From the NCBI GenBank assembly GCA_030077755.1, contig JAQJZZ010000018.1, positions 1,116,001 to 1,180,000 of the forward strand: a stretch of 64,000 bases of DNA, given 5' to 3'. Numbering within the stretch: position 1 is the stretch's first letter; the number at the start of each line of letters is the position of its first letter. Under the pieces are notes generated by a model. That model was not told the origin of the DNA and ran no database searches. It saw only the letters and a program-made list of their open reading frames with translations. The translations under genes and the position numbers were made by a program. Shown piece after piece: positions 1-64,000 of the stretch. The DNA comes from Filosporella fistucella (taxonomy: Eukaryota; Ascomycota; Leotiomycetes; Helotiales).

Positions 1-50
1 AAACGTTTTCATTAGGACGTCTCTTATCAGCAGCTTGCATCCTTACGAAC

Positions 51-560
51 ATGACGGGTTCATCCGATCCCTCCAAACATGTCGAGTATATGCGATTAGC
101 TCTAGACCTTGCGCGAAAGTCTCCCCCGAAGCCCACGAATTACAGAGTCGGCGCACTCCTTGTGGATTCTAGAACGAATACGATTCTCGCGACCGGTTAC
201 ACGCTAGAATGCGAAGGAAATACACATGCAGAGCAGTCATGTCTGATAAAGTTGGCCGAAAATCATAAACTATCCGAAGATGCGCTTGGGAGTGTACTGC
301 CGGCAGACACGGTACTTTACACAACGGTTGAACCTTGTTATAAACGATTGAGTGGGAATCTGCCATGTGTCGAAAGGATTCTGAGATTAGGCAATGCGAT
401 TAAGACAGTATATGTTGGTGTGAAGGAGCCAGAAAAGTTTGTAGGAGCGAATACTGGCAGAAAACAGTTGGAAGATGGAGGTATACAAGTTATATTGGTT
501 GAAGGTATGGAAAAGGATATACTAGAAGTTGCTACAGCTGGCCATATTATAGAGAAGTGA
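51..560 (+). CDS. RIB2-type (DRAP) cytidine-deaminase-fold protein
   Basis: An uninterrupted 169-residue reading frame from ATG 51, with only 50 bases of the window upstream. The zinc-dependent deaminase signature is clear: HAE at residues 59-61 (zinc ligand His and proton-shuttle Glu) and a second ligand pair, Cys96 in EPC and Cys106. The spacing of the last two cysteines, PC followed by KRLSGNLPC, is characteristic of the diaminohydroxyphosphoribosylaminopyrimidine deaminase domain of fungal Rib2 (riboflavin synthesis) and differs from the PCxxC of cytidine, dCMP and tRNA-adenosine deaminases. Yeast Rib2 is fused to a pseudouridine synthase; this protein is the deaminase domain alone, so it may be the stand-alone riboflavin enzyme or a paralog with another pyrimidine-like substrate. 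Family assignment is firm, exact substrate is inferred. It contains no obvious intron. Confidence 0.85.
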   Translation: MTGSSDPSKHVEYMRLALDLARKSPPKPTNYRVGALLVDSRTNTILATGYTLECEGNTHAEQSCLIKLAENHKLSEDALGSVLPADTVLYTTVEPCYKRLSGNLPCVERILRLGNAIKTVYVGVKEPEKFVGANTGRKQLEDGGIQVILVEGMEKDILEVATAGHIIEK

Positions 561-1354
561 AGACTGGGATTATTTTGTCAATTTCAACTACATCTGTATG
601 ATGGAACCACGACTCGAACGAGGTATCAAGACCTGGATCTGAAGATGGAGACCGGAGGTTCAGTTAAAACCCGGCTCAAGGTAGTAAAGAATCTAGTTTG
701 TAAAACCAAAGCTGGGTCTGCAGATTAAAATTGGTCACAGAATAAATATTCCTAAAGTGGAATACGAAATACTCCATACAGGCCCTTTTAATCGTTGCCC
801 GAGTGGAAAAACGTCTAAATATTGACGAAAATCCAAGTGGTCTGGCCAATCACCTGCTCAGATCTCCTCGACTTGCCTTGCAATTGGGTAATCTAGAGGG
901 CGATGTCTGACAATTAAAAGGGCTTGCAGGTAGTAGCTCCTGCGACTCGCTTTCTCGAAGAGGAAACCCTAGATACACATACATTTAGGACCAGTCACCT
1001 CAGATGCTCTGAAGCTGTTGGGTAAGGTTAGATGGTATTCAACCCGTCCATGTTCACAACCAAAAACATATGCTTGTCGTCATAGAAATCCCCAGATACG
1101 GCTCCCAAGACCCAAGACCCAAAACCCAAAGCTTATCCACAAGGCTGAAAAAAACCGCGGACATCCCATAATTTCCGTGTCCGATTGGTCTTGCATAATG
1201 TCGTCACCACCATATAAGGCTGACCTCACACAGCCTCGTCCATGTGAAACTCCACCGTCCTACCTTCATGCTAAAAACGGCTGAGCTCTCGCCATCTTCC
1301 TTCATCACAACCCTATTCTCACAAAAATACTTCAATTGATAGGAACAAAAAAAA
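561..1354. other. Intergenic, no gene seen
   Basis: Between the deaminase stop and the DUF1295 start. Only short open frames without family resemblance were seen. The last 150 bases are pyrimidine-rich with an A-run just before ATG 1355 and probably hold the promoter and leader of the downstream gene. Confidence 0.5.
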
Positions 1355-2567
1355 ATGGCTCTCCTCAGTACCCTCCTCCACGTAACTAACTTCCGTAATC
1401 CCTTTCTCCGGTTCGTCTTTCCCTCTCCCTTCCCTCCATTCAACCCCTCCCTCTTCTAACCCTCCCCCAACACCTTTACCAAAGGAACCCTCTCTGACCC
1501 CAAAAACAGCACGCTCATCCCCTCAATCTCTACCGCCTTTGCCCTCCAAGCCCTCGTCGCAGTACCCAGTATATATTTCCAAACAGAGCGGTTCTACGAC
1601 CTCTCCGGTTCATTGACCTATCTCTCCGTCACAGCTCTCTCTCTTTACTTACCAGCCCTGAGAGCAAGGAATGCGGCTGCGTTAGCAGGGAAAGTGAAGC
1701 CTGCTTGGCCTTCTCTTGTGGCTGCTTTTACGGGGAAGGGGGGCGTGAATGGGTTGAATTGGAGACAGGTTGTGCTGAGTGCGGCGGTTAGTGTTTGGGC
1801 TACTAGGTGTATGTTTCTTCCTTTTCTCTTTCAAGTCCAACTCTTATTTTCTCTTCAAAACATCTATTCCCACCTCCTGGACCGAGAAATCACACTACCT
1901 ATCTGAGGAGAAGGGAAATACGAATGCTAACACCCTTCCAGTAGGAACATACCTCTTCCAACGCATCTCCGCCGACGGCTCCGACAGCCGCTTCGACGAG
2001 ATCAAGAAATCCCCTCCAAAATTCCTGGTCGCTTTCTTCGCCCAAGCAACCTGGGTTTCCCTGTGCCTAATGCCAATCCTAGCAATTAATTCCCTTCCCC
2101 ACGCTACTTTGTCCCTCCTTCCTGCAGTAGGAGTAACGGATATCCTCGGTCTAGCTCTGTATGCAGGAGGTTTCACATTCGAAGTGCTAGCTGATAGACA
2201 GAAGAATGCGTGGGTACAAGCTAAGAAGCGGAAGGAGCATGATGAGGATTTTTTGACAGGCGGATTGTGGAGTAAGAGTAGACATCCGAATTATTTTGGA
2301 GAGAGCACGTTGTGGACTGGTATTGCGGTTGCTGCTGCTGGGGTTTTGGCGTCGAGAGTAGGGCTTTCTGGGATGGGATTACAGGGGGGAGTGGGAAGAG
2401 CGGTGGGGTTGGGATTGTGTGCTGTGAGTCCGGCGTTTGTGACGTTTTTGTTACTCAAGGTTAGTGGTGTGCCACTGAGTGAGAAGAAGTATGATGAGAG
2501 GTATGGGGATAGAAAGGATTATCAGAAGTGGAAGAGGGAGACGCCTATGTTTATTCCCAAGTTTTAG
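1355..2567 (+). CDS. DUF1295 membrane protein (steroid 5-alpha-reductase/ICMT fold)
   Basis: Three exons assemble to 326 residues: join(1355..1410,1510..1808,1942..2567). Intron 1 (1411-1509) restores the run NPFLR-TLIPS and has a TTCTAAC branch site. Intron 2 (1809-1941) begins GTATGT, has a TGCTAAC branch site and joins WATR to LGTYLFQR. The total is divisible by three. The product is a polytopic membrane protein. The C-terminal half holds the hallmark LWSKSRHPNYFGE motif (near residue 230) and ends with KYGDRKDYQKWK-like residues, as in fungal DUF1295 proteins, which share the fold of steroid 5-alpha-reductases and isoprenylcysteine methyltransferases. The substrate is unknown, and an ER or mitochondrial location is inferred from the family only. 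Intron 1 has a weak donor (GTTCGT), so the first exon junction is the least certain part. Confidence 0.88.
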
Positions 2568-5500
2568 GGGGTTACTCGGGAGGGGTAGGGAACTTTACTT
2601 GAATGAAAGGCAGTAGATGGAAGGGAAAGGGAAAGCTAAAGCTAAGGTCAGGGGCTTTAGATGTGCGTTGTAGTTCCTTTACATGAGAACCAGTCTCTGC
2701 GGGAAAAAGTGAAAAGTAGATATATATGAATGTGTAGACTCATCCCGCACGCTGTATCAATTGGTGAAATCTTCTTCCCAACAATCAGAGTTCGTGGTCG
2801 AAGGAACCCACAGGCAGATGGATGTATTACAAAGCCCATAGCTAGATTTTCATGACCCAATTAGCTTGAATGAGTATGGCAAAACCAATACGCAATTGAT
2901 ATTCCGCCTCACCACCATGAATTTCTTCTTGAACCCGTATTCGACAGCGGATAATGAAGAAAACTTCGCGACACTTTCATCTTTACCTACCAATACTCAT
3001 CCTACACCCCTTACGACTACTATAAACTTCTCATGGTAAACGGGTCTCCAACTCCAACTCCAACGATGGCCCTTTACGCTTCGCTCCAATTTTAATAAGG
3101 GTGTCAAGAACAAGGCAGTAAGACCGATTTAAGACTTCAAAAATGCCTCTGCAGCTGGATAATATGAATGATGGAGGGAAGCATACTTCATTGCCGAGAC
3201 TACGATCTGGTTACTCTAGCAAGATATTACACCTGAGTAGTGTAGCTACGGTTCCTGCCATGAACATATCTTCCTCCTAAAGCGAGATTAGGATGTTAAA
3301 TCAGATGAAATGGAATCAAACTAGAAGAATATCTAAATACTTCAATGAGAATCAGTTGAGCTGAAGTTGTAATCAAAGATAGGTTAGGCACGTTCTTGCT
3401 CTACAGTCTGAAATCGACTGCCTTCAGACGATGACCTGAACCATTTATTTAGCACGTAAAATTTGCGCTTAGAACTGGAATCCTTTGCAGAGCTGGGAAT
3501 GTGAAGAGCTAGGAATGTGATAAGCTTAATTTGCAAAGACTTCATTGACTAGCTTTACATACCACATCGGTCGGCTGGAATCCGTTGATGCTCCTATTGA
3601 TGTTATGCAATCTATTCTCCCGCTTGGAAGTCATAAGACTCCTCAATACAAGGAGAATCTTGATCCTCCGTTTCTGGATGAAATAGACTGCTCTGTGTCT
3701 CATAAATTAGCTTGAGCTTGTATATTAAAATACAGAATAACTGTTTTGGTGTTAGAGATGCTCGAAATTGGCTCTAGATATGCGTATGCTGTCAAATTTG
3801 CAGCTGGATTGAATGTAGGTGTACGGAAGAACCAGAATTGAGCCGTGTTATTGGAGGATGCTATAATCTCATGCGCCAACAACTCAGTAGTGTCCTTAAA
3901 CATATAGACTATAGCAGTATATTCGGAAATCAAAAAGTATGATCGCGAAATCATGTCGGCCAAGATGTGAGGAGATGGTTTGGGTATATGATCGTGAGCA
4001 AGTCGATGATATATGTCACCTACCCGTCGACTTTACGATTGATTCAATGTCCTACATTGAGGAGATAGAACGATGTCAGACATCGCCGCGCTGGCAATCA
4101 ATTCTACCCTCACATCTTGATATACAAAAATCAAGGAATCATAGCAAGGCGCGAGTATCTATGCGATACCAATTTCAACTCCAACATTACTGACAGCAAG
4201 ACAATGCAAAAAGTACACGTATCAACTCGAGACGCTTGCAAACCAAAACACATGAAATAGTAATGAAACGGTACGGGAGCATCTACTTGTTACTCCTCAA
4301 AACTCAATATCAACAGGAAAGCTAAAAATGTCAAAAACAAGGAATACAACCACTATGCGAACAAACATATACGTGTTTGATTCGTCCACTTCCACGAATA
4401 CATCAATCAAGGAATGTTAACAGCAATGTGTATTCGTCCCAAACACTTCGAAACCCCACGCAAGAATGACGTCTTACCCCATCAGCATAAAGAAAGTCAA
4501 CACACGAAGCTATTCAGGAGTATCCCTGAGCAGAATTTCATGCTCACAGGGATACCCGTCGTCGTCCTCGCTAGGCGATAACGACAACAGTGTGTGCCAA
4601 GCTTAGCGGGGAGACGCAAACTGTTAATTATATCTTCAGATCGTTAGATCGTAAACAATCGAGGGGCACCCGCGATAGATGGAAGCCCAACGTGTGCCAA
4701 CGCATAATTGGTGTTTGGCTCCGATCGCGATCGCGAATCGTCCCATAGTGACATTAAGATATCTGAGACGGGTCTAGAAAGTGAGACGATGATTCAGATG
4801 TTTGGACCCGCGGGATAATGGCTTGTAATCTTTGGTTGACAGATTATTGAGTTTGTATGGAATGTTCGAAGAACATGTTTTGCTTCATCAGTACGGAGGT
4901 ACAACAACTCGGAACCGGTAGGGCGGTATCAGGAGTTCGTCCCCCCTTTCGGTGTTGTCGATCATGGTGGCAAGCGACGGAAGGCATGCAATCAGAGACC
5001 AGAATGCCGAGGCTCCAAGAATCTGTCGGGAAGATTTTAGCTTTTCTTTTCACGCGTGCCCCTTGCTGAATTGCCGTCTAGACGCTCGAGACTGGTCTAA
5101 GGGCTAGGCCGGTAAGGAAGGCTCATCGGCCGTCTACCGGGAGTCTAAGAAAAGTCCGTTTTCCGTAAAGCCGTGCCATGAGATCATCATCAGCGTGTGA
5201 GGCGCAATTTCTTCGACTTTCTTTTTGGTGGCATGGGATAGTTTTAGATAGAACGGGTCAGATGGAAGCATCATGGGAAACTTGTTTAGGGCAGAGGAGG
5301 GGGATCGAGATCTGATATAGACATCGACAAAGAGGAGCAGAAGAATGGAGCATAGAGTGGCTCGAGAGTGGCATCCACAGTATTGTGTTGGCATAAATGT
5401 AATTGTGTCGAGGTAATCCATGTTGGGTTGAACAGGTATGGACTCTAATGTTGATTCAATGATATGTTTCATGAGACGAACAATGGTGAAGCTCTCAGCA

Positions 5501-5870
5501 TTGAACTTCCAGATTCCAGCCCAACTGACGGGTTGAAGGCCTCATTTCTCGTGGGTGGTGGCTGACTCGGATGCAATGCAAAGATTTTGAAGCGGCTCAA
5601 CGGTGGATAGCTTGAAAGTAATGGCCTGTTGGATTAGCAGGGTAAAATAAAATGAAGGACAACTTGCACAATTATTCCCAACCCCTCCTCCCTCGATGCC
5701 TCGATATGTGGGATGATAACGGAAGTGATAATTCTTTGCACAATTAACCTTACCTCCACTGTACTGTACCTATGTAATTGTACATGTACAGTACCTACTC
5801 CGTAATTCCAAAGCAGAGTCTTTTCATTTCGCAGACCAGCCCAGTGCACCCCGCCTCATCTCACCATCCC
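2568..5870. other. Gene-poor stretch, no gene recognised
   Basis: About 3.3 kb with only short frames on both strands and no recognisable domain, tRNA or repeat family. A frame of 87 codons on the minus strand (3700-3963) has plausible composition but no start context, partner exon or recognisable motif. At 5761-5794 there is an inverted repeat with 9-base arms. Confidence 0.4.
5761..5794. repeat. Short inverted repeat (9-bp arms, 16-nt loop)
   Basis: GTACTGTAC at 5761-5769 is matched by its reverse complement GTACAGTAC at 5786-5794. The spacer itself contains TGTACA. It could be a protein-binding palindrome or a chance hairpin. It lies about 1.5 kb upstream of the LCB2 start. Confidence 0.5.
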
Positions 5871-6089
5871 ATCTCATCTCATGTCATCTCTTGCGCCCGT
5901 CTCTGATGTGCATCTTCCTCGGTTGTGGTTGCGGTGGTGTTGGCTCTTGTGATGTCTTTGCAGCCAGTGACAGACAGCGGTTCGCAGATTTCCAACGTCC
6001 GAGAGATCCGAGAATCGATAATCGGTGCATTTTGAAGCATTATGAATGACTAAGGAGGATTTTGTGCAGACGCGACCAGGAAGAAAAGG

Positions 6090-6360
6090 GAGGTTAAGGT
6101 AAGGTAGGGTAGGGTAGGTAAGGTGAGGTAAAGGTGCTGGCTGGCCCTGACCTGACCTGACCTTGACTTGACCTTTTCTCTTCCCGCACATCCCGGCATC
6201 TCAGCAGGCCAATCACCAGGATTAATGCTGCTGCCGAACCCACTATTTTTACAATGCAATTTCGCAAATTTGATGTGATGACCGTGCTCTCTGTGCCTCT
6301 GTGCCAATGTGCCTCTGGCTCTTCTCGTCTGCCTGCCTCTGCCTCTGCCTCTGCCACCAC
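6090..6360. repeat. Short tandem motifs upstream of LCB2
   Basis: Three simple tracts lie close together: imperfect GGTAAG/GGTAG repeats at about 6091-6134, CCTGA repeats at about 6146-6173, and TCTGCC/CTGCCT repeats at about 6329-6355. They produce long open frames on the minus strand that are only artefacts of the repeat. Confidence 0.6.
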
Positions 6361-6489
6361 CACTCTGTCACTCTTTTTTGCTTGCTGGGGGAGCTGCCCT
6401 GTCAAAACGGTCGCCGAAGCGAATTATGAAGTGAGTGCTGAGTGAGCGGAACACCCGGCCATTACATTATCAGCGAGATCTGCTCTAGA

Positions 6490-6615
6490 TAATCATTTCT
6501 ACTCTCTCCTTTTCTTCTCTCTACTCACTTCCTCACCTCCTCCTCCAACCTTCTCTTCCTCTTACTCCTACTCTTACATTTCCTCCTCTACTCCTCCTCC
6601 TCCTCCTCCCCTCCT
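6490..6615 (+). promoter_or_regulatory. Pyrimidine-rich promoter/leader tract of LCB2
   Basis: A long CT-rich stretch (TCTCTCC, CCTCCTCCT runs) lies 680-800 bases upstream of the LCB2 ATG. CT-rich tracts are common near transcription starts of highly expressed fungal genes, so this is a plausible core promoter or 5' UTR start. No TATA box is obvious. Two short upstream reading frames (ATG 6862, 13 codons; ATG 6929, 14 codons) would be in the leader if transcription starts here. Confidence 0.4.
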
Positions 6616-7293
6616 CATATCCCGCATTGCATTCTCGCCCTTGCGTGCGGCATTTGTGGTGGCATTTATTCGTCTGTTGTTAGCATTTCGTGTAACTGGA
6701 CTGCCCTGACCGAACCCGACTGGAACTGCTTCACAATTCCCGTGGCGCCACCTCCAGAACGCGACTTCCTCAACACCTCCTGAGAATCAGCGCATTTCTG
6801 TCTGAACTGTGTTTGCAGATCCAATTCAACCGGTACGCCCGTTTATTCCTCCTTTTCCCCTATGCATGTGAATCTAAAGATAAGGGTCAATTGCCTCATT
6901 TGAAGCTTGAGACAAGTCTCAGCGATTCATGTGGGCTCGGCCGAGCAACCACCCCAACTGCATTTACCTCTAGAATCGAAACACAAGCTCTTCTTCTCTC
7001 CTAAACTTCTGCCTACTTTTACGCCAGCATTGATTTTCCAGGATTATCCACTGACAAGACTCAAGTCCGCAGACTCAGCCACGACTCAAGAACCGCTTCA
7101 CCGCTGAAATCGGGTCAGACGAATCTTCGGCGCCTCGTTGGTTTTCGACAAACTTCAAATCAATATCTACGAATCTTTACGAACCCCTCTACAACACTAA
7201 ATTCTCTGTTCACTTAGAGACTCGATTCTACAAATCCTTTGCAGTCTATAATCGAAGTTCAGAATATCTGCTATTGGCAGCATAACACAATCC

Positions 7294-9342
7294 ATGACCA
7301 CAATGCCTCAAAGACTTCCACGAAACCCGTTTGCCAGTTCTCCCAACTCTGCGGTTGTTATACCGCAAGCCGACCGACCTGCGAACCGCAGACCGTCAAC
7401 TTCCAAGGCCAATAGATTAACTCAATTCTTCTCTTCCTCGCCGAAGAGTAAGGAACAGCAATCTGCACAAGCAGCTCTCCTTCAAGCAGTCGCGGCGCAA
7501 CAACAACATCTTCTCAACAACCCGTCTCCACCCATCAGCGCCCCATCACTGTCATTACCTACAATTTCGCTATCAACAGCAAAGGCAGGCGAAGCTAATA
7601 TGGACGAACCACCTACCACACTTTTCCAACCACCTTCAGTTGCTGAAGCCAAACGACAAGCAAGAATAGATGCTCAATTCGGTCCTCTTGGAAGCCAGAG
7701 CCATCGATATGTCAGTCAACATATGGGAGAAGAGCTCCCTGAACCCGTTATCGACGAGCCACCATACTACTACCTACTCACAACGTATATCAGTTACTTG
7801 GTCTTGATCATTTTTGGTCATGTCAGAGATTTCTTTGGAAAGCGATTCAGAGCAGAACATTACAAGCATTTGACACCTTCCAATGGCTACGCAGCACTCA
7901 ACAGCGATTTTGACAATTTCTACGTCCGTAGGCTGAAGTTGAGAATTGACGACTGTTTTGCGAGACCAATTACTGGGGTTCCAGGGAGATACATCACCTT
8001 GATCGACCGAAAGACGGATGATTTCAACCAACACTACCAACTCACTGGTACATATACCGAGACACTCAACATGAGCTCGTACAACTACTTGGGATTTGCT
8101 CAATCAGAAGGACCTTGTGCCGATGCTGTGGAGGAGTCAATTAAGAAATATGGTATCAGCGCCGCCAGTCCTCGTGCAGATGTCGGTACTTCAGACCTTG
8201 CTTTGGAAGTTGAAGATAGAATCGCCAAATTTGTCGGCAAGCCAGCCGCAATGGTTTTCTCTATGGGTTTCTCCACAAACGCCTCTTCATTCCCTGCTCT
8301 GGTTGGAAAGGGTTCTCTGATTATTTCCGATGAACTCAACCACGCCTCTATCCGAATTGGTGCTCGTCTCTCTGGTGCTATGATCAGCTCTTTCAAGCAT
8401 AATGATATGGATGATTTGGAGAAGAAACTCCGAGAAATGATCTCCCAAGGACAGCCAAGAACGCATCGGCCATGGAAGAAGATCTTGGTTGTTGTTGAAG
8501 GTCTTTACTCAATGGAAGGTACTATGTGCAATTTGCCCGGTGTCTTGAAGTTGAAGAAGCGCTACAAGTTCAATCTCTTCGTCGACGAGGCTCACTCAAT
8601 TGGTGCTTTGGGACCAAAGGGTCGTGGTGTATGTGACTACTTCGGTATTGATCCAGCGGAGGTCGATATCCTCATGGGTACTTTGACCAAATCGTTTGGT
8701 GCCAATGGAGGTTACGTCGCAGCCGAGAAGCACATCATTGACAAGCTCCGCGCCACAAACGCAGCTACTATTTATGGCGAATCACCTACCCCACCTGTCC
8801 TAATGCAAATTCTGTCGGCTTTGAAAATCATTTCAGGCGAACTCGTTCCAGGTCAGGGTGAAGAGCGTCTTCAAAGAATTGCTTTCAATTCGAGATATCT
8901 ACGCTTGGGATTGAAACGTCTTGGTTACATTGTCTATGGTCACGATGATTCTCCAATCATCCCTATCATGCTTTACAACCCTGCCAAGATGCCCGCCTTC
9001 TCACACGAAATGCTGCGCCGCAAGATTTCTGTCGTTATTGTCGGTTACCCAGCTACACCTCTAATTTCTTCACGTGCCCGTTTCTGCGTTTCTGCAGCTC
9101 ACAATAAGGATGATATGGATCGTCTTCTCGCTGCTTGTGACGAGATTGGAAATGTACTTCAGCTCAAGTTCTCCACTGGTGTCGCAGGTGGCGCAGAACA
9201 TCTTCCTGATGGTGTTACCCCAGAAATGGAAAAGGAATGGCAAAAGGCAAATGGACTTCAAGGCGTTGTTAAGCCACCTAGGTGGTCATTGAGGGAAATC
9301 ATCGCAAATGGCGTACAAGATGTCAAGCAACAGCTAAGATGA
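7294..9342 (+). CDS. LCB2: Serine palmitoyltransferase subunit 2
   Basis: A single-exon frame of 682 residues. It is the PLP-binding subunit of the ER enzyme that condenses L-serine with palmitoyl-CoA, the first committed step of sphingolipid synthesis, working with LCB1. A low-complexity N-terminus (residues 1-130) is followed by a membrane-anchoring segment near residues 153-175 (YYLLTTYISYLVLIIFGHV). The alpha-oxoamine synthase fold comes next. The PLP Schiff-base lysine is Lys466 in GTLTKSFGANGG, and VDEAHSIGALG carries the PLP-pyridine Asp. LNMSSYNYLGFA near residues 265-277 is the usual domain entry. Length and motif order match fungal Lcb2. ATG 7294 is the first in-frame start; a second ATG follows three codons later. 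Confidence 0.97.
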   Translation: MTTMPQRLPRNPFASSPNSAVVIPQADRPANRRPSTSKANRLTQFFSSSPKSKEQQSAQAALLQAVAAQQQHLLNNPSPPISAPSLSLPTISLSTAKAGEANMDEPPTTLFQPPSVAEAKRQARIDAQFGPLGSQSHRYVSQHMGEELPEPVIDEPPYYYLLTTYISYLVLIIFGHVRDFFGKRFRAEHYKHLTPSNGYAALNSDFDNFYVRRLKLRIDDCFARPITGVPGRYITLIDRKTDDFNQHYQLTGTYTETLNMSSYNYLGFAQSEGPCADAVEESIKKYGISAASPRADVGTSDLALEVEDRIAKFVGKPAAMVFSMGFSTNASSFPALVGKGSLIISDELNHASIRIGARLSGAMISSFKHNDMDDLEKKLREMISQGQPRTHRPWKKILVVVEGLYSMEGTMCNLPGVLKLKKRYKFNLFVDEAHSIGALGPKGRGVCDYFGIDPAEVDILMGTLTKSFGANGGYVAAEKHIIDKLRATNAATIYGESPTPPVLMQILSALKIISGELVPGQGEERLQRIAFNSRYLRLGLKRLGYIVYGHDDSPIIPIMLYNPAKMPAFSHEMLRRKISVVIVGYPATPLISSRARFCVSAAHNKDDMDRLLAACDEIGNVLQLKFSTGVAGGAEHLPDGVTPEMEKEWQKANGLQGVVKPPRWSLREIIANGVQDVKQQLR

Positions 9343-10529
9343 TCTTGTTTGTTGATCAAGCTGCTTCATGATATTCCTGTTTCACCCTATTTCCTCGGGT
9401 GGATGATTACCTGTACAATACCTCTTCTGAGCATTCGTTGTTCTTCATTTGCTTGGCGGCACACGCATAGATACCCTTTGCATTGCTGCTTTCCTCGATG
9501 ATCTTTTTCCAGGCATATTTGCCTGTTATGGTGTTTTTTGTTATGAAAAGTGGCAATTGTTATTTTGGCATTGCCTAGGCGTTAATATACTACGGTACCA
9601 CACTCGCTTGTTCCCTTTTCACATTGGTTGGGGCTTGAAACGTGAGCTGGAATGGAATTGTGGTAATTATTAATTATTGTAATCTGATTGATTGGGGTGT
9701 GATGGGATGGAGTTGAAATCAAGATGATGGGGATGAAAGGGAATAGGATGGTGTTTATAATGGGCTTTGTATATAGATGAGTGATGGATTGGACTGTGAG
9801 ACTGGATGAGTGAGTAGGTGTAGATAAATGTGAAAAGAGAACGAGAACTGGAATTCTCTTTGCCCATTATCTTTCATTGTCTCTATGCCTTGCCTGGAAA
9901 TTTGAACTTGATTGACCGACCAAGTAAACTATCCGAAGCAATGATGAGTTGGTTGTATGACAGGTATCTTCTCAGCTGCTCTTGCCTCCTCTGCTCAACC
10001 ACCCTTTCTTCCTATAAATTTCCAGCCATATACTACCTACTTCTCTCAGCGTAACATTATCACTTCATCTCGCAGCTCAGTACCAAGATTATACCTCAGA
10101 ATGTGAGGTCTCTCCCCCTTCGTATATCTTTTCGATTGAATCATGTTATCAGTCAAAGTGCAATACTCAATTCCAACTCGACGTGCTGAAGCAGAATACT
10201 CCACCATAGCAGCTATATTCCCATAGGCACGAAACTGCTCTGGCACGAAATAATCTTCGATACCCATTTAGAGGCAATGCTTGTCACTCGGGTGCATGGA
10301 CGGTTAAGTCTATCTGTTGGGATGGAAATTGATAGGTTCTCGTGCTGGAAATGTGTGGATGCCTGCGGCGCAGTGAGCTGCAGCTATACGGGTGTGTGTA
10401 TCGGTTGGATATAAGCTCCCCAGGAGACCTCAATGACGCGACAGACAGTTTCTCAACTCAACACTCACTCGCTCGCATCTCCAGAGAAGACTTAGACCTA
10501 CAGCCCTTACTCTCAACATGTATCCTTGA
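9343..10529. other. Intergenic between LCB2 and the ABC transporter
   Basis: Contains the LCB2 3' region and the promoter of the ABCC gene. A 73-codon minus-strand frame starting at ATG 10267 and ending at 10046 has protein-like composition, but a stop codon immediately precedes its ATG and no family is recognised. It is treated as doubtful. Confidence 0.4.
10046..10267 (-). CDS. Doubtful small ORF, 73 residues
   Basis: A minus-strand frame from a true ATG at 10267 (TAA directly upstream) to a stop at 10046. The product begins MGIEDYFVPEQFRAYG and has a balanced, folded-protein-like composition with two Cys and several Tyr. No domain is recognised. It lies in the upstream region of the divergently read ABC transporter. 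It could be a small real gene, the last exon of a decayed gene, or chance. Confidence 0.25.
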   Translation of the reverse strand: MGIEDYFVPEQFRAYGNIAAMVEYSASARRVGIEYCTLTDNMIQSKRYTKGERPHILRYNLGTELRDEVIMLR

Positions 10530-13500
10530 ATGGAACTGCCTGTTTTCAAACCGTCTAGTAGGAGCATTGAGATGCAATACCGCATCACGAGTCCGAGGGC
10601 TGGAAATGGACCGGAGCCAACGATTTGGTTTTTGTTTCCCATATACTCGATGTGGATCTCAGGATTGTTCCTCCTCCTCCTCCCGTTCCGACTCGAGAGA
10701 TTGAGAAAATCAAGTATCAAAGTCTTGCCAGGTCACCGTGGTGTAGTGAAGGCGGTGAGTGTCAGCAATGTCATGAACACCCGAAAAGAACTGATAGGAA
10801 ATAGTTAAGCACTTTTATTTTGTCGTCTTTACAGCTCTCTGCTGTAATAGTTTCTTGTAATGATTCAGATGCAAAGACATTTGATTGGGTGTCCGACGTA
10901 CTACCGTTCCTGGCAACAATCGGGATTATGATTCTCTCGTTCTTCGAGCATCGTCGGTCGGTTGCACCGTCGACTTCATTATCGATATTCTTGCTTGCGT
11001 TCTTAGCAGGAGACATTATACAGCTCACAACTCCAAAGCATCAAATATTTCCATCCGAAATTCGAGGAATCAGTATGGCACGAGCAATTGTGGTACTAGC
11101 CATCTTCATACTTGAGAATCAAGAAAAGAAAGCATCTCTACGAGCTCCTTATCAGAATTTATCTCCAGAAGAATTGTCCGGAGTCCTGGGAAGGGCTTTC
11201 TTTTGGTGGATTTATCCTATTCTTAGAGATGGGAACAGATATTTTCTAGTGGGTGACGAATTACCTCCTCTCGATGGCGAGGTTTCGACGATGGATGTAA
11301 GGAGGAAGATGCTTCGGGCTTGGGATATGAGAGGTATCTCTGTATCCGGACAGGTTGTCGATTATATGCTAATGCTCATCAAGTGAAACCAGAAGGAAAG
11401 CTGACACTACCATCGGTGATGCTACGATGCTTCAAATGGCCGTTTCTAGCTGCCATTCCAGTACGTCTCTTTCTCATCACGTTTCGATACTCACAAGCAA
11501 TCCTCATCAACCAGACAATTCGATTCATAAATCAAGGCACCTCTTTTTCTGGCTTGTATACTACAGGTTATTTGTTAATTTTAGCTGCTGCGACGGTATA
11601 TGTTGGCATGGCAGTAAGTTCTCATTTTCATGGTCTGGCTTGTGGAGGATGGTTTCATCTAATGATAAAAGATTTCTACAGCCGTGTATCAGCATCAATT
11701 GAACAGAATCAAAATCATGATTCGAGGGGGGCTGATAGGAATGATATATCATCGCGCGATGCATGTTCAAGCTGGGGCTCATGAACATGGGAATGCTGTT
11801 GCTTTGATGAGTGGGGATGTGGCTAATTTGGAGACGGTTGCGGAGATGGTTCATGGTATGTTCTTGAGTTTGTGCTACGCACGGATTTGATTTAATCAAA
11901 TGAACACCTCAGATTCGCTCACGCAAAGAGGTTAATAAAAGCTAATTCTGCAACCTTTTTTTTGCAGAAACATGGGCTCAGGTTCTTGAAGTCTTCATCG
12001 GAATGGCCTTGCTTGCCAATCAAATTGGTTGGCTATGTCCTGTACCTTTGGTCATTATCCTCTGTAAGTATCATGCCACACTTGAACTTCACATGTACTG
12101 AATAGAATAGTCTGCTCCCAAGTAAGTCGCTATGTAGCCACTCATCTGAAAGGCAAGCAGAAGAATTGGAGTGTGGCGACACATAAACGAATAGCAACGA
12201 CTGCTTCGATGCTAAGCTCCATTAAAAGCATGAAAATGCTTGGCTTAGCAGAGACAATGAGTGCAAGGATAGGATGGCTTAGGAACGATGAAATCGAGAT
12301 GTCGAAAATATTGAGATGGATGATGGTAGCTTACAATGCTAGCGGTGAGTGAAAATGCTCCCCGTGCTTGCTCGAATCTGATTTCGGCAGCCAATGCTTT
12401 AGGAATATTTTCTCCAGCTATTACACTGGCTTTATTTGCAATTATTTGGCAGTATAAAGGGTACGGGAAAGTGGATACGGACACGATATTTACTACGACT
12501 GCCATTCTGTCCATGGTGACACATCCGGCGAACATGATCATGACTATCATCCCTCGAGCAGTGGCTTCACTTGCCAATTTTGAGCGGGTGCAGACTTTCC
12601 TTGTGCAAGATACCCAGTATGACAGCAGAGAAGAAGCAAAGGTCACGCAATCAACGACACTTGTTGACGACCAACTCATGCCTACGTTCTCGACAACTCA
12701 ATACGCGATCATTTTCGAAGCTGTTATTCTGCAGTACCCCTCCACAGCAAAGATAATTTTGCGAAACATTGACTTCAGAATCGAAACAGGATCGATAGTA
12801 ATATGTTTGGGACCTGTAGGAGCGGGGAAAACTACTCTTGCAAGAGCAGTTCTCGGGGAGCTAGCTGTTTTTAGAGGTTCTGTATATGTCTCCACTCGGA
12901 GCGTTGGTTACTGTGCACAGATTCCCTGGTTACAGAGTGGCACGATCAGGGAAGTGATATGCGGCGGTACCTCAGAAACTATCTTCGCCTTAGAATGGTA
13001 TAACGCAGTTGTGGCTGCTTGTGAACTGAACACAGATCTCAGAGATGTCCCTCATGGAGAGGAGACGGATATTGGGAGTCGAGGAATCAACCTTTCTGGT
13101 GGGCAGCGCCAACGAGTGGTATAAATTCTTTGAAAATAACGAAGGATCGACTCGCTGATATACTCTAGGCATTAGCTCGGGCCCTGTACTCTCGTCATGA
13201 TATACTAGTTTTGGATGACCCGTTCAGTTCGTTAGATGGCAAGACCGAAGAATCCATCATTCGAAATCTTTTTGGTCCTGAGGGACTTTGCAAGAAAATG
13301 GGGACGACTGTATTTATGATAACTCACGCCAGTATGTTTTCTCATGTGGCCAGTGTCAGAGCTAATATACCATAGCACAACATTTCCCGCTAGCAGATAG
13401 AATAATTATTCTTGGTGACTCTACAATACAAGCTCAGGGAACATGGGATGAATTGAAGAACGTGCCAGATCAGATCTCGAAGATGCAATTTAGAGGCACT

Positions 13501-15819
13501 GAGAAGCTACGTAATGAATCTGAGAATGAGGACGTATCAAAAGTGCAGGGCCAGAAGCAAGTTGCTGATGATGCTGCTATTGATCTTGCCAGAAAGACAG
13601 GGGATATAGCCATTTACAGTTGGGGCCCACTCGTCCAAATTGTAAACGCTACTAAGCCAGTTCTTAGGGTACTATTTCAACTCCATTGGATATCTAAACA
13701 TCGCTACCATGGTCTGTTGCACAGCTCTCAACACCTTTCCTTTGACTTTCTCGCAATACTGGCTCAAAATGTGGACGGAAGCTAGTGCCAACGATACCTG
13801 GTTTTATATCAGTGGCTATCTTGTCCTTTGCTTGATAGCTTGGTTTGGGACTAGTACCTTGCTGTGGTGAGTTGTCAGCTTGCAAGACATCGATCGTGGT
13901 TCTAATAGAACAGGGCTGTTTACATCAAGATTGCTCCCCGCTCTGGATTTGTGCTGCACCAGAGGCTTTTGGAGGCGGCTATTGGGTTTGTTACTGCTAG
14001 AAAAGGGTGGCGAAGACAGCTGAAATTTTTGTAGAGCACCGCTATCGTATTATTTCCACACGGAAATTGGTGTTATACTTAACCGGTAGGAATTCTTGCT
14101 GTTCTCTTTCCGTGGAGCTGATTATAAGCAGATTTGGTCAGGATATTCAAATTGTCGATACGCAGCTGCCTTCAGCGCTGGCAATTATCGTCACTCGTGA
14201 ATATTAAATCTAGCACACGATCTGAATATATACTGACAATTAATAGAAACGTGTAAATTGCTCGCACAAAGTGCAATCTTACTTGCAGTTCAAAGCATGA
14301 TGCTCATCACACTCCCATTCTGCATCATTATTGTCTATGTGGTCCAGAAGATATATCTCCGCACTTCGCGACAGCTTCGATACATAGAGCTTGAGTCTAG
14401 ATCAGCTGTCTATTCCAGTTTCTTGGAAACGGTTCGAAATGTCCTTCTGTCTAAGAGCTCTTGTCTGACTCGTAACAGGTCGAAGGTATCTCCACAATTC
14501 GAGCATTCGGATGGCAGGACAAATTCGAGAATCACAACACAATCCAAATCGAGACATCACAGAGACCATATTATATCCTCCTCAGCCTCCAAAGATGGCT
14601 CAATATCGTGCTTGATCTCCTTATTGCTGGTATAGCCGTTTCTGTCATCTCAATTGCTGTTTGGCTGAAGGGCTCCACAAGCGGGGCGCAGGTAGGTGTG
14701 GCGTTGAACCTGATATTGGTGGCAAATACGACACTTCTCAAGCTTGTCGAGTCTTGGACGACCTTGGAGATATCACTGGGGGCTGTTGCACGATTGAAAG
14801 GTGCGGTGGAACAGACCACGAAGGAGGACAAGGTTGAAGAGGATTTTATTCCGCCACCACGTTGGCCGAGTGACGGGAGGTTGAAGCTTGAGAATGTTAC
14901 AGTGTCTTATAAGTAAGTTAAGACAGTGATTTTAGGTTTTTGGTTGAGGTTACTTACACTTACAGCTCTCAATCCGTGGCATTGAAAAATGTTACTCTTG
15001 ATATCCAAGCTGGACAAAAAGTTACTGTTTGCGGACGAACAGGAAGGTACGTATTTGAAGCCTTCAATAATTACAACATTTAAACCAGAACCCTAACATG
15101 TTCCTCCCAGTGGTAAAAGCACCCTCCTCCTGACTCTTCTTCACCTCCTCGACCTCCAATCCGGTACCGTAACTCTCGATAACATCAACCTTTCTCTCAT
15201 TCCTCGCTCCATCATCCGACAACGTGCATTCATAGCCGTTCCCCAAGACCCATTCCTTTTCACCGATACAAGTCTTCGTCTTAATCTCGACCCTTCAGCT
15301 ACCCTCTCTGATCAGACTCTCATCGATTCCCTAAGGAAAACACATTTGTGGAAACATTTCTCTTCTTCCTCTCCTTCCTCAATTCATCCCCAACTTACCT
15401 CCTCGTCATCATCATCATCATCATCTCCAGAAAACTCACCAGATGAGTTACCAAAAAGCACCATCCTCTCCCTCCCCCTCTCCTCCCATCCACCCCTCTC
15501 AACAGGCCAAACCCAACTCTTTTCCCTCTCCCGGGCTCTGCTTCGCAGAAACTTCCTACGGAACCAAGGCTGTAAACCAGTTCTCTTACTCGATGAAGCG
15601 ACGTCAAGCTTAGATGTTGAGACGGAGAGGGTTGTACAGGGCGTGATTGAGAAGGAGTTTACGGGAAATGGGTATACTGTTGTGGAAGTTGCGCATAGAT
15701 TGGGGAGTTTGATTGGTGGTAAGGGTACGGAGGGGAAGGAGAGAGTTGTGTGGATGAGTGAAGGGAATTTGGTGAGTAGTGTTGAGGGGGACGGTGTGAG
15801 TGAAGAGGAGGGTGAGTAG
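10530..15819 (+). CDS. ABCC-type (MRP-like) multidrug ABC transporter, 17 exons
   Basis: join(10530..10754,10835..11333,11384..11613,11672..11855,11968..12063,12111..12344,12391..13118,13169..13331,13376..13618,13668..13866,13914..13985,14035..14085,14132..14196,14247..14431,14479..14912,14966..15046,15111..15819) gives 4398 bases, 1465 residues, with no internal stop. The order is that of a full-length fungal ABCC exporter: TMD0, TMD1, NBD1, TMD2, NBD2. NBD1 has Walker A GPVGAGKTT, signature LSGGQRQR, Walker B ILVLDDPFSSLD (Asp in place of the catalytic Glu, usual for ABCC NBD1) and ITHA. NBD2 has GRTGSGKST, LSTGQ and VLLLDEATSSLD with a catalytic Glu. It probably exports amphipathic or conjugated compounds at the plasma or vacuolar membrane; the substrate is unknown. 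NBD2 carries a serine-rich insertion between Walker A and signature. The initiator ATG is the least certain point. Confidence 0.9.
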
Positions 15820-16867
15820 TGCAGGAGGATGGTGCTATACTGGTAATGGTGGTATTTCGAGCATCAATTAGAGTGTCTATTTGGGGGTATTTAATTAGCT
15901 GCTAGATCATTTTTTTTTTTCACGGGTTGGATACTTTAAGGTAAAGTGCAAGCCTCTACACGCTGTATCTTCACATCGTTTAGCCTCATGAACTGAGACA
16001 ACCTCCCAATTCCACCTTTTCAATTTCAAGCCTGGCTTAGCTTCATACTCTCTATCTAAAGAATATGACAAGAACATCTACCGCACATTCCCTTTCCATG
16101 AAAATCACTATTCCCAGCTACTAGCTGACTCTTCCCGATCTCAGTCTTGATATTTACTTTTGCTTACTTCGCTCCGCATCTAAATAGCCCCATAATCCTC
16201 GAGAACATTGGAGAAGCCCGAGGTCATCTATCTAGTTTGTAGAGTCGTGGATAAGAACGTCTGAGTAATATCCAAGCTTCTGAACTTTGAGAATTTTGAT
16301 ATTCCTTGAATTTTTCACATTATAGGTGGAGAGGGGTTGGGGAGAACCGATGCTTTGGAAATATATGAGCGTAGGAGTATTCGATTTCTCTAACTGCAAG
16401 GTTGAAGATTCATAGAGTGAGAGAATTGGAATCGTATATATAGCTGCATTCTAAGGCTAATTAATTGATTTTTTTGGCAATGGCTTAGTGAGGAGTGTGA
16501 ATAATCACGAGCGAAGAGGCCTGGAGAATCAATGTTGTAAGGTGGATGTGAAGTTTTAGAATATTCAACTTAGATTACCAAGGCTTAAAGAATCACAAAA
16601 TGGATTCTTGATTTTCTCTTGAGACGATGATTCAGAATACACTGAAGGAGAGGTATTTCTCAAGTATATAAGGTTTCGAGATTTTGATGTATCTCTTTCC
16701 TTCATCATCAACATCATCAAACTCTGCAATACTCTTTACTCCAAAGTAAACCGACATCTTCAAACTTATCTAAAAACAAAAAAGATCAATATTCTAAAGT
16801 CTTCCAAGTCAAATCTACATCCCAGCCAGTATCTACAATTTAAAATCAACTCGCCCACTCAAAAACT
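15820..16867. other. Intergenic and promoter of the small Cys-rich gene
   Basis: No gene seen. A TATA-like element TATATAAGG at 16665-16673 lies about 200 bases before ATG 16868. It is followed by a CATCATCAACATCATC tract and a pyrimidine/AC-rich leader, which resembles the promoter of a strongly expressed fungal gene. Confidence 0.5.
16665..16673 (+). promoter_or_regulatory. TATA box of the small Cys-rich gene
   Basis: TATATAAGG about 200 bases upstream of ATG 16868, followed by an AC/CT-rich leader without ATG codons in a strong context. Position and leader composition suggest a strong TATA promoter. Confidence 0.45.
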
Positions 16868-17111
16868 ATGATACATCAATCCACCACCGAGATGCTTAAT
16901 CATCGCCAAATCACCAGCTCAGGAGAATTAGTCAACAGTCTCAAGAAAAACTGGAAATGCTGCGTATGAAGCCTGCTCTCTGATTTACTAGAAGTGACTA
17001 GCTAATAATTCTCTATTCATATAGCTGTGCGATAAAGAGATGACTGCACTTTGGAATGATTGCAGGTTTTGTGGACATCCAAAGTGTGACAAATGTCCGT
17101 ATACGCAATGA
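16868..17111 (+). CDS. Small Cys-rich zinc-ribbon-like protein, 60 residues, two exons
   Basis: join(16868..16963,17025..17111). The intron 16964-17024 starts GTATGA, has a GCTAATA branch site and ends ATAG, in phase 0. The 60-residue product has a polar N-terminus of about 28 residues and a compact C-terminal module. That module holds Cys31, Cys32, Cys34, Cys45, Cys48, His50, Cys53 and Cys56, in the pattern WxCCxC then CxxCxHxxCxxC. Two CxxC-type knuckles with a His suggest binding of one or two zinc ions. Small proteins with a W-C-C-x-C start and a C-x2-C-x-H-x2-C-x2-C end recur in filamentous ascomycetes, and their role is not known to me. There is no signal peptide, so it is probably intracellular. 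The intron lies within the metal-binding module, and the exon split keeps both halves in frame. Confidence 0.72.
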
Positions 17112-18261
17112 TGGTGTGTGGATGGTGGGAAGGTGTAGGAAGTGAAATTGGTGGAGAGGGGGGGTGAGTGGGTTATAGAGTGGGATGAGACGTAGGGATG
17201 TATAATAGATAATAGGATGGTGGGATAGATATCAAGATACCCTTGAACTTCATTGCTCGCTTCAAGTACCGTATGCGAGTGATTTGACGCTGATAGACGC
17301 TGACATGTATCTCGCGATAAATTTTGAGTATAAATCCTAGGCTGTTGGAGTACGTATGGCTAATTTCAAGTGCACTAGATTCAATGTCTAATTATATTAT
17401 GACTACAAATAAATAATAGCAAATATAACTTCAAATCCTTCACAAGCGCAAGATTTGCTTCTGGGTTGCAGGGGCCTGTCACGCCACGTGACATCCAATC
17501 CATCAACATAAACTTTCCTCAACGAAACAAGCAAATCGCAATCTGAATCACTTTCCTGCAAGATAAGAGATCCCAAGCCCTATCTCTCCACAAATATTCC
17601 CTCCCGTATATCAAAGCAAGTCAAAGTAGTACCTTAGTCTCCGCCTCAAAACTCGCTAAAACCCGTTTCACGGCTGATAGGTAAAAAAGGGGTTCAAGGG
17701 GTACAAGATCCCTAAGCGACAACTCAAACACTCCATGTCAGAGACCATCTGATCACGACACGCGACACCCATCTCATTCGAAGGAGGGATGAAACATGCG
17801 GTGGTAAACCCCCGAGTGATCCATGCTCGTTCCCCATGTTTTGAGGGTGATCATTGGCGCGCTGGTATGAGCCGATAGGCGACGAGACGGCACGGAGATG
17901 GGAAACTTGGGGGTTGGAAACGTGCTTGTTTTCAGGGTCTTGATGTTCTGGGCTTTTGGGACCCATAGGGTTGAGTGTCTGGGTGGAGAGGTGATACTAA
18001 GGCTGTTCTTTGGGGAGGTATAAGGAGGGAAATGGAAGCTGGAATTTTGGAGGTTTGATTCATCCTCTTTGGGTTCCTTTTGGTGGTGGTCTTTTCTCTC
18101 CTTCTTCTTCTTCTTCTACGATTCTAGTCATTCCTTTGGACTTTTTAAAATCTTCCAGCTGTGCTGTTGAGTTATTTCGTTGCGGTATACCCATCTATAT
18201 TTCACTTCACCACCTCATCCGTTTACGCAAAATTCATATTACACATCTTACACCACACAAA
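17112..18261. other. Intergenic, no gene seen
   Basis: The 3' region of the small Cys-rich gene and the upstream region of the secreted-protein gene. CACGTG occurs near 17475. A CT-rich leader with a TTCTTCTTC run (18098-18118) precedes ATG 18262. Confidence 0.45.
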
Positions 18262-18678
18262 ATGCAATTCCTCACCACAACCACGCTCCTCTCCCTCCTC
18301 TCCCTCACCATCTCCATCTCCGCCGCCCCAACAAACAAAACCGCCATCGACCCCTCCCTCATCCCAGTCTTCAGCATCAAAACCGGCACCGGAATAGGAG
18401 CCAACAACGTCGCCATCCCCAAGCAATGTCCTCCCTCTCGCGCAGAGTTCATATCCAAACTCACCACCAACGTAGCAGCTGGAAATGTCCTCGGAACACC
18501 TATCACATTTAATCTCGATCCGAAGGTTCAGAGCGTGAAAGCTAATAAGGATCGTGCTACGGCGATGATTATTACGCTGCAGAGTTTTACGGGGAAGAAG
18601 GGAGTCGGGTGTCCTGGGGCGAGTACGCCTGAGTTGATCTCGCAGCAGAAGACTGGGGTGGTTTCGAAGACGGGATGA
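18262..18678 (+). CDS. Small secreted protein, 138 residues
   Basis: The frame is open upstream of 18262, but ATG 18262 is the natural start because it gives a clean signal peptide. Residues 1-21 are a Thr/Leu/Ser-rich hydrophobic segment ending in Ala-Ala, with cleavage expected near residue 21-22. The mature protein of about 117 residues has two cysteines, Cys56 (KQCPPSR) and Cys117 (GVGCPGA), which could form one disulfide. One sequon (NKT) lies just after the signal. The CPPSR...FISKL...ALQSF-like...GVGCP layout resembles a family of uncharacterised secreted proteins of ascomycetes. No enzymatic motif is seen. A structural or surface role is possible, but function is unknown. Confidence 0.75.
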   Translation: MQFLTTTTLLSLLSLTISISAAPTNKTAIDPSLIPVFSIKTGTGIGANNVAIPKQCPPSRAEFISKLTTNVAAGNVLGTPITFNLDPKVQSVKANKDRATAMIITLQSFTGKKGVGCPGASTPELISQQKTGVVSKTG

Positions 18679-19114
18679 GTGGATGAGGGGGGTGGGAATG
18701 AGAATGGATTTGGATTTTGTGTTTAGGGATATGGGGTTTTTGGTTGGGTTTGTGGGATTCTGGAATGGGATGGTTGGGAGTTCAGTGGAGGAATGGAAGG
18801 GAATGTTTTCGTTACTGGCTTGGAGCTGTGCTCGGCTTTTATATATTCTAAGATGTTTGTATATAGATTTGGCGACGTATATATATAGAATGAATAGATG
18901 GCATGCCACTTCTGATCATTCCAAAAAGCAATGTTACATCTATTTATTTTGACTACAAAGCTTGCCACGTGATTTTTCAGATCTCTCTTCGTTTTCCCCC
19001 AGACTGACAACATTTCCGTCATACTTCGGTCTTATCACTGTTCATTGAGTCCCTCGTGAAATAAATTCAAGAGATATCCCAGGAGGACGTGGTTGCCTTC
19101 TACCAATCAAGTAT

Positions 19115-19483
19115 TTAACACGTCGTTCGAATGAAAAAAAAGACAAGTGCTGCCAGACATCCGAAACCTGCCACCCCTCCTACAACACTGCCAATAATTG
19201 GTCCAATCGTGCCGCCTGAGTTTGAGCTGGATTGACTTGAAGGAAACGGAGTGTCGGAGTATTCGTTGAAAATATAGAACTGGAGATCTTGGTGATGGTA
19301 GCTTTATCAGAGGTTGTTATTGAGATAAATTTAATTGTCGTGGTAGGATTGGTAGCTCAAATTGACTTGGTTGAAATAACATTCACGGAGCTGATGCTGG
19401 TAATTATACTGACACCGACAGCGATTGAAGCTACCTTAGTGTTACTCACGTTACCACTCACTGCTGCGCAATCATTTACCTAA
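19115..19483 (-). pseudogene. Tail of a Ser-rich single-pass membrane protein, decayed
   Basis: Read on the minus strand, the last 60 or so codons before TAA 19115-19117 give a Ser-rich stretch, then GGTIGPIIGSVVGG, a hydrophobic transmembrane segment, and a short basic end (FIRTTC). This is the usual ectodomain-transmembrane-tail layout of fungal WSC/Mid2-like surface proteins. Upstream the reading continues as Ser/Thr-rich protein but only by changing frame, and a stop occurs in one frame near 19358. No start or full ectodomain is found. It is either a remnant or the last exon of a gene whose upstream exons I cannot see. Confidence 0.4.
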
Positions 19484-19508
19484 ATATCCTTTGCGAACAC
19501 ACAGCTCA

Positions 19509-21737
19509 TTAGCCTAGGATAACCTCTTTCCAAACCGCTCCACCACCGTATGAATCTTGTACCGCCTCCTTCATCACTCTTCCAATCCCAGCTCTTTCCA
19601 CAACCCCACCACTACCTTCAACCTCCTTCACCATCATGACATGATACTCAAGCCAGTCATCGTACCCCCAGCCTTTCTTGTAAGGATGATCTTCATGCGG
19701 CCGTCTCCAATCGCAGTAATAATTAGCATCGCTGAGCAACAGGAATTCATGCTCTATCTCTGGATCAGAATTGTGCCAGCTTTCATCCAAGAGAACGTAG
19801 CCGGAGATAGCAGAGTGACGATTCATGATGAGAAAAACGATACGTCCTCGGGGCTCCCAATTAGGATCCAAGCTCCCGTATTTGAGGTAGCTCCATCTTG
19901 ATGGAGAGATACGAAAGCGAGCTGTGAAGGTGTGGAAGTTGAGAAGAGTAGATAGAGGGATGGTAATATCGGAGGAGGTTTTCAAGTTCTGGGTCATTTC
20001 TCTAACCATGGGGTTGGAGTCAGAAACCCGTTTTCGACCATATGGGTTATCCTGCGTCGAATACATAGCTCGATATCCAATATCATACTTACCCGCAGTT
20101 TCTTTGAGCTCTGGTGGTGGAGTCCAGATGAGAGGTCCCATCCCAGAGGATGAAAATTTTCGCCAATCGATCCAAGTATGTTCCACATGCCACAGAGTCA
20201 CCAGAGTGAGCTCAGTCTCCCGACTGGGGAAGAGTCCGGATGAGGCGAAAGGAGTCGAATCACCCAACCAACGAACCCCTCCGGACCAGCCAGCCCATGA
20301 CCAAGATGGAAATTCAGCGTTGCGTGTTAGCTGTTCAGTAGGTTGCCAGAGTAGAGCCAGGTCGAAGAAAGCTGTTGGAAGACCATAATGTGTCTGTGTT
20401 TTGAGAGCCTTGCTCTGCGCTGAAAGTACGCCGGAAAATGCGTTCAGCTTGTCGGATTGGAATTTCAGGTCACGTACCGTGTACGATCGAACTGCTTGGA
20501 AGTATCTCGACGATGCCGCTGTGTCCACTAGGTCTACTTCTTTCCGTGCATTGACTCGATTTACAAATGTTTGATCTGTCGTTATAGGAAGAGAGCCAAC
20601 TGTATCTTCTGCATAAATTTTCCTGGCGCAGGTGAAGTAGACCTGGTTGTTGACGATGTAGAAGATCCGTGTAGCTAGTTGTTCCTCTTGATAACTACAG
20701 TAATTAGTCATATGTTGTATAGTATCCTTGAATTCTTACGTCCAGCCTCGTGAGGCATATGCCGAACCGTCAATATGCTGTGAGAGAGTGTACTGTGCCA
20801 CCAGTTCCAGGCCAGGAATGACCTCTTTCACATGCTGCTTCGGTAGCCGTCGTTGGGTGATGCCTGGGAGACCAACTTCGAGACAAGCATCATCGACAGC
20901 ACAAACCATTGCAGTCGCTTGGCTGTAAACAAGATCCATGGCATTTATCGCATCCAGCTTTTCGGCGCCGCCATCTTGTACAATACATAGGCTGTCTACC
21001 CAAAGGTATTGTTCCCCTATGCTAGCCGTGAATATTATAGCATCTTGGATGGTTGGAGCAATCTGATTCCAATGCAACTCCAGTCCGCCAGTGTTTGATA
21101 GCTCCATCACATTTGCGGCGTTCATGAGAAACATCTCTTTGGTTCCCCACATGTAACTGAGTGTAAGATACCGACTTCCCGCTGGTGGCTCAATAATGCA
21201 CATATTTTGCACATCAATCAATTTGAACATCGGTGGGACTTGGGTTTTCGCGGCAGCTGAAGGTTGACATCCATGCCCATTCTCACAATCGTTCAGCCAA
21301 CTCCTAGCCATATCAAAATCAACCCTCTCACCCTCAACCCTTCTTGCAACTTGCCAAGGCTCCTTTACATCACCGCTTAACTGCCGAATAAACATATTGT
21401 TTTTCCTCTCATCATCCACTTGGTTGATCGAGATCCATAGACAAGATGCGTTGGAAGTTTCTTCCTGCACCCAGTTCCCCTCAACACGTTGCTTGCTCCA
21501 AGTCGCCCGAGTGACGGGACCATATGGCAATGGGCCAGCTAAATATGCCTCTGCGATGAGCTGACAGAGATTACATTTTGAACTTCGGTCGAACACGTCT
21601 TGGAAGTAGTCAAGCTGATATCTTGGTGACTTTTCGTAAGCAGACCAGGACGTGGGGGTAATATTGAACTGTTGGCATGCTTTACAGAAGGCATTTTGCT
21701 CTTTCGCGATGCTGGCGGCAGGGTGTTTGCCTCCCAT
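19509..21737 (-). CDS. HET-domain (heterokaryon incompatibility) protein, 727 residues
   Basis: complement(join(19509..20694,20740..21737)). The 45-base intron (20695-20739; GTAAGA donor, CTGTAG acceptor) lies inside the conserved RGWT-YQEEQL motif and joins it perfectly. The HET domain (PF06985) is seen as YLTLSYMWG at residues 190-198, QDAI near 231, LWVDSLCIVQD at 245-255, and RGWTYQEE from 331. The N-terminal 180 residues contain CxxC pairs (Cys18/Cys21, Cys55/Cys58) that may bind zinc. The C-terminal half (residues 340-727) is the usual variable region with the FPSWSWAGW motif. HET proteins trigger cell death on non-self recognition; this one has no recognisable partner domain (no NACHT, WD40 or ankyrin). 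It lies about 2 kb from a gasdermin/CHAT pair. It appears intact. Confidence 0.92.
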
Positions 21738-22191
21738 ATAACTTCCAGTGGGGTAGGTGTCTATTTTATGAGGCCCAGTGCTTATCTAGGAGTAGCAGTT
21801 CTGTTGGGTATCATTTTGTATGCGAGCCTGTTCCTGTTCTTCCAACTGTCATTTGACAAGCGAGTTACAGGGATGAATCTTTCACAACCACAGCCACAGC
21901 CATATCTACCAAGATAGATTAATGCTAACAATTTAAAGATATCTATCATGATAATAGAGTCTAAGCAATAGAAAACTCAGAGATTCGCCTCGCTAAGGTG
22001 TTGACATATTCATATATGTGCCTCGATTCACTATCACATGACATATCACGTTATATCTATTTTAAGCCTAGCCGATAACCACTGTGACAACCAACACACC
22101 TCCAAGCTTTCATCTCATCAACCATTTCATTCCACACCCCTGCTTATTTTCATCCAACTTTTTGAGTAGGCAACCTCATCACGTCCATCCA
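21738..22191. other. Intergenic between HET gene and secreted-protein pseudogene
   Basis: Divergent upstream region. No gene seen; the middle is AT-rich. Confidence 0.45.
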
Positions 22192-23653
22192 ATGTATCTC
22201 CGCAACTCGCTCGTCTTTTTGGCTTGCATTCTGCCGTGGTCTCATGCATACATCGACTTCGATTTGGCACCTCGGTCAAGCTATCTGCTGAGTCTTTATT
22301 CATCGTCAGGCCAGCTATTGGTGAAACCTCTCACCAACCCATCGTTCGTCACGTTTGCTACAGATGACAGCACAAAATCTGTGACTCCCGTAGAGAAGAA
22401 CCAGGAATCTGCGACTGAAAAGTCTGAAGATGCAAATATTAGGACACAGGACACCACCCCGTGCCCTGAGCAGGAAAATCTAGAGTGCGAAGATTGTGGT
22501 GGCCAGAGATACGATAGAGAAGAGGGTCTCTACCGCTGTTTAGGAGTAGGAAATTACTCTCTTCTCTCCCCTCTTACATTATGAGCGCTAAATAGGGAGT
22601 AGATAAAAGAGGATCTCTTCAAATGGAAAGATTGCTTCTGTCTGGGCAACTCACCAAATCGAGACTTGCCGTATGAGCCTCAGGGTGCAACACTCGAGGA
22701 GATTAGAGAAGCATTTGATAATCTGCCTGAATGGGAACATAGTAGTTTCGCTAAGAGTCCTACTGGTTAGTACTCTGGAGTTTACAATCGGGCTCGCTGG
22801 AGAGGCACTCCGTGGAGAAGAACGTAGCTTTGATATTGAATAAATCGGAAGAGCCAGCGCGAGAGCAGCAAGGACTTTACGCAAAAGGATTACAGAACTG
22901 TGTCAGCTCGTTCCATAAGTATTCGTTCGCCGCCGGTCAGCTCAAGCATGCTACAACCCAAATACGGAAACGATTGGATTTTTCATTTCGATTTTTCGGG
23001 TACCAATGGCGATTGTAGGATGTCTTGTACAGACCCGTATCACGGCGTTTCCCCATCTTATAAGTAGCTTTCTGCCCTTCTGAATCCGAGTCTGCAGTTC
23101 TGGTGTTTTATGCTAGTTAGAAACATCATGCCAACATCAGGTCACATCAACGTTGGCTGTGGCACCTACAATTTCGCAATCTCACCCCCTGACCCTGACG
23201 AGACCATTTGTGCCATTTTGCCCAGCTTCTACGAACTTCGTCCCGCGACAACTTTCACCGTTGATAACGCCAATGATGCAATTAGCAAAATCTGTCCTGA
23301 TAAGAAAGCCCTCGTTTCCAATCGTATGGTCGCCGAACCATTTGTCCACAATATTTTTACGGGAGACACCTACATATCCTTTCCGCTACTACAAATACGG
23401 CTCAACCGTGATCAAAATCTTCGCTGCATTTGCAGACACAGTTGGTGTTTCCTCTGCTGATTGTCAGCCCGATAAATAGTTCACGGTAAACACCTCTGAA
23501 GCTATCTGTATGCCGGCTCTGGGCAAAGTTTTGAGTAGATGTGATCAGGATACGCAGACTTTGAAGAAAGGGGGATCCACAACGGGGCACGATGGAGCGA
23601 ATGGTTGTGTTATTTGGCAGATTTTTGCATACACAGATACGAACGCATCCTAG
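22192..23653 (+). pseudogene. Broken secreted Cys-containing protein gene (killer-toxin-like chitinase tail family)
   Basis: ATG 22192 gives a signal-peptide-like start and 118 codons. A plausible intron (22546-22602) follows, then about 55 codons. After that the family-like sequence continues only by changing frame: near 22767, near 22980 and near 23385. A TAG at 23477-23479 interrupts the last segment, which ends at TAG 23651-23653. Landmarks such as FSGTNGDC, VGCGTY and a final CDQDT...GG...W segment resemble the region found C-terminal to the catalytic domain in large fungal GH18 chitinases of the killer-toxin-like type and in related small secreted proteins. No glycosidase motif is present here. 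With three frame changes and a nonsense codon this is almost certainly inactive. Family attribution is from memory of motif style and is tentative. Confidence 0.55.
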
Positions 23654-23895
23654 TATAAAGCAGTAAATGAGAATATCACCAAGGACTAAGTTTTGGGAAG
23701 AGTCTTTCCAGCATGGTAGTATGGTGAGAGCTCGGACTGACCGACGAAAGTACCTCTTCGCTCTAAAGCAATATAAGCCTCAAGGTATATCGAATTGTGG
23801 AATCCAGATATCTCTACTCTGAAAGTTGTATTGGTGGCGCAGTCCATGATCTTATATCACATGGTGGGCATTTTCAGTCGGGGCTATTGTCTGCA

Positions 23896-24741
23896 TCATT
23901 TCTCGTCTCTAATCCTTCCGACAACATGGAAGATACCAAATCCCTCCATATCACACGTCTCAACTCCGTCGCCATCCATCAATAGCTCACTAGGCTCAGC
24001 TAGGTTGGCCTCCAACGCATCTTTCGCCCCAGCTGTTGTCGCACCCATAGTCTTCCACATAACCTTCCATCTGTTTCCTTCTTCAAGATACGATTCACCC
24101 ATGTCCTTTGAGGAGAAGAGACTGAATTTGATTTTGCGATACTGAATAGCGTATATCTGCTCGCCTTCTGCTACAAACCCAGTCTCGATGTGCTTCGAGC
24201 TGCGATACTCTGCTAGTAGCTTCAAGTCGCCGGTTCCCGGGTTAAACGCCCCAGCAGCTTTAGTAAGTGGCACATCAACGCTGGCTTTGACGTCTTTCAC
24301 ATCGCTGCCTTCAAGCTCCATACTAGCTTCCGTCAAAGTTTGAATTGCGGTTATCATGTAGACGCCCTTGCGCTTCTTGTATGCGTTCTCGAACCATGTT
24401 CGGGCGGTCTTATCCTTGCACATCGCTGCAAACTTTGCATCTACATTGTCAAGATAATAGGTGATGCAGACAGTGTTGGAAATCTTTGTATCCAGGTCCT
24501 CGGCGTTCTCGAATACGAGGGAAGCGATCGAGGCGAGGACTGCCTCCAGCTTCGTGTTTTTACTCTTGCTTCTAAGAGCGTGGAAGTCGCGGCTAGCCAC
24601 TGAGTAGACATCTCCCTTGAGGAAGCGGCGCTTGGATGTTGGGTAGTAGGAGAATTGTGGCATTTCTACACTCGTAACAAGCCGGCCTAGTTGGACACCT
24701 TCTCGTGGGAACAGGTGACTGTGTACGGTGAGAGGCGCCAT
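23896..24741 (-). CDS. Gasdermin-like pore-forming cell-death protein, 281 residues
   Basis: A single-exon frame from ATG 24741 to TGA 23896. The protein matches what I know of the fungal gasdermin family (RCD-1, HET-Q1) in length, lack of introns and landmark motifs: FPREGVQLGRLVTS at residues 11-24, a YYLDN turn near 95-99, TARTWFENA at 112-120, VYMITAIQT at 127-135, and VAEGEQIYAIQYRKIKF at 190-206. In that family the N-terminal domain of about 230 residues oligomerises into plasma-membrane pores after removal of a C-terminal tail of about 5 kDa. Here the core would end near residue 230 (RWKVMWKT), leaving an acidic tail of about 50 residues, as in HET-Q1. The gene is divergent from a CHAT-protease gene, the kind of partner expected to cleave it. 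Family call is by motif resemblance, not by a search. The gene appears intact, with no sign of RIP. Confidence 0.78.
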   Translation of the reverse strand: MAPLTVHSHLFPREGVQLGRLVTSVEMPQFSYYPTSKRRFLKGDVYSVASRDFHALRSKSKNTKLEAVLASIASLVFENAEDLDTKISNTVCITYYLDNVDAKFAAMCKDKTARTWFENAYKKRKGVYMITAIQTLTEASMELEGSDVKDVKASVDVPLTKAAGAFNPGTGDLKLLAEYRSSKHIETGFVAEGEQIYAIQYRKIKFSLFSSKDMGESYLEEGNRWKVMWKTMGATTAGAKDALEANLAEPSELLMDGDGVETCDMEGFGIFHVVGRIRDEK

Positions 24742-25401
24742 ATTGAGAATTAGTCAAATGGTAGAAAGTTGGCTGATAAATCTACGATCGACCAAAATCT
24801 TGAGATTAGATGTTGTTATAATACTAGCTCGGACGAGATGGAGGCAACAGGCAGATCGTGATCAGTGGTGTGATATATTTGCGGCTTTGTTGTGGCGAGC
24901 TTCACAAACCAGTGACAATGTTTCTCGTACTAGGTATCATGAGAGTTCTCGGGTCGCTCCGCCTGCTCAGTTCCGCCTTCAAATGCCCTTGCCCCCCTCG
25001 CTTGCTTAACCATACCAGATGTCAAAAAGTGGTTGGTGTGGTAGCACTGAGATGCTACTGGTTTACTGGGAGCATATGTTTCACAACGTGCATGAAAGCC
25101 TTGCCAGCAGGATATGAATTTCCGCATTTAAGGCTTAAGTTGTGCTCCGACCATATAAGAATCGTCGTGGAGGAGTTGTCTTCAAGGCATTTTGAGAAGA
25201 AGCCTCCCAAGTGCGCAACATACTGTAGGGAGAATTACATTCTTTGAGGCCATATCTGGAACTGACTGGATTGAGAACCCAACTTATCAGGACGCCCCAT
25301 AATATCTTTGCAACCATTTACCACGGCATTTGCACTTGTTGGGGATTCGAATTGCTGTATTGGCCACCTCGGTCACGGTGGTGACGCTTGGACGTTTTGA
25401 G
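24742..25401. promoter_or_regulatory. Shared divergent promoter of gasdermin-like and CHAT genes
   Basis: About 660 bases separate the two divergent ATGs (24741 on minus, 25402 on plus). No other gene fits here. The head-to-head arrangement suggests co-regulation. TGTTATAATACTAG near 24813-24826 is the most TATA-like element, but I cannot assign transcription starts. Confidence 0.45.
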
Positions 25402-28400
25402 ATGGCTTTGAGCTCTGCTAATATCAACGTCTCTGGCTTGGAGGCATTTGGAGGACCTGCTGAGCTTGACACATACATCACGGTGCTAGATACCCTACTT
25501 ACAAGAGTACATTTGCGAGTTGTGGATGACTATATACTGGTCTGCAAGATCTATGATCAGATAGCCAGACTTTCTCTGCGGAAATGGCACCTGACGGAGG
25601 ATCAGAGCGATCATGATATGGCAACGCGGGCCTTGTATAATCGACAAAATCATGCTAAGGTCATGATGAACCTAGCCGGGGATCTATCAGACCAGTTTGA
25701 GTGTCGCGAGCCCGAAGATGAAGACACAGAAAGTATTGATGACGCTGTCAAAATATGCCATGAAAGTATTCGCATCCTGGGAAATGATGCAGCGGCCATG
25801 AATAGTTTTTCGACCATTCTTTTGACTCGATTCGAAGCGCTAGACGATCCCGCGAACTTGGAATTGGCCACAAACATGGCTGAACAAGCCTGGAAAACCG
25901 ATTCGCAAGGACCATCCACTGCTGTCTATGGATTGAATTACGCAAATTGCCTCCGTCTCCTGTATGAGGGAAATCATCAAAATGAATACATGGCTAAAGC
26001 GATAGAGTTACTTCTGGCAGCGAAAGAAAGTGCGACCACAAACCCTGGTCTACCCACTAATAAGATACTTGCCAATCTAGCACAGGTATTGCATATGCGT
26101 TACGAAGCGCTCGGCGCTGGGCCCGATCTCCACGATGCTATCTCTTACAGCTTGACAGCCCTGGAGCTTTCAAAGAAAGAGCAAGACGATTCGTACCCGG
26201 TAATCGCCAGCAATCTTGCAGGTTATCTTCACTCGTATTATCAAGCTGAACCTAGCGAGGAGAATCTTGCTAATGCTATGTGCATTGCCAGAGATGCTTT
26301 GAAGGCCAATGAAAACAATCCTTCTCAAAAAGTCAACTGCTTGTACAACCTTGCGAGCATGCTGGAAGATGAAGCGAGGCTGCCTCGAGATGATGCATCT
26401 ACCGAGGACCGAATAGCGGCCTTGAACGAAGGAATCTCACTGATAGATGCACCAGGGCAGATAGGAAATCACGACAAAGGATTGGCAGCGAAATGTATGA
26501 ATCTCTTGAGCCGACTCATCAAGCTGCGCTATGAGTTATCAGGCTATAAAGATGTCAAAGAAGTGGCAAATGCAATAACTAAGGCTAAGGCCGCGGTAGA
26601 ATTGTGCAACGAGCGGTCAAATCTGAAAGGGGACTGTTTGGTGCAACTTGGAGATGTGCTCCAACTGAAGTACGAGAAAGATAAGACGGACGACAACTTC
26701 AAAGCAGCCATGTCCGCATTCCATGACTGTGCTCAGATGCAAGATGCTGGGAGACTGATGCGGATTGCTTCCCTTCACAGGGCAGCACTTTTATACACAA
26801 AACGAGAGGAATGGGACAGCGCGGCTACAGGCGCCGAAAAAGCGGTCAACATGCTACCCGATCTCGCCTTCGAGGCTCCTCCAGGTGATGATCAGCAAAA
26901 CGCGTTGAAGGGACTTTCGGGATTATCAGGACTCGCGGCATCTCTGGCGCTCAAGGCTGGCTGGACAGCAGGCAGAGCATTCCAGCTTCTCGAGGCGGGT
27001 CGTGGGATCACATCTATGCGGATCAGCAATTGTAGCCGGACGTTCAATCTCGATCAGGGTGGCCAGACGCTGCTTGAAACTTACGAAAGCCTCCGAAAAG
27101 AATTGGAAACACGACTGACATCTGGCTGGCTGGATATCGGCTACTCTGCCTCTGTCACAAGCGAAATCTCAAAGCGTGCGAAGAATTTTGAGGATGCCAG
27201 GCGACTGCAGGAGAAGCTTCGCGCCGGCTACGGCATCGACTTGGATCCGCGCCTGTCTGAGGAAGACATCATCAATTCAGCGTTACAGGCACCAATTGTC
27301 GCATTTGTGGTCAACGATATACAAAGTGTTGCCTTGATTGCCACAAAATCTGGGATTGACCAAGTGCCATTGCCAGGCCTAGATCTTGCAAGTTGTACCA
27401 AAAATTATATCACGATGCAGCTCCCAGTTACTGGCGCTCTCCGAACCCTTGACTTCGATTCAGCTTACGCAATCAATAAGGATGTGAAAAGTGTGCTAGT
27501 CTGGCTCTGGAATATGGCCGTCAAGCCCGTACTTCAGCACCTTGGATTTCATCGCGTTGAGCGAGTGCAAAACATCTCATCACTGAAATCAACAGATGGG
27601 CTGCCCAGAATCCACTGGATCACATCGGGATTACTGGGCATGATGCCTATCCACGCGGCAGGGAACCATGAATATTCATCGACAGAAAATACCTTGAGCC
27701 ACGTCGTGTCGAGCTACACAGCTACTGTTGTCTCTCTAAGACAGTCAGTTCGCAACGCCACATTTGGACCATTGGCGAGACAGAATCGGGCCTCTGACAT
27801 ACTCAGAGCTGGCATTATTGCAATGCCCACAACACCAGGTGAGGAGTGGCTCGATTTCGATTCTGAGACTGTGCCGAATCATCTAGCCGCCATCAAGCAG
27901 TTTGTCCCAGACAAGCATAATCGAATTCGCCTCGAAAATCCGTCCAGCAGTGCAGCACTTGAAATCCTTGACAAGACAAATATTGTTCATTTCGTCTGCC
28001 ATGCCATTTCGCAGCGAAATCCGTTAAATAGCAGTTTTGTTCTATGCCGACCAGTCGAGCAAAGCAGTGACGGAGACACTGAAAGCCATAACGCCTCAAC
28101 ACCCGTTGATCTCATGCTAGACCCGCTTACCGTGCGCCAGCTCGCATCTCATACCTCGGCTGCGCCACCTGCACGTGTTTTGGCATTCCTTGCAGCGTGC
28201 CAAACAGCTGATATAGGCACCGAGAAAGGGTTGGCAGACGAGAACATCCACCTTGCAGGTGTGCTACAGCTGCTTGGCTTCACAAATGTGATAGGCACTT
28301 TGTGGGAATTGAATGAGGTAGCAGCGGTCGATTTCGCGTTCAAATTCTACTCGGCACTGGCACGGCGGTTTGAAGGCAGCGAGAGTGAGAAAGAAGAGGA

Positions 28401-28506
28401 CACGGATATTGTGGCAAGAGCGGCGCACGATGCAATGCTAGAATTGCGGGCAACTGATCCTGATGATGTAGTGACATGGGCTCCACTGGTATGTTTTGGA
28501 GCATGA
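25402..28506 (+). CDS. TPR-like repeat protein with C-terminal CHAT (caspase-like) protease domain
   Basis: ATG 25402 is the first in-frame ATG of an open frame that begins earlier, and gives 1034 residues without introns. Residues of about 75-570 are all-helical repeats of TPR type, with recurring patterns such as LxxALxxRYExxG, DAISYSLTALELS and NLAxxLHxxY. The C-terminal third is a CHAT domain (PF12770, clan CD, related to caspases and separase). Its catalytic His is His867 in HFVCHA and its catalytic Cys is Cys933 in LAACQTA. It also has IHWITSGLLGMMPIHAAG near 736-753, GFTNVIGTLWEL, and a terminal WAPLVCFGA. Both catalytic residues are present, so the protease is probably active. The repeats likely sense a signal and the CHAT domain cleaves a partner; the divergent gasdermin-like protein is the obvious candidate. 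An upstream exon cannot be excluded. Confidence 0.9.
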   Translation: MALSSANINVSGLEAFGGPAELDTYITVLDTLLTRVHLRVVDDYILVCKIYDQIARLSLRKWHLTEDQSDHDMATRALYNRQNHAKVMMNLAGDLSDQFECREPEDEDTESIDDAVKICHESIRILGNDAAAMNSFSTILLTRFEALDDPANLELATNMAEQAWKTDSQGPSTAVYGLNYANCLRLLYEGNHQNEYMAKAIELLLAAKESATTNPGLPTNKILANLAQVLHMRYEALGAGPDLHDAISYSLTALELSKKEQDDSYPVIASNLAGYLHSYYQAEPSEENLANAMCIARDALKANENNPSQKVNCLYNLASMLEDEARLPRDDASTEDRIAALNEGISLIDAPGQIGNHDKGLAAKCMNLLSRLIKLRYELSGYKDVKEVANAITKAKAAVELCNERSNLKGDCLVQLGDVLQLKYEKDKTDDNFKAAMSAFHDCAQMQDAGRLMRIASLHRAALLYTKREEWDSAATGAEKAVNMLPDLAFEAPPGDDQQNALKGLSGLSGLAASLALKAGWTAGRAFQLLEAGRGITSMRISNCSRTFNLDQGGQTLLETYESLRKELETRLTSGWLDIGYSASVTSEISKRAKNFEDARRLQEKLRAGYGIDLDPRLSEEDIINSALQAPIVAFVVNDIQSVALIATKSGIDQVPLPGLDLASCTKNYITMQLPVTGALRTLDFDSAYAINKDVKSVLVWLWNMAVKPVLQHLGFHRVERVQNISSLKSTDGLPRIHWITSGLLGMMPIHAAGNHEYSSTENTLSHVVSSYTATVVSLRQSVRNATFGPLARQNRASDILRAGIIAMPTTPGEEWLDFDSETVPNHLAAIKQFVPDKHNRIRLENPSSSAALEILDKTNIVHFVCHAISQRNPLNSSFVLCRPVEQSSDGDTESHNASTPVDLMLDPLTVRQLASHTSAAPPARVLAFLAACQTADIGTEKGLADENIHLAGVLQLLGFTNVIGTLWELNEVAAVDFAFKFYSALARRFEGSESEKEEDTDIVARAAHDAMLELRATDPDDVVTWAPLVCFGA

Positions 28507-30133
28507 TACACGAATTATGGCCAACAGAAAGATGAAGCAACAGAATGGAGATGATAGCGCCGTTCTCGCTTGAGACTGTTTTCTTTGCGGTGTAGTAGAT
28601 ATCTATGATCTGAGACGCGGTACAAGTCGAGGTTGACTCTGAAAGAAATTCTGGTGGAACTAACCCAGCACCCTGGAGGAAAGAATGATGTGAGATCTGT
28701 TGATTCTGCAAGCTATAGCGTGTAGAGGAAGTATCCTAACGTGTTCAACAGCCTAGGATAGTTTGAGTGGATGAGTGACATATATTGATGCAAGACTAGT
28801 AAGTGTGGCTCCAATAGATAATAGGGAGTGCTTGCTGTCACCCGGCCTCTCGCAACATATAATTTGTATCGAAACCTGTAAGCATTTGTGCATATCATGG
28901 CCAGGATCACTTGAACAAAATCCGAGAGCTGTCGATGTCATGACCGTCACCAGTCGCCGTGTCGAGATCTCAGCGCACAGGTTTGTGCTGACTAAGCGCA
29001 CCAATTACTCCCTGTTACTCCCCTGTTGTTACAACTACTCTACCTCTGTTGCTTCATTCGTGAGCTTCAGTGAGCTTCAGAATTCGTGAATGGGCTTTTC
29101 TCGGGATTCAATTTTGCGAGCTTTCTTAGACCTGTTTGGTATGTTCCTTTTATAAAGTTGCGAGGTCTGAGTGTAGATACGCCATAGCGTTCTTTCCTCC
29201 GTTGAACATATATAAAGTACATTATGAGAAGGTTTCTTCCGCACCCCCTCTTAGCCTATATGTCCATCATAATTCCTCATCTGAAGGTTTCAGCCATGCT
29301 CGTCGTCCCTCTATCCTTATCACTTCCCCACGTTCATCAGTACTTCTACAAAAATCCCTTCCACTTAAATTGTAGAGCTATTGGCTGCTTTTTCGAAGCT
29401 CCAACATCAAGACACTTTTCAAAGTATCTGACTTTAGCTCTAGATCGTGTATGGTGTTACTACGTAGTCCACTTGCCGTTCTTGGCTGCGAAGTTTTCCC
29501 AGTTTCAAGAGTCTTCGATTTTTATAGAATTCTACCACGTCACTATATCTCAAATGGTTCTACCCCCCAAATACCATACTAATCCGCCGACCTTTCCTAA
29601 TGGCATCTAGACATTCTGGTTACAGCGTGACCTTTAAGTCGTTTCACTAGGATCGCAAATAGATAAATCAGTGGCGAACAAACATACGTAGTAGACTATT
29701 GTTCACATTGTTGAGGCTAGTCAGAAGACACCGGTGACCAGATAGACGAAAATCCTGAGGTTCATCTCATGTAGCCACAACGCGCTTGGAAATTAAAACA
29801 CAAAGCTGATTCTATATTTGCAGAATTAAGTTTTGGGCATGAATATGTTCTGTCGTCTTGTCTTTTTATGCCTTTAGACGAACCAACAGGTTCATCGACT
29901 ATTGTGGATATGTCAACGGAGGTCTCAGTGGAAACCTTCCCTTGAAACCTTCTTTATATATGTTCATCATGCCACGATCTTCTGCAACAAAATCTACATC
30001 GCTCTCGTGATCCACCCTATTGTAATATACAACTTCACTCCTCTGTCATCCTGCAGGCTCCCACGTATACACCCGGTTCCCACGAACCTCTTCGTTTCCC
30101 ACACTCCCTAACTCGCTCCAGAGATGACTGACT
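28507..30133. other. Intergenic, no gene seen
   Basis: About 1.6 kb downstream of the CHAT gene. Only short frames on both strands, none with recognisable features. Confidence 0.45.
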
Positions 30134-30680
30134 TCACTTCTTTCCATCTTTCTTATCCTTTTCAATCTTCTCAAAATCATCACACGGATTGGCCGAATGC
30201 TTCTGCTCATGATTATCAAACTCCTTACCCGAGAACAGGCCCTTGCGGACTTTATGCTCGTTCTTCTCGGCCGCGATCGAATGCTTCTTCACTGTATCCC
30301 CGTGTCTATCCTCCACCTACTACTCGTTAGCACACGAAACCATCACACCATGTCGTGACTTTGCAATCTTGAGACGTTTGTGCCTCGACGGGCAGCTCAA
30401 GGGACGCGGAGCGCTATCGCGAGGCTGCATACTGGTTTGGGACGGTCGTCATCATACTCCCTCCCGGGCTTGTCCCCGGGCCTGGAGCGGAGCTTGACGG
30501 CGGCAACATCGGCTTGCGTGTTTACACCTGATACCTTCGTCGTGGACAACGTGCTGTATGCGTAAACGCCGGCTAGGGCTGTGATCACCCCTCCTGCGCT
30601 GTTAGGACGTACACGTTAGTGAGAGCGAGCTTTAAGAATAAGGGGCGAGGGATAAATTACACTTTCTGGGCCTGTGACAT
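30134..30680 (-). CDS. Small basic protein with one membrane segment, three exons (exon 1 join unresolved)
   Basis: Read on minus: a short exon from ATG 30680 (30663-30680), exon 2 (30433-30598) and exon 3 (30134-30316). Intron 30317-30432 (GTATGC donor, GTGCTAAC branch site) joins exons 2 and 3 in frame. Exon 2 encodes a hydrophobic segment (AGGVITALAGVYAYSTL) followed by a RPGDKPG linker. Exon 3 encodes a charged tail with KVRKGLFSGKEFDNHE, and the protein ends in a Lys/Asp-rich run. Small fungal proteins with one N-terminal membrane helix and a KVRxGxFSGKxF tail exist, often of mitochondrial or unknown role. The obvious donor after exon 1 (GTGTAA) puts exon 2 out of phase. So either exon 1 is misassigned, a one-base change has broken the gene, or the true start lies elsewhere. 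It borders an AT-rich decayed tract. Confidence 0.5.
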
Positions 30681-30996
30681 TATTAGATTTGGGGGATGTA
30701 GTAGAAAGAATTTAGATCGAGTGTAGTTGAAGAGATGATGTTTATTGCGAGGCACGAGGCGGGTTGACGTCATTACCCATATGTGTGAGAGCAGGGCAGC
30801 GAAAACAACTTTAAGTTTAGTGTACTATACTTTATTTATACATGGTTCTAATTGAAACATAAATTAAACGAGAATTGACGGATCCGTCTAGGGGTGGGTT
30901 TACTGCGTATAATTGGTGCATGCATGAGGCAGACTTGGCAGACCAGGCGTCATATTCAGCGATGCTTATATATGCTGCTTTAGGTATTGTTCTGAC

Positions 30997-31030
30997 ACAT
31001 ACGACTATAGACTGAGGAGAATGGGGGCTA
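30997..31030 (+). pseudogene. Truncated 5S rRNA fragment (5' end only)
   Basis: ACATACGAC followed by TATAGACTGAGGAGAA matches the first 26 or so bases of the complete 5S gene at 38537 with one substitution, then the similarity fades. The central and 3' parts are missing. It is probably a dispersed 5S pseudogene or a 5S-derived repeat end in AT-rich DNA. Confidence 0.55.
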
Positions 31031-32439
31031 TCTACTCAGTTTTTCGCACATTAGTATCAACAACCTCGAAAATACATATCAGGAGCTCGTATCTAAGATC
31101 GCGCTCGAGTTTCTCTCGCACATGATCTAGGGGCCCCATCCCGATTGTGAGAATCAGGAGCTTAGGTCTTAGATCATTTGCTTAACAATTATTTGAACAC
31201 GACTCGTTGCCATCGTACACTTAGAATGAGATATCGGATTCGTTGGATGGCAACCGGAAGTAACCATTCACAGCCGTCTTCATATTCAGAGCCTTGGCAC
31301 CAATGGAGGCAAGACTGTTCGTGGCATAGGTAGTAATGTAAACTTCAGCATCCATTATTGACGTTTCCAGAATCATTCCATTTAAGTAATAGGGCTATTG
31401 TTTTATTGAATATTAACGAAGACTACGTGAGAGCTAGTCTATACGGTTATAGACTAAGGAAATCTAGATCATGTATTCGACTTTTAATACATCAAAGTTT
31501 TGGAATAGCGATTCCTTAGGGGGTGGAAGTTTAGGGTAGAGTAGAATTAAAATCGCTAGATTTAAAGAAAAAAGCCGTATAGAAACAGCTTAGTAAATTA
31601 AAAAGGGAAATTAAATATAATTAAGTAGAAACTAAATAAAAAGAAAAGCATGGCTGATTTCAAGGTTAAAAAAAATATTAACTTAAACCTACTCTTAGGA
31701 TTCCCATTATTATTTATATAAGATATTACAAATTATTTTATATATCGCCTCGGCTTTAGGGATAAACTAAAAAATCGTAATAGACATCAAAGACATATAA
31801 AAGTATTTATCACGAGCTTGGAAATATACATGCGCTTGGGTTTTGTTGATTTATTCTGCTTCTTGTAGTGAGATAGAGAGAAGGATCCTTGAATGGATAT
31901 GCCCTTGAGCATTTGCTGTCTGCCTAGCGCCCTCTCAGCTGACTCTCTCTCACCACATCCTCTTCGCAAGGTTAAGCTACTCACATATAGCTAGAATCTA
32001 GTCCGCCGTTAAGGCCACCCCATCAGCCACGTTGCAAGGCTTATCAATATGGACAAGTCTAAAATGAATACAGAATCCAACGACTGTGAAGTGGGTATCT
32101 CATGCATTGCATGGAGTTTAGACAATAGCGATCGTTATTCTAAATTTCCCATCTCGAAGATTTGCTGCTGACTTCAAATATGAATCCTCATCCATCTAAA
32201 TCAGACTAACTCGTTCAAATGTATTTATTGAACATTGAAGTTGAGAAGGCACAATTGGAAGTAAGGCGAGGCCGGGTTATAGAGTGATGTTAAAGAACTA
32301 GAGTGTTACATTTAGAATCGAAAAATCCGACGTATCCGGGACAAAAGCGTAAGTAATATCATTCGTAGTATTAACGTTTGAGTAGCAGAGATTAAATTCA
32401 TAGTTGTTGATCGACCCCCCTTTATTATACTAGAACCGT

Positions 32440-33575
32440 TCTCTCTGCTTGCCTAGCAGGCCATGTCTTAAAACTCCGCAAACCACTAAAGGTTTCTCTT
32501 AGCGCTGCCCCCATTAAATCAAGTCCTTTTAATGTCGTTAACATATAGACTATATCTGCTTTAATTATATAACCACTTATGTCTATTGGTATAACTTTCT
32601 CATTAATGGCCGCCCATGACCATAAAGGAGCTCAATAGATAGCAGGTTTTAAATATTATCCTATGGTAAACTCCTTTGAACTAATAGAGACCTTCCGGTA
32701 AGTCCTCTTCCCATAGTCCGGCAATGTAGTAACCACCAGTAAACTATTCCCGCTCGTGCGTAATGCCCGATATGGCTAGTAATCTATTACTCTCATAGCT
32801 CGATTCTCGAGTTAAATAGTCCGTGACAATGAAGAAAGCTAGTTACTCTCGAGAATAAGATCCCGGGATAGAGGAGCTTTACCTTGGGTCTGCTCACTCC
32901 CCGCAGGAGGGTCTAGCCATTCCTTGAACCCACTCCCAAAATAGATATAGTCGCCATAAGGATAATACATCTATACCGAGGCGAGAGAATGTCTTCCTGG
33001 AACGTCTATGCTCTTGTTCTAAGGATAGAACTCTGCTCACTGCTAATGATATTATTGACTGGCTGGTTAGTAAAGTATAGTATAGAATTTCCAGGTTTAC
33101 GGAGATCGACCTTTTAATATTAAAGCCGATTTATGTCGAATTATCTCTTTTTGAATAGTCCCTGGGCACTTTGAATACCAGCTCCAATAGTGAGCTAGCT
33201 TGAGTTATAATAAGATCCTATTTTGACCGAATCTATAACCCAATTTAGCTCTAGCCCTTGTAAGATATATAAAGAACTAATCCACATATATTATAGGCCG
33301 ATTGCCCTTGTGATTTTGATAGCATCTTGGAACATCGGCAGAAGGCTAGAAATATTTATGTATTCTTTTCGGGCATTCAGATTGTTATTAATTATTTTAT
33401 ACTCGCTGCTTGTGGTGTCCCATCTATGACTGAGGCAGACATAGCGTCCTCTCTGCTCACTCTCACACCTCGGAGCTTCCGAAAAGTCTCTAAGGTGAAT
33501 AGTTGGTAATTGACTGTGCCTAACATTGATTAGGCGTTTTAGTAAAACTTTCCACTGCTCAAAATCTTCTTCCAT
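32440..33575 (-). pseudogene. RIP-decayed HET-domain gene
   Basis: On the minus strand, 33575-33291 encodes a recognisable HET-domain start: RYVCLSHRWD, then LLPMFQDAIKITRAIGL. The following sequence continues the family pattern but with stop codons, for example a TAA just after IGL, then a degenerate WISSLYILQ in place of WVDSLCIxQD, then SYYNSS and TIGAG. Further on, in changing frames, come LLAISGIT, AGLWEED and an APLWSWAAINEKVIPID run, all typical of the C-terminal half of HET proteins. The changes are largely C-to-T/G-to-A type, fitting RIP. It is not a functional gene. Confidence 0.65.
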
Positions 33576-34804
33576 ATACTCTATAGTTCGATATGAGCTA
33601 AGATCAATTTATATAATTGGCAATGATTACTTGCTGCCACTTTTGCTGCAGCAATAGTATGAAGCCTATATCCGCCAGCGGATATCAATGCCTGCATCTC
33701 TTATTATATAATTTTAAAAATATTTTACAAGTTATTTTAATAATATATACTATAATATATTATGCTTGATAACTATATGTATTAATATTAAATATTAATA
33801 TTTAAGGTTAATTTAATTAGTTTACTTTATGTATAATAAGAAGTAAAGCATTTGTGATTATTTTTTTCTTATTTGTATTAAGAATATAAGATTAATTATT
33901 AAGTATTATAAATTAGTAAACGTTATTGATCCTTCCAGGAATTCTTCCTTACATTCCATAGAAGCATACAACCACGTGAATCTTAACCTTATTCTGTGTC
34001 TCGACTTATAACAGATTGCAAACAATGTCTTGCTCTTGTGACATGTCAAGAAAACACCAACACCAGGCGGCGCGCAGCACAACGCAGTATTCTTGTTGTG
34101 CCTTGGTGTCTGCTTAACTCTATCGCCACGATCTTCGAATAGTATCTATCTTCTTCTCAATACTACACGACCTGAGCGCTTCATTGGTTGAACTTCATCC
34201 CTACTACTTGTACCCTAGCGTCGTCCTTGTCTGGCATGTCGTACCACCATTTCCCTCCATCTTCACATACAATAATAGATGGCAGCAACAAAGTTTCAGG
34301 ACTAAACTAAATTTTTTTAATAGCACTGGTTTATCAAAATCGCCTTATTGGTATCCAGCCACCTTCCAGACTAAAATGCCAAACTAAACTATCTCCTCCG
34401 AGCTATTCCCTCTAATAGATTCCCGGAAAACGACTTGCCATAGCGTCTTAAAGATCGCTACCACCTCTTCGACTCGTGATCAAGCTATAACCCGCACATA
34501 TTTATTCCGAAAGTGCTTAAGGCCCAATAAATGTGGAGTGAAAAGCAGCTGGGAAAGCCAATAAAGCTCGAATTATATCGAATTTGAAAACGGAATATAG
34601 TGAGATTTCTTAGCACTGGATATATGAAAATATCAGGGCCTATACATCTCAGGCATAACTAATTATACACAATTATGGTTCTAACTTAATTGATATGTGG
34701 CTGCAATTGTTTCTTTATTTTCGTTTTCAGCACAGCCATTTTAACAAATCGAGCTCGCAGTATGCTCTCCTAGATACCGAAATCAATACTTGCATCACCG
34801 ACTC

Positions 34805-37145
34805 TCATTGAGATTCTGCCAAGTCTGCGAATGGATCCCCATCTGATCCACTGTCTGAGACTGAGAAAGCATCAGAAATACAACAGTCCCCACACAACGG
34901 ATGTCCCCTCCCAGTCTCCCAATCTTGGTAGCTGGAAAGCTTATTGTACAATTCACTTGTTCGTGGACGTGCATCGGGACTCTCTTTCAGTAGGTCAAGT
35001 ACACAATCCGCAAGAAATGAATCAGATTTCTGGCTCTGATCAATTTGGCGGAGCTGCTCGACCCAGTCTTGGATACTAGATATATTCCGATAGAATCGGA
35101 TGCTATCTGTGCGTTGTTTGAAGTATTCATGTAGTTCTTTAATAGTACGGTTCTTAATCAAGGTTAACATCTCGAAAAAAACGCAACCTAAAGACCACAC
35201 ATCTGCTGAGGTGTTACGTTTTCCGGAGGCCGCAACTTCGGGTGCACAATAGAGCGGGGTCTTTGCGGAATCTTCGGTTGTGGTGCTTCTAGAGAGATTT
35301 TCCCAGTCTAGAGATATACCAAAGTCTGTGAGATACACATCGTTCCCTTTAACTAATATGTTCTGGGGTTTAATGTCGCGATGTCGAATCTTGGATTCGT
35401 GAAGGAAGTTCAGTGCACCAGCGAGGCAGCCGAAAAATGATCGGAGGAGTGGAGCTTTCTCAGAGGTTACACCCTCGTAGAATGTATTCAGGTCATAATC
35501 CGCCACAGGTTCCATGATTATTCCAAAGTATTTTGGGTCCGTGTAGCTGGAAATCTGTTCTATAATTTAGCTATTTGGTATTCCCAAGCCATCGTTAGGC
35601 ACTCTCCATAGATGGTGTACTCACGAACGCAACACAGTGTGTGTGACGGAGACGCTTCAAGATTTTAACCTCATTCATGAAACTTTCCAGCTCGGCCTTG
35701 CGTAATTTTCCCCTTCGGAATCTCTTTCTCGCAAATTCTCGACCACATAAGCTCAAGATTTTATCCACCGAGCTATATCTACCCTCGCCAAGTAGCTTCA
35801 CGGACTGCAAAGGAAAAGGGTCGGCTCGAGTGAAATGAGCATGTTCTCCAGTTTTGCCTTCTAATCGAAGTGCTTTACTTAGGACGAGGTTTTGGGTCGT
35901 TATAAATTCTGCATGATGACTTACGCTAAGCGCAGGCGGAAGAGAGGACTTGGTTAGTGGTAACCAGCGATCGTTTATGCCATGGTTGTGAAATTCGTCG
36001 AGGACATGCAATTGGCCAATCAACCGTAATATTATATATATTCTCGGCGCCTGACTCCAAGAGACTTTTCCTCCTTCCCGTAATAGACGAGCGATATCCT
36101 GGCACTGAGAATCCGTAAAATGGGTAGTGTCTCCCATGAGTGGGAAGTAATCTGCCAATTTCCAAACCCTAGAGGTAGCGTTTGTAATTAAGGGATGTGG
36201 CATCTCAGGAACCAGCACCGCTACCGATATCTGTAGAAACACGTTTGTCAGGAATCAGAGCGTTTTATTAGGCAAAGTGCGTCACGATACCTGAGGGGAC
36301 ACATTTGCATCCGGAAGCTGAGCCCCGGGCGATATTTGAGACTGCTGTTCTGCTAGTGAACTGCCCTCCCATGTATCAAGTGGTATTGATTCTGCTCGCA
36401 TCGTTACAGAGGATTTATCTGTTTTATGAGACAGGAATGGAGAATGTGTATCGTTCAACGGTTCTTGATAATCCTTCCGATGTATGGGTGCGTCTTTCTG
36501 GAGGTCTTCCGTTGGCCCAGGTTCACCCTTGATGACGAGACTAGGCAACTTCGCTGGTATGTATGAAGGATCGAGATCATTAATATTTGGAATTGCAGAT
36601 GTCCAGCCCCGAGCTTCTATATTTCTTCTGTATGATATATCCTCCTTAGAAAGTAAAAGGGCGACCTGTGTTGCTGCATATTGCACTGTGTTCCTCACAT
36701 GTTAACCGACGAGGTATGGTAAACAAAAGATTTTATGAACATGATGTCCTTACCTCTGAACACCACCTTATCATCATCATGGCTAAAATACTGTAATGCC
36801 TTAATCGAATACAAATTCTTCATCGCCCACTCAACACAATTCTCATTACCGAACCACAGCAGGTATTCTATGACCACAAGGGTATTGAAATAACACCTCC
36901 AATTTTTACTTGTAGCTTGCAATTCCTTCTGGAGGAAGTCCATGGTCTCCTGGTACTGATGCGTTGAAGCATTCGTTTGTGCCACAATTCTTGACAGTAG
37001 GGATTTGGTTGGACTGTGTGGCTTGTTAGCAGCCGCTATCCTCAAAAATTAGTCTATTCTCTTGAGATATCTTGATCCGGTCAAACCCACCTTTTGAGAC
37101 TTCGATCTCTGTTTCATTACAAGCACTGGTGGGTTTCAGCATCAT
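34805..37145 (-). CDS. ENTH-domain / Ser-Thr protein kinase fusion, 695 residues
   Basis: complement(join(34805..35554,35625..36230,36291..36685,36754..37035,37091..37145)). All four introns have GT...AG ends and the total is 2088 bases. Residues of about 13-150 resemble an ENTH domain (epsin type): EIEVSKAA, SPTKSLLSRIVAQTN, KNWRCYFNTLVVIEYLLWFGNENC and KNLYSIKALQYF. A linker of about 100 residues follows. Residues of about 245-380 are a helical region found before the catalytic domain in related fungal kinases. The kinase domain has glycine loop GEGRYSSV (392-399), Lys413, Glu431, HRD with Asp506 in IRHRDIKPQNIL, DFG with Asp523, and APE near 551-553, so it should be active. ENTH domains bind phosphoinositides at endocytic membranes, which would place the kinase there; that is inference. 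ENTH fused to a kinase is unusual. The start could be the ATG three bases later. Confidence 0.78.
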
Positions 37146-38536
37146 CACTGGTGTTCCGATGAGAGCCAACGAAGAAGCAAACAAACTAATGGTAAAGATA
37201 GAGAGGATCTGGCTAATTCCTCGCAGATGAGAAGCTTTGACAATTCTGTAATGATGTAGATTATGCGTTCAAGAAATGGGTGCGGAATTTGTTTATGCCC
37301 CTTCGATGCTGCAAGGCTTCCCAGGTCACCCTACCTTAACCTGCATCTGGTTTGGGGGTTCAAGTGCCATTCGTAGCGACGTGCATCACACCGAGTATCA
37401 ACGATGCAACATTCTTGTAATTTCCATTTCAGCTTTTAGAACATGCGAATTCTTATAATTATCAAGTTTCATTGCGCATACAATGATTAAAAGTGAGATG
37501 CTTGGAGACTGATCATTATCTGTACTGCCGTCGACAGACGCGATTTCCTGTGACACTTCGCCCCGACGAAGTGTGCTTTACAGCCCGAGCCTTGGGATCG
37601 GGCAGGCTCAACATGTGAAGCGGTATGAGCATATTAATTCGATGGGCTGACCAGTATGCAGACTTTGCATGCAAATAGATGAGATGAGGCGAACGAAATC
37701 AACAGCGAGTTGCAGGCGATCCTCGCCCACCACTTGAACTTCTTGCTTATAGCACAAATCCTAATCGTTATCATCTTCCTGGATTCACAGTAGCTTCAGG
37801 AAAAATAAAGAGCTAGGTCAAACAAACGCAAATCGCAGTCGTTGAAATTCTCGTAATCTAATCTAATCCAATCCTGGGGAACAGATGCGGTGGTAAGCTA
37901 CACCGTCTTGAGCGCATAATTTCTGCATAATAGAATAAGTCTACACCCAAGATCACCCCTTTCCAGCTATTAAAGAGACTTGGATTACGGAGTTCGAACC
38001 ATACAGAAAACTTGGGACATATCCAATAGCTACGAATATCACATTGCGAGAAAACTAGAAGGTTAACCTTCACGTGCTTAGTGGGCAATGTGAGTATGAA
38101 GTTGCGCACAGACTGCTTGTATCGCCGAGAGTCATTTTTGACAGAGTAGCATCCTTTGGGTACAAGTCGTAGCAAATTTTGATGTCTTTAACTATCGAGA
38201 CTAGGATACGAGCTTGTGTGGAGAAATCCACCACTTGCCCCGCAAGCTTCGATAGGCCTGCTGTCTAAAATATAATGCCAGTATTTGTGCCTCAACACGT
38301 CAGAGCAGACCTCTTTGACTACAGCTACCAACTCGACCAACCTCGATCGAATCTAGATTCATGATCATCTTTGTTCGTCAAGCGAGCGGCGCCCGAGATC
38401 TCAATTTGAAGTTCCCGGATTCCGACCACCAGTCACGAGATTTATGAGCTAAGTCTGAGATGCTAACAAATACCAGAGATTGATTGTTCATAGAAAATTC
38501 AATAGGTTATATGTTAAAATCAGGCAAACGACCATC
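37146..38536. other. Intergenic, no gene seen
   Basis: Short frames only. A small hairpin (CACTTCG...CGAAGTG) lies near 37555-37573. A 105-codon minus-strand frame at 37858-38175 has no recognisable features. Confidence 0.4.
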
Positions 38537-38655
38537 ACATACGACCATAGACTGAGGAGAATTGGGCATCCCGTCCGCTCTGCCATACACAAGCCTCAGA
38601 TCGGCAGATTAGTAGTTGGGTGGGTGACCACCAGCGAATACCTGCTGTTGTATGT
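38537..38655 (+). rRNA. 5S ribosomal RNA
   Basis: A complete 119-base match to fungal 5S rRNA. The 5' ACATACGAC pairs with the 3' GTTGTATGT (helix I). The internal CCCGTCCGCTCTGCC and AGTAGTTGGGTGGGTGACCACC segments are the highly conserved loop B/C and helix IV/V regions. ACTGAGG can pair with CCTCAGA (helix III). A T-run (GTTTTTGGATTTTTT) follows as an RNA polymerase III terminator. Filamentous ascomycetes carry dispersed single 5S genes rather than an array, which fits its isolated position. Some helix positions differ from what I recall of common 5S types, so it may be a divergent class. Confidence 0.88.
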
Positions 38656-38669
38656 TTTTGGATTTTTTG
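38656..38669 (+). terminator. Pol III T-run terminator of the 5S gene
   Basis: TTTT directly after the 3' end of the 5S gene, then GGATTTTTT. A run of four or more T on the coding strand stops RNA polymerase III. Confidence 0.6.
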
Positions 38670-39002
38670 TCAATTATATCCTTCCATCCTTTGTCTTTGT
38701 CTTATTTTGTTACACCTCCTTCCATGGTATCGAATTGTGGTAGTGTCTTCACAGTCGAAGCACACGTGGCCGGTGAGGAATGTATTTTTGATGCCGGTAG
38801 AGTCGAGGACGTAAAGCTGGCTTTAAACCTCCTGGTGCTTTTATAGTCCTGGATATGTCACAATTGGCCTCTAGCTCGATGGTTTTATGTATCTGACTTC
38901 CTTCACGTGTTATCTCTGCCTATGACTAAGGGTATCTACCTCAAGCTAATTAAAATGCATATGAACCAGTTTGGTCTCTCCACCCTTGCTGTTCTCTCAT
39001 CT

Positions 39003-40879
39003 TCAAATGGTATATCTATACCTGGGACTCTCGTCACCCATTTCAGCGACCTGCTCATCAGTCTTACCCTCCATTTTATAATCTTCTAATCCAGCATCAC
39101 GCCGTTTATTCGCCCGATTATACACAACCCACTATAATCGTTAACGTCTCTCCTCTTACACTCCATGCGATACCACTTACCATAGTAGCATAAACAACAC
39201 ATGCAAATCCCACCATAGCCAAACTAACAGCATGTCCTCTAACATACCTCGGTTTATCCCCCGTCGTATATATAAAACTACTCAGAACCCCCGCACAATT
39301 CCCGATCGTCAATTGCATACCAGTGGCAGTAGTCCTCTTTGCATACCGGGGGCAATTGTTCGGTAGCCAGGCAAGTGGTATTCCGACTACCACGTACAAT
39401 CCAGCTGCTACCATGAAGCAGCCGAAATAGTGCACGCCAGCTGATGCGGTAGACAGGAGTATGGAGTAGCCGATTACGCTGAAGACGCCCCCAATCAATG
39501 TGAACATAGCTCGTTTGCCAGTACGATCGGAAAGGTGTGCCATGACCATGTAGACGAGGCCACCAAGGGCATAGCAGGGAATTGTCAGAAGTTGAGTTTG
39601 AGCCGTTGTCCATTCTGTTGAAGCTGTTAGATCAAAGTTTCTAAAGTGCAAGCTTTTCTTACTTCCAAGTTGAGAAATTATAGTCGGCAAAAATGTCGAA
39701 AATCTATATCATGTCAGTGTGAGTCGAGCGTGCTGAAATGTCAAGGATTACCCATAAAGCATCGTGTCGACACCGAACTGAGCCAAGTAGAACGCCCAGC
39801 ATTTCCAGTCCTTAACAGCCTTTAGAGCGTCTTTCTTGGAGAACTGCTGAGCCGTAGCAGTTTGGCCATATTCACATGCTTTACGAACATGCATCAACTT
39901 CCTATCCTCCTCAGTCAAGAAATATGCCTTCTCATATTAGCTTCAAAGTCAACTTTTCAGGATTCTCGAAGCATCCATTTACCGAGTCAGGATTGTTTGG
40001 TAAGAGCCACAGAGTAGCAATTCCTGCGAATACAGTTGGGAGACCTTCAATGATCAAAATCCTGGAGATCATTAGCCGACTGCAATTGGGAACTCTCCAT
40101 TGCAATTATACCATCTCCAACCCTTCAGACCCGCAACACCCTGCATATGACCAATGGCATAAGCAAGAAGACCACCAAAACCACCAGCTAGTGCAGCTGA
40201 CACAAACAGATACCCAATTCGTACGGCCAGTTCCTTTTTCGTATAAAAGAATGTTAAATATACTGCTAAGCCTGGGAATAAACCACCTTCAACTGCTCCG
40301 AGGAACAATCTCACGACAATGAGACCTGCGTATGACTGGACGACTCCACCGAGGGTGGCGATAATGCCCCATGATAGAGTAATAAACGCTATCCAACGCG
40401 ATGGAGTAAATTTCTTCAGAACTCTGTGCCGGAGTAAGATTTTCAGTTGATACTTTTGTAATTAAGAGGAAATTAGGAGTAGGTGGAAGCGTACAAATTC
40501 GAAGGGACTTCGCTTAGAATATACGTCACGAACAAGAGGGAAACAGCTGTTTGATACATATTCCCATGCATTTTCAAATCCGCTTCCAAGCCATAAAGTC
40601 TTGCATTACCAATATTCACTCTGCCCACCTAATCAGCTCTTTAATTCACAAATCTTTCGCCCAAAAAGAAGATACATACCGATCCAAGAAACTCAAAAGA
40701 TACAAGGTCATAACCACGGGTATAATATGCAGATCCAATCGCCGCACAAGTTTCCTCTCAGTCTCTCCACCAAGCAACATCTCCTGGCTAGTCTGGCCGA
40801 CATCCTTCGGTGAATCCGATATCATCTCTAAGCCAAATCCTTCTACGCCTACTTTGTCGTCGTCTGATGTTAATGCCAT
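39003..40879 (-). CDS. MFS transporter, anion:cation symporter (Dal5/Tna1-like), 502 residues
   Basis: complement(join(39003..39131,39181..39623,39663..39703,39752..39930,39983..40061,40112..40423,40495..40620,40680..40879)) totals 1509 bases with no stop. It is a 12-helix major-facilitator protein of the ACS family. An N-terminal RRLDLHIIPVV...LSFLDR-VNIGNARLYGLEADL segment follows TM1. RLFLGAVEGGLFPG comes in the first half, GWRWILIIEG before the central loop, and the end EMGDESPRYRYTI is typical of Dal5-like proteins. Relatives carry allantoate, nicotinate, biotin, pantothenate or small peptides; the substrate here is unknown. Seven introns. The sixth (39624-39662) is only 39 bases and a multiple of three, so its retention would add 13 residues without a stop. 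Intact despite the neighbouring decayed DNA. Confidence 0.9.
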
Positions 40880-42087
40880 GGCGGCAACCTGGTCAAATTT
40901 CCAATGAAAAGCGGAATTTTATAGCGGGTCGGTCACGTGAGGAAAGCGTTAAAAAGGAGTGAGAGCGACAATTCATGAGTGAATGTTTAAGTCTCGCAGT
41001 GTTATATGATGTCGAAGGCGATGTTTCTCAGCTCTCAGTTCGGATCCAAGAGTGTACAACCGGTTACTCACTTTTCATGTCGTGCCCAGCTTATTCCTTA
41101 TCTGCGGGGCTAGAATTACTGGTAGCCAAGGCGGATTTATCTTCGGCCCAGAGAACGAAGATGGGGGAGATCCATGGGTCGGACGATACCAGTAATGGAG
41201 ATATCTATTCAGCGCGTTATTGAACGCCTTGTCAAGTTTTCGATGATGGGGGTGGGTCGATGGTAGCAAGGAGATGTGGAGTTAGGTGACAACCGGGTAA
41301 ATTCGAGGTAAGCTGATGGTAGGAATGGGAATATGCCGGTCCTTTACATGACTTAACTAAGATGTCAATGGTGGGGGTGGGTCGATGGTAGGTATTAAAG
41401 ATATATATAAATATGTGACGATAGGGTATCACCGACCCAAGTGTGTCTTACTGCGTCCGTCCTACCGCAATTCGTCATTTAACAAACCATGTTAGAGAAC
41501 CACCGTGGAGCATAAACCCTATATTTTGAGTACGGCTACCTGGTTATATTCCGGACAACTATCAGAGGCACGAAAGAAAGCAATGCTTTCGACTATCACG
41601 AGCTGAGGCTTCGAAGAGAACCGCAGAAACTTCTCCAAGTTTTCTGTAGGCATAGTCCCTACTTATCGACAATCTCCTCAACTGTTAGTGTTCAGAATAC
41701 GGGTTGAAGCGTAAAGATCCAAGCAGTCAGGCCACATGGAAGGTTTTGGTAGAAGAGTGAAGGTGAAGTGAATGTAGCCCTTCCTCGAGTCATTCTCGCC
41801 ACGTGCTTATGCCTCACATAAATCAAAATTCCGAGAAACGGTGAGAGATTGTAAAGCAATGAGAAGGTCTGATTTTTAAAACCTGATGAGCATGATCAAT
41901 CAAGAGCAATCAATGTCAATGAGGACCAGTATGTTTGAAGCAACCTTAACGTCTGGTTGAATAGAAACTCTACCGCTACCAACTTTAGATAGCTAGCTTA
42001 AGCAAATGCTATGCGGGTATCTTAGTGAAAAGAAGGCGGGTTAAAGCATGGAAAAAAACACCGAAGCCAACTATAACCGTATCACCA
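40880..42087. other. Intergenic with a 20-bp direct repeat
   Basis: No gene seen. An identical 20-base G-rich motif occurs at 41247-41266 and 41372-41391, 125 bases apart. Confidence 0.5.
41247..41391. repeat. Pair of identical 20-bp G-rich direct repeats
   Basis: TGGGGGTGGGTCGATGGTAG occurs at 41247-41266 and again at 41372-41391. The flanks are only loosely similar. It lies between convergent-side gene ends and the MFS promoter. Function unknown. Confidence 0.6.
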
Positions 42088-43905
42088 TTATTCCCTCTTC
42101 TTCCAAATCTTAGCCTCATACGCCTCCACAAGCAGAGGCGCATCAATGCCAAACCTTTGGCATGGCTCCCAAGTCCTATCCTCCACTTTCGAATATCCCT
42201 TCCACTTGACCAGATAATGTTCGATACCACGGAACCTCTTCTTCCCAAGTATCTTTTCAGGCTCGTTCTCAATGACGTCCAAATCATCCTTTGCCAGTTG
42301 CCAAGATATAACCAGATCAGGTACATCTTCGGACATAGTCTCTTCTAGCTCCCATGTCCAGTCCTCTTCGTCTGGATAGCCTTCCCATTCAACGAGAAAT
42401 TCTAGACCTTCATCGGTGCTTCTTTCCGAATGGATTTTCTCAGGCACATATTCGCTCTCGTCCTGGTCTGGATCGTCATTCCCTTCGTTAATTTGCATCG
42501 AATCAGATTCTCCCTTCTCCACAATTGAATTCTCAGGTAAGTTTTCATCTTCTTCAAGATCATCAACTGTTTCTGCTTCAACCTTGCGAGATGGACTGGA
42601 CGGAGAGAATGATGTGACTGGCGTGCCGGCGGGTAAGGAGGATCGAGTTGCCCGGCGCATAGGCATCACAGTCAAGTTAGTATCGAAGCCACAAAGTGCC
42701 CGCGGAAGGCTTAGGCCCGAGCAGGGTTGATTCTCTGGCCCTGTGTTTGATTTACCATAAATGTTGCGGGAATCCAGGGAGTTCCACGGCGATGGTGGAG
42801 GGGAGGGGTATGAGAAGTTACTAGGCAGCATGTCTAAACACATTTTTTTCGGATGCGAAATTGTTGAAGGGCACGGGTGGGAATTGATCTTCCGTGGTCG
42901 ACCTCTCTTCCCACCCATTGCTATCTGCGAGCTTGGCTTAATCATGTCACTCGAAACTTTCCTTCTCTTGCGGGAATGTTCTGCCTGGACATCTTCATTC
43001 GCTCTTGTCCTCTTGGGCTGAGATTTCAGTGTCCATCCATTGCAGACAGAAATCTTGGGTCGTGATTTGCGGCGTGGGCCAGAATCTCTTTTGGGAACTA
43101 TGTATCCTTCCGGGTACTTGTATGTGACCCACTGATCGATAAGAATGTCCCAAGAAGTGTGGTCATCAACACAGAAAGGTTCGAGATATTTAATGCTTGG
43201 ATTGATATAGCCAGATTCGTTGCTGCAAGATTTTTGAGCATATTTGATCATTCTAGACTCGACCTCATCAGCTTTATAAGAAAGGCTCCCCTTCCTCTTG
43301 GTCTCATGAAATGCGAGAGTCCTGAGTCTAGTAAATTTCGCAAAAGCTCTCGCCTTATCACCAAATGACATATATCGGCAGAGATCATAAGCCAGTGATT
43401 GTAGACTATGCGAAACAATTGGACCGAGGCAAAGGTATCCTTCAATGACTAGCAAGTCGTGTTCCATGCTCACGCAAACATTGTCCAGGAGATTTGCACC
43501 TTTTCTCTTCACCAGTCGCTCATACGGCTCATGTTCCTTTGTGCCTTTAAATTGTGGAAGCCATGGCTTATATATCTTCAAAACAGCGTAGCGCGATAGC
43601 TGGCAGACTTGTAGGATCACAGAAGGAGGTGTCTTCGAGTATATTTTGCAGTCCTTCCAATATGAGACGGCCGTTCGGGCGTGAAACGGCGCCGTTATGA
43701 CGAGTTCGAATATTTGTAGTTGAATCTCAACAGGGAGATCATCGAATTGCGTCGGCATCTTGCGAAGATTTGCAATGGGATATGATATATACCATGAAGT
43801 TGTTGAGGTTCGTGTGAGAAGGAAACAGATTCGACGTGGGAAGGAGGACGCGACGCGCGCATAAGGTTCACTAGCGCGTTTTCCACTCACCCTTGCACTT
43901 TCCAT
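42088..43905 (-). CDS. 2EXR-domain protein with AT-hook and two chromodomains, 605 residues
   Basis: A single-exon minus-strand frame. ATG 43905 gives 605 residues; Met50 (43758) just before FDDLPVEIQLQIFELVI is an equally good start. Residues of about 54-150 are a 2EXR (F-box-like, FxDLPxEIxxxI) module. Residues 300-345 are basic and include an AT-hook core KRGRPRK (333-339), pointing to DNA binding. The C-terminus has two chromodomains. The first (about 484-523) has Tyr486, Trp507 and Tyr510, which could form a full methyl-lysine cage. The second (about 545-588) has Trp568 and Tyr571 but no aromatic at the first cage position (NEPEKI). A Ser/Pro-rich and then acidic stretch links the parts. 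Together these suggest a chromatin-associated protein that reads methylated histone. It borders AT-rich, RIP-like DNA. Confidence 0.88.
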   Translation of the reverse strand: MESARVSGKRASEPYARVASSFPRRICFLLTRTSTTSWYISYPIANLRKMPTQFDDLPVEIQLQIFELVITAPFHARTAVSYWKDCKIYSKTPPSVILQVCQLSRYAVLKIYKPWLPQFKGTKEHEPYERLVKRKGANLLDNVCVSMEHDLLVIEGYLCLGPIVSHSLQSLAYDLCRYMSFGDKARAFAKFTRLRTLAFHETKRKGSLSYKADEVESRMIKYAQKSCSNESGYINPSIKYLEPFCVDDHTSWDILIDQWVTYKYPEGYIVPKRDSGPRRKSRPKISVCNGWTLKSQPKRTRANEDVQAEHSRKRRKVSSDMIKPSSQIAMGGKRGRPRKINSHPCPSTISHPKKMCLDMLPSNFSYPSPPPSPWNSLDSRNIYGKSNTGPENQPCSGLSLPRALCGFDTNLTVMPMRRATRSSLPAGTPVTSFSPSSPSRKVEAETVDDLEEDENLPENSIVEKGESDSMQINEGNDDPDQDESEYVPEKIHSERSTDEGLEFLVEWEGYPDEEDWTWELEETMSEDVPDLVISWQLAKDDLDVIENEPEKILGKKRFRGIEHYLVKWKGYSKVEDRTWEPCQRFGIDAPLLVEAYEAKIWKKRE

Positions 43906-46900
43906 TTGAAAATGGATTCTCTTCCTGCTAAGCTCTCCGATCTGGAACTGCTACCAGGTTGCAAAATATATGGCTTCGGAAAAGCATTTATCTGTAGATT
44001 GGGTTTCTGAGACACTTTGGTGAAAAAAATAGAGCAGTATAACTGATTTATACTTGAGATAAGCGAGCATGAAAGGGGGAGACAAGTGGAAACACTCGGA
44101 ACTATTAGGTTGAAGCCAATATAATTCTGTGCATCTTCCATCGTTCTTGTAGTGTTGCTAAATAATCCCCTATGACACATGTGGGTCGTCATTTATGGTG
44201 TCTAGATGGGTATCGAACAGTGACAACTGCAGTTGGGATTTCAGGAGGACAAGGTGTAAAAGATGATTAACTCTTTGCCGGTTTCTTTTTTGTAATTGCT
44301 GCGAAACACACGAAATGCTCTGCTTCACGTCCATTAGTTTTCTGATACAACTCTTCTCCTTTCTAAGGGTCAAATCAAGGCTTATTCCTATGATATCTAC
44401 TCTGATTGCATATAAAGCACTCTGAGTGGCGTTCTCCTAATGTGTGACACCTGAGTCTGGCAAGTCATGTTTCGTCGCCTAGACCTCGTAGCCTTCGAAG
44501 TGGGAGGAGTATCCCAAATTCCGAATTCCCGCCCTAATCAAATGGGGCAACTATTCGGTTTACGTTGCATCCCACATGCAGAGCCGCATCCCCCTCCGAA
44601 AGGCTCGGGCCTCACCGAGTACCGCAAAAGAAAGTCACATGCATGACACCCATGAAAATGCCGGGCACGAGCATAACACGTCCTCAACTTGCTCCCACAT
44701 GGCAAATGCGTCGCCTAAAGTAAGGATATTTTCTGGTTATCGAGGACAGAGAGGCGTCGTCGAAGGCAACGTGCTTCCGCTGTCAATCTATGTGCATTTT
44801 AGTAAAAATGCTAGGGCGCAGGACATTTTGCAATTCCACGAGGTAATTGTTGCAGCTTTAGGAGATTATGTGTATTGAGTATAACACGAAAGAATCAACT
44901 GCAGGAAGAGGAACCATGTAGATTGCCATCAGTTGAGAGAAGAGTACTTCTCGCAAACAATCTACCGCAATCTCAACCTAGACTCCCAAGCAAGTGTTCG
45001 TGAGCCTCACTATTCTACGAAATCTTAGTGGAAGACAAACACAAAATCCACGACTGATAAAATACATGATCACATATGTGGTCTGATCTTCAAGCAAGTA
45101 GCTACAGAAGTACTCGGGTTAGGCATGAATGGGATAAGATGTAACACTGCTTATTCGGGCGATGCCAGCAAACTTGCGGCTCCGCAACCCACTGAGGATA
45201 TCTCAAGACATTGTATGTTGGGTGAAATTGATATAGAAAGTACATGCGAGGACAGAGATGGCCATTGTGCAGGAAAGCGGATTTGTTGCACGTCGTTATG
45301 CATTGCGGCCCAAACACTTTGGGATCGCGAGAGTTCCTCGAAGTGTGCTCTCCAAGACGATCATTGCTTTCTTATTCGCTTGGAATTCCAACTCGGTGAC
45401 GACTTCACTTCTTCTCAGGACCAGCGAGCCTAACACATGTCGACTGAATTTCAGCCGCCGTGTTTGTCGCTTCTGATCTCCTGATTTCGTCACAGTCTGA
45501 TCACACAGCATGAGTTTCCCTACCGTATGTAACAGCAACTCAAGGTCACAATCTCTCCACCGCAACCTTGCAACTAGTCATCAACAAACCCGTCCCATCG
45601 CATTATCTGAGAAACTTGAAAACACAGCTTGTTTGGGGATCCTCGGGAAGATCGCATACGTTGTGCAACGCTCGTCCGCCTCACATTCTAATTCCGTGTG
45701 GTGTGAAGAACCCAGGCATGGCATTCTTCCAGATGGCCCTGGTTATAATATGTGACTATCAAGTCTAGTCTGCGATCCAATAATTGATATGATCGCATTG
45801 CAACCACTAGGAGAAATGTGGAAATATTCTTGGGTTGATGGTGGTCAGCTGAAGTGCCGATAGATTGGTGATTGGATAATTCGTGCATTGAAAGGGATGT
45901 TCGGGTAGGAGAGCGAAGAGCTCTGAGGAGGTGATCAAAGTTCACACCAACAGCCGAAAGACTCAAGGAGAAGGTGTGGAGAGGTGCGGGGTTAGTGCGT
46001 TTCCCTCCAGGAAGCTTGATTGTGGTCGGATAATTGCTCACTGTCTATTATCGAGGATTGAAACTACTCTTGGACTCTTGGTATTACAATGACTGATATT
46101 TCGAAATTGTGCTCGGGTGCTGTACATCATTATGCAACAGTCCAGAAAATTGTGATTGCGATCGATTCATGCTGCTGTGGCATTTGTGGCTTGCATGCTG
46201 TCGATATCTGAGTTCCAGTGGGGCGATAACTGGGCGATTGCTGGGCGACACCAGGGCGTCGACCTCTCTCGTGTGGCTGATAAGATGCAGCTCGTTGCCT
46301 TGTCGTACTGTACCTCCGTAGAGTACGATGTGGATCGCACACCGTTATGCTTGCTATCACAGTCGAATCGGCAGAGATATGCACTTCGCCCAGCACATAT
46401 CGTAAAGGATGGAAGCTATGGTCTCTGATTGTCTGCAGCATCACGAACAAAGTTCAGTCTACGATGAGGTGCATAAGAGCATCGGGTCTGGTATGTATCG
46501 CATGCAGATTGCAGCACAGACAGCTGCAAATTCAACGACTTGCCTTCGACGTGTTCGCAGTGTCACCGTAATTTTCCCCAACTGACAGATAGAGATTCGA
46601 GAAGAGCCAGACGGCCGATTGTTTGTTGTCGGTTTCAAGTTGGATATAACATTTTGCACAGATGCACAATGGTCGCCAGAAATCACCATCTTAGCAGCGC
46701 AGGAACTGATTATTGATTGTCGCTCTCCAGTCCGCTTTCTCTCATGCTGTGACGAATTCTGGTTGTTTCTTGTCTGTCAACTAGAATTCTGATTTGCAGA
46801 GGTAACAGTGAAAGTCGAGTGGTGTGATTTCCCGCTCGGTGAGTGAGAAGGGTAGGTGAAAGGAGTCCTCCGGGCGTCGAGGCAACCATTTCTGGTTCGC

Positions 46901-48326
46901 ATATTAGATCGCCAAAGTTTGCTTCGTTAGCATTGACAGATGGCCTCTGTTTCCACACCTGTTTCCGGGCGAGGAGAAACCTTGGCTTGCTGGGCAAGCG
47001 TGCGTAGGAAAATGTGTTGACACGTTGTATAGAGTAACGATCGAGATGCGAAATGGAAGAGAGAGATGGTATTGATGGTGAAGTCAGAAGAGAATGCCTT
47101 CGAAGACCTGACTCGCTAGACCTACCTAGTTTGGAAAGGCGGTGAAGCCCTCCCCGCAACGACATCAATATTCTCTTTTCTTCATTCACCACAAAAAAGA
47201 AGCAACCATGGCTCTGCAGTACCTATAATGTTATGTTATCTAATTCGACCCCAGAAACATCGACATGGTGCTGCCGGACATTGTCCAATGCAAACCTTAT
47301 TCTCGAACATCCTGCTCGATCACTTGCTTGCGCGGTTAGCACGAACCTCAAAGCCAAGCTGCATGAAAGCTGAAGACAAGGTCCTGAAAGAGAGCTAGTG
47401 CTGATGTCGGAGCTTCGAATCCTCCACTCCCTCTAATTCCAGGTTCTTAATCCACCATACAATCTGCCTCGGATAGCTTCTGCCTCGCCCTGTCAGAAAG
47501 CGATATCAGCCAGAGAGGCTCTTTGCAGTGGTTGTGAGTGGTGACAGGCGCCTGGGCTGTGCAGCCAGGCTGCATACGCCTGTATAGGGCGTGACCTGCC
47601 TGCAACCATCTTCCGCCCAGCTCCGGGCGACAGAGCATATGGATGATAACGGACCCTGTCCACTTGAGAAGCTCTATTTCGAATTGGGTTTTGTAGCGGT
47701 AAGTCATCCAGACTCAAGTTCGCTCTTTTGGACGCAACGCCGAGTGACGAAGGACATGCGTTTGGTGGCTGCAATTCCATGCAACGAAGCGATGCATACC
47801 TTATGAAGTACTCGGTGAGTTGAGAGATCTGCGGAGTGCAGAGTGCTTCGTCGGCGTGTTGTTACTCGTGCCGGGCGGAAGTGCATTCCCTTCGATGCAC
47901 GAATTAGATGCAAAGGTCAGCCCCGCTACGCCGCACCGCTCTCAGTCTGAGTCGGAGTATGAACCCCTCCCTTCCTGCAAATGCAAATAGGTAACCATCA
48001 AATAGTAAGGTATGCCACAATCCTGCGACTGCAGGCCGAGTCCATCAGTCATATATTCTTCTCCCACCCACACCCTTTCGAAACCCTATTGCACTGCTCG
48101 CCTCACTTTACGCTCTGTTAATCTTGGTCGCAACTCTCGGCTTTCTCGTGCTAGGGGAGCTTGTTCGAACATATAGCCTCGTCGCCCGTCCTTCTTGGGA
48201 TCTTCACTTCCAAGTCCATCTCATCCCTAGCAGTCACGCCCCGTCACAGCATCGTCGCTGTTCTTCTCGGTGCCAGGCTTTATTCTTGCCTCACTTGTTC
48301 CAACAGCCTTCAGAGACATCTACAAC
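43906..48326. other. 4.4-kb gene-poor region
   Basis: Many medium frames on both strands but no recognisable domain, splice-consistent gene, tRNA or repeat. Frames at 44576-44878 (+, 100 codons from a true ATG) and 46710-47192 (-, basic, Ser-rich, no ATG at its start) are the longest clean ones and remain unassigned. The last 250 bases are the CT-rich leader of the next gene. Confidence 0.4.
44576..44878 (+). CDS. Unassigned ORF, 100 residues
   Basis: From ATG 44576 to a stop at 44878. Polar, His-rich N-terminal half (HMHDTHENAGHEH) and a more structured-looking C-terminal half (IYVHFSKNARAQDILQFHE). No family recognised and no partner exon found; it may be chance. Confidence 0.2.
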   Translation: MQSRIPLRKARASPSTAKESHMHDTHENAGHEHNTSSTCSHMANASPKVRIFSGYRGQRGVVEGNVLPLSIYVHFSKNARAQDILQFHEVIVAALGDYVY

Positions 48327-50234
48327 ATGTCCGGACAACAGCACGGCAATCCACCTCCTCCCCCACCGGCGCCAGCAATCAGACCTGGTGGCGGTCCTCC
48401 TCCAAACTTCCCCGGGCCAGGAGGCAACCATCAAGGACCCCCACCACTACCAGCAAATTTCCGCCCAGGGCCTCAGAATGGAGGTGGTGGCGGGAATGGC
48501 GGCGGTGGAGGGAACGGCCCGCAAACATTTCAGTTGCCAATGCGTCAACCTCTCCAGCAATCATTTCGAGTCCGTGACCTGACTCCAAAGGTCAAGCTTG
48601 ATGAAGCAACCGCTCGCAAGAAGCTGACATCTTACCGAGTCTATACGATTCGCAAGGAAACACCTGCGAATCCGAAAGACAAGCCTACCTGGGCCCGCTC
48701 TCAGATAATTGAGGAGCGACTTGATCAAGATACTATCAAGAAGCAGATCAAGAAGCTCGATGAAAATCGAAAGACGGTGACGGATAAGAAGACCTCTCTT
48801 GCTCAATTCCAACAAGGGCAAGTGACCAGTCTTTTGGACGATCTTGGATCAAATGAACACGACCGCATGTTCGATTGGTCGCTTGTTCAACTTGACAGCA
48901 AACTGAAACCTGCGAGCTTGAAATCTTCATCCTCATCAAAGAAAAAAGCCATATACGAGACCGTCACAATAACAGTGTACGTGAAGAGAGAACCACTCCC
49001 AGATTTGAATTGTGTCATGTTGTGGCAAGCCATAGACAAGCACAATCAAGACATGCTGCGACCACCACCACCACCACAACATCCGCCTCCTCAACAGCAT
49101 CAGCCTCTCCCACGTCCACCCCCACAACAGAATCACCAAGGGGGCGGTCCACCGAATGGCGGTCCACAATTCTTCGAAGTGCACAAAAACAACGGTGCCG
49201 GAGGAAACAAGCCACAGACCAAAGTGTACCCGGTACAGAAAGGAAAGCCTCATGATCGGAGAAAATCTCATCATGAGTCGGATTCTGATTCTGATTCCTC
49301 CTCTGAGAGCAGCGTTTGTTTCACTGATAGCGAATCGGATTCCTGCACAGAGGCTTCTAGCATGCCGTCAGATAAAGGCAGTAGACGGCACAGCAAAAAC
49401 CGTACCCGAAAACACAGCAGATCTTCACGCGGTCCGATATATCGTGTTGACCATCGACTGGATCGGCCCAGTGAGGCATATGGAATTCCACAACAACGCC
49501 CATACGCCCCAGAGATTCCTCGAGCACTAGGGGTTGATCCAATTCACTCTGCATACATTGCTGGCAAGGAGGATGCAATGGCAGAACGATACGGTATCAA
49601 TGCACCTCTTTCGCCCCCACAACAAGTCGTGCAGCCCATCGTCATTGATCGTATTATCGAACCCAGAACAGTAGTTTCGTATGGACGTGTCCAGCCACAA
49701 ATTTCGGAGCGCCCTCGTTTCATTGAGCCATCTTATGTCAGTGACAGAGACAGATATGACGGCGAATTGCGACTTCGTCAGGAGGAGCAACAGCTTAAGC
49801 GATTGGATATTGAGACTGATTTCAGACGACGTGAAATTGAAGACGACATGAGACACCGAGAAATCGAGAATGGGATCCGGATTCGGCAGCAAGAGGAAGA
49901 CGCCATCAGACGTCGGGAGAGTGATATGCTCAGACGGCAACGAGATGCCGAAGAATATATGGTCGACAGACGATCCTCATTTATTGAGCCCAGACCAACC
50001 TTCGAACGACGACAGAGTTCACCTGTTGCTTTCTCTCCATTGCGACGAGAATTTCTCGAGCGACGCCCGAGCGAAGTAAGGCCACAGTATCTCGATCGAG
50101 GTTACAGTGAATCAAGAGCAGAGTACCGACGACCCGCACCCCCGAAGTTGGTTCCGAATCCCTTCAGCCCTATTCAACTCCAACGCCGCTATCCTCCAAG
50201 CACGAGCACTATGAGTACATCTGATGGGTGGTAA
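48327..50234 (+). CDS. Large disordered Pro/Arg-rich protein, 635 residues, unknown function
   Basis: The frame is open upstream, but ATG 48327 (MSGQQHG) is the first ATG in it. Residues of about 8-75 are Pro/Gly-rich (PPPPPPAPA, GGGGGNGGGGG). Residues of about 80-235 look folded and conserved (FRVRDLTPKVKLDE, RKKLTSYRVYTIRKE, MFDWSLVQLDSK, ETVTITVYVKREPLPD). Residues of about 240-300 are Pro/Gln/His-rich. An acidic Ser/Asp tract (SDSDSDSSSESS) is followed by an Arg/Ser/Lys-rich stretch (near 350-380). Residues of about 460-560 hold a charged, likely coiled-coil segment with repeated RRREIE/MRHREIE-like units. I do not recognise the family. Composition suggests a nuclear or RNA-associated scaffold, which is inference. 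No intron seen. Codon use is even along the frame, supporting a real gene. Confidence 0.82.
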   Translation: MSGQQHGNPPPPPPAPAIRPGGGPPPNFPGPGGNHQGPPPLPANFRPGPQNGGGGGNGGGGGNGPQTFQLPMRQPLQQSFRVRDLTPKVKLDEATARKKLTSYRVYTIRKETPANPKDKPTWARSQIIEERLDQDTIKKQIKKLDENRKTVTDKKTSLAQFQQGQVTSLLDDLGSNEHDRMFDWSLVQLDSKLKPASLKSSSSSKKKAIYETVTITVYVKREPLPDLNCVMLWQAIDKHNQDMLRPPPPPQHPPPQQHQPLPRPPPQQNHQGGGPPNGGPQFFEVHKNNGAGGNKPQTKVYPVQKGKPHDRRKSHHESDSDSDSSSESSVCFTDSESDSCTEASSMPSDKGSRRHSKNRTRKHSRSSRGPIYRVDHRLDRPSEAYGIPQQRPYAPEIPRALGVDPIHSAYIAGKEDAMAERYGINAPLSPPQQVVQPIVIDRIIEPRTVVSYGRVQPQISERPRFIEPSYVSDRDRYDGELRLRQEEQQLKRLDIETDFRRREIEDDMRHREIENGIRIRQQEEDAIRRRESDMLRRQRDAEEYMVDRRSSFIEPRPTFERRQSSPVAFSPLRREFLERRPSEVRPQYLDRGYSESRAEYRRPAPPKLVPNPFSPIQLQRRYPPSTSTMSTSDGW

Positions 50235-51148
50235 ATTATTCTTGCGTCTTTCACTGTCTCTTGTCTTGTCCCCTCTCTAGATTGGGTCCGCAAGGGTTGG
50301 GGTTTTGATTCAGCTAGCAATTTGCAGTGATGCAGTGTGTACATCTTTGGGGGGCCTATTGACATTCAGTTATCTGGCAGGTATGGGATCTGTATTTTGG
50401 GAAACTTCTTGTTGATATCCTTTGCCACGTCCTTTCTGGGTGGTTATCTTTGCAGTCGAGCTTTTGAAAAGGACTTCTTATGACTGATGATTTTTCATAT
50501 GTACCTCATATCAGATACCATGTACTTTGATGTACTAGTAAAACAATTACAGAAAGTTTAACCTACGTCTTTCAAATGCCTCAAAATAAGCAAAGTGAAG
50601 CAATTGAACTCGATGCGAACAAGCCCTTTTATGCGTGAATTGGATGAATGGGGGCGTGGGATTTAGGATTGGGGGAAGGGAAATGTGCTGCGTCTCTGCC
50701 CAAACAGAATTGCTGGCATGCATGCAACAGGCTCCGGGAGGTCTTTCGAAACTGTTCGTTGGCACGGATGAGCGCAAGGAAATCCCGAGGCAGCGGGATG
50801 ATCATTCAAGTCGCCAATTGAGGTATTTCGACAGAAGAATTTCTCCACGCCATTGGTCAAGTACACTTGTATCAACTATTCCTTCGAAACTATGATTGCT
50901 TTTGTGGAGTTGAAGATTTTTCTTTGGACAGCACGTGAAAAAATTGGGACATTGCAGTCTCAGGCACTGGCCTGTCAATTCGCGTAACCATAAAAGGTGG
51001 AGGGGTAGGTTGGACTAACCCCACCGACATCTCAAAACATCAGATTTCTGATACCTCTCAGCTCCTCTCAGAACATCACAAACATCTCGAGATACTCTAA
51101 ATTCCTTAATCTAACTAATCGAATCACCTGTAATAAACAATCGCAATC
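50235..51148. other. Intergenic, TPI promoter
   Basis: The 3' region of the disordered-protein gene, then the upstream region of TPI. A CACGTG element lies near 50931-50936. An AC/CT-rich leader (ACATCACAAACATCTCG) precedes ATG 51149, typical of glycolytic genes. Confidence 0.5.
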
Positions 51149-52145
51149 ATGGCTCGTCAATTCTTCGTCGGCGGTAACTTCAAGATGTTAGTCTTTCTCG
51201 GTGAGATGGATGGAGCTGAGACCACAACGGATGAGAGCTGATAACTTCACGATTTCAGGAATGGCTCTGTTGAGACCATCAAAAAGATTATCGGATACCT
51301 CAACGACGCAAAACTCGATCCAAATACTGGTTCGTTTTCCACTTTCATTCTTGTTGACTCGAACTCTCAACCAAAACTCGGTGTGGCTCGTATCACAAAG
51401 CCAAGATACAAGAATGCACAATGAAACAATTGCTGATGGTTGTGAATGATAGAGGTTGTCATCGCCCCACCATCTCTCTACCTCCTCCTCGCCCGCGAGC
51501 ACCTCAAAGCCCCTCTCGAAGTCGCCGCCCAAAACGTCTTCGACAAGCCCAACGGAGCCTTCACCGGTGAGATCTCAGTCGATCAGCTCAAGGATTCAGG
51601 AATTACCTGGACTCTGCTAGGTCACTCTGAGCGTCGTGTTATTTTGCAAGAGGACGACGTCTTCGTTGCCAACAAGACCAAGGCTGCTCTCGATGGTGGT
51701 ATCGGAGTTATTTTCTGCTGCGGAGAGAGTCTCGAGCAGAGAGAGAGCGGATTGACAATTGATGTCGTTACAAAACAACTCAAGGCTGTCAAGGATAAAG
51801 TCCAAGACTGGAGCAAGATCGTTGTCGCATATGAGCCTATCTGGGCTATTGGAACCGGCAAGGTCGCCAGCACAGAGCAGGCCCAGGAGGTCCACGCCGC
51901 TATCCGTGAATGGTTGAAGAAGGAGGTTAGTGAGAAGGTTGCAGAGGAGACCAGAATTATCTACGGAGGCAGTGTCAGCGAGAAGAATTGCAAGGATTTG
52001 AGCAAGCAACCTGATATCGACGGATTCTTGGTTGGTGGTGCATCTTTGAAGCCGGCTTGTAAGATTTTCCCTTTCCGGACTGTCCTAGAAGGTTATGTGC
52101 TAATGAACTTTGCTAGTCGTCGATATCATTAACAGCCATTTGTGA
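51149..52145 (+). CDS. TPI1: Triosephosphate isomerase
   Basis: join(51149..51186,51259..51329,51453..52058,52117..52145) gives 744 bases, 247 residues. It interconverts dihydroxyacetone phosphate and glyceraldehyde 3-phosphate in glycolysis, in the cytosol as a dimer. The active-site set is complete: Asn10 and Lys12 in GGNFKMNG, His94 in LLGHSERR, Glu164 in [12 protein letters not shown], and the phosphate-binding GGSV and LVGGASL loops near the end. The first intron splits the codon of Met13, two residues after the N-terminal motif. The last exon encodes only FVDIINSHL. Length is normal for the family. Short introns (72, 123 and 58 bases) have standard ends. Confidence 0.97.
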
Positions 52146-53648
52146 CTATATGAAAAAGGTCAGACAGATTCACGACTGTAAATGCTCTCCGTTCCAACTT
52201 AGTAGCTGAATGGGAGATTATGAAGAAATACAACCACATTCCATATCAGGTGTGATATGCAACTATGAGGATTCTCTATCTCCTTTTCATCCCTCTTACT
52301 CTCTATTCCAATATCATTATGTCCCTGAACTCAAATAACCATGACCAATCTCCTCCTCTCCCTTCTCTCTCTCTTCTCTCTCTCTTCTCTCTCTCTTCTC
52401 TCTCTCTTCTCTCTCTCTTCTCTCTCTCTTCTCTCTCTCTTCTCTCTCTCTTCTCTCTCTCCTCTCTCTCTCTTCTCTCTCTCTTCTCTCTCTCTTCTCT
52501 CTCTCATAACCCTACCTCTCACCCACGCCTTTCAAGCCCTCCTCTCCCATTTCCTAGACATACTCTTCAATCCCGCCTTCCGACGTCTAGCAATCGGCTT
52601 TTTTTCTACTTACGTATATCCTCATAGGAACTGCTGAGGCGGCACTGGATCTCTTATTTTACACGTTGAGAACGATGCTCTTGGTTTTGATGATAGTGTT
52701 CACGTGGTCGGCTTTGTTAGAATGGATGGCGGGTGTTTTAGAGGGGGTGGGGTGAATATAGTGGAGAGGTGGGAGATGGGGATAGGAAGGATTTTAGGGT
52801 TGGGATAGGGGTGTAGGTGAGGAGTGGATAAAGAGAATGAGTTACTGTTACGGGTAAGTCTGTACGCACTTGTGCATACTCATAGGAAGGTGAATTTCCC
52901 AATATCCATAAACATTCGTATGCTGTCATGAACTCTTCCTTCCAAAGCCCTCGATTTGAGTTCAAATTTACTTCTTCGAATAAAGTGCCTCTAAACCCTT
53001 AATACTTGTGTTCACTTACACCCCTCAGCTTAACATCGTATCAAATCTGTATCAACAAAGAGATAGACTTGTGAGACTCAAGGCGGACAGGCACTTACAA
53101 TTCACTTTCCCCTTTCGCTGCTTCTCGAAACTGTTGGATGTGAAATGCCAACCTTTCTTCTGTCCTGAACGAAAAATGTGGACTTTGCTTCTTAGGAAAA
53201 TTTAGGCTGCTTGAAAATTGTAATCACAACTGTAACAGGAAGTAAGGACGTTATAATGTCCTACCCAGACTATGGAATGGCTAGATATTATTGCCGGAAG
53301 GTTGAAAACTGGGGGTTCTAACAATCGACAGAGTAGTATGCTGTCTGAAAATATGAAGCGAAGCTTGACTCTACGCCTCGCAATCTGATAGGTACTACAT
53401 GAATTCTCGAAAGGTGAACGGGAGCCCAAAAAAAAACAGGTATTAATAGCACGACTGGTATGCAAGGCACCAAATTCCACCCCCTTGGCAATTGCGACAT
53501 GTCGAGTCTGTGATCAACGAAATTCGCTAGGAAATTTTCATGAATCAAAATCTGGAGGCAAAGTGGTATTAAGTAGTAGGTAAATTTTCAGACCGTTCAC
53601 GAGTAAGGATATCTTTTCCAAACGCCATCCCAATAACCATACACCATC
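52146..53648. other. Intergenic with minisatellite
   Basis: Between TPI and the protoglobin gene, convergent ends. Contains the 11-bp minisatellite at about 52365-52505. Otherwise no gene seen. Confidence 0.5.
52365..52505. repeat. 11-bp CT minisatellite, about 12-13 copies
   Basis: TTCTCTCTCTC repeats with an exact 11-base period over about 140 bases, with one unit changed (CTCCTCTC) near 52460. The period shifts frame each unit, so open frames here (Ser/Leu-Phe on plus, Arg/Glu on minus) are artefacts. It lies just 3' of TPI. Confidence 0.85.
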
Positions 53649-54399
53649 CTACTTCGAAAACGGACACTGTCCAGCCGCCTTCTCTCCTCCCTCTGTTGGC
53701 GGGGTAGCAAGCGCATCACCCTCTTGATGCTTCTCCAAATAATGTCTCGCAAACAAATCATTCTGGATCCAAACGACCTTATTCAGCGCTCGAATAACTT
53801 TGCTCTTCATCTGGTTGTCGATGACATCCATATCCATTACTGCTCCGACGAGAATATCAACTACATAGCCGAGGAGTACGCCCATGTGGATATACTCGAC
53901 TCGGAGATCGGGGCGCTTCTCGCGGTGCTTGAAGCCGGGTTTGCCGGTGTGCATGATACCCACATTGTTGAGGTAGACCCAGAATGGGGAAGTGGGAGAC
54001 AGATCTTTTGTGGTGACGAGTTTGACGATGTAGTTCTATTGATGTTTAATATGCTTTCTCAGAATACTAAGCATGTATGGGAGTGGTACAAACCTTCAAG
54101 AAATCTTTCCGTAAAGCGATTTGAGGATGCTCCAATGTGAGATCTTGCACATTCTTTACTGTCTCTCCTTCATAATCTGTATTCTTTGGTACGAATGCTT
54201 GGGCTGTGATATCGAATGAGAGGAGCTTGCCGTAGACTGCATCCAAAACAGCAGGTACGAGAGGAGCCACCAGAGGTGCGGCTGCGAGAAGGGCTTCGCC
54301 GTCTGCTGAGCTGAGCTCTAGAAATTTTGAGAGATATGTGATTCTTGAAGGGAGGTCTTCAAGAGATGCTGTATCGATGTGTTGCATTGTGGGAGACAT
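53649..54399 (-). CDS. Protoglobin-family heme protein, 230 residues
   Basis: complement(join(53649..54035,54094..54399)); the 58-base intron is phase 0 and joins RKDFLK to NYIVKLV. The protein matches the protoglobin/globin-sensor type: an N-terminal helix (LEDLPSRITYLSKFL), a long helix LVAPLVPAVLDAVYGKLL, HPQIALRKDFLK, then FWVYLNNVGIMHTG and EYIHMGVLLGYVVDILVGAVM. His131 in VGIMHTG sits where the proximal heme ligand (IGxxH pattern) is expected; that assignment is inference. It has no signalling output domain, so it is a single-domain protoglobin, as in several ascomycetes. Such proteins bind O2, CO or NO; the role in fungi is unclear. The C-terminus ends with a CPFSK tail. Confidence 0.85.
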
Positions 54400-56074
54400 T
54401 ATGATAGAAATTTCAGAATCAGATAGAAAATTGTGATGCTACTGTAGGAAATATAGGTAGTTTGAGATATTGAAAACCTGGATGATGAGGAATAGAAATC
54501 TCGACTCCGAGAACTTGCCACAGGATATATATCATAACCTCCATGTCCATCGTATGTTCCATTGACCAGAATAAGATCAACAACTCCTAGGAGAAGTCGG
54601 AGATGGAGAATTAAGATGATTATTAAGTTCAATGTCCAGCAGCCAGGTTTGGGCATTGCCATGAGAATTGCGGGTAGCGATGATTTGCCGGACGGATGAT
54701 ATCGATCGGATTACCATTCCGTGGGCTGTGTGGACGTGTTACCGATGATTGTGGGCTCATGTTGATTTCGTGCGTGTGCATGGGGTAGACAACCTTTCGA
54801 TATTGAGTCATGGTTGAACGAAAGTCGCCTGTTTATGTGGTAAAAGGTACGGAGCAGCTGGGAGGTGGCTGGGCGATTATGTAACATCCGTTTCCACCCG
54901 TTATGAAGAATGAACTCTCCTCTTTCTCCTTGCTCCATCTCCTCCATCCCTCCAACTATTATTGCATCACTGGATATTGTAGTACACACCAAGTTTTGCG
55001 CTTCGAATTATCTTGTTGTGTGTTTCTTCATTGCGGAATGCATCTAATGTCTCCAAACCCCCATGCGGTAGGACGAGCCAATATTGAGTGTCAGCTCTGA
55101 CGGATATTCGTGCCGTTCCGAAGACAACCCACCTCAGCCTCGGTGCACGGCGGTCAGTTTTCGCGCTTCATATGGCAGCTGGGAGCGACCGGTACAGCCA
55201 CATCGTTTTCCAACAATCCGGATCCGAGGAGATGCTTGGTATTCTATCTTCAGAACTTGTTCCGTGGGAGAATAATTGGGTCGAATTTTGACCTCATAAA
55301 TGGAAAGACCTTCAGCAAGGTGCCCCGTGCCCATTGCCCAGCAATATAAAATCATGTTTTCGAGAAATCACGAAATCCCGAGATGTGTTGTATTGTTTAT
55401 TCCTGCTACTGTCCTTGGTGTACGCAAATCCGAATACCCAGAATAGTGATAGCCAGCTATGAGGGTGACACTCAAAGTCGAGTTGGGATTCGTGGGATTT
55501 CGAGGAGGTCGATATTATTGCTATCGTTTTGCATCGGGAGTTCTCACACGAATCTAAGAACAACTTTATTAGTTCTGTCTGTGCTACGTGAACTTCTTGC
55601 GTGTGTTGTTGGTGCAAAAAAGGGTGTTCGGTTTGTCTCTGGTAGATACAAACAAGCGTGTCAAATGTGTAACTGCATTCTGCTCTCTCACCTGGTCTGA
55701 AATTGTTATCGGTGCTTGACTTCACGACTACTAGTTCTTGAGATTGTTCTGCTTCCACCGTGCCTTCGTCCCAATACTTTGCCGGCGCACGACAGCAGCA
55801 TGGATGTTGCCCGAAGTGTTGAATGTGTAGCTTCACATTGCTCCCAACGCTGTGTAGGTGTATACTGTGACTTTCATGGTATTTGATTACAGCAACGGTG
55901 ATTTATTACTTTTTGTATGTTCTGCTTCGTACTGATCTGTAGCTTTGACCCGGTTATCTTTTGGAGCTTGAAAGGCGGGTCTAGTGCTGATGAGTAAGGC
56001 TTCGTGAACGCATGGGGGCTACACAACGCTTTCGTTTTCCACTATCAAGGTGCATGCGAATTTTGACGTGTTGC
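54400..56074. other. Intergenic, no gene seen
   Basis: Upstream of the protoglobin gene. A 174-codon minus-strand frame (55312-55836) has no recognisable features and competes with a plus-strand frame; neither is accepted. No tRNA seen. Confidence 0.4.
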
Positions 56075-56577
56075 TAAGAGCCTGTTTGGCTCGCACTCAA
56101 ACGAATGATTGCGCCACCAAAAAGATTTCGCATTCCATTCGACCATAAAAGACTGCAAAAAAATTTCAAACCTGTTTGGCTCGTGAATTCCATTCAGGGA
56201 GTGATCTCTCACTCACGAATGCACTATACAAATTTTGAATGCGAGAAAAAGGTGTATTCCTATGAATATGTGCGCAATCACTCCCACAAAGTGCATGTTA
56301 CATTAATAAAACACACTTGAAAATTGCACAAGGCCATTTTATAGAATAATGCTATAACCCCTCCTATAGCTTCCTCTATAGTCTCTACATTGGAGGATAA
56401 GTAAGGGAGGCTTTTTGGACCCCTTAGTAGGCGGCATAATAATATAGAGAGAGAGGTGTAGTTGATATAGGGGAGGTGGATTTTTTGCAATAAGACTTAT
56501 GAAAATTCTACTCTAGCTAATAGCTCAATACTTTGAGTCATGGCCATTTTTTTATACGCGAGCCAAACGGGCTCTAA
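56075..56577. mobile_element. PIF/Harbinger-like MITE, 497 bp, with TAA target-site duplication
   Basis: Terminal inverted repeats of 17 bases: GAGCCTGTTTGGCTCGC at 56078-56094, and at the right end (56558-56574) the reverse complement of GAGCCCGTTTGGCTCGC, one mismatch. Both ends are flanked by TAA (56075-56077 and 56575-56577), the 3-bp duplication typical of PIF/Harbinger transposons. The interior has no transposase and includes a second internal copy of the CCTGTTTGGCTCG motif near 56170. It is therefore a non-autonomous element. The good match of the ends suggests it is fairly young. Confidence 0.78.
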
Positions 56578-57332
56578 GGTTTACGTTGCTACGCCTGTGG
56601 TGTTTTTCAAATTTTCCACAAATTTACCGCCGCCTCGCAAGGCTACCTGTATCAGTCTAACCTTTGAGAACCATCCCGCTTGCAAAGACTACAATCTTTC
56701 TATCTGTCTCATCCGCTACCCCCTCTACTCAAGTATGTGTACTTGGGTTATCTTTGCACATTACCCCTTCTCGGCCAGACGCTTAACTGCGTTATAAGCT
56801 ATTCATGATTGCTACACTCTGATGGAATACGGAAAGACTGTTACAGAAGACAGGCTCTCTAGAGGGGTTCGGAGAATAATCACGTACACAACAAGAGTCT
56901 GCCTTTCATAAAAATCCCTCGCTGCGATACACGCATCTCACGATATCTTCACTTTTTGGGGAATGAGAAGGACAGACACAGAAGACAAGCCCTCATTAAA
57001 GGTTCGGAAAACATTCATGTAACAGGAAGTGTACGCCACTCGTCAAAGCTCTTCGGTGTGTTGCACCTGGGCCACAATTGCGAGACTCGAGGACTGTGGC
57101 TGTCAGATTACGACGGAAGACTCTTTTGAACGACTGTCAAGGTAAATTATCACGCGCACATGTTATCTGCATGATCCCAATTCTTCTCTTCCTTCGGCGC
57201 GTCCAATCTCGCCCACCAGTATTGAACTGCGTTGCTTAGTCAACGCCAAACGACTCTGTGTATTCACTCGGAAGGTAAATTCAGGTCCCTTTCCCATGTA
57301 GTATGAACGCTATTACTAACCAGCTTACCAGT
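56578..57332. other. Intergenic, no gene seen
   Basis: Between the MITE and the ipA-like pseudogene. No gene or repeat recognised. Confidence 0.4.
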
Positions 57333-58289
57333 ATGTCTCAATCGAAGCTGCTTGAAAGCCTTATCAACAATCATTCCAATTTCACCCAACCTCGTTTCAC
57401 CGGACCTCCCTGTACCTGTCCAGAATTTGAACAGCAATATCTGCGGATCTCCCAACCTTACATCCGAACTGTCAGTGATACAGAGGCTGCTGCATCCTGC
57501 AAGAATCTAACACAGAGAATCAACGACAAGCATGGCAACCTCAAGAACGTGCTGGCTTCGCGAGGGTCTGGGATCGCCAGCAATGGAAGAAGATGACAGT
57601 GGAGAGTTGCGAGACACTTTTGAAATCCCTAAAGCTGCCACTATACGGAAAGAAGTGGTACGAGGGACAGATCCGTTACGATACTCTAGGTCAATTATAC
57701 TAAGACAGATGGCTGGAGGAATCAAGGGTTTATAAAGAGGTGCATCTTTTACCTTACATGAATCTGAAGGATCTGAAAGAGGACCCATCGAGACTAATCA
57801 AGCTTCGTAATATTGAAGCACGAGCAGAAAGTCAAACGGAATGGGGTGCTACTCCGGTGGCAACCAAGCCGAGCAGCGTGACGAAAGCCAAGGTTAAAAC
57901 TCGAGGGGAGTCATCGTAACTGCACCAAAAGCTTGTGAACTTGACTATTGCAGTTGACGAAAAGAATTCTGAGGGTAACTCTCAATCAACCCTGGTTAAA
58001 AAGTCGACGTATGCGGCGTTGACAAGCCTTTACGCTAAAGGAGGCTCAAAAACCATTGCGTGGGATAACTTCGTGGATGCAATGGACAAAGTTGGTTTTC
58101 CGTCTCGGGGCTGTAGGGGTTCGGCCTTCACATTTCAGCCCAGAAAGGGCTCCCAGTGGTACGGCAATGGACGCATTGTCTTCCATAGACCTCACCCGAG
58201 TTCAAATATTGATCCTGTCATTCTTCGATCAATTGGAAAGAGAATGACGAAGTGATTTGAATGGGATGAGACGACCTTTCAGCTGGCGG
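57333..58289 (+). pseudogene. Decayed ipA-like conserved fungal gene
   Basis: The frame from ATG 57333 runs to TGA 57594-57596. Family-like sequence continues in another frame (VWDRQQWKKMT, KKWYEGQIRYD), hits TAA in LYxDRW near 57711, and continues as VYKEVHLLPYMNLKDL. After a further stop near 57917 it gives TIAWDNFVDAMDKVGFPSR and RGSAFTFQP, then FHRPHPSSNIDP, a TGA 58253-58255 where the family has Trp, and FEWDETTFQLAG. The wAdFlxAMxxxGF...GSxxxFxP...FHxPHPsxxI...RRxGrRL layout matches the fungal ipA-like family, of unknown role. One frame change and at least two nonsense codons of C-to-T/G-to-A type suggest RIP or neutral decay. An intron across the frame change was considered, but no good splice pair was found. 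Confidence 0.6.
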
Positions 58290-59409
58290 GGTGATTGTGG
58301 AATGAGCGTACATTAGAAGGATGTAGATAGACCTACTTGAATTGATACCCCTGTTTGATTGTTAATGTAAATGAAGCTAATAATTGATTATTAGGCAAAC
58401 AATCCAAGCATATCTACTATTATATCCTCTTACTTCAATAAAAGTATAAATTTATAAGTAATCAATCGTGATAAGAGAGATGATTATATAAACTCACTGT
58501 CTTGTAAAATTCTATAAGATAGCGACCGACTTCAAAATAATAGATACTATTATTGTTTCTTATCTAATTCCCAAAACATCGAGACTATAATTCTTTATAC
58601 CTGCCGTCTCTATGAAATTATTCCCTAATTCCTAGCAAGCTGAATACCGGGTTATGTCGAGATGTAAACAAGGGAAGCTCGGCGATTAACTGAGGTTGAA
58701 ACCAGCTTCTATGCAAGCTAACTAACTTCTAATGAAATTTGCATCCAAGTTCTTGGAGTGAATAGGCACTATAAATAATCGTAATAAACACAAAGCGATA
58801 GGAATGTCTTCTAACATGAAGCTTTGAAGTGGAGTGAATCCCTGCAAATATCGGAGATCGTTACTTGGATTTTGAGGTTGAAGGACATGTGTTGTGAAAA
58901 GACTAGAAATTTACCAAAGTAGATGGACGTCAATGTTCCTTTACAGTGGCATTATTTGCAGCTGCAATACAAAATGGAAACGTTCGAACTAAGGAACCCC
59001 CCTTTACCTGCCAGAGAGACTCGAGAGATCTTCAAGGAATTGACCCTGGCAAGCCTTCGCCTCCTAAACTTTGGCATTTGCAAGCTAACTTTCTGCCCCA
59101 ACACCCTTGTATTTTTCTTGCACTATAAGAATCTCTTCCGAGGCTGACTTTCTGCTGTCGAAGTGAAGAATAGGAAATCGATCCTCATGTCGTACGTATA
59201 TATTGGGCACGATAGGTACGGACCCGCAAAACCTACCGTTTGCCGGTGGCACAGCCAGGCTTCAGTGAGCGAAGTTGAATTTACCAACAAGGCTGTGCGC
59301 ATTAAATCCTTCAAACCGGTCTCCACTCTGCCTGTCATCAAGAGAATAAGTCTATTTGAGAGAAGCAATATCCTTTTGATTGCTTTCTTGCGTTCTGACA
59401 CTGCTCAAG
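58290..59409. other. AT-rich intergenic tract
   Basis: 58360-58640 is strongly AT-rich with no reading frames. The remainder has short frames without recognisable features and includes the upstream region of the Mpv17-like gene. Confidence 0.45.
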
Positions 59410-60388
59410 ATGGGTCGTTCTCATATGCTGTCAGCTGTGCTGCAAACCATCATGCTTTCCTGCTGCGCTCAAATCATTTCACATCATCTGCTTTCGAATG
59501 CGATTTCCAATGCCAGCAACCATGAGTTGTGGCTCAACATCACGACCGCATTCAATGCAAGCGTTCAGGCAAATGAAAATAGGACAGCTAATTTCCAGCC
59601 CACAAATGGCACTATTCTCAATGGGACGGTGGCTACAAACGCTACGAATGGCATTTTCGATTCAAATAGCATTAGCGAGTCATTCTATTGGAAAACTCTT
59701 CCACGCCATTTCTTATTCATGATTCTTTTTGGTCCTCTGTATTACTATTGGCATATCTGGCTGGAGAGGTTCTTTCCAGCTCGCCCACGTGTTCATAATA
59801 TAGCGCCAGCTCGAGAGAAAGCAGGGCTGGGCGCAGGAGATGGGGATAATCGCGAAGAAGAGATTGTTCAGAAATGGATTGCTCAGGGAAAGGTTCGAAG
59901 AGCTTCACTGAGTTGGTGGAACACGTTTCTCAAATGGTTGCTCAACATTACTGTTGCGACGTTGTGGTCACAGAGCCTAGATTTCCTCATAGCAGAGACG
60001 CTCGCGGGGAAATCTCCCATCAAAACCATCAGATCACTATGGGGATTGGTAGGTGAAAGTACACTGAATCGCTTTTAACCTCACTGACATTGTCTAGAGC
60101 TCGCTTGTCGCCTTCTTTGTGTCGTTCTTGAACATTCGTCCACTGGCATCGTTGATAGGATTTATCGTCGTTCCTGCTCATAGGCGCATGCCGTTTGAAG
60201 CCGGGGCCAATTTAGTATGGATGCTCTTCTTCGGCGTCTTTGCGAGAGTAGTGTCCACATGGCTCATCAATTCTCCGACCATTCAGCATGCCGTTGGACT
60301 GTTTGTTGAATCGATGAATAATTCCACCAGGGAAGCCGGAGCTGGCAACACAAGCCCACGGTATCCTAGGATAGGCGATGAGTTGTAG
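59410..60388 (+). CDS. Mpv17/PMP22-family membrane protein, 309 residues
   Basis: join(59410..60048,60098..60388); the 49-base intron (GTAGGT...TCTAG) is phase 0 and joins LWGL to SSLVAFF. The frame is open upstream but ATG 59410 is its first ATG. The C-terminal two thirds match the Mpv17/PMP22 family of small organelle-membrane proteins: RHFLFMILFGPLYYYWHIWLE, SWWNTFLKWLLNITVATLW, then LNIRPLASLIGFIVVPAHRRMPFEAGANLVWMLFFG. In the family, members form channels or support metabolite balance in mitochondria or peroxisomes. Unusually, the N-terminal loop (about residues 34-85) is Asn/Thr-rich and has many N-glycosylation sequons (NAS, NIT, NAS, NRT, NGT, NGT, NAT) after a hydrophobic start. This hints at a secretory-pathway location or at a spacer only. 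The closest relatives are likely fungal-specific. Confidence 0.85.
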
Positions 60389-61658
60389 TGAGGTTTATCA
60401 CTGGGTTTTGATGATTGGCATACACGCACACCCTGGCATGAATTCTTTGGGGCCAGCAATTGAGAGCGATGATGGCAGCCCAGAGGGAGAACGTACGAGT
60501 TACGAAGAATAATATTGCTGGGCGGGTGTATGTGAGTCACGTGCGCAATCGAGACAATGTGGTGGTGCGAGATATTCTTTCCTGCACGCTGATAGCCCAA
60601 TTCAGAAGAGGAGGAAAAGAAGAAAAAGGCACACACTTAGGAGATGGCGGAATTCGAGTAGGATTCCAAACAGAAACCATGAATGACATGTTCAATTTCA
60701 ACTCTGAACCCGATTTTCCTGATATCTGTGGGGGAGTATGGGGAAGTGAACGTAACCTCACCTCTTGCATTTTTCGAGGGAATTGATACCATATCAATAA
60801 AACCATTACACTTCAGAAAGGGTAGAAATAACTGAGACTCTGTTTGCAAAACATGATGTTCAAATCTAGAGTGAGTTTACGAATAGTTTTAAATAAAGGA
60901 GGTTCAACCTAGATGCCAAGTGGATTTAAGATTCACCTCAAGTCCAGCCTGTAATAAACCACTACATTCGCTTGACCACAACTTGTAGAGCACTTGAACT
61001 TTGATGGGTATGCGGATGAGCAAAACCGTATAGGACAATCTAGTTGGAAGAAAGTCCCTCGTGACTATTCCAGGCTAACCCGGAACGCTTGAACCTATTC
61101 GACGGCTATGCAAGATATCGCGCTCTGCCTCCAGATATTATACCAATCTCCATTACGGTGGCGAGACTCAGTATGAGTATTAGTTCTTACGTAGTGGATA
61201 GAGTGATTGTACCAATTTCAAAATCTGTGAATTTTGGCTTGGCTATTTGTGGTTAGTACGATACAAGCACATCACTTCCCGGATCCGTACTTCTTCAAAC
61301 TCATATAATTATATTTGAGAGTGAAATAGTTCTCTGAAAGGAACAGAGCGCTTTCACATATTATATATATTAGTCTTCTATTATAGAATGTCCCTAGTAG
61401 TTTTATTTTTCTTCAGTTTTCGCTATCAAATGATTTTATTGGGCATGAGTAAAATTGGGACCTAGAAGGCTTAATAAAAGAAGTTTTAGTCCAGATCTAA
61501 TCCGCCGCCAGATGGGTTATAAATCGGATCAAAAACAATGCAAGCCCTCCATTTATCCAAATAATGTCAACTTTAAGAGTATCGTTACAACGAAACCTCA
61601 ACGAAACACACTCGAGATAACACAACCTCTCCAAGCCACACCATAATCAGATCTCGAA
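60389..61658. other. Intergenic, no gene seen
   Basis: Short frames only; AT-rich near 61300-61440. No repeat or RNA gene recognised. Confidence 0.4.
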
Positions 61659-61922
61659 ATGGTCGACAAAGGATTAATTATTTTAATCACTTTCTATGTA
61701 TTACTAGTTCTGGGACTTTTTGGGCATCCAATATATTTCATCATCATTCTAGCTATCCGTGAACGACTTCATTTTCGACGAGTGCAACGCCAACGACGAC
61801 TAGCTGGTTTGCCTCAGCTACCACCGATACCATCACCCACAGTGCTTCCACGGCCTCCGAACCAGCAGGTTCTGCGGAATATGCGTTTCACAGCAATGGC
61901 CGGCGCTTCATATGGATGCTGA
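61659..61922 (+). CDS. Small single-membrane-segment protein, 87 residues, hypothetical
   Basis: From ATG 61659. Residues 5-35 are strongly hydrophobic (LIILITFYVLLVLGLFGHPIYFIIILAI), followed by an Arg-rich stretch (RERLHFRRVQRQRRL) and a Pro-rich tail (LPPIPSPTVLPRPP). The layout, a membrane helix with positively charged flank, is protein-like, and a CT/A-rich leader precedes the ATG. No family is recognised. Confidence 0.4.
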   Translation: MVDKGLIILITFYVLLVLGLFGHPIYFIIILAIRERLHFRRVQRQRRLAGLPQLPPIPSPTVLPRPPNQQVLRNMRFTAMAGASYGC

Positions 61923-62286
61923 AATTTACCAAAAAGAGGTCAGGCAATTTGGTATGCCTTGCACAATTGGAGCTTGCTGGAGCTGGCGGGAAGTGGAAAA
62001 TCTAAATCTGGGTCATGCACATGACAAGTCAATTATCGCGCCTCAAACCGCAGTCCCAGTAAATTATTCTGTTTCCTCAGATGTTCCTTTTACCACTTGT
62101 ACACTCAACTCAGCTTGGAGCAATTCTGGTCTTTTAAAGTCCAAGCCAAAGCAGCTTTTCCGTACCTTGCGCGTTGTATCTCCGTGCGTCACGAAGTCTA
62201 ATTAGAGGTCCTAAGCCGGTAGATCGACTCGTTCTCCCAGGAACAATTTCGTGAGCTGGAAACATGAAGACGTCAATAGCAATAAT
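61923..62286. other. Intergenic, no gene seen
   Basis: Convergent ends of the small membrane ORF and the transcription-factor gene. A 97-codon plus-strand frame overlaps here but has no features. Confidence 0.4.
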
Positions 62287-63966
62287 TCATGATGCATGAC
62301 CGAAGAATGCGAAGTGAACAGATCCGTGATCGCAAAAGTCCTTAGGCACCACGAGGTGTCCAAATTCATCCACCCCCACAACCTTTCCCTGCGCTTCCTT
62401 GTAATAACTTGCTTCAAGATCCCAGAACTGCTGGATCATCTGAGCAATCATAGTGCTGTTCCACATCCCCTCTTGCCTCGGACATCGTAACATGAGCTCC
62501 ATTGCCGCGTTTCGAATATTCTCTAATGGACAGCAGACACAGACATAATAGAGCGGCCCTACCAAGCCAAAGTCGCTACTAAAGGTACGTGAGGGTTTTC
62601 CATTCTTTGTATCCTGTTCCGCTGTTGCAATCAACGGCCTCGATAAGTCGATGATAATCTGAAAGTCATCCACATGTTGCCAGAACTTCCCTCTGTTCAC
62701 TGTATCGTCCAGAGCCCTCATATCATTCATATCAGGTTGGATACCAGCCATCACTTTTGCTGTTGTGTGATGGATTTTCAGGAGTGCTGCCCCTTGTACT
62801 TCTTTGTTGGAGAGGCTTTTGCTTCTCGATGCCATGAATTTTTGGAAGGCGAGGTTCCACAAAAAGAGCTGGAATCGGTATTTTTCGAACATAGAAAGCG
62901 CTTCTGTAGATTGTAAAGCCATAGGCAAGTTTCCGCTGTATAGTTCCATGTCAGTATACGCTTGACAGAGAATGGAGGTTTGAGAGTGGCAATCTATAAT
63001 CACGAAAGACGAACTTACTCCCACATATAAAATGTCTTGAATAGTCCGTCCACAGACTGATCCAAGGCATTCCGAGCTTCCTCGAGACTTCCAAACTCTT
63101 TAGGGATGATAATCTCTTGCCCAGTCACTTCAATTAAACTTCTAGCAAAAGTTGTTTTATCATCGATAGCTTTTGTCTCTACGTAGATGACGCACTGCAT
63201 CGACAATCTCCTAAACAGAGGAACGATGTTTTCCTCGATCATATGATCCGCCGTTGGTGACCTCCTCATATCCCGCAAAATCCTAAGTCCACTTTGAAGA
63301 TGGACCATGGCTGATTCGAACCAACCTCGCAGGCTATCAAAGCAGACAAACAGTATACATGACATTAAGGCCGTCAATGAATCCTCCTTCTTGCGTGACA
63401 GAGACCTCCGCAGTGCTGTCATTGCTTTGGCATACTGATTCATCGCAAATTGATTCTTGTGGTCTTCCCCCGACGCCGCTCGCTGTGTTGAGAGCAGCTG
63501 CGTCCTATGCGAGAAATCCTCATGTAAGGCACCTATTGCGATCACAGCATGCTGTAACGAAGGATGCTCTATAGAAGCAGCTAGGACAAGTCGTTCCCAG
63601 AATGAGGAGCCATAGTAGCCAGAAAGTTCTAGCGCTGTATTGCGAAGGAAGAAATCAAACCCCCTCTTCTCATCGGCATTCCCAGGTATGTGTACAGACA
63701 TTCGCTGAATAAGGTTCGTAGAATTTTGGAGTGCTTCCCTGGATATCAAGATATCACTTTTGTACCCATCACATTTTCGTCCGGTGGAAGAACACCGCTG
63801 GCAGGTCGGCTTGGCTTCGTCACATTTGATTCTCCTGATTCTAATTGTTGTGTAAGTCAATGGACCATATAATAAAGAGTATTGTTACATACTTGCAAGT
63901 TCCACATCCCGTCTTCACCTTTGGACGGAGCCGCCGTTTGCGCTGCGGATGTTGATCTATGGCCAT
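62287..63966 (-). CDS. Zn2Cys6 fungal transcription factor, 514 residues
   Basis: complement(join(62287..62935,63019..63840,63893..63966)) gives 1545 bases. The first intron (63841-63892) splits the zinc cluster just after the second Cys, a common position. The N-terminal binuclear cluster has all six ligands: Cys21, Cys24, Cys31, Cys38, Cys41 and Cys48, with basic residues KIRRIK between. A long helical region follows (fungal_trans_2-like): FDFFLRNTALELSGYYGSSFW, LVLAASIEHPSLQHAVIAIGALHE, and a RSLSRKKEDSLTALMSCILFVCFD segment. This layout is common among regulators of secondary metabolism and nutrient use, but no target can be named and no biosynthetic cluster is visible. The second intron (62936-63018, 83 bases) is inferred from frame. 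The gene ends 34 bases from the window edge at its 5' side. Confidence 0.9.
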
Positions 63967-64000
63967 ATCGAGTCGTGTGTTCAGGAATTGCAAATACTGT

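Follow-up and report, generated by a model that had tools for sequence, protein, structure and literature searches.

A head-to-head gasdermin-like and CHAT protease gene pair in Filosporella fistucella: a candidate protease-triggered cell-death module

Two divergent genes in the ascomycete Filosporella fistucella, one encoding a gasdermin-like protein of 281 residues and the other a 1034-residue repeat protein that ends in a CHAT caspase-like domain, very probably form a fungal two-gene cell-death module, in which a sensor-protease would cut its partner gasdermin to open a pore. An earlier note on this DNA had offered such a module as a candidate reading, and it is supported by the predicted gasdermin fold and by the linkage of related genes elsewhere. 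The novelty of the pair had been overrated in that note. Fungal two-gene clusters of gasdermins and CHAT proteases, with proteases termed 'Q2-like', were reported by Clave et al. 2022, as recounted in passages of PMC10197012, PMC12881547 and PMC10989679; since these clusters are already in reviews, we regard the pair as a well-supported further case of a known arrangement.

Results

An intact divergent gene pair

The window, the whole 64-kb stretch analysed (C16:1116001-1180000), belongs to a genome of 45.8 Mb in 19 contigs. Both ORFs run without interruption and are separated by 660 bp between their start codons, as the earlier note had described. The features of the locus, in window positions, are as follows.

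23896-24741, minus strand: gasdermin-family gene, 281 aa, a single ORF (RCD-1-1 profile match, E 0.0018; Foldseek and VIA-align matches; 25 homologs)
23899-24039, minus strand: acidic C-terminal tail, residues 235-281, a candidate inhibitory segment (beyond the RCD-1-aligned core; charge about -7.5; conservation; family trend)
24040-24741, minus strand: predicted pore-forming core, residues 1-234 (VIA-align places 6-224 on RCD-1-2; charge about +4.9 at pH 7)
24742-25401, no strand: shared upstream region of 660 bp between the divergent start codons (GC 0.46)
25402-28506, plus strand: TPR-like/CHAT protease gene, 1034 aa, a single ORF (PF12770, E 1.3e-28; 24 homologs; structure model)
25453-27108, plus strand: all-helical TPR-like superhelix, residues 18-569, a putative sensor
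27496-28500, plus strand: CHAT caspase-like domain, residues 699-1033
28000-28002, plus strand: codon of the catalytic His867, invariant in the 19 rows of alignment A2
28198-28200, plus strand: codon of the catalytic Cys933, invariant in the same 19 rows

At E <= 0.001, 25 proteins match the 281-residue protein, the closest covering 98-100% of the query, and at least 24 match the 1034-residue protein (among the best 7990 candidates scored), the ten closest covering 60-100%. Because these homologs match over much of the length, we take both ORFs to be genes and not chance ORFs. Neither looks affected by RIP, in agreement with the earlier note: the TpA/ApT and (CpA+TpG)/(ApC+GpT) indices are unremarkable, at 0.84 and 1.19 for the gasdermin gene and 0.51 and 1.70 for the CHAT gene, and by the usual cut-offs neither counts as RIP-mutated.

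Elsewhere in the window, positions 31000-35000 are AT-rich (GC 0.37-0.39 in 2-kb windows), and TpA/ApT is about 1.0, mildly RIP-like, at 32-34 kb. A HET-domain ORF (20736-21785, minus strand; PF06985, E 1.7e-23) lies some 2 kb away from the gasdermin gene and is followed in the same frame by a 408-codon ORF that has no Pfam match (19509-20735).

The 281-residue protein has a predicted gasdermin fold

Judged by its modelled N-terminal fold and its sequence relation to RCD-1, the 281-residue protein is likely a fungal gasdermin. The earlier note had called for a comparison with gasdermin profiles and for a structure prediction, and both back its assignment. A profile from an alignment of 18 rows, the window protein among them (A3), gave RCD-1-1 as its first match in the PDB (E 0.0018), a weak sequence similarity. 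The structure prediction returned a gasdermin fold at low confidence (pLDDT 51.7, pTM 0.53), a level at which the fold tool warns that models may match meaninglessly. With this model, ranks 1-26 in Foldseek were all gasdermin entries, as were the first 23 rows in VIA-align, where model residues 6-224 align on RCD-1-2. In hhalign, the match to the RCD-1-type gasdermin that this genome also encodes reached 17% probability with the window family by itself (A1) and 88% with the broader A3. A search of the PDB with the single sequence gave no gasdermin match, and the Pfam, NCBIfam and PADLOC searches did not name the protein as a gasdermin; Pfam listed just one row for it (E 0.1), that of a histidine-kinase sensor domain, which fell below the cut-off and was rejected.

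The 1034-residue protein is a predicted CHAT peptidase

The CHAT domain that the earlier note had read in the larger protein is clear (PF12770, 100.8 bits against a Pfam cut-off of 24). No other Pfam family, S8 subtilase included, was matched at E <= 1. The description of the larger protein as a repeat protein also holds, by a predicted helical superhelix (model pLDDT 80.8, pTM 0.76) and by matches to LGN TPR chains; Pfam returned no TPR match for it. The modelled fold resembles Craspase TPR-CHAT (Csx29) and separase, at identities of 12-14% in the aligned parts, whereas the NCBIfam Csx29 model NF041237 scored 21.7 bits against a cut-off of 300. From its sequence, the protein is likely a CHAT peptidase with its catalytic residues intact. 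Across the CHAT proteins of this genome, the catalytic Cys is present in 10/10 and the His in 9/10 (once in a separate upstream ORF); all eight that are paired with a gasdermin retain both, the His of C4:712k being the one in the upstream ORF.

Gasdermin and protease genes are paired throughout the genome

By PF12770 the genome holds at least ten CHAT loci, and eight of the ten found have a divergent gasdermin-like neighbour. The gasdermin profile gave such an ORF beside seven; the eighth, C6:310k, whose frame is interrupted, emerged with a more inclusive profile (E 2.2e-4) and also in a search of the whole genome (E 4.5e-5). Nine genome-wide gasdermin searches, two of them at looser E-value limits, yielded nine gasdermin loci in total, each near a protease gene: CHAT at 8/9 and S8 at 1/9. 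Seven of the nine queries derived from CHAT-linked gasdermins, which biases the survey, and gasdermins distant from proteases may have been missed. The view that all gasdermins of the genome are CHAT-linked was overturned by the ninth locus, C7:4576k, found with an RCD-1 fragment query (E 0.011); its gasdermin is of RCD-1 type (RCD-1-2, E 7.3e-6) and faces a TPR-S8 gene. The further pairs are listed below.

L015, L016, L017, L021, L023, L024 and L027/L020: seven further CHAT loci with divergent gasdermin-like neighbours
L040:1568-2422, minus strand: RCD-1-type gasdermin at C7:4576k-4581k
L040:3562-6340, plus strand: TPR-S8 subtilase gene at C7:4576k-4581k, divergent from the gasdermin

In all nine pairs the two genes lie on opposite strands and point apart. 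Among S8 loci (22 distinct, from 27 matches), one of the 13 inspected, together with some 3-5 kb of flank to either side, had a gasdermin. The profile searches found no gasdermin near the CHAT loci C6:648k and C10:336k (2/10).

The partner proteases differ in architecture. The proteases at C16, C9, C3, C4:457k, C1 and C6:314k carry the CHAT domain at the C-terminus; Pfam TPR matches are weak or just over the cut-off at C9, C3, C4:457k and C6:314k, and C1 and the window protein lack any. At C10:1210k and C4:712k the CHAT domain is N-terminal and is followed by a NACHT-type ATPase stretch (E 4.2e-4 and 1.0e-5, respectively, both under the Pfam NACHT cut-off), and by their domain order these two proteases are NLR-like in predicted architecture.

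Several loci have features of their own. Between the gasdermin and CHAT genes of C9 lies an ORF of 557 codons, on the same strand as CHAT, that is perhaps the N-terminal part of the CHAT gene. The C6 gasdermin-like gene (L027:6532-7652, minus strand) has no single open frame, through introns or decay, and beside that pair ORFs at L027:2808-5867 (minus strand) carry HET, NPHP3_N (NTPase) and ankyrin domains. A small ORF resembling a membrane protein (L040:2613-3173, minus strand) sits between the C7 gasdermin and TPR-S8 genes. The L016 pair (C3:4000-13900) lies no more than about 13 kb from the end of a contig and is perhaps subtelomeric. For the C1 gasdermin, a Leptodontidium protein is a match at 56%, rising to 89% within the first exon; homologs place the host among filamentous ascomycetes, and this match makes a leotiomycete likely. 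Divergent from the C6:648k CHAT gene is a 292-codon ORF that has no Pfam match (L019:19-894, minus strand), a candidate non-gasdermin partner, with a HET gene beyond it (L030:5060-7294). The C10:336k CHAT fragment (L022:4210-4959, minus strand) carries a Tyr where the catalytic His would be and is a possible pseudo-protease.

The pairing recurs in other fungi

Conservation of the linkage in other fungi, which the earlier note had proposed as a check, was found. At least four of the ten closest CHAT homologs (P0026-P0035, six of them fungal-named) share an apparent contig, judged by equal size, with a gasdermin homolog, a lower bound since one longest contig was taken per row. The Orbilia brochopaga pair has consecutive locus tags (TWF696_007563/007564), as does that of Beauveria bassiana (BBAD15_g5118/g5117), and in Fusarium austroafricanum and F. 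beomiforme the CHAT and gasdermin homologs are on equal-sized contigs, so that relatives of the pair occur in Hypocreales and Orbilia. Taking a gasdermin-protease cluster to mean a protease gene within 10 kb and conserved linkage, we found 660 bp between the genes, linkage in four other species, and seven CHAT pairs and one S8 pair further in this genome. The pairing of gasdermin and CHAT genes is not due to chance.

Over 10 pairs, the tree distances of gasdermins and CHAT proteins were correlated (Mantel r 0.856, a value equalled or exceeded in 2 of 10,000 permutations). The test omitted the C4:714k and C6:310k pairs, whose genes are split or incomplete. When restricted to the six pairs of this genome, it gave no significant co-evolution (r 0.453, equalled or exceeded in 93 of 720 permutations), so that the figure for 10 pairs depends on orthologs of other species, which had been chosen for linkage.

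Relatives of the TPR-CHAT protein

In a mixture-model CHAT tree, the window-type TPR-CHATs, with C9, C3 and C4a, form one clade with a metagenome row (100/100; 11 rows taken as fungal and the one further metagenome row). This clade adjoins bacterial TPR-CHATs. The C1/C6 CHATs, encoded in the same genome and sitting on long branches, fall elsewhere in the tree (99/99). A fungal clade without the metagenome row was not the best tree, yet it was not rejected (p-AU 0.38). A FastTree topology that mixed bacterial with fungal CHATs found no support in the mixture-model tree, which has the 12-row clade (100/100). The closest prokaryotic relatives (L044-L123, the best 80 of at least 512) are actinobacterial by their record titles and share 24-31% identity, mostly across most of the length. 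No gasdermin-like ORF was found near these 80 actinobacterial loci, the best of at least 512 prokaryotic ones (best E 5.2). Tentatively, the sensor half may be closer kin to actinobacterial TPR-CHATs than to the second CHAT lineage that this fungus carries, which would raise a cross-kingdom origin.

Most gasdermin tails are acidic

The window gasdermin extends about 57 residues past its RCD-1-aligned core, and this extension is acidic: residues 1-234 are basic (+4.9) and residues 235-281 acidic (-7.5). Its conservation profile (A1) was computed without P0021, P0022, P0024 and P0025, with P0023 outside A1 throughout. A net charge of -5 or lower over the last 50 residues was found in 8/8 complete gasdermins of this genome (one exactly -5), in 42/46 homologs, which are mutually non-independent, and in 0/24 CHAT proteins. 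The C6 gasdermin, with a net charge of 0 across this segment, was left out of the 8/8 count, and its ORF was not removed from the control set. In that control such tails occurred in 8 of the 75 other ORFs, each 230 codons or longer; this control is rough, many of these ORFs being probably non-coding. The charge rule is uneven: ahead of the last 50 residues, 23/46 homologs are neutral or negative in net charge, and 9/46 carry a charge there no higher than in the tail.

Discussion

Passages of the literature supply close precedents. About 80% of fungal gasdermin genes cluster with protease genes (PMC10197012), the partners being about 63% S8 and 19% CHAT (about 60% and 17% in another review account), and NLR or NLR-like proteins that carry CHAT account for dozens of the partners (PMC10197012). 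In a two-gene cluster of P. anserina, a TPR-bearing CHAT protease activates its gasdermin (PMC12881547). As those passages describe such clusters, the window pair is alike in a gasdermin gene adjoining that of a multidomain protease, a CHAT domain with TPR-type repeats, and a short C-terminal tail, and we found no difference in kind. The CHAT-linked share here, 8/9 of the gasdermins found against 19% in reviews, may reflect bias, given mostly CHAT-linked queries and inspection of 13/22 S8 loci. HET-Q1 of Podospora anserina is described as 278 aa, nearly the length of the window protein, and loses 40 C-terminal residues to its protease, HET-Q2, which is a subtilase where the partner here is a CHAT protein. 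RCD-1-1 and RCD-1-2 of Neurospora crassa, by the accounts consulted, lack an inhibitory C-terminal domain and act only when both variants are present; the window protein differs from them in its stretch beyond the aligned core.

We propose that the TPR-like superhelix would keep the CHAT cysteine protease at the C-terminus switched off, and that on sensing a non-self or danger signal it would release the protease. Active CHAT would then cut the gasdermin between its core (about residues 1-234) and its short acidic tail, presumably somewhere in residues ~229-258. With the tail lost, the core would bind the plasma membrane and assemble a pore, and the hyphal compartment would be killed. The proposed cleavage, pore and death steps are modelled on the published scheme for fungal gasdermins.

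Other readings of the pair were considered. It might be an allorecognition (heterokaryon incompatibility) locus, at which the gasdermin and protease, or alleles of them, kill only on fusion of unlike strains. The HET-domain ORF at 20736-21785 is close by, a neighbour that says little, HET genes being numerous in such fungi. Both het-Q1/het-Q2 and rcd-1 are described as such systems. At A. fumigatus hetB, one of the idiomorphs codes for a CHAT protease that is linked to incompatibility and, like the window protein, is large; the account consulted gives neither a substrate nor a gasdermin partner for it (PMC11138114). The window genes, however, are both intact and together in one haplotype, with related pairs conserved across species, whereas het-Q1/het-Q2 are described as idiomorphs at one locus, and we consider an incompatibility locus possible though unlikely.

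Two CHAT loci with no gasdermin found nearby (C6:648k and C10:336k) would suit a CHAT protein that cuts a different substrate and shares only a promoter or genomic habit with its neighbour. This is improbable when 9/9 gasdermin loci found are near a protease gene, eight of them CHAT, and when four other species show the linkage too. A pore serving regulated secretion or compartment sealing instead of death, with secretion raised as a future question in a passage of PMC12881547, appears quite improbable, the characterised fungal gasdermins HET-Q1 and RCD-1 being described as killing cells. The low-confidence model, the lack of a Pfam match above the cut-off and the MACPF name that one distant homolog (P0063) bears at source would agree with a look-alike pore-former of MACPF type or an unrelated alpha/beta protein, an identity that we hold to be very improbable. 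We therefore favour the cell-death module.

Within that module, the acidic tail is possibly an electrostatic clamp on the core, a hypothesis. In a limited look at the literature on fungal gasdermins, the 'acidic' passages seen concerned lipids, and we make no claim that the tail is unpublished. A wider and tentative idea is that the widespread tail is an interchangeable clamp, by which one executioner design could be coupled to TPR-CHAT, CHAT-NACHT and TPR-subtilase sensors, with a TPR-CHAT sensor nearer to an actinobacterial lineage and perhaps of cross-kingdom origin.

The locus offers a clean, intact CHAT-gasdermin pair, useful for asking what inhibits fungal gasdermins before cleavage. The nine gasdermin-protease pairs so far, with three protease architectures, form a test set of one executioner with several sensors, and an acidic tail common to gasdermins, if true, would be a simple and testable answer to how fungal gasdermins are inhibited before they are cut.
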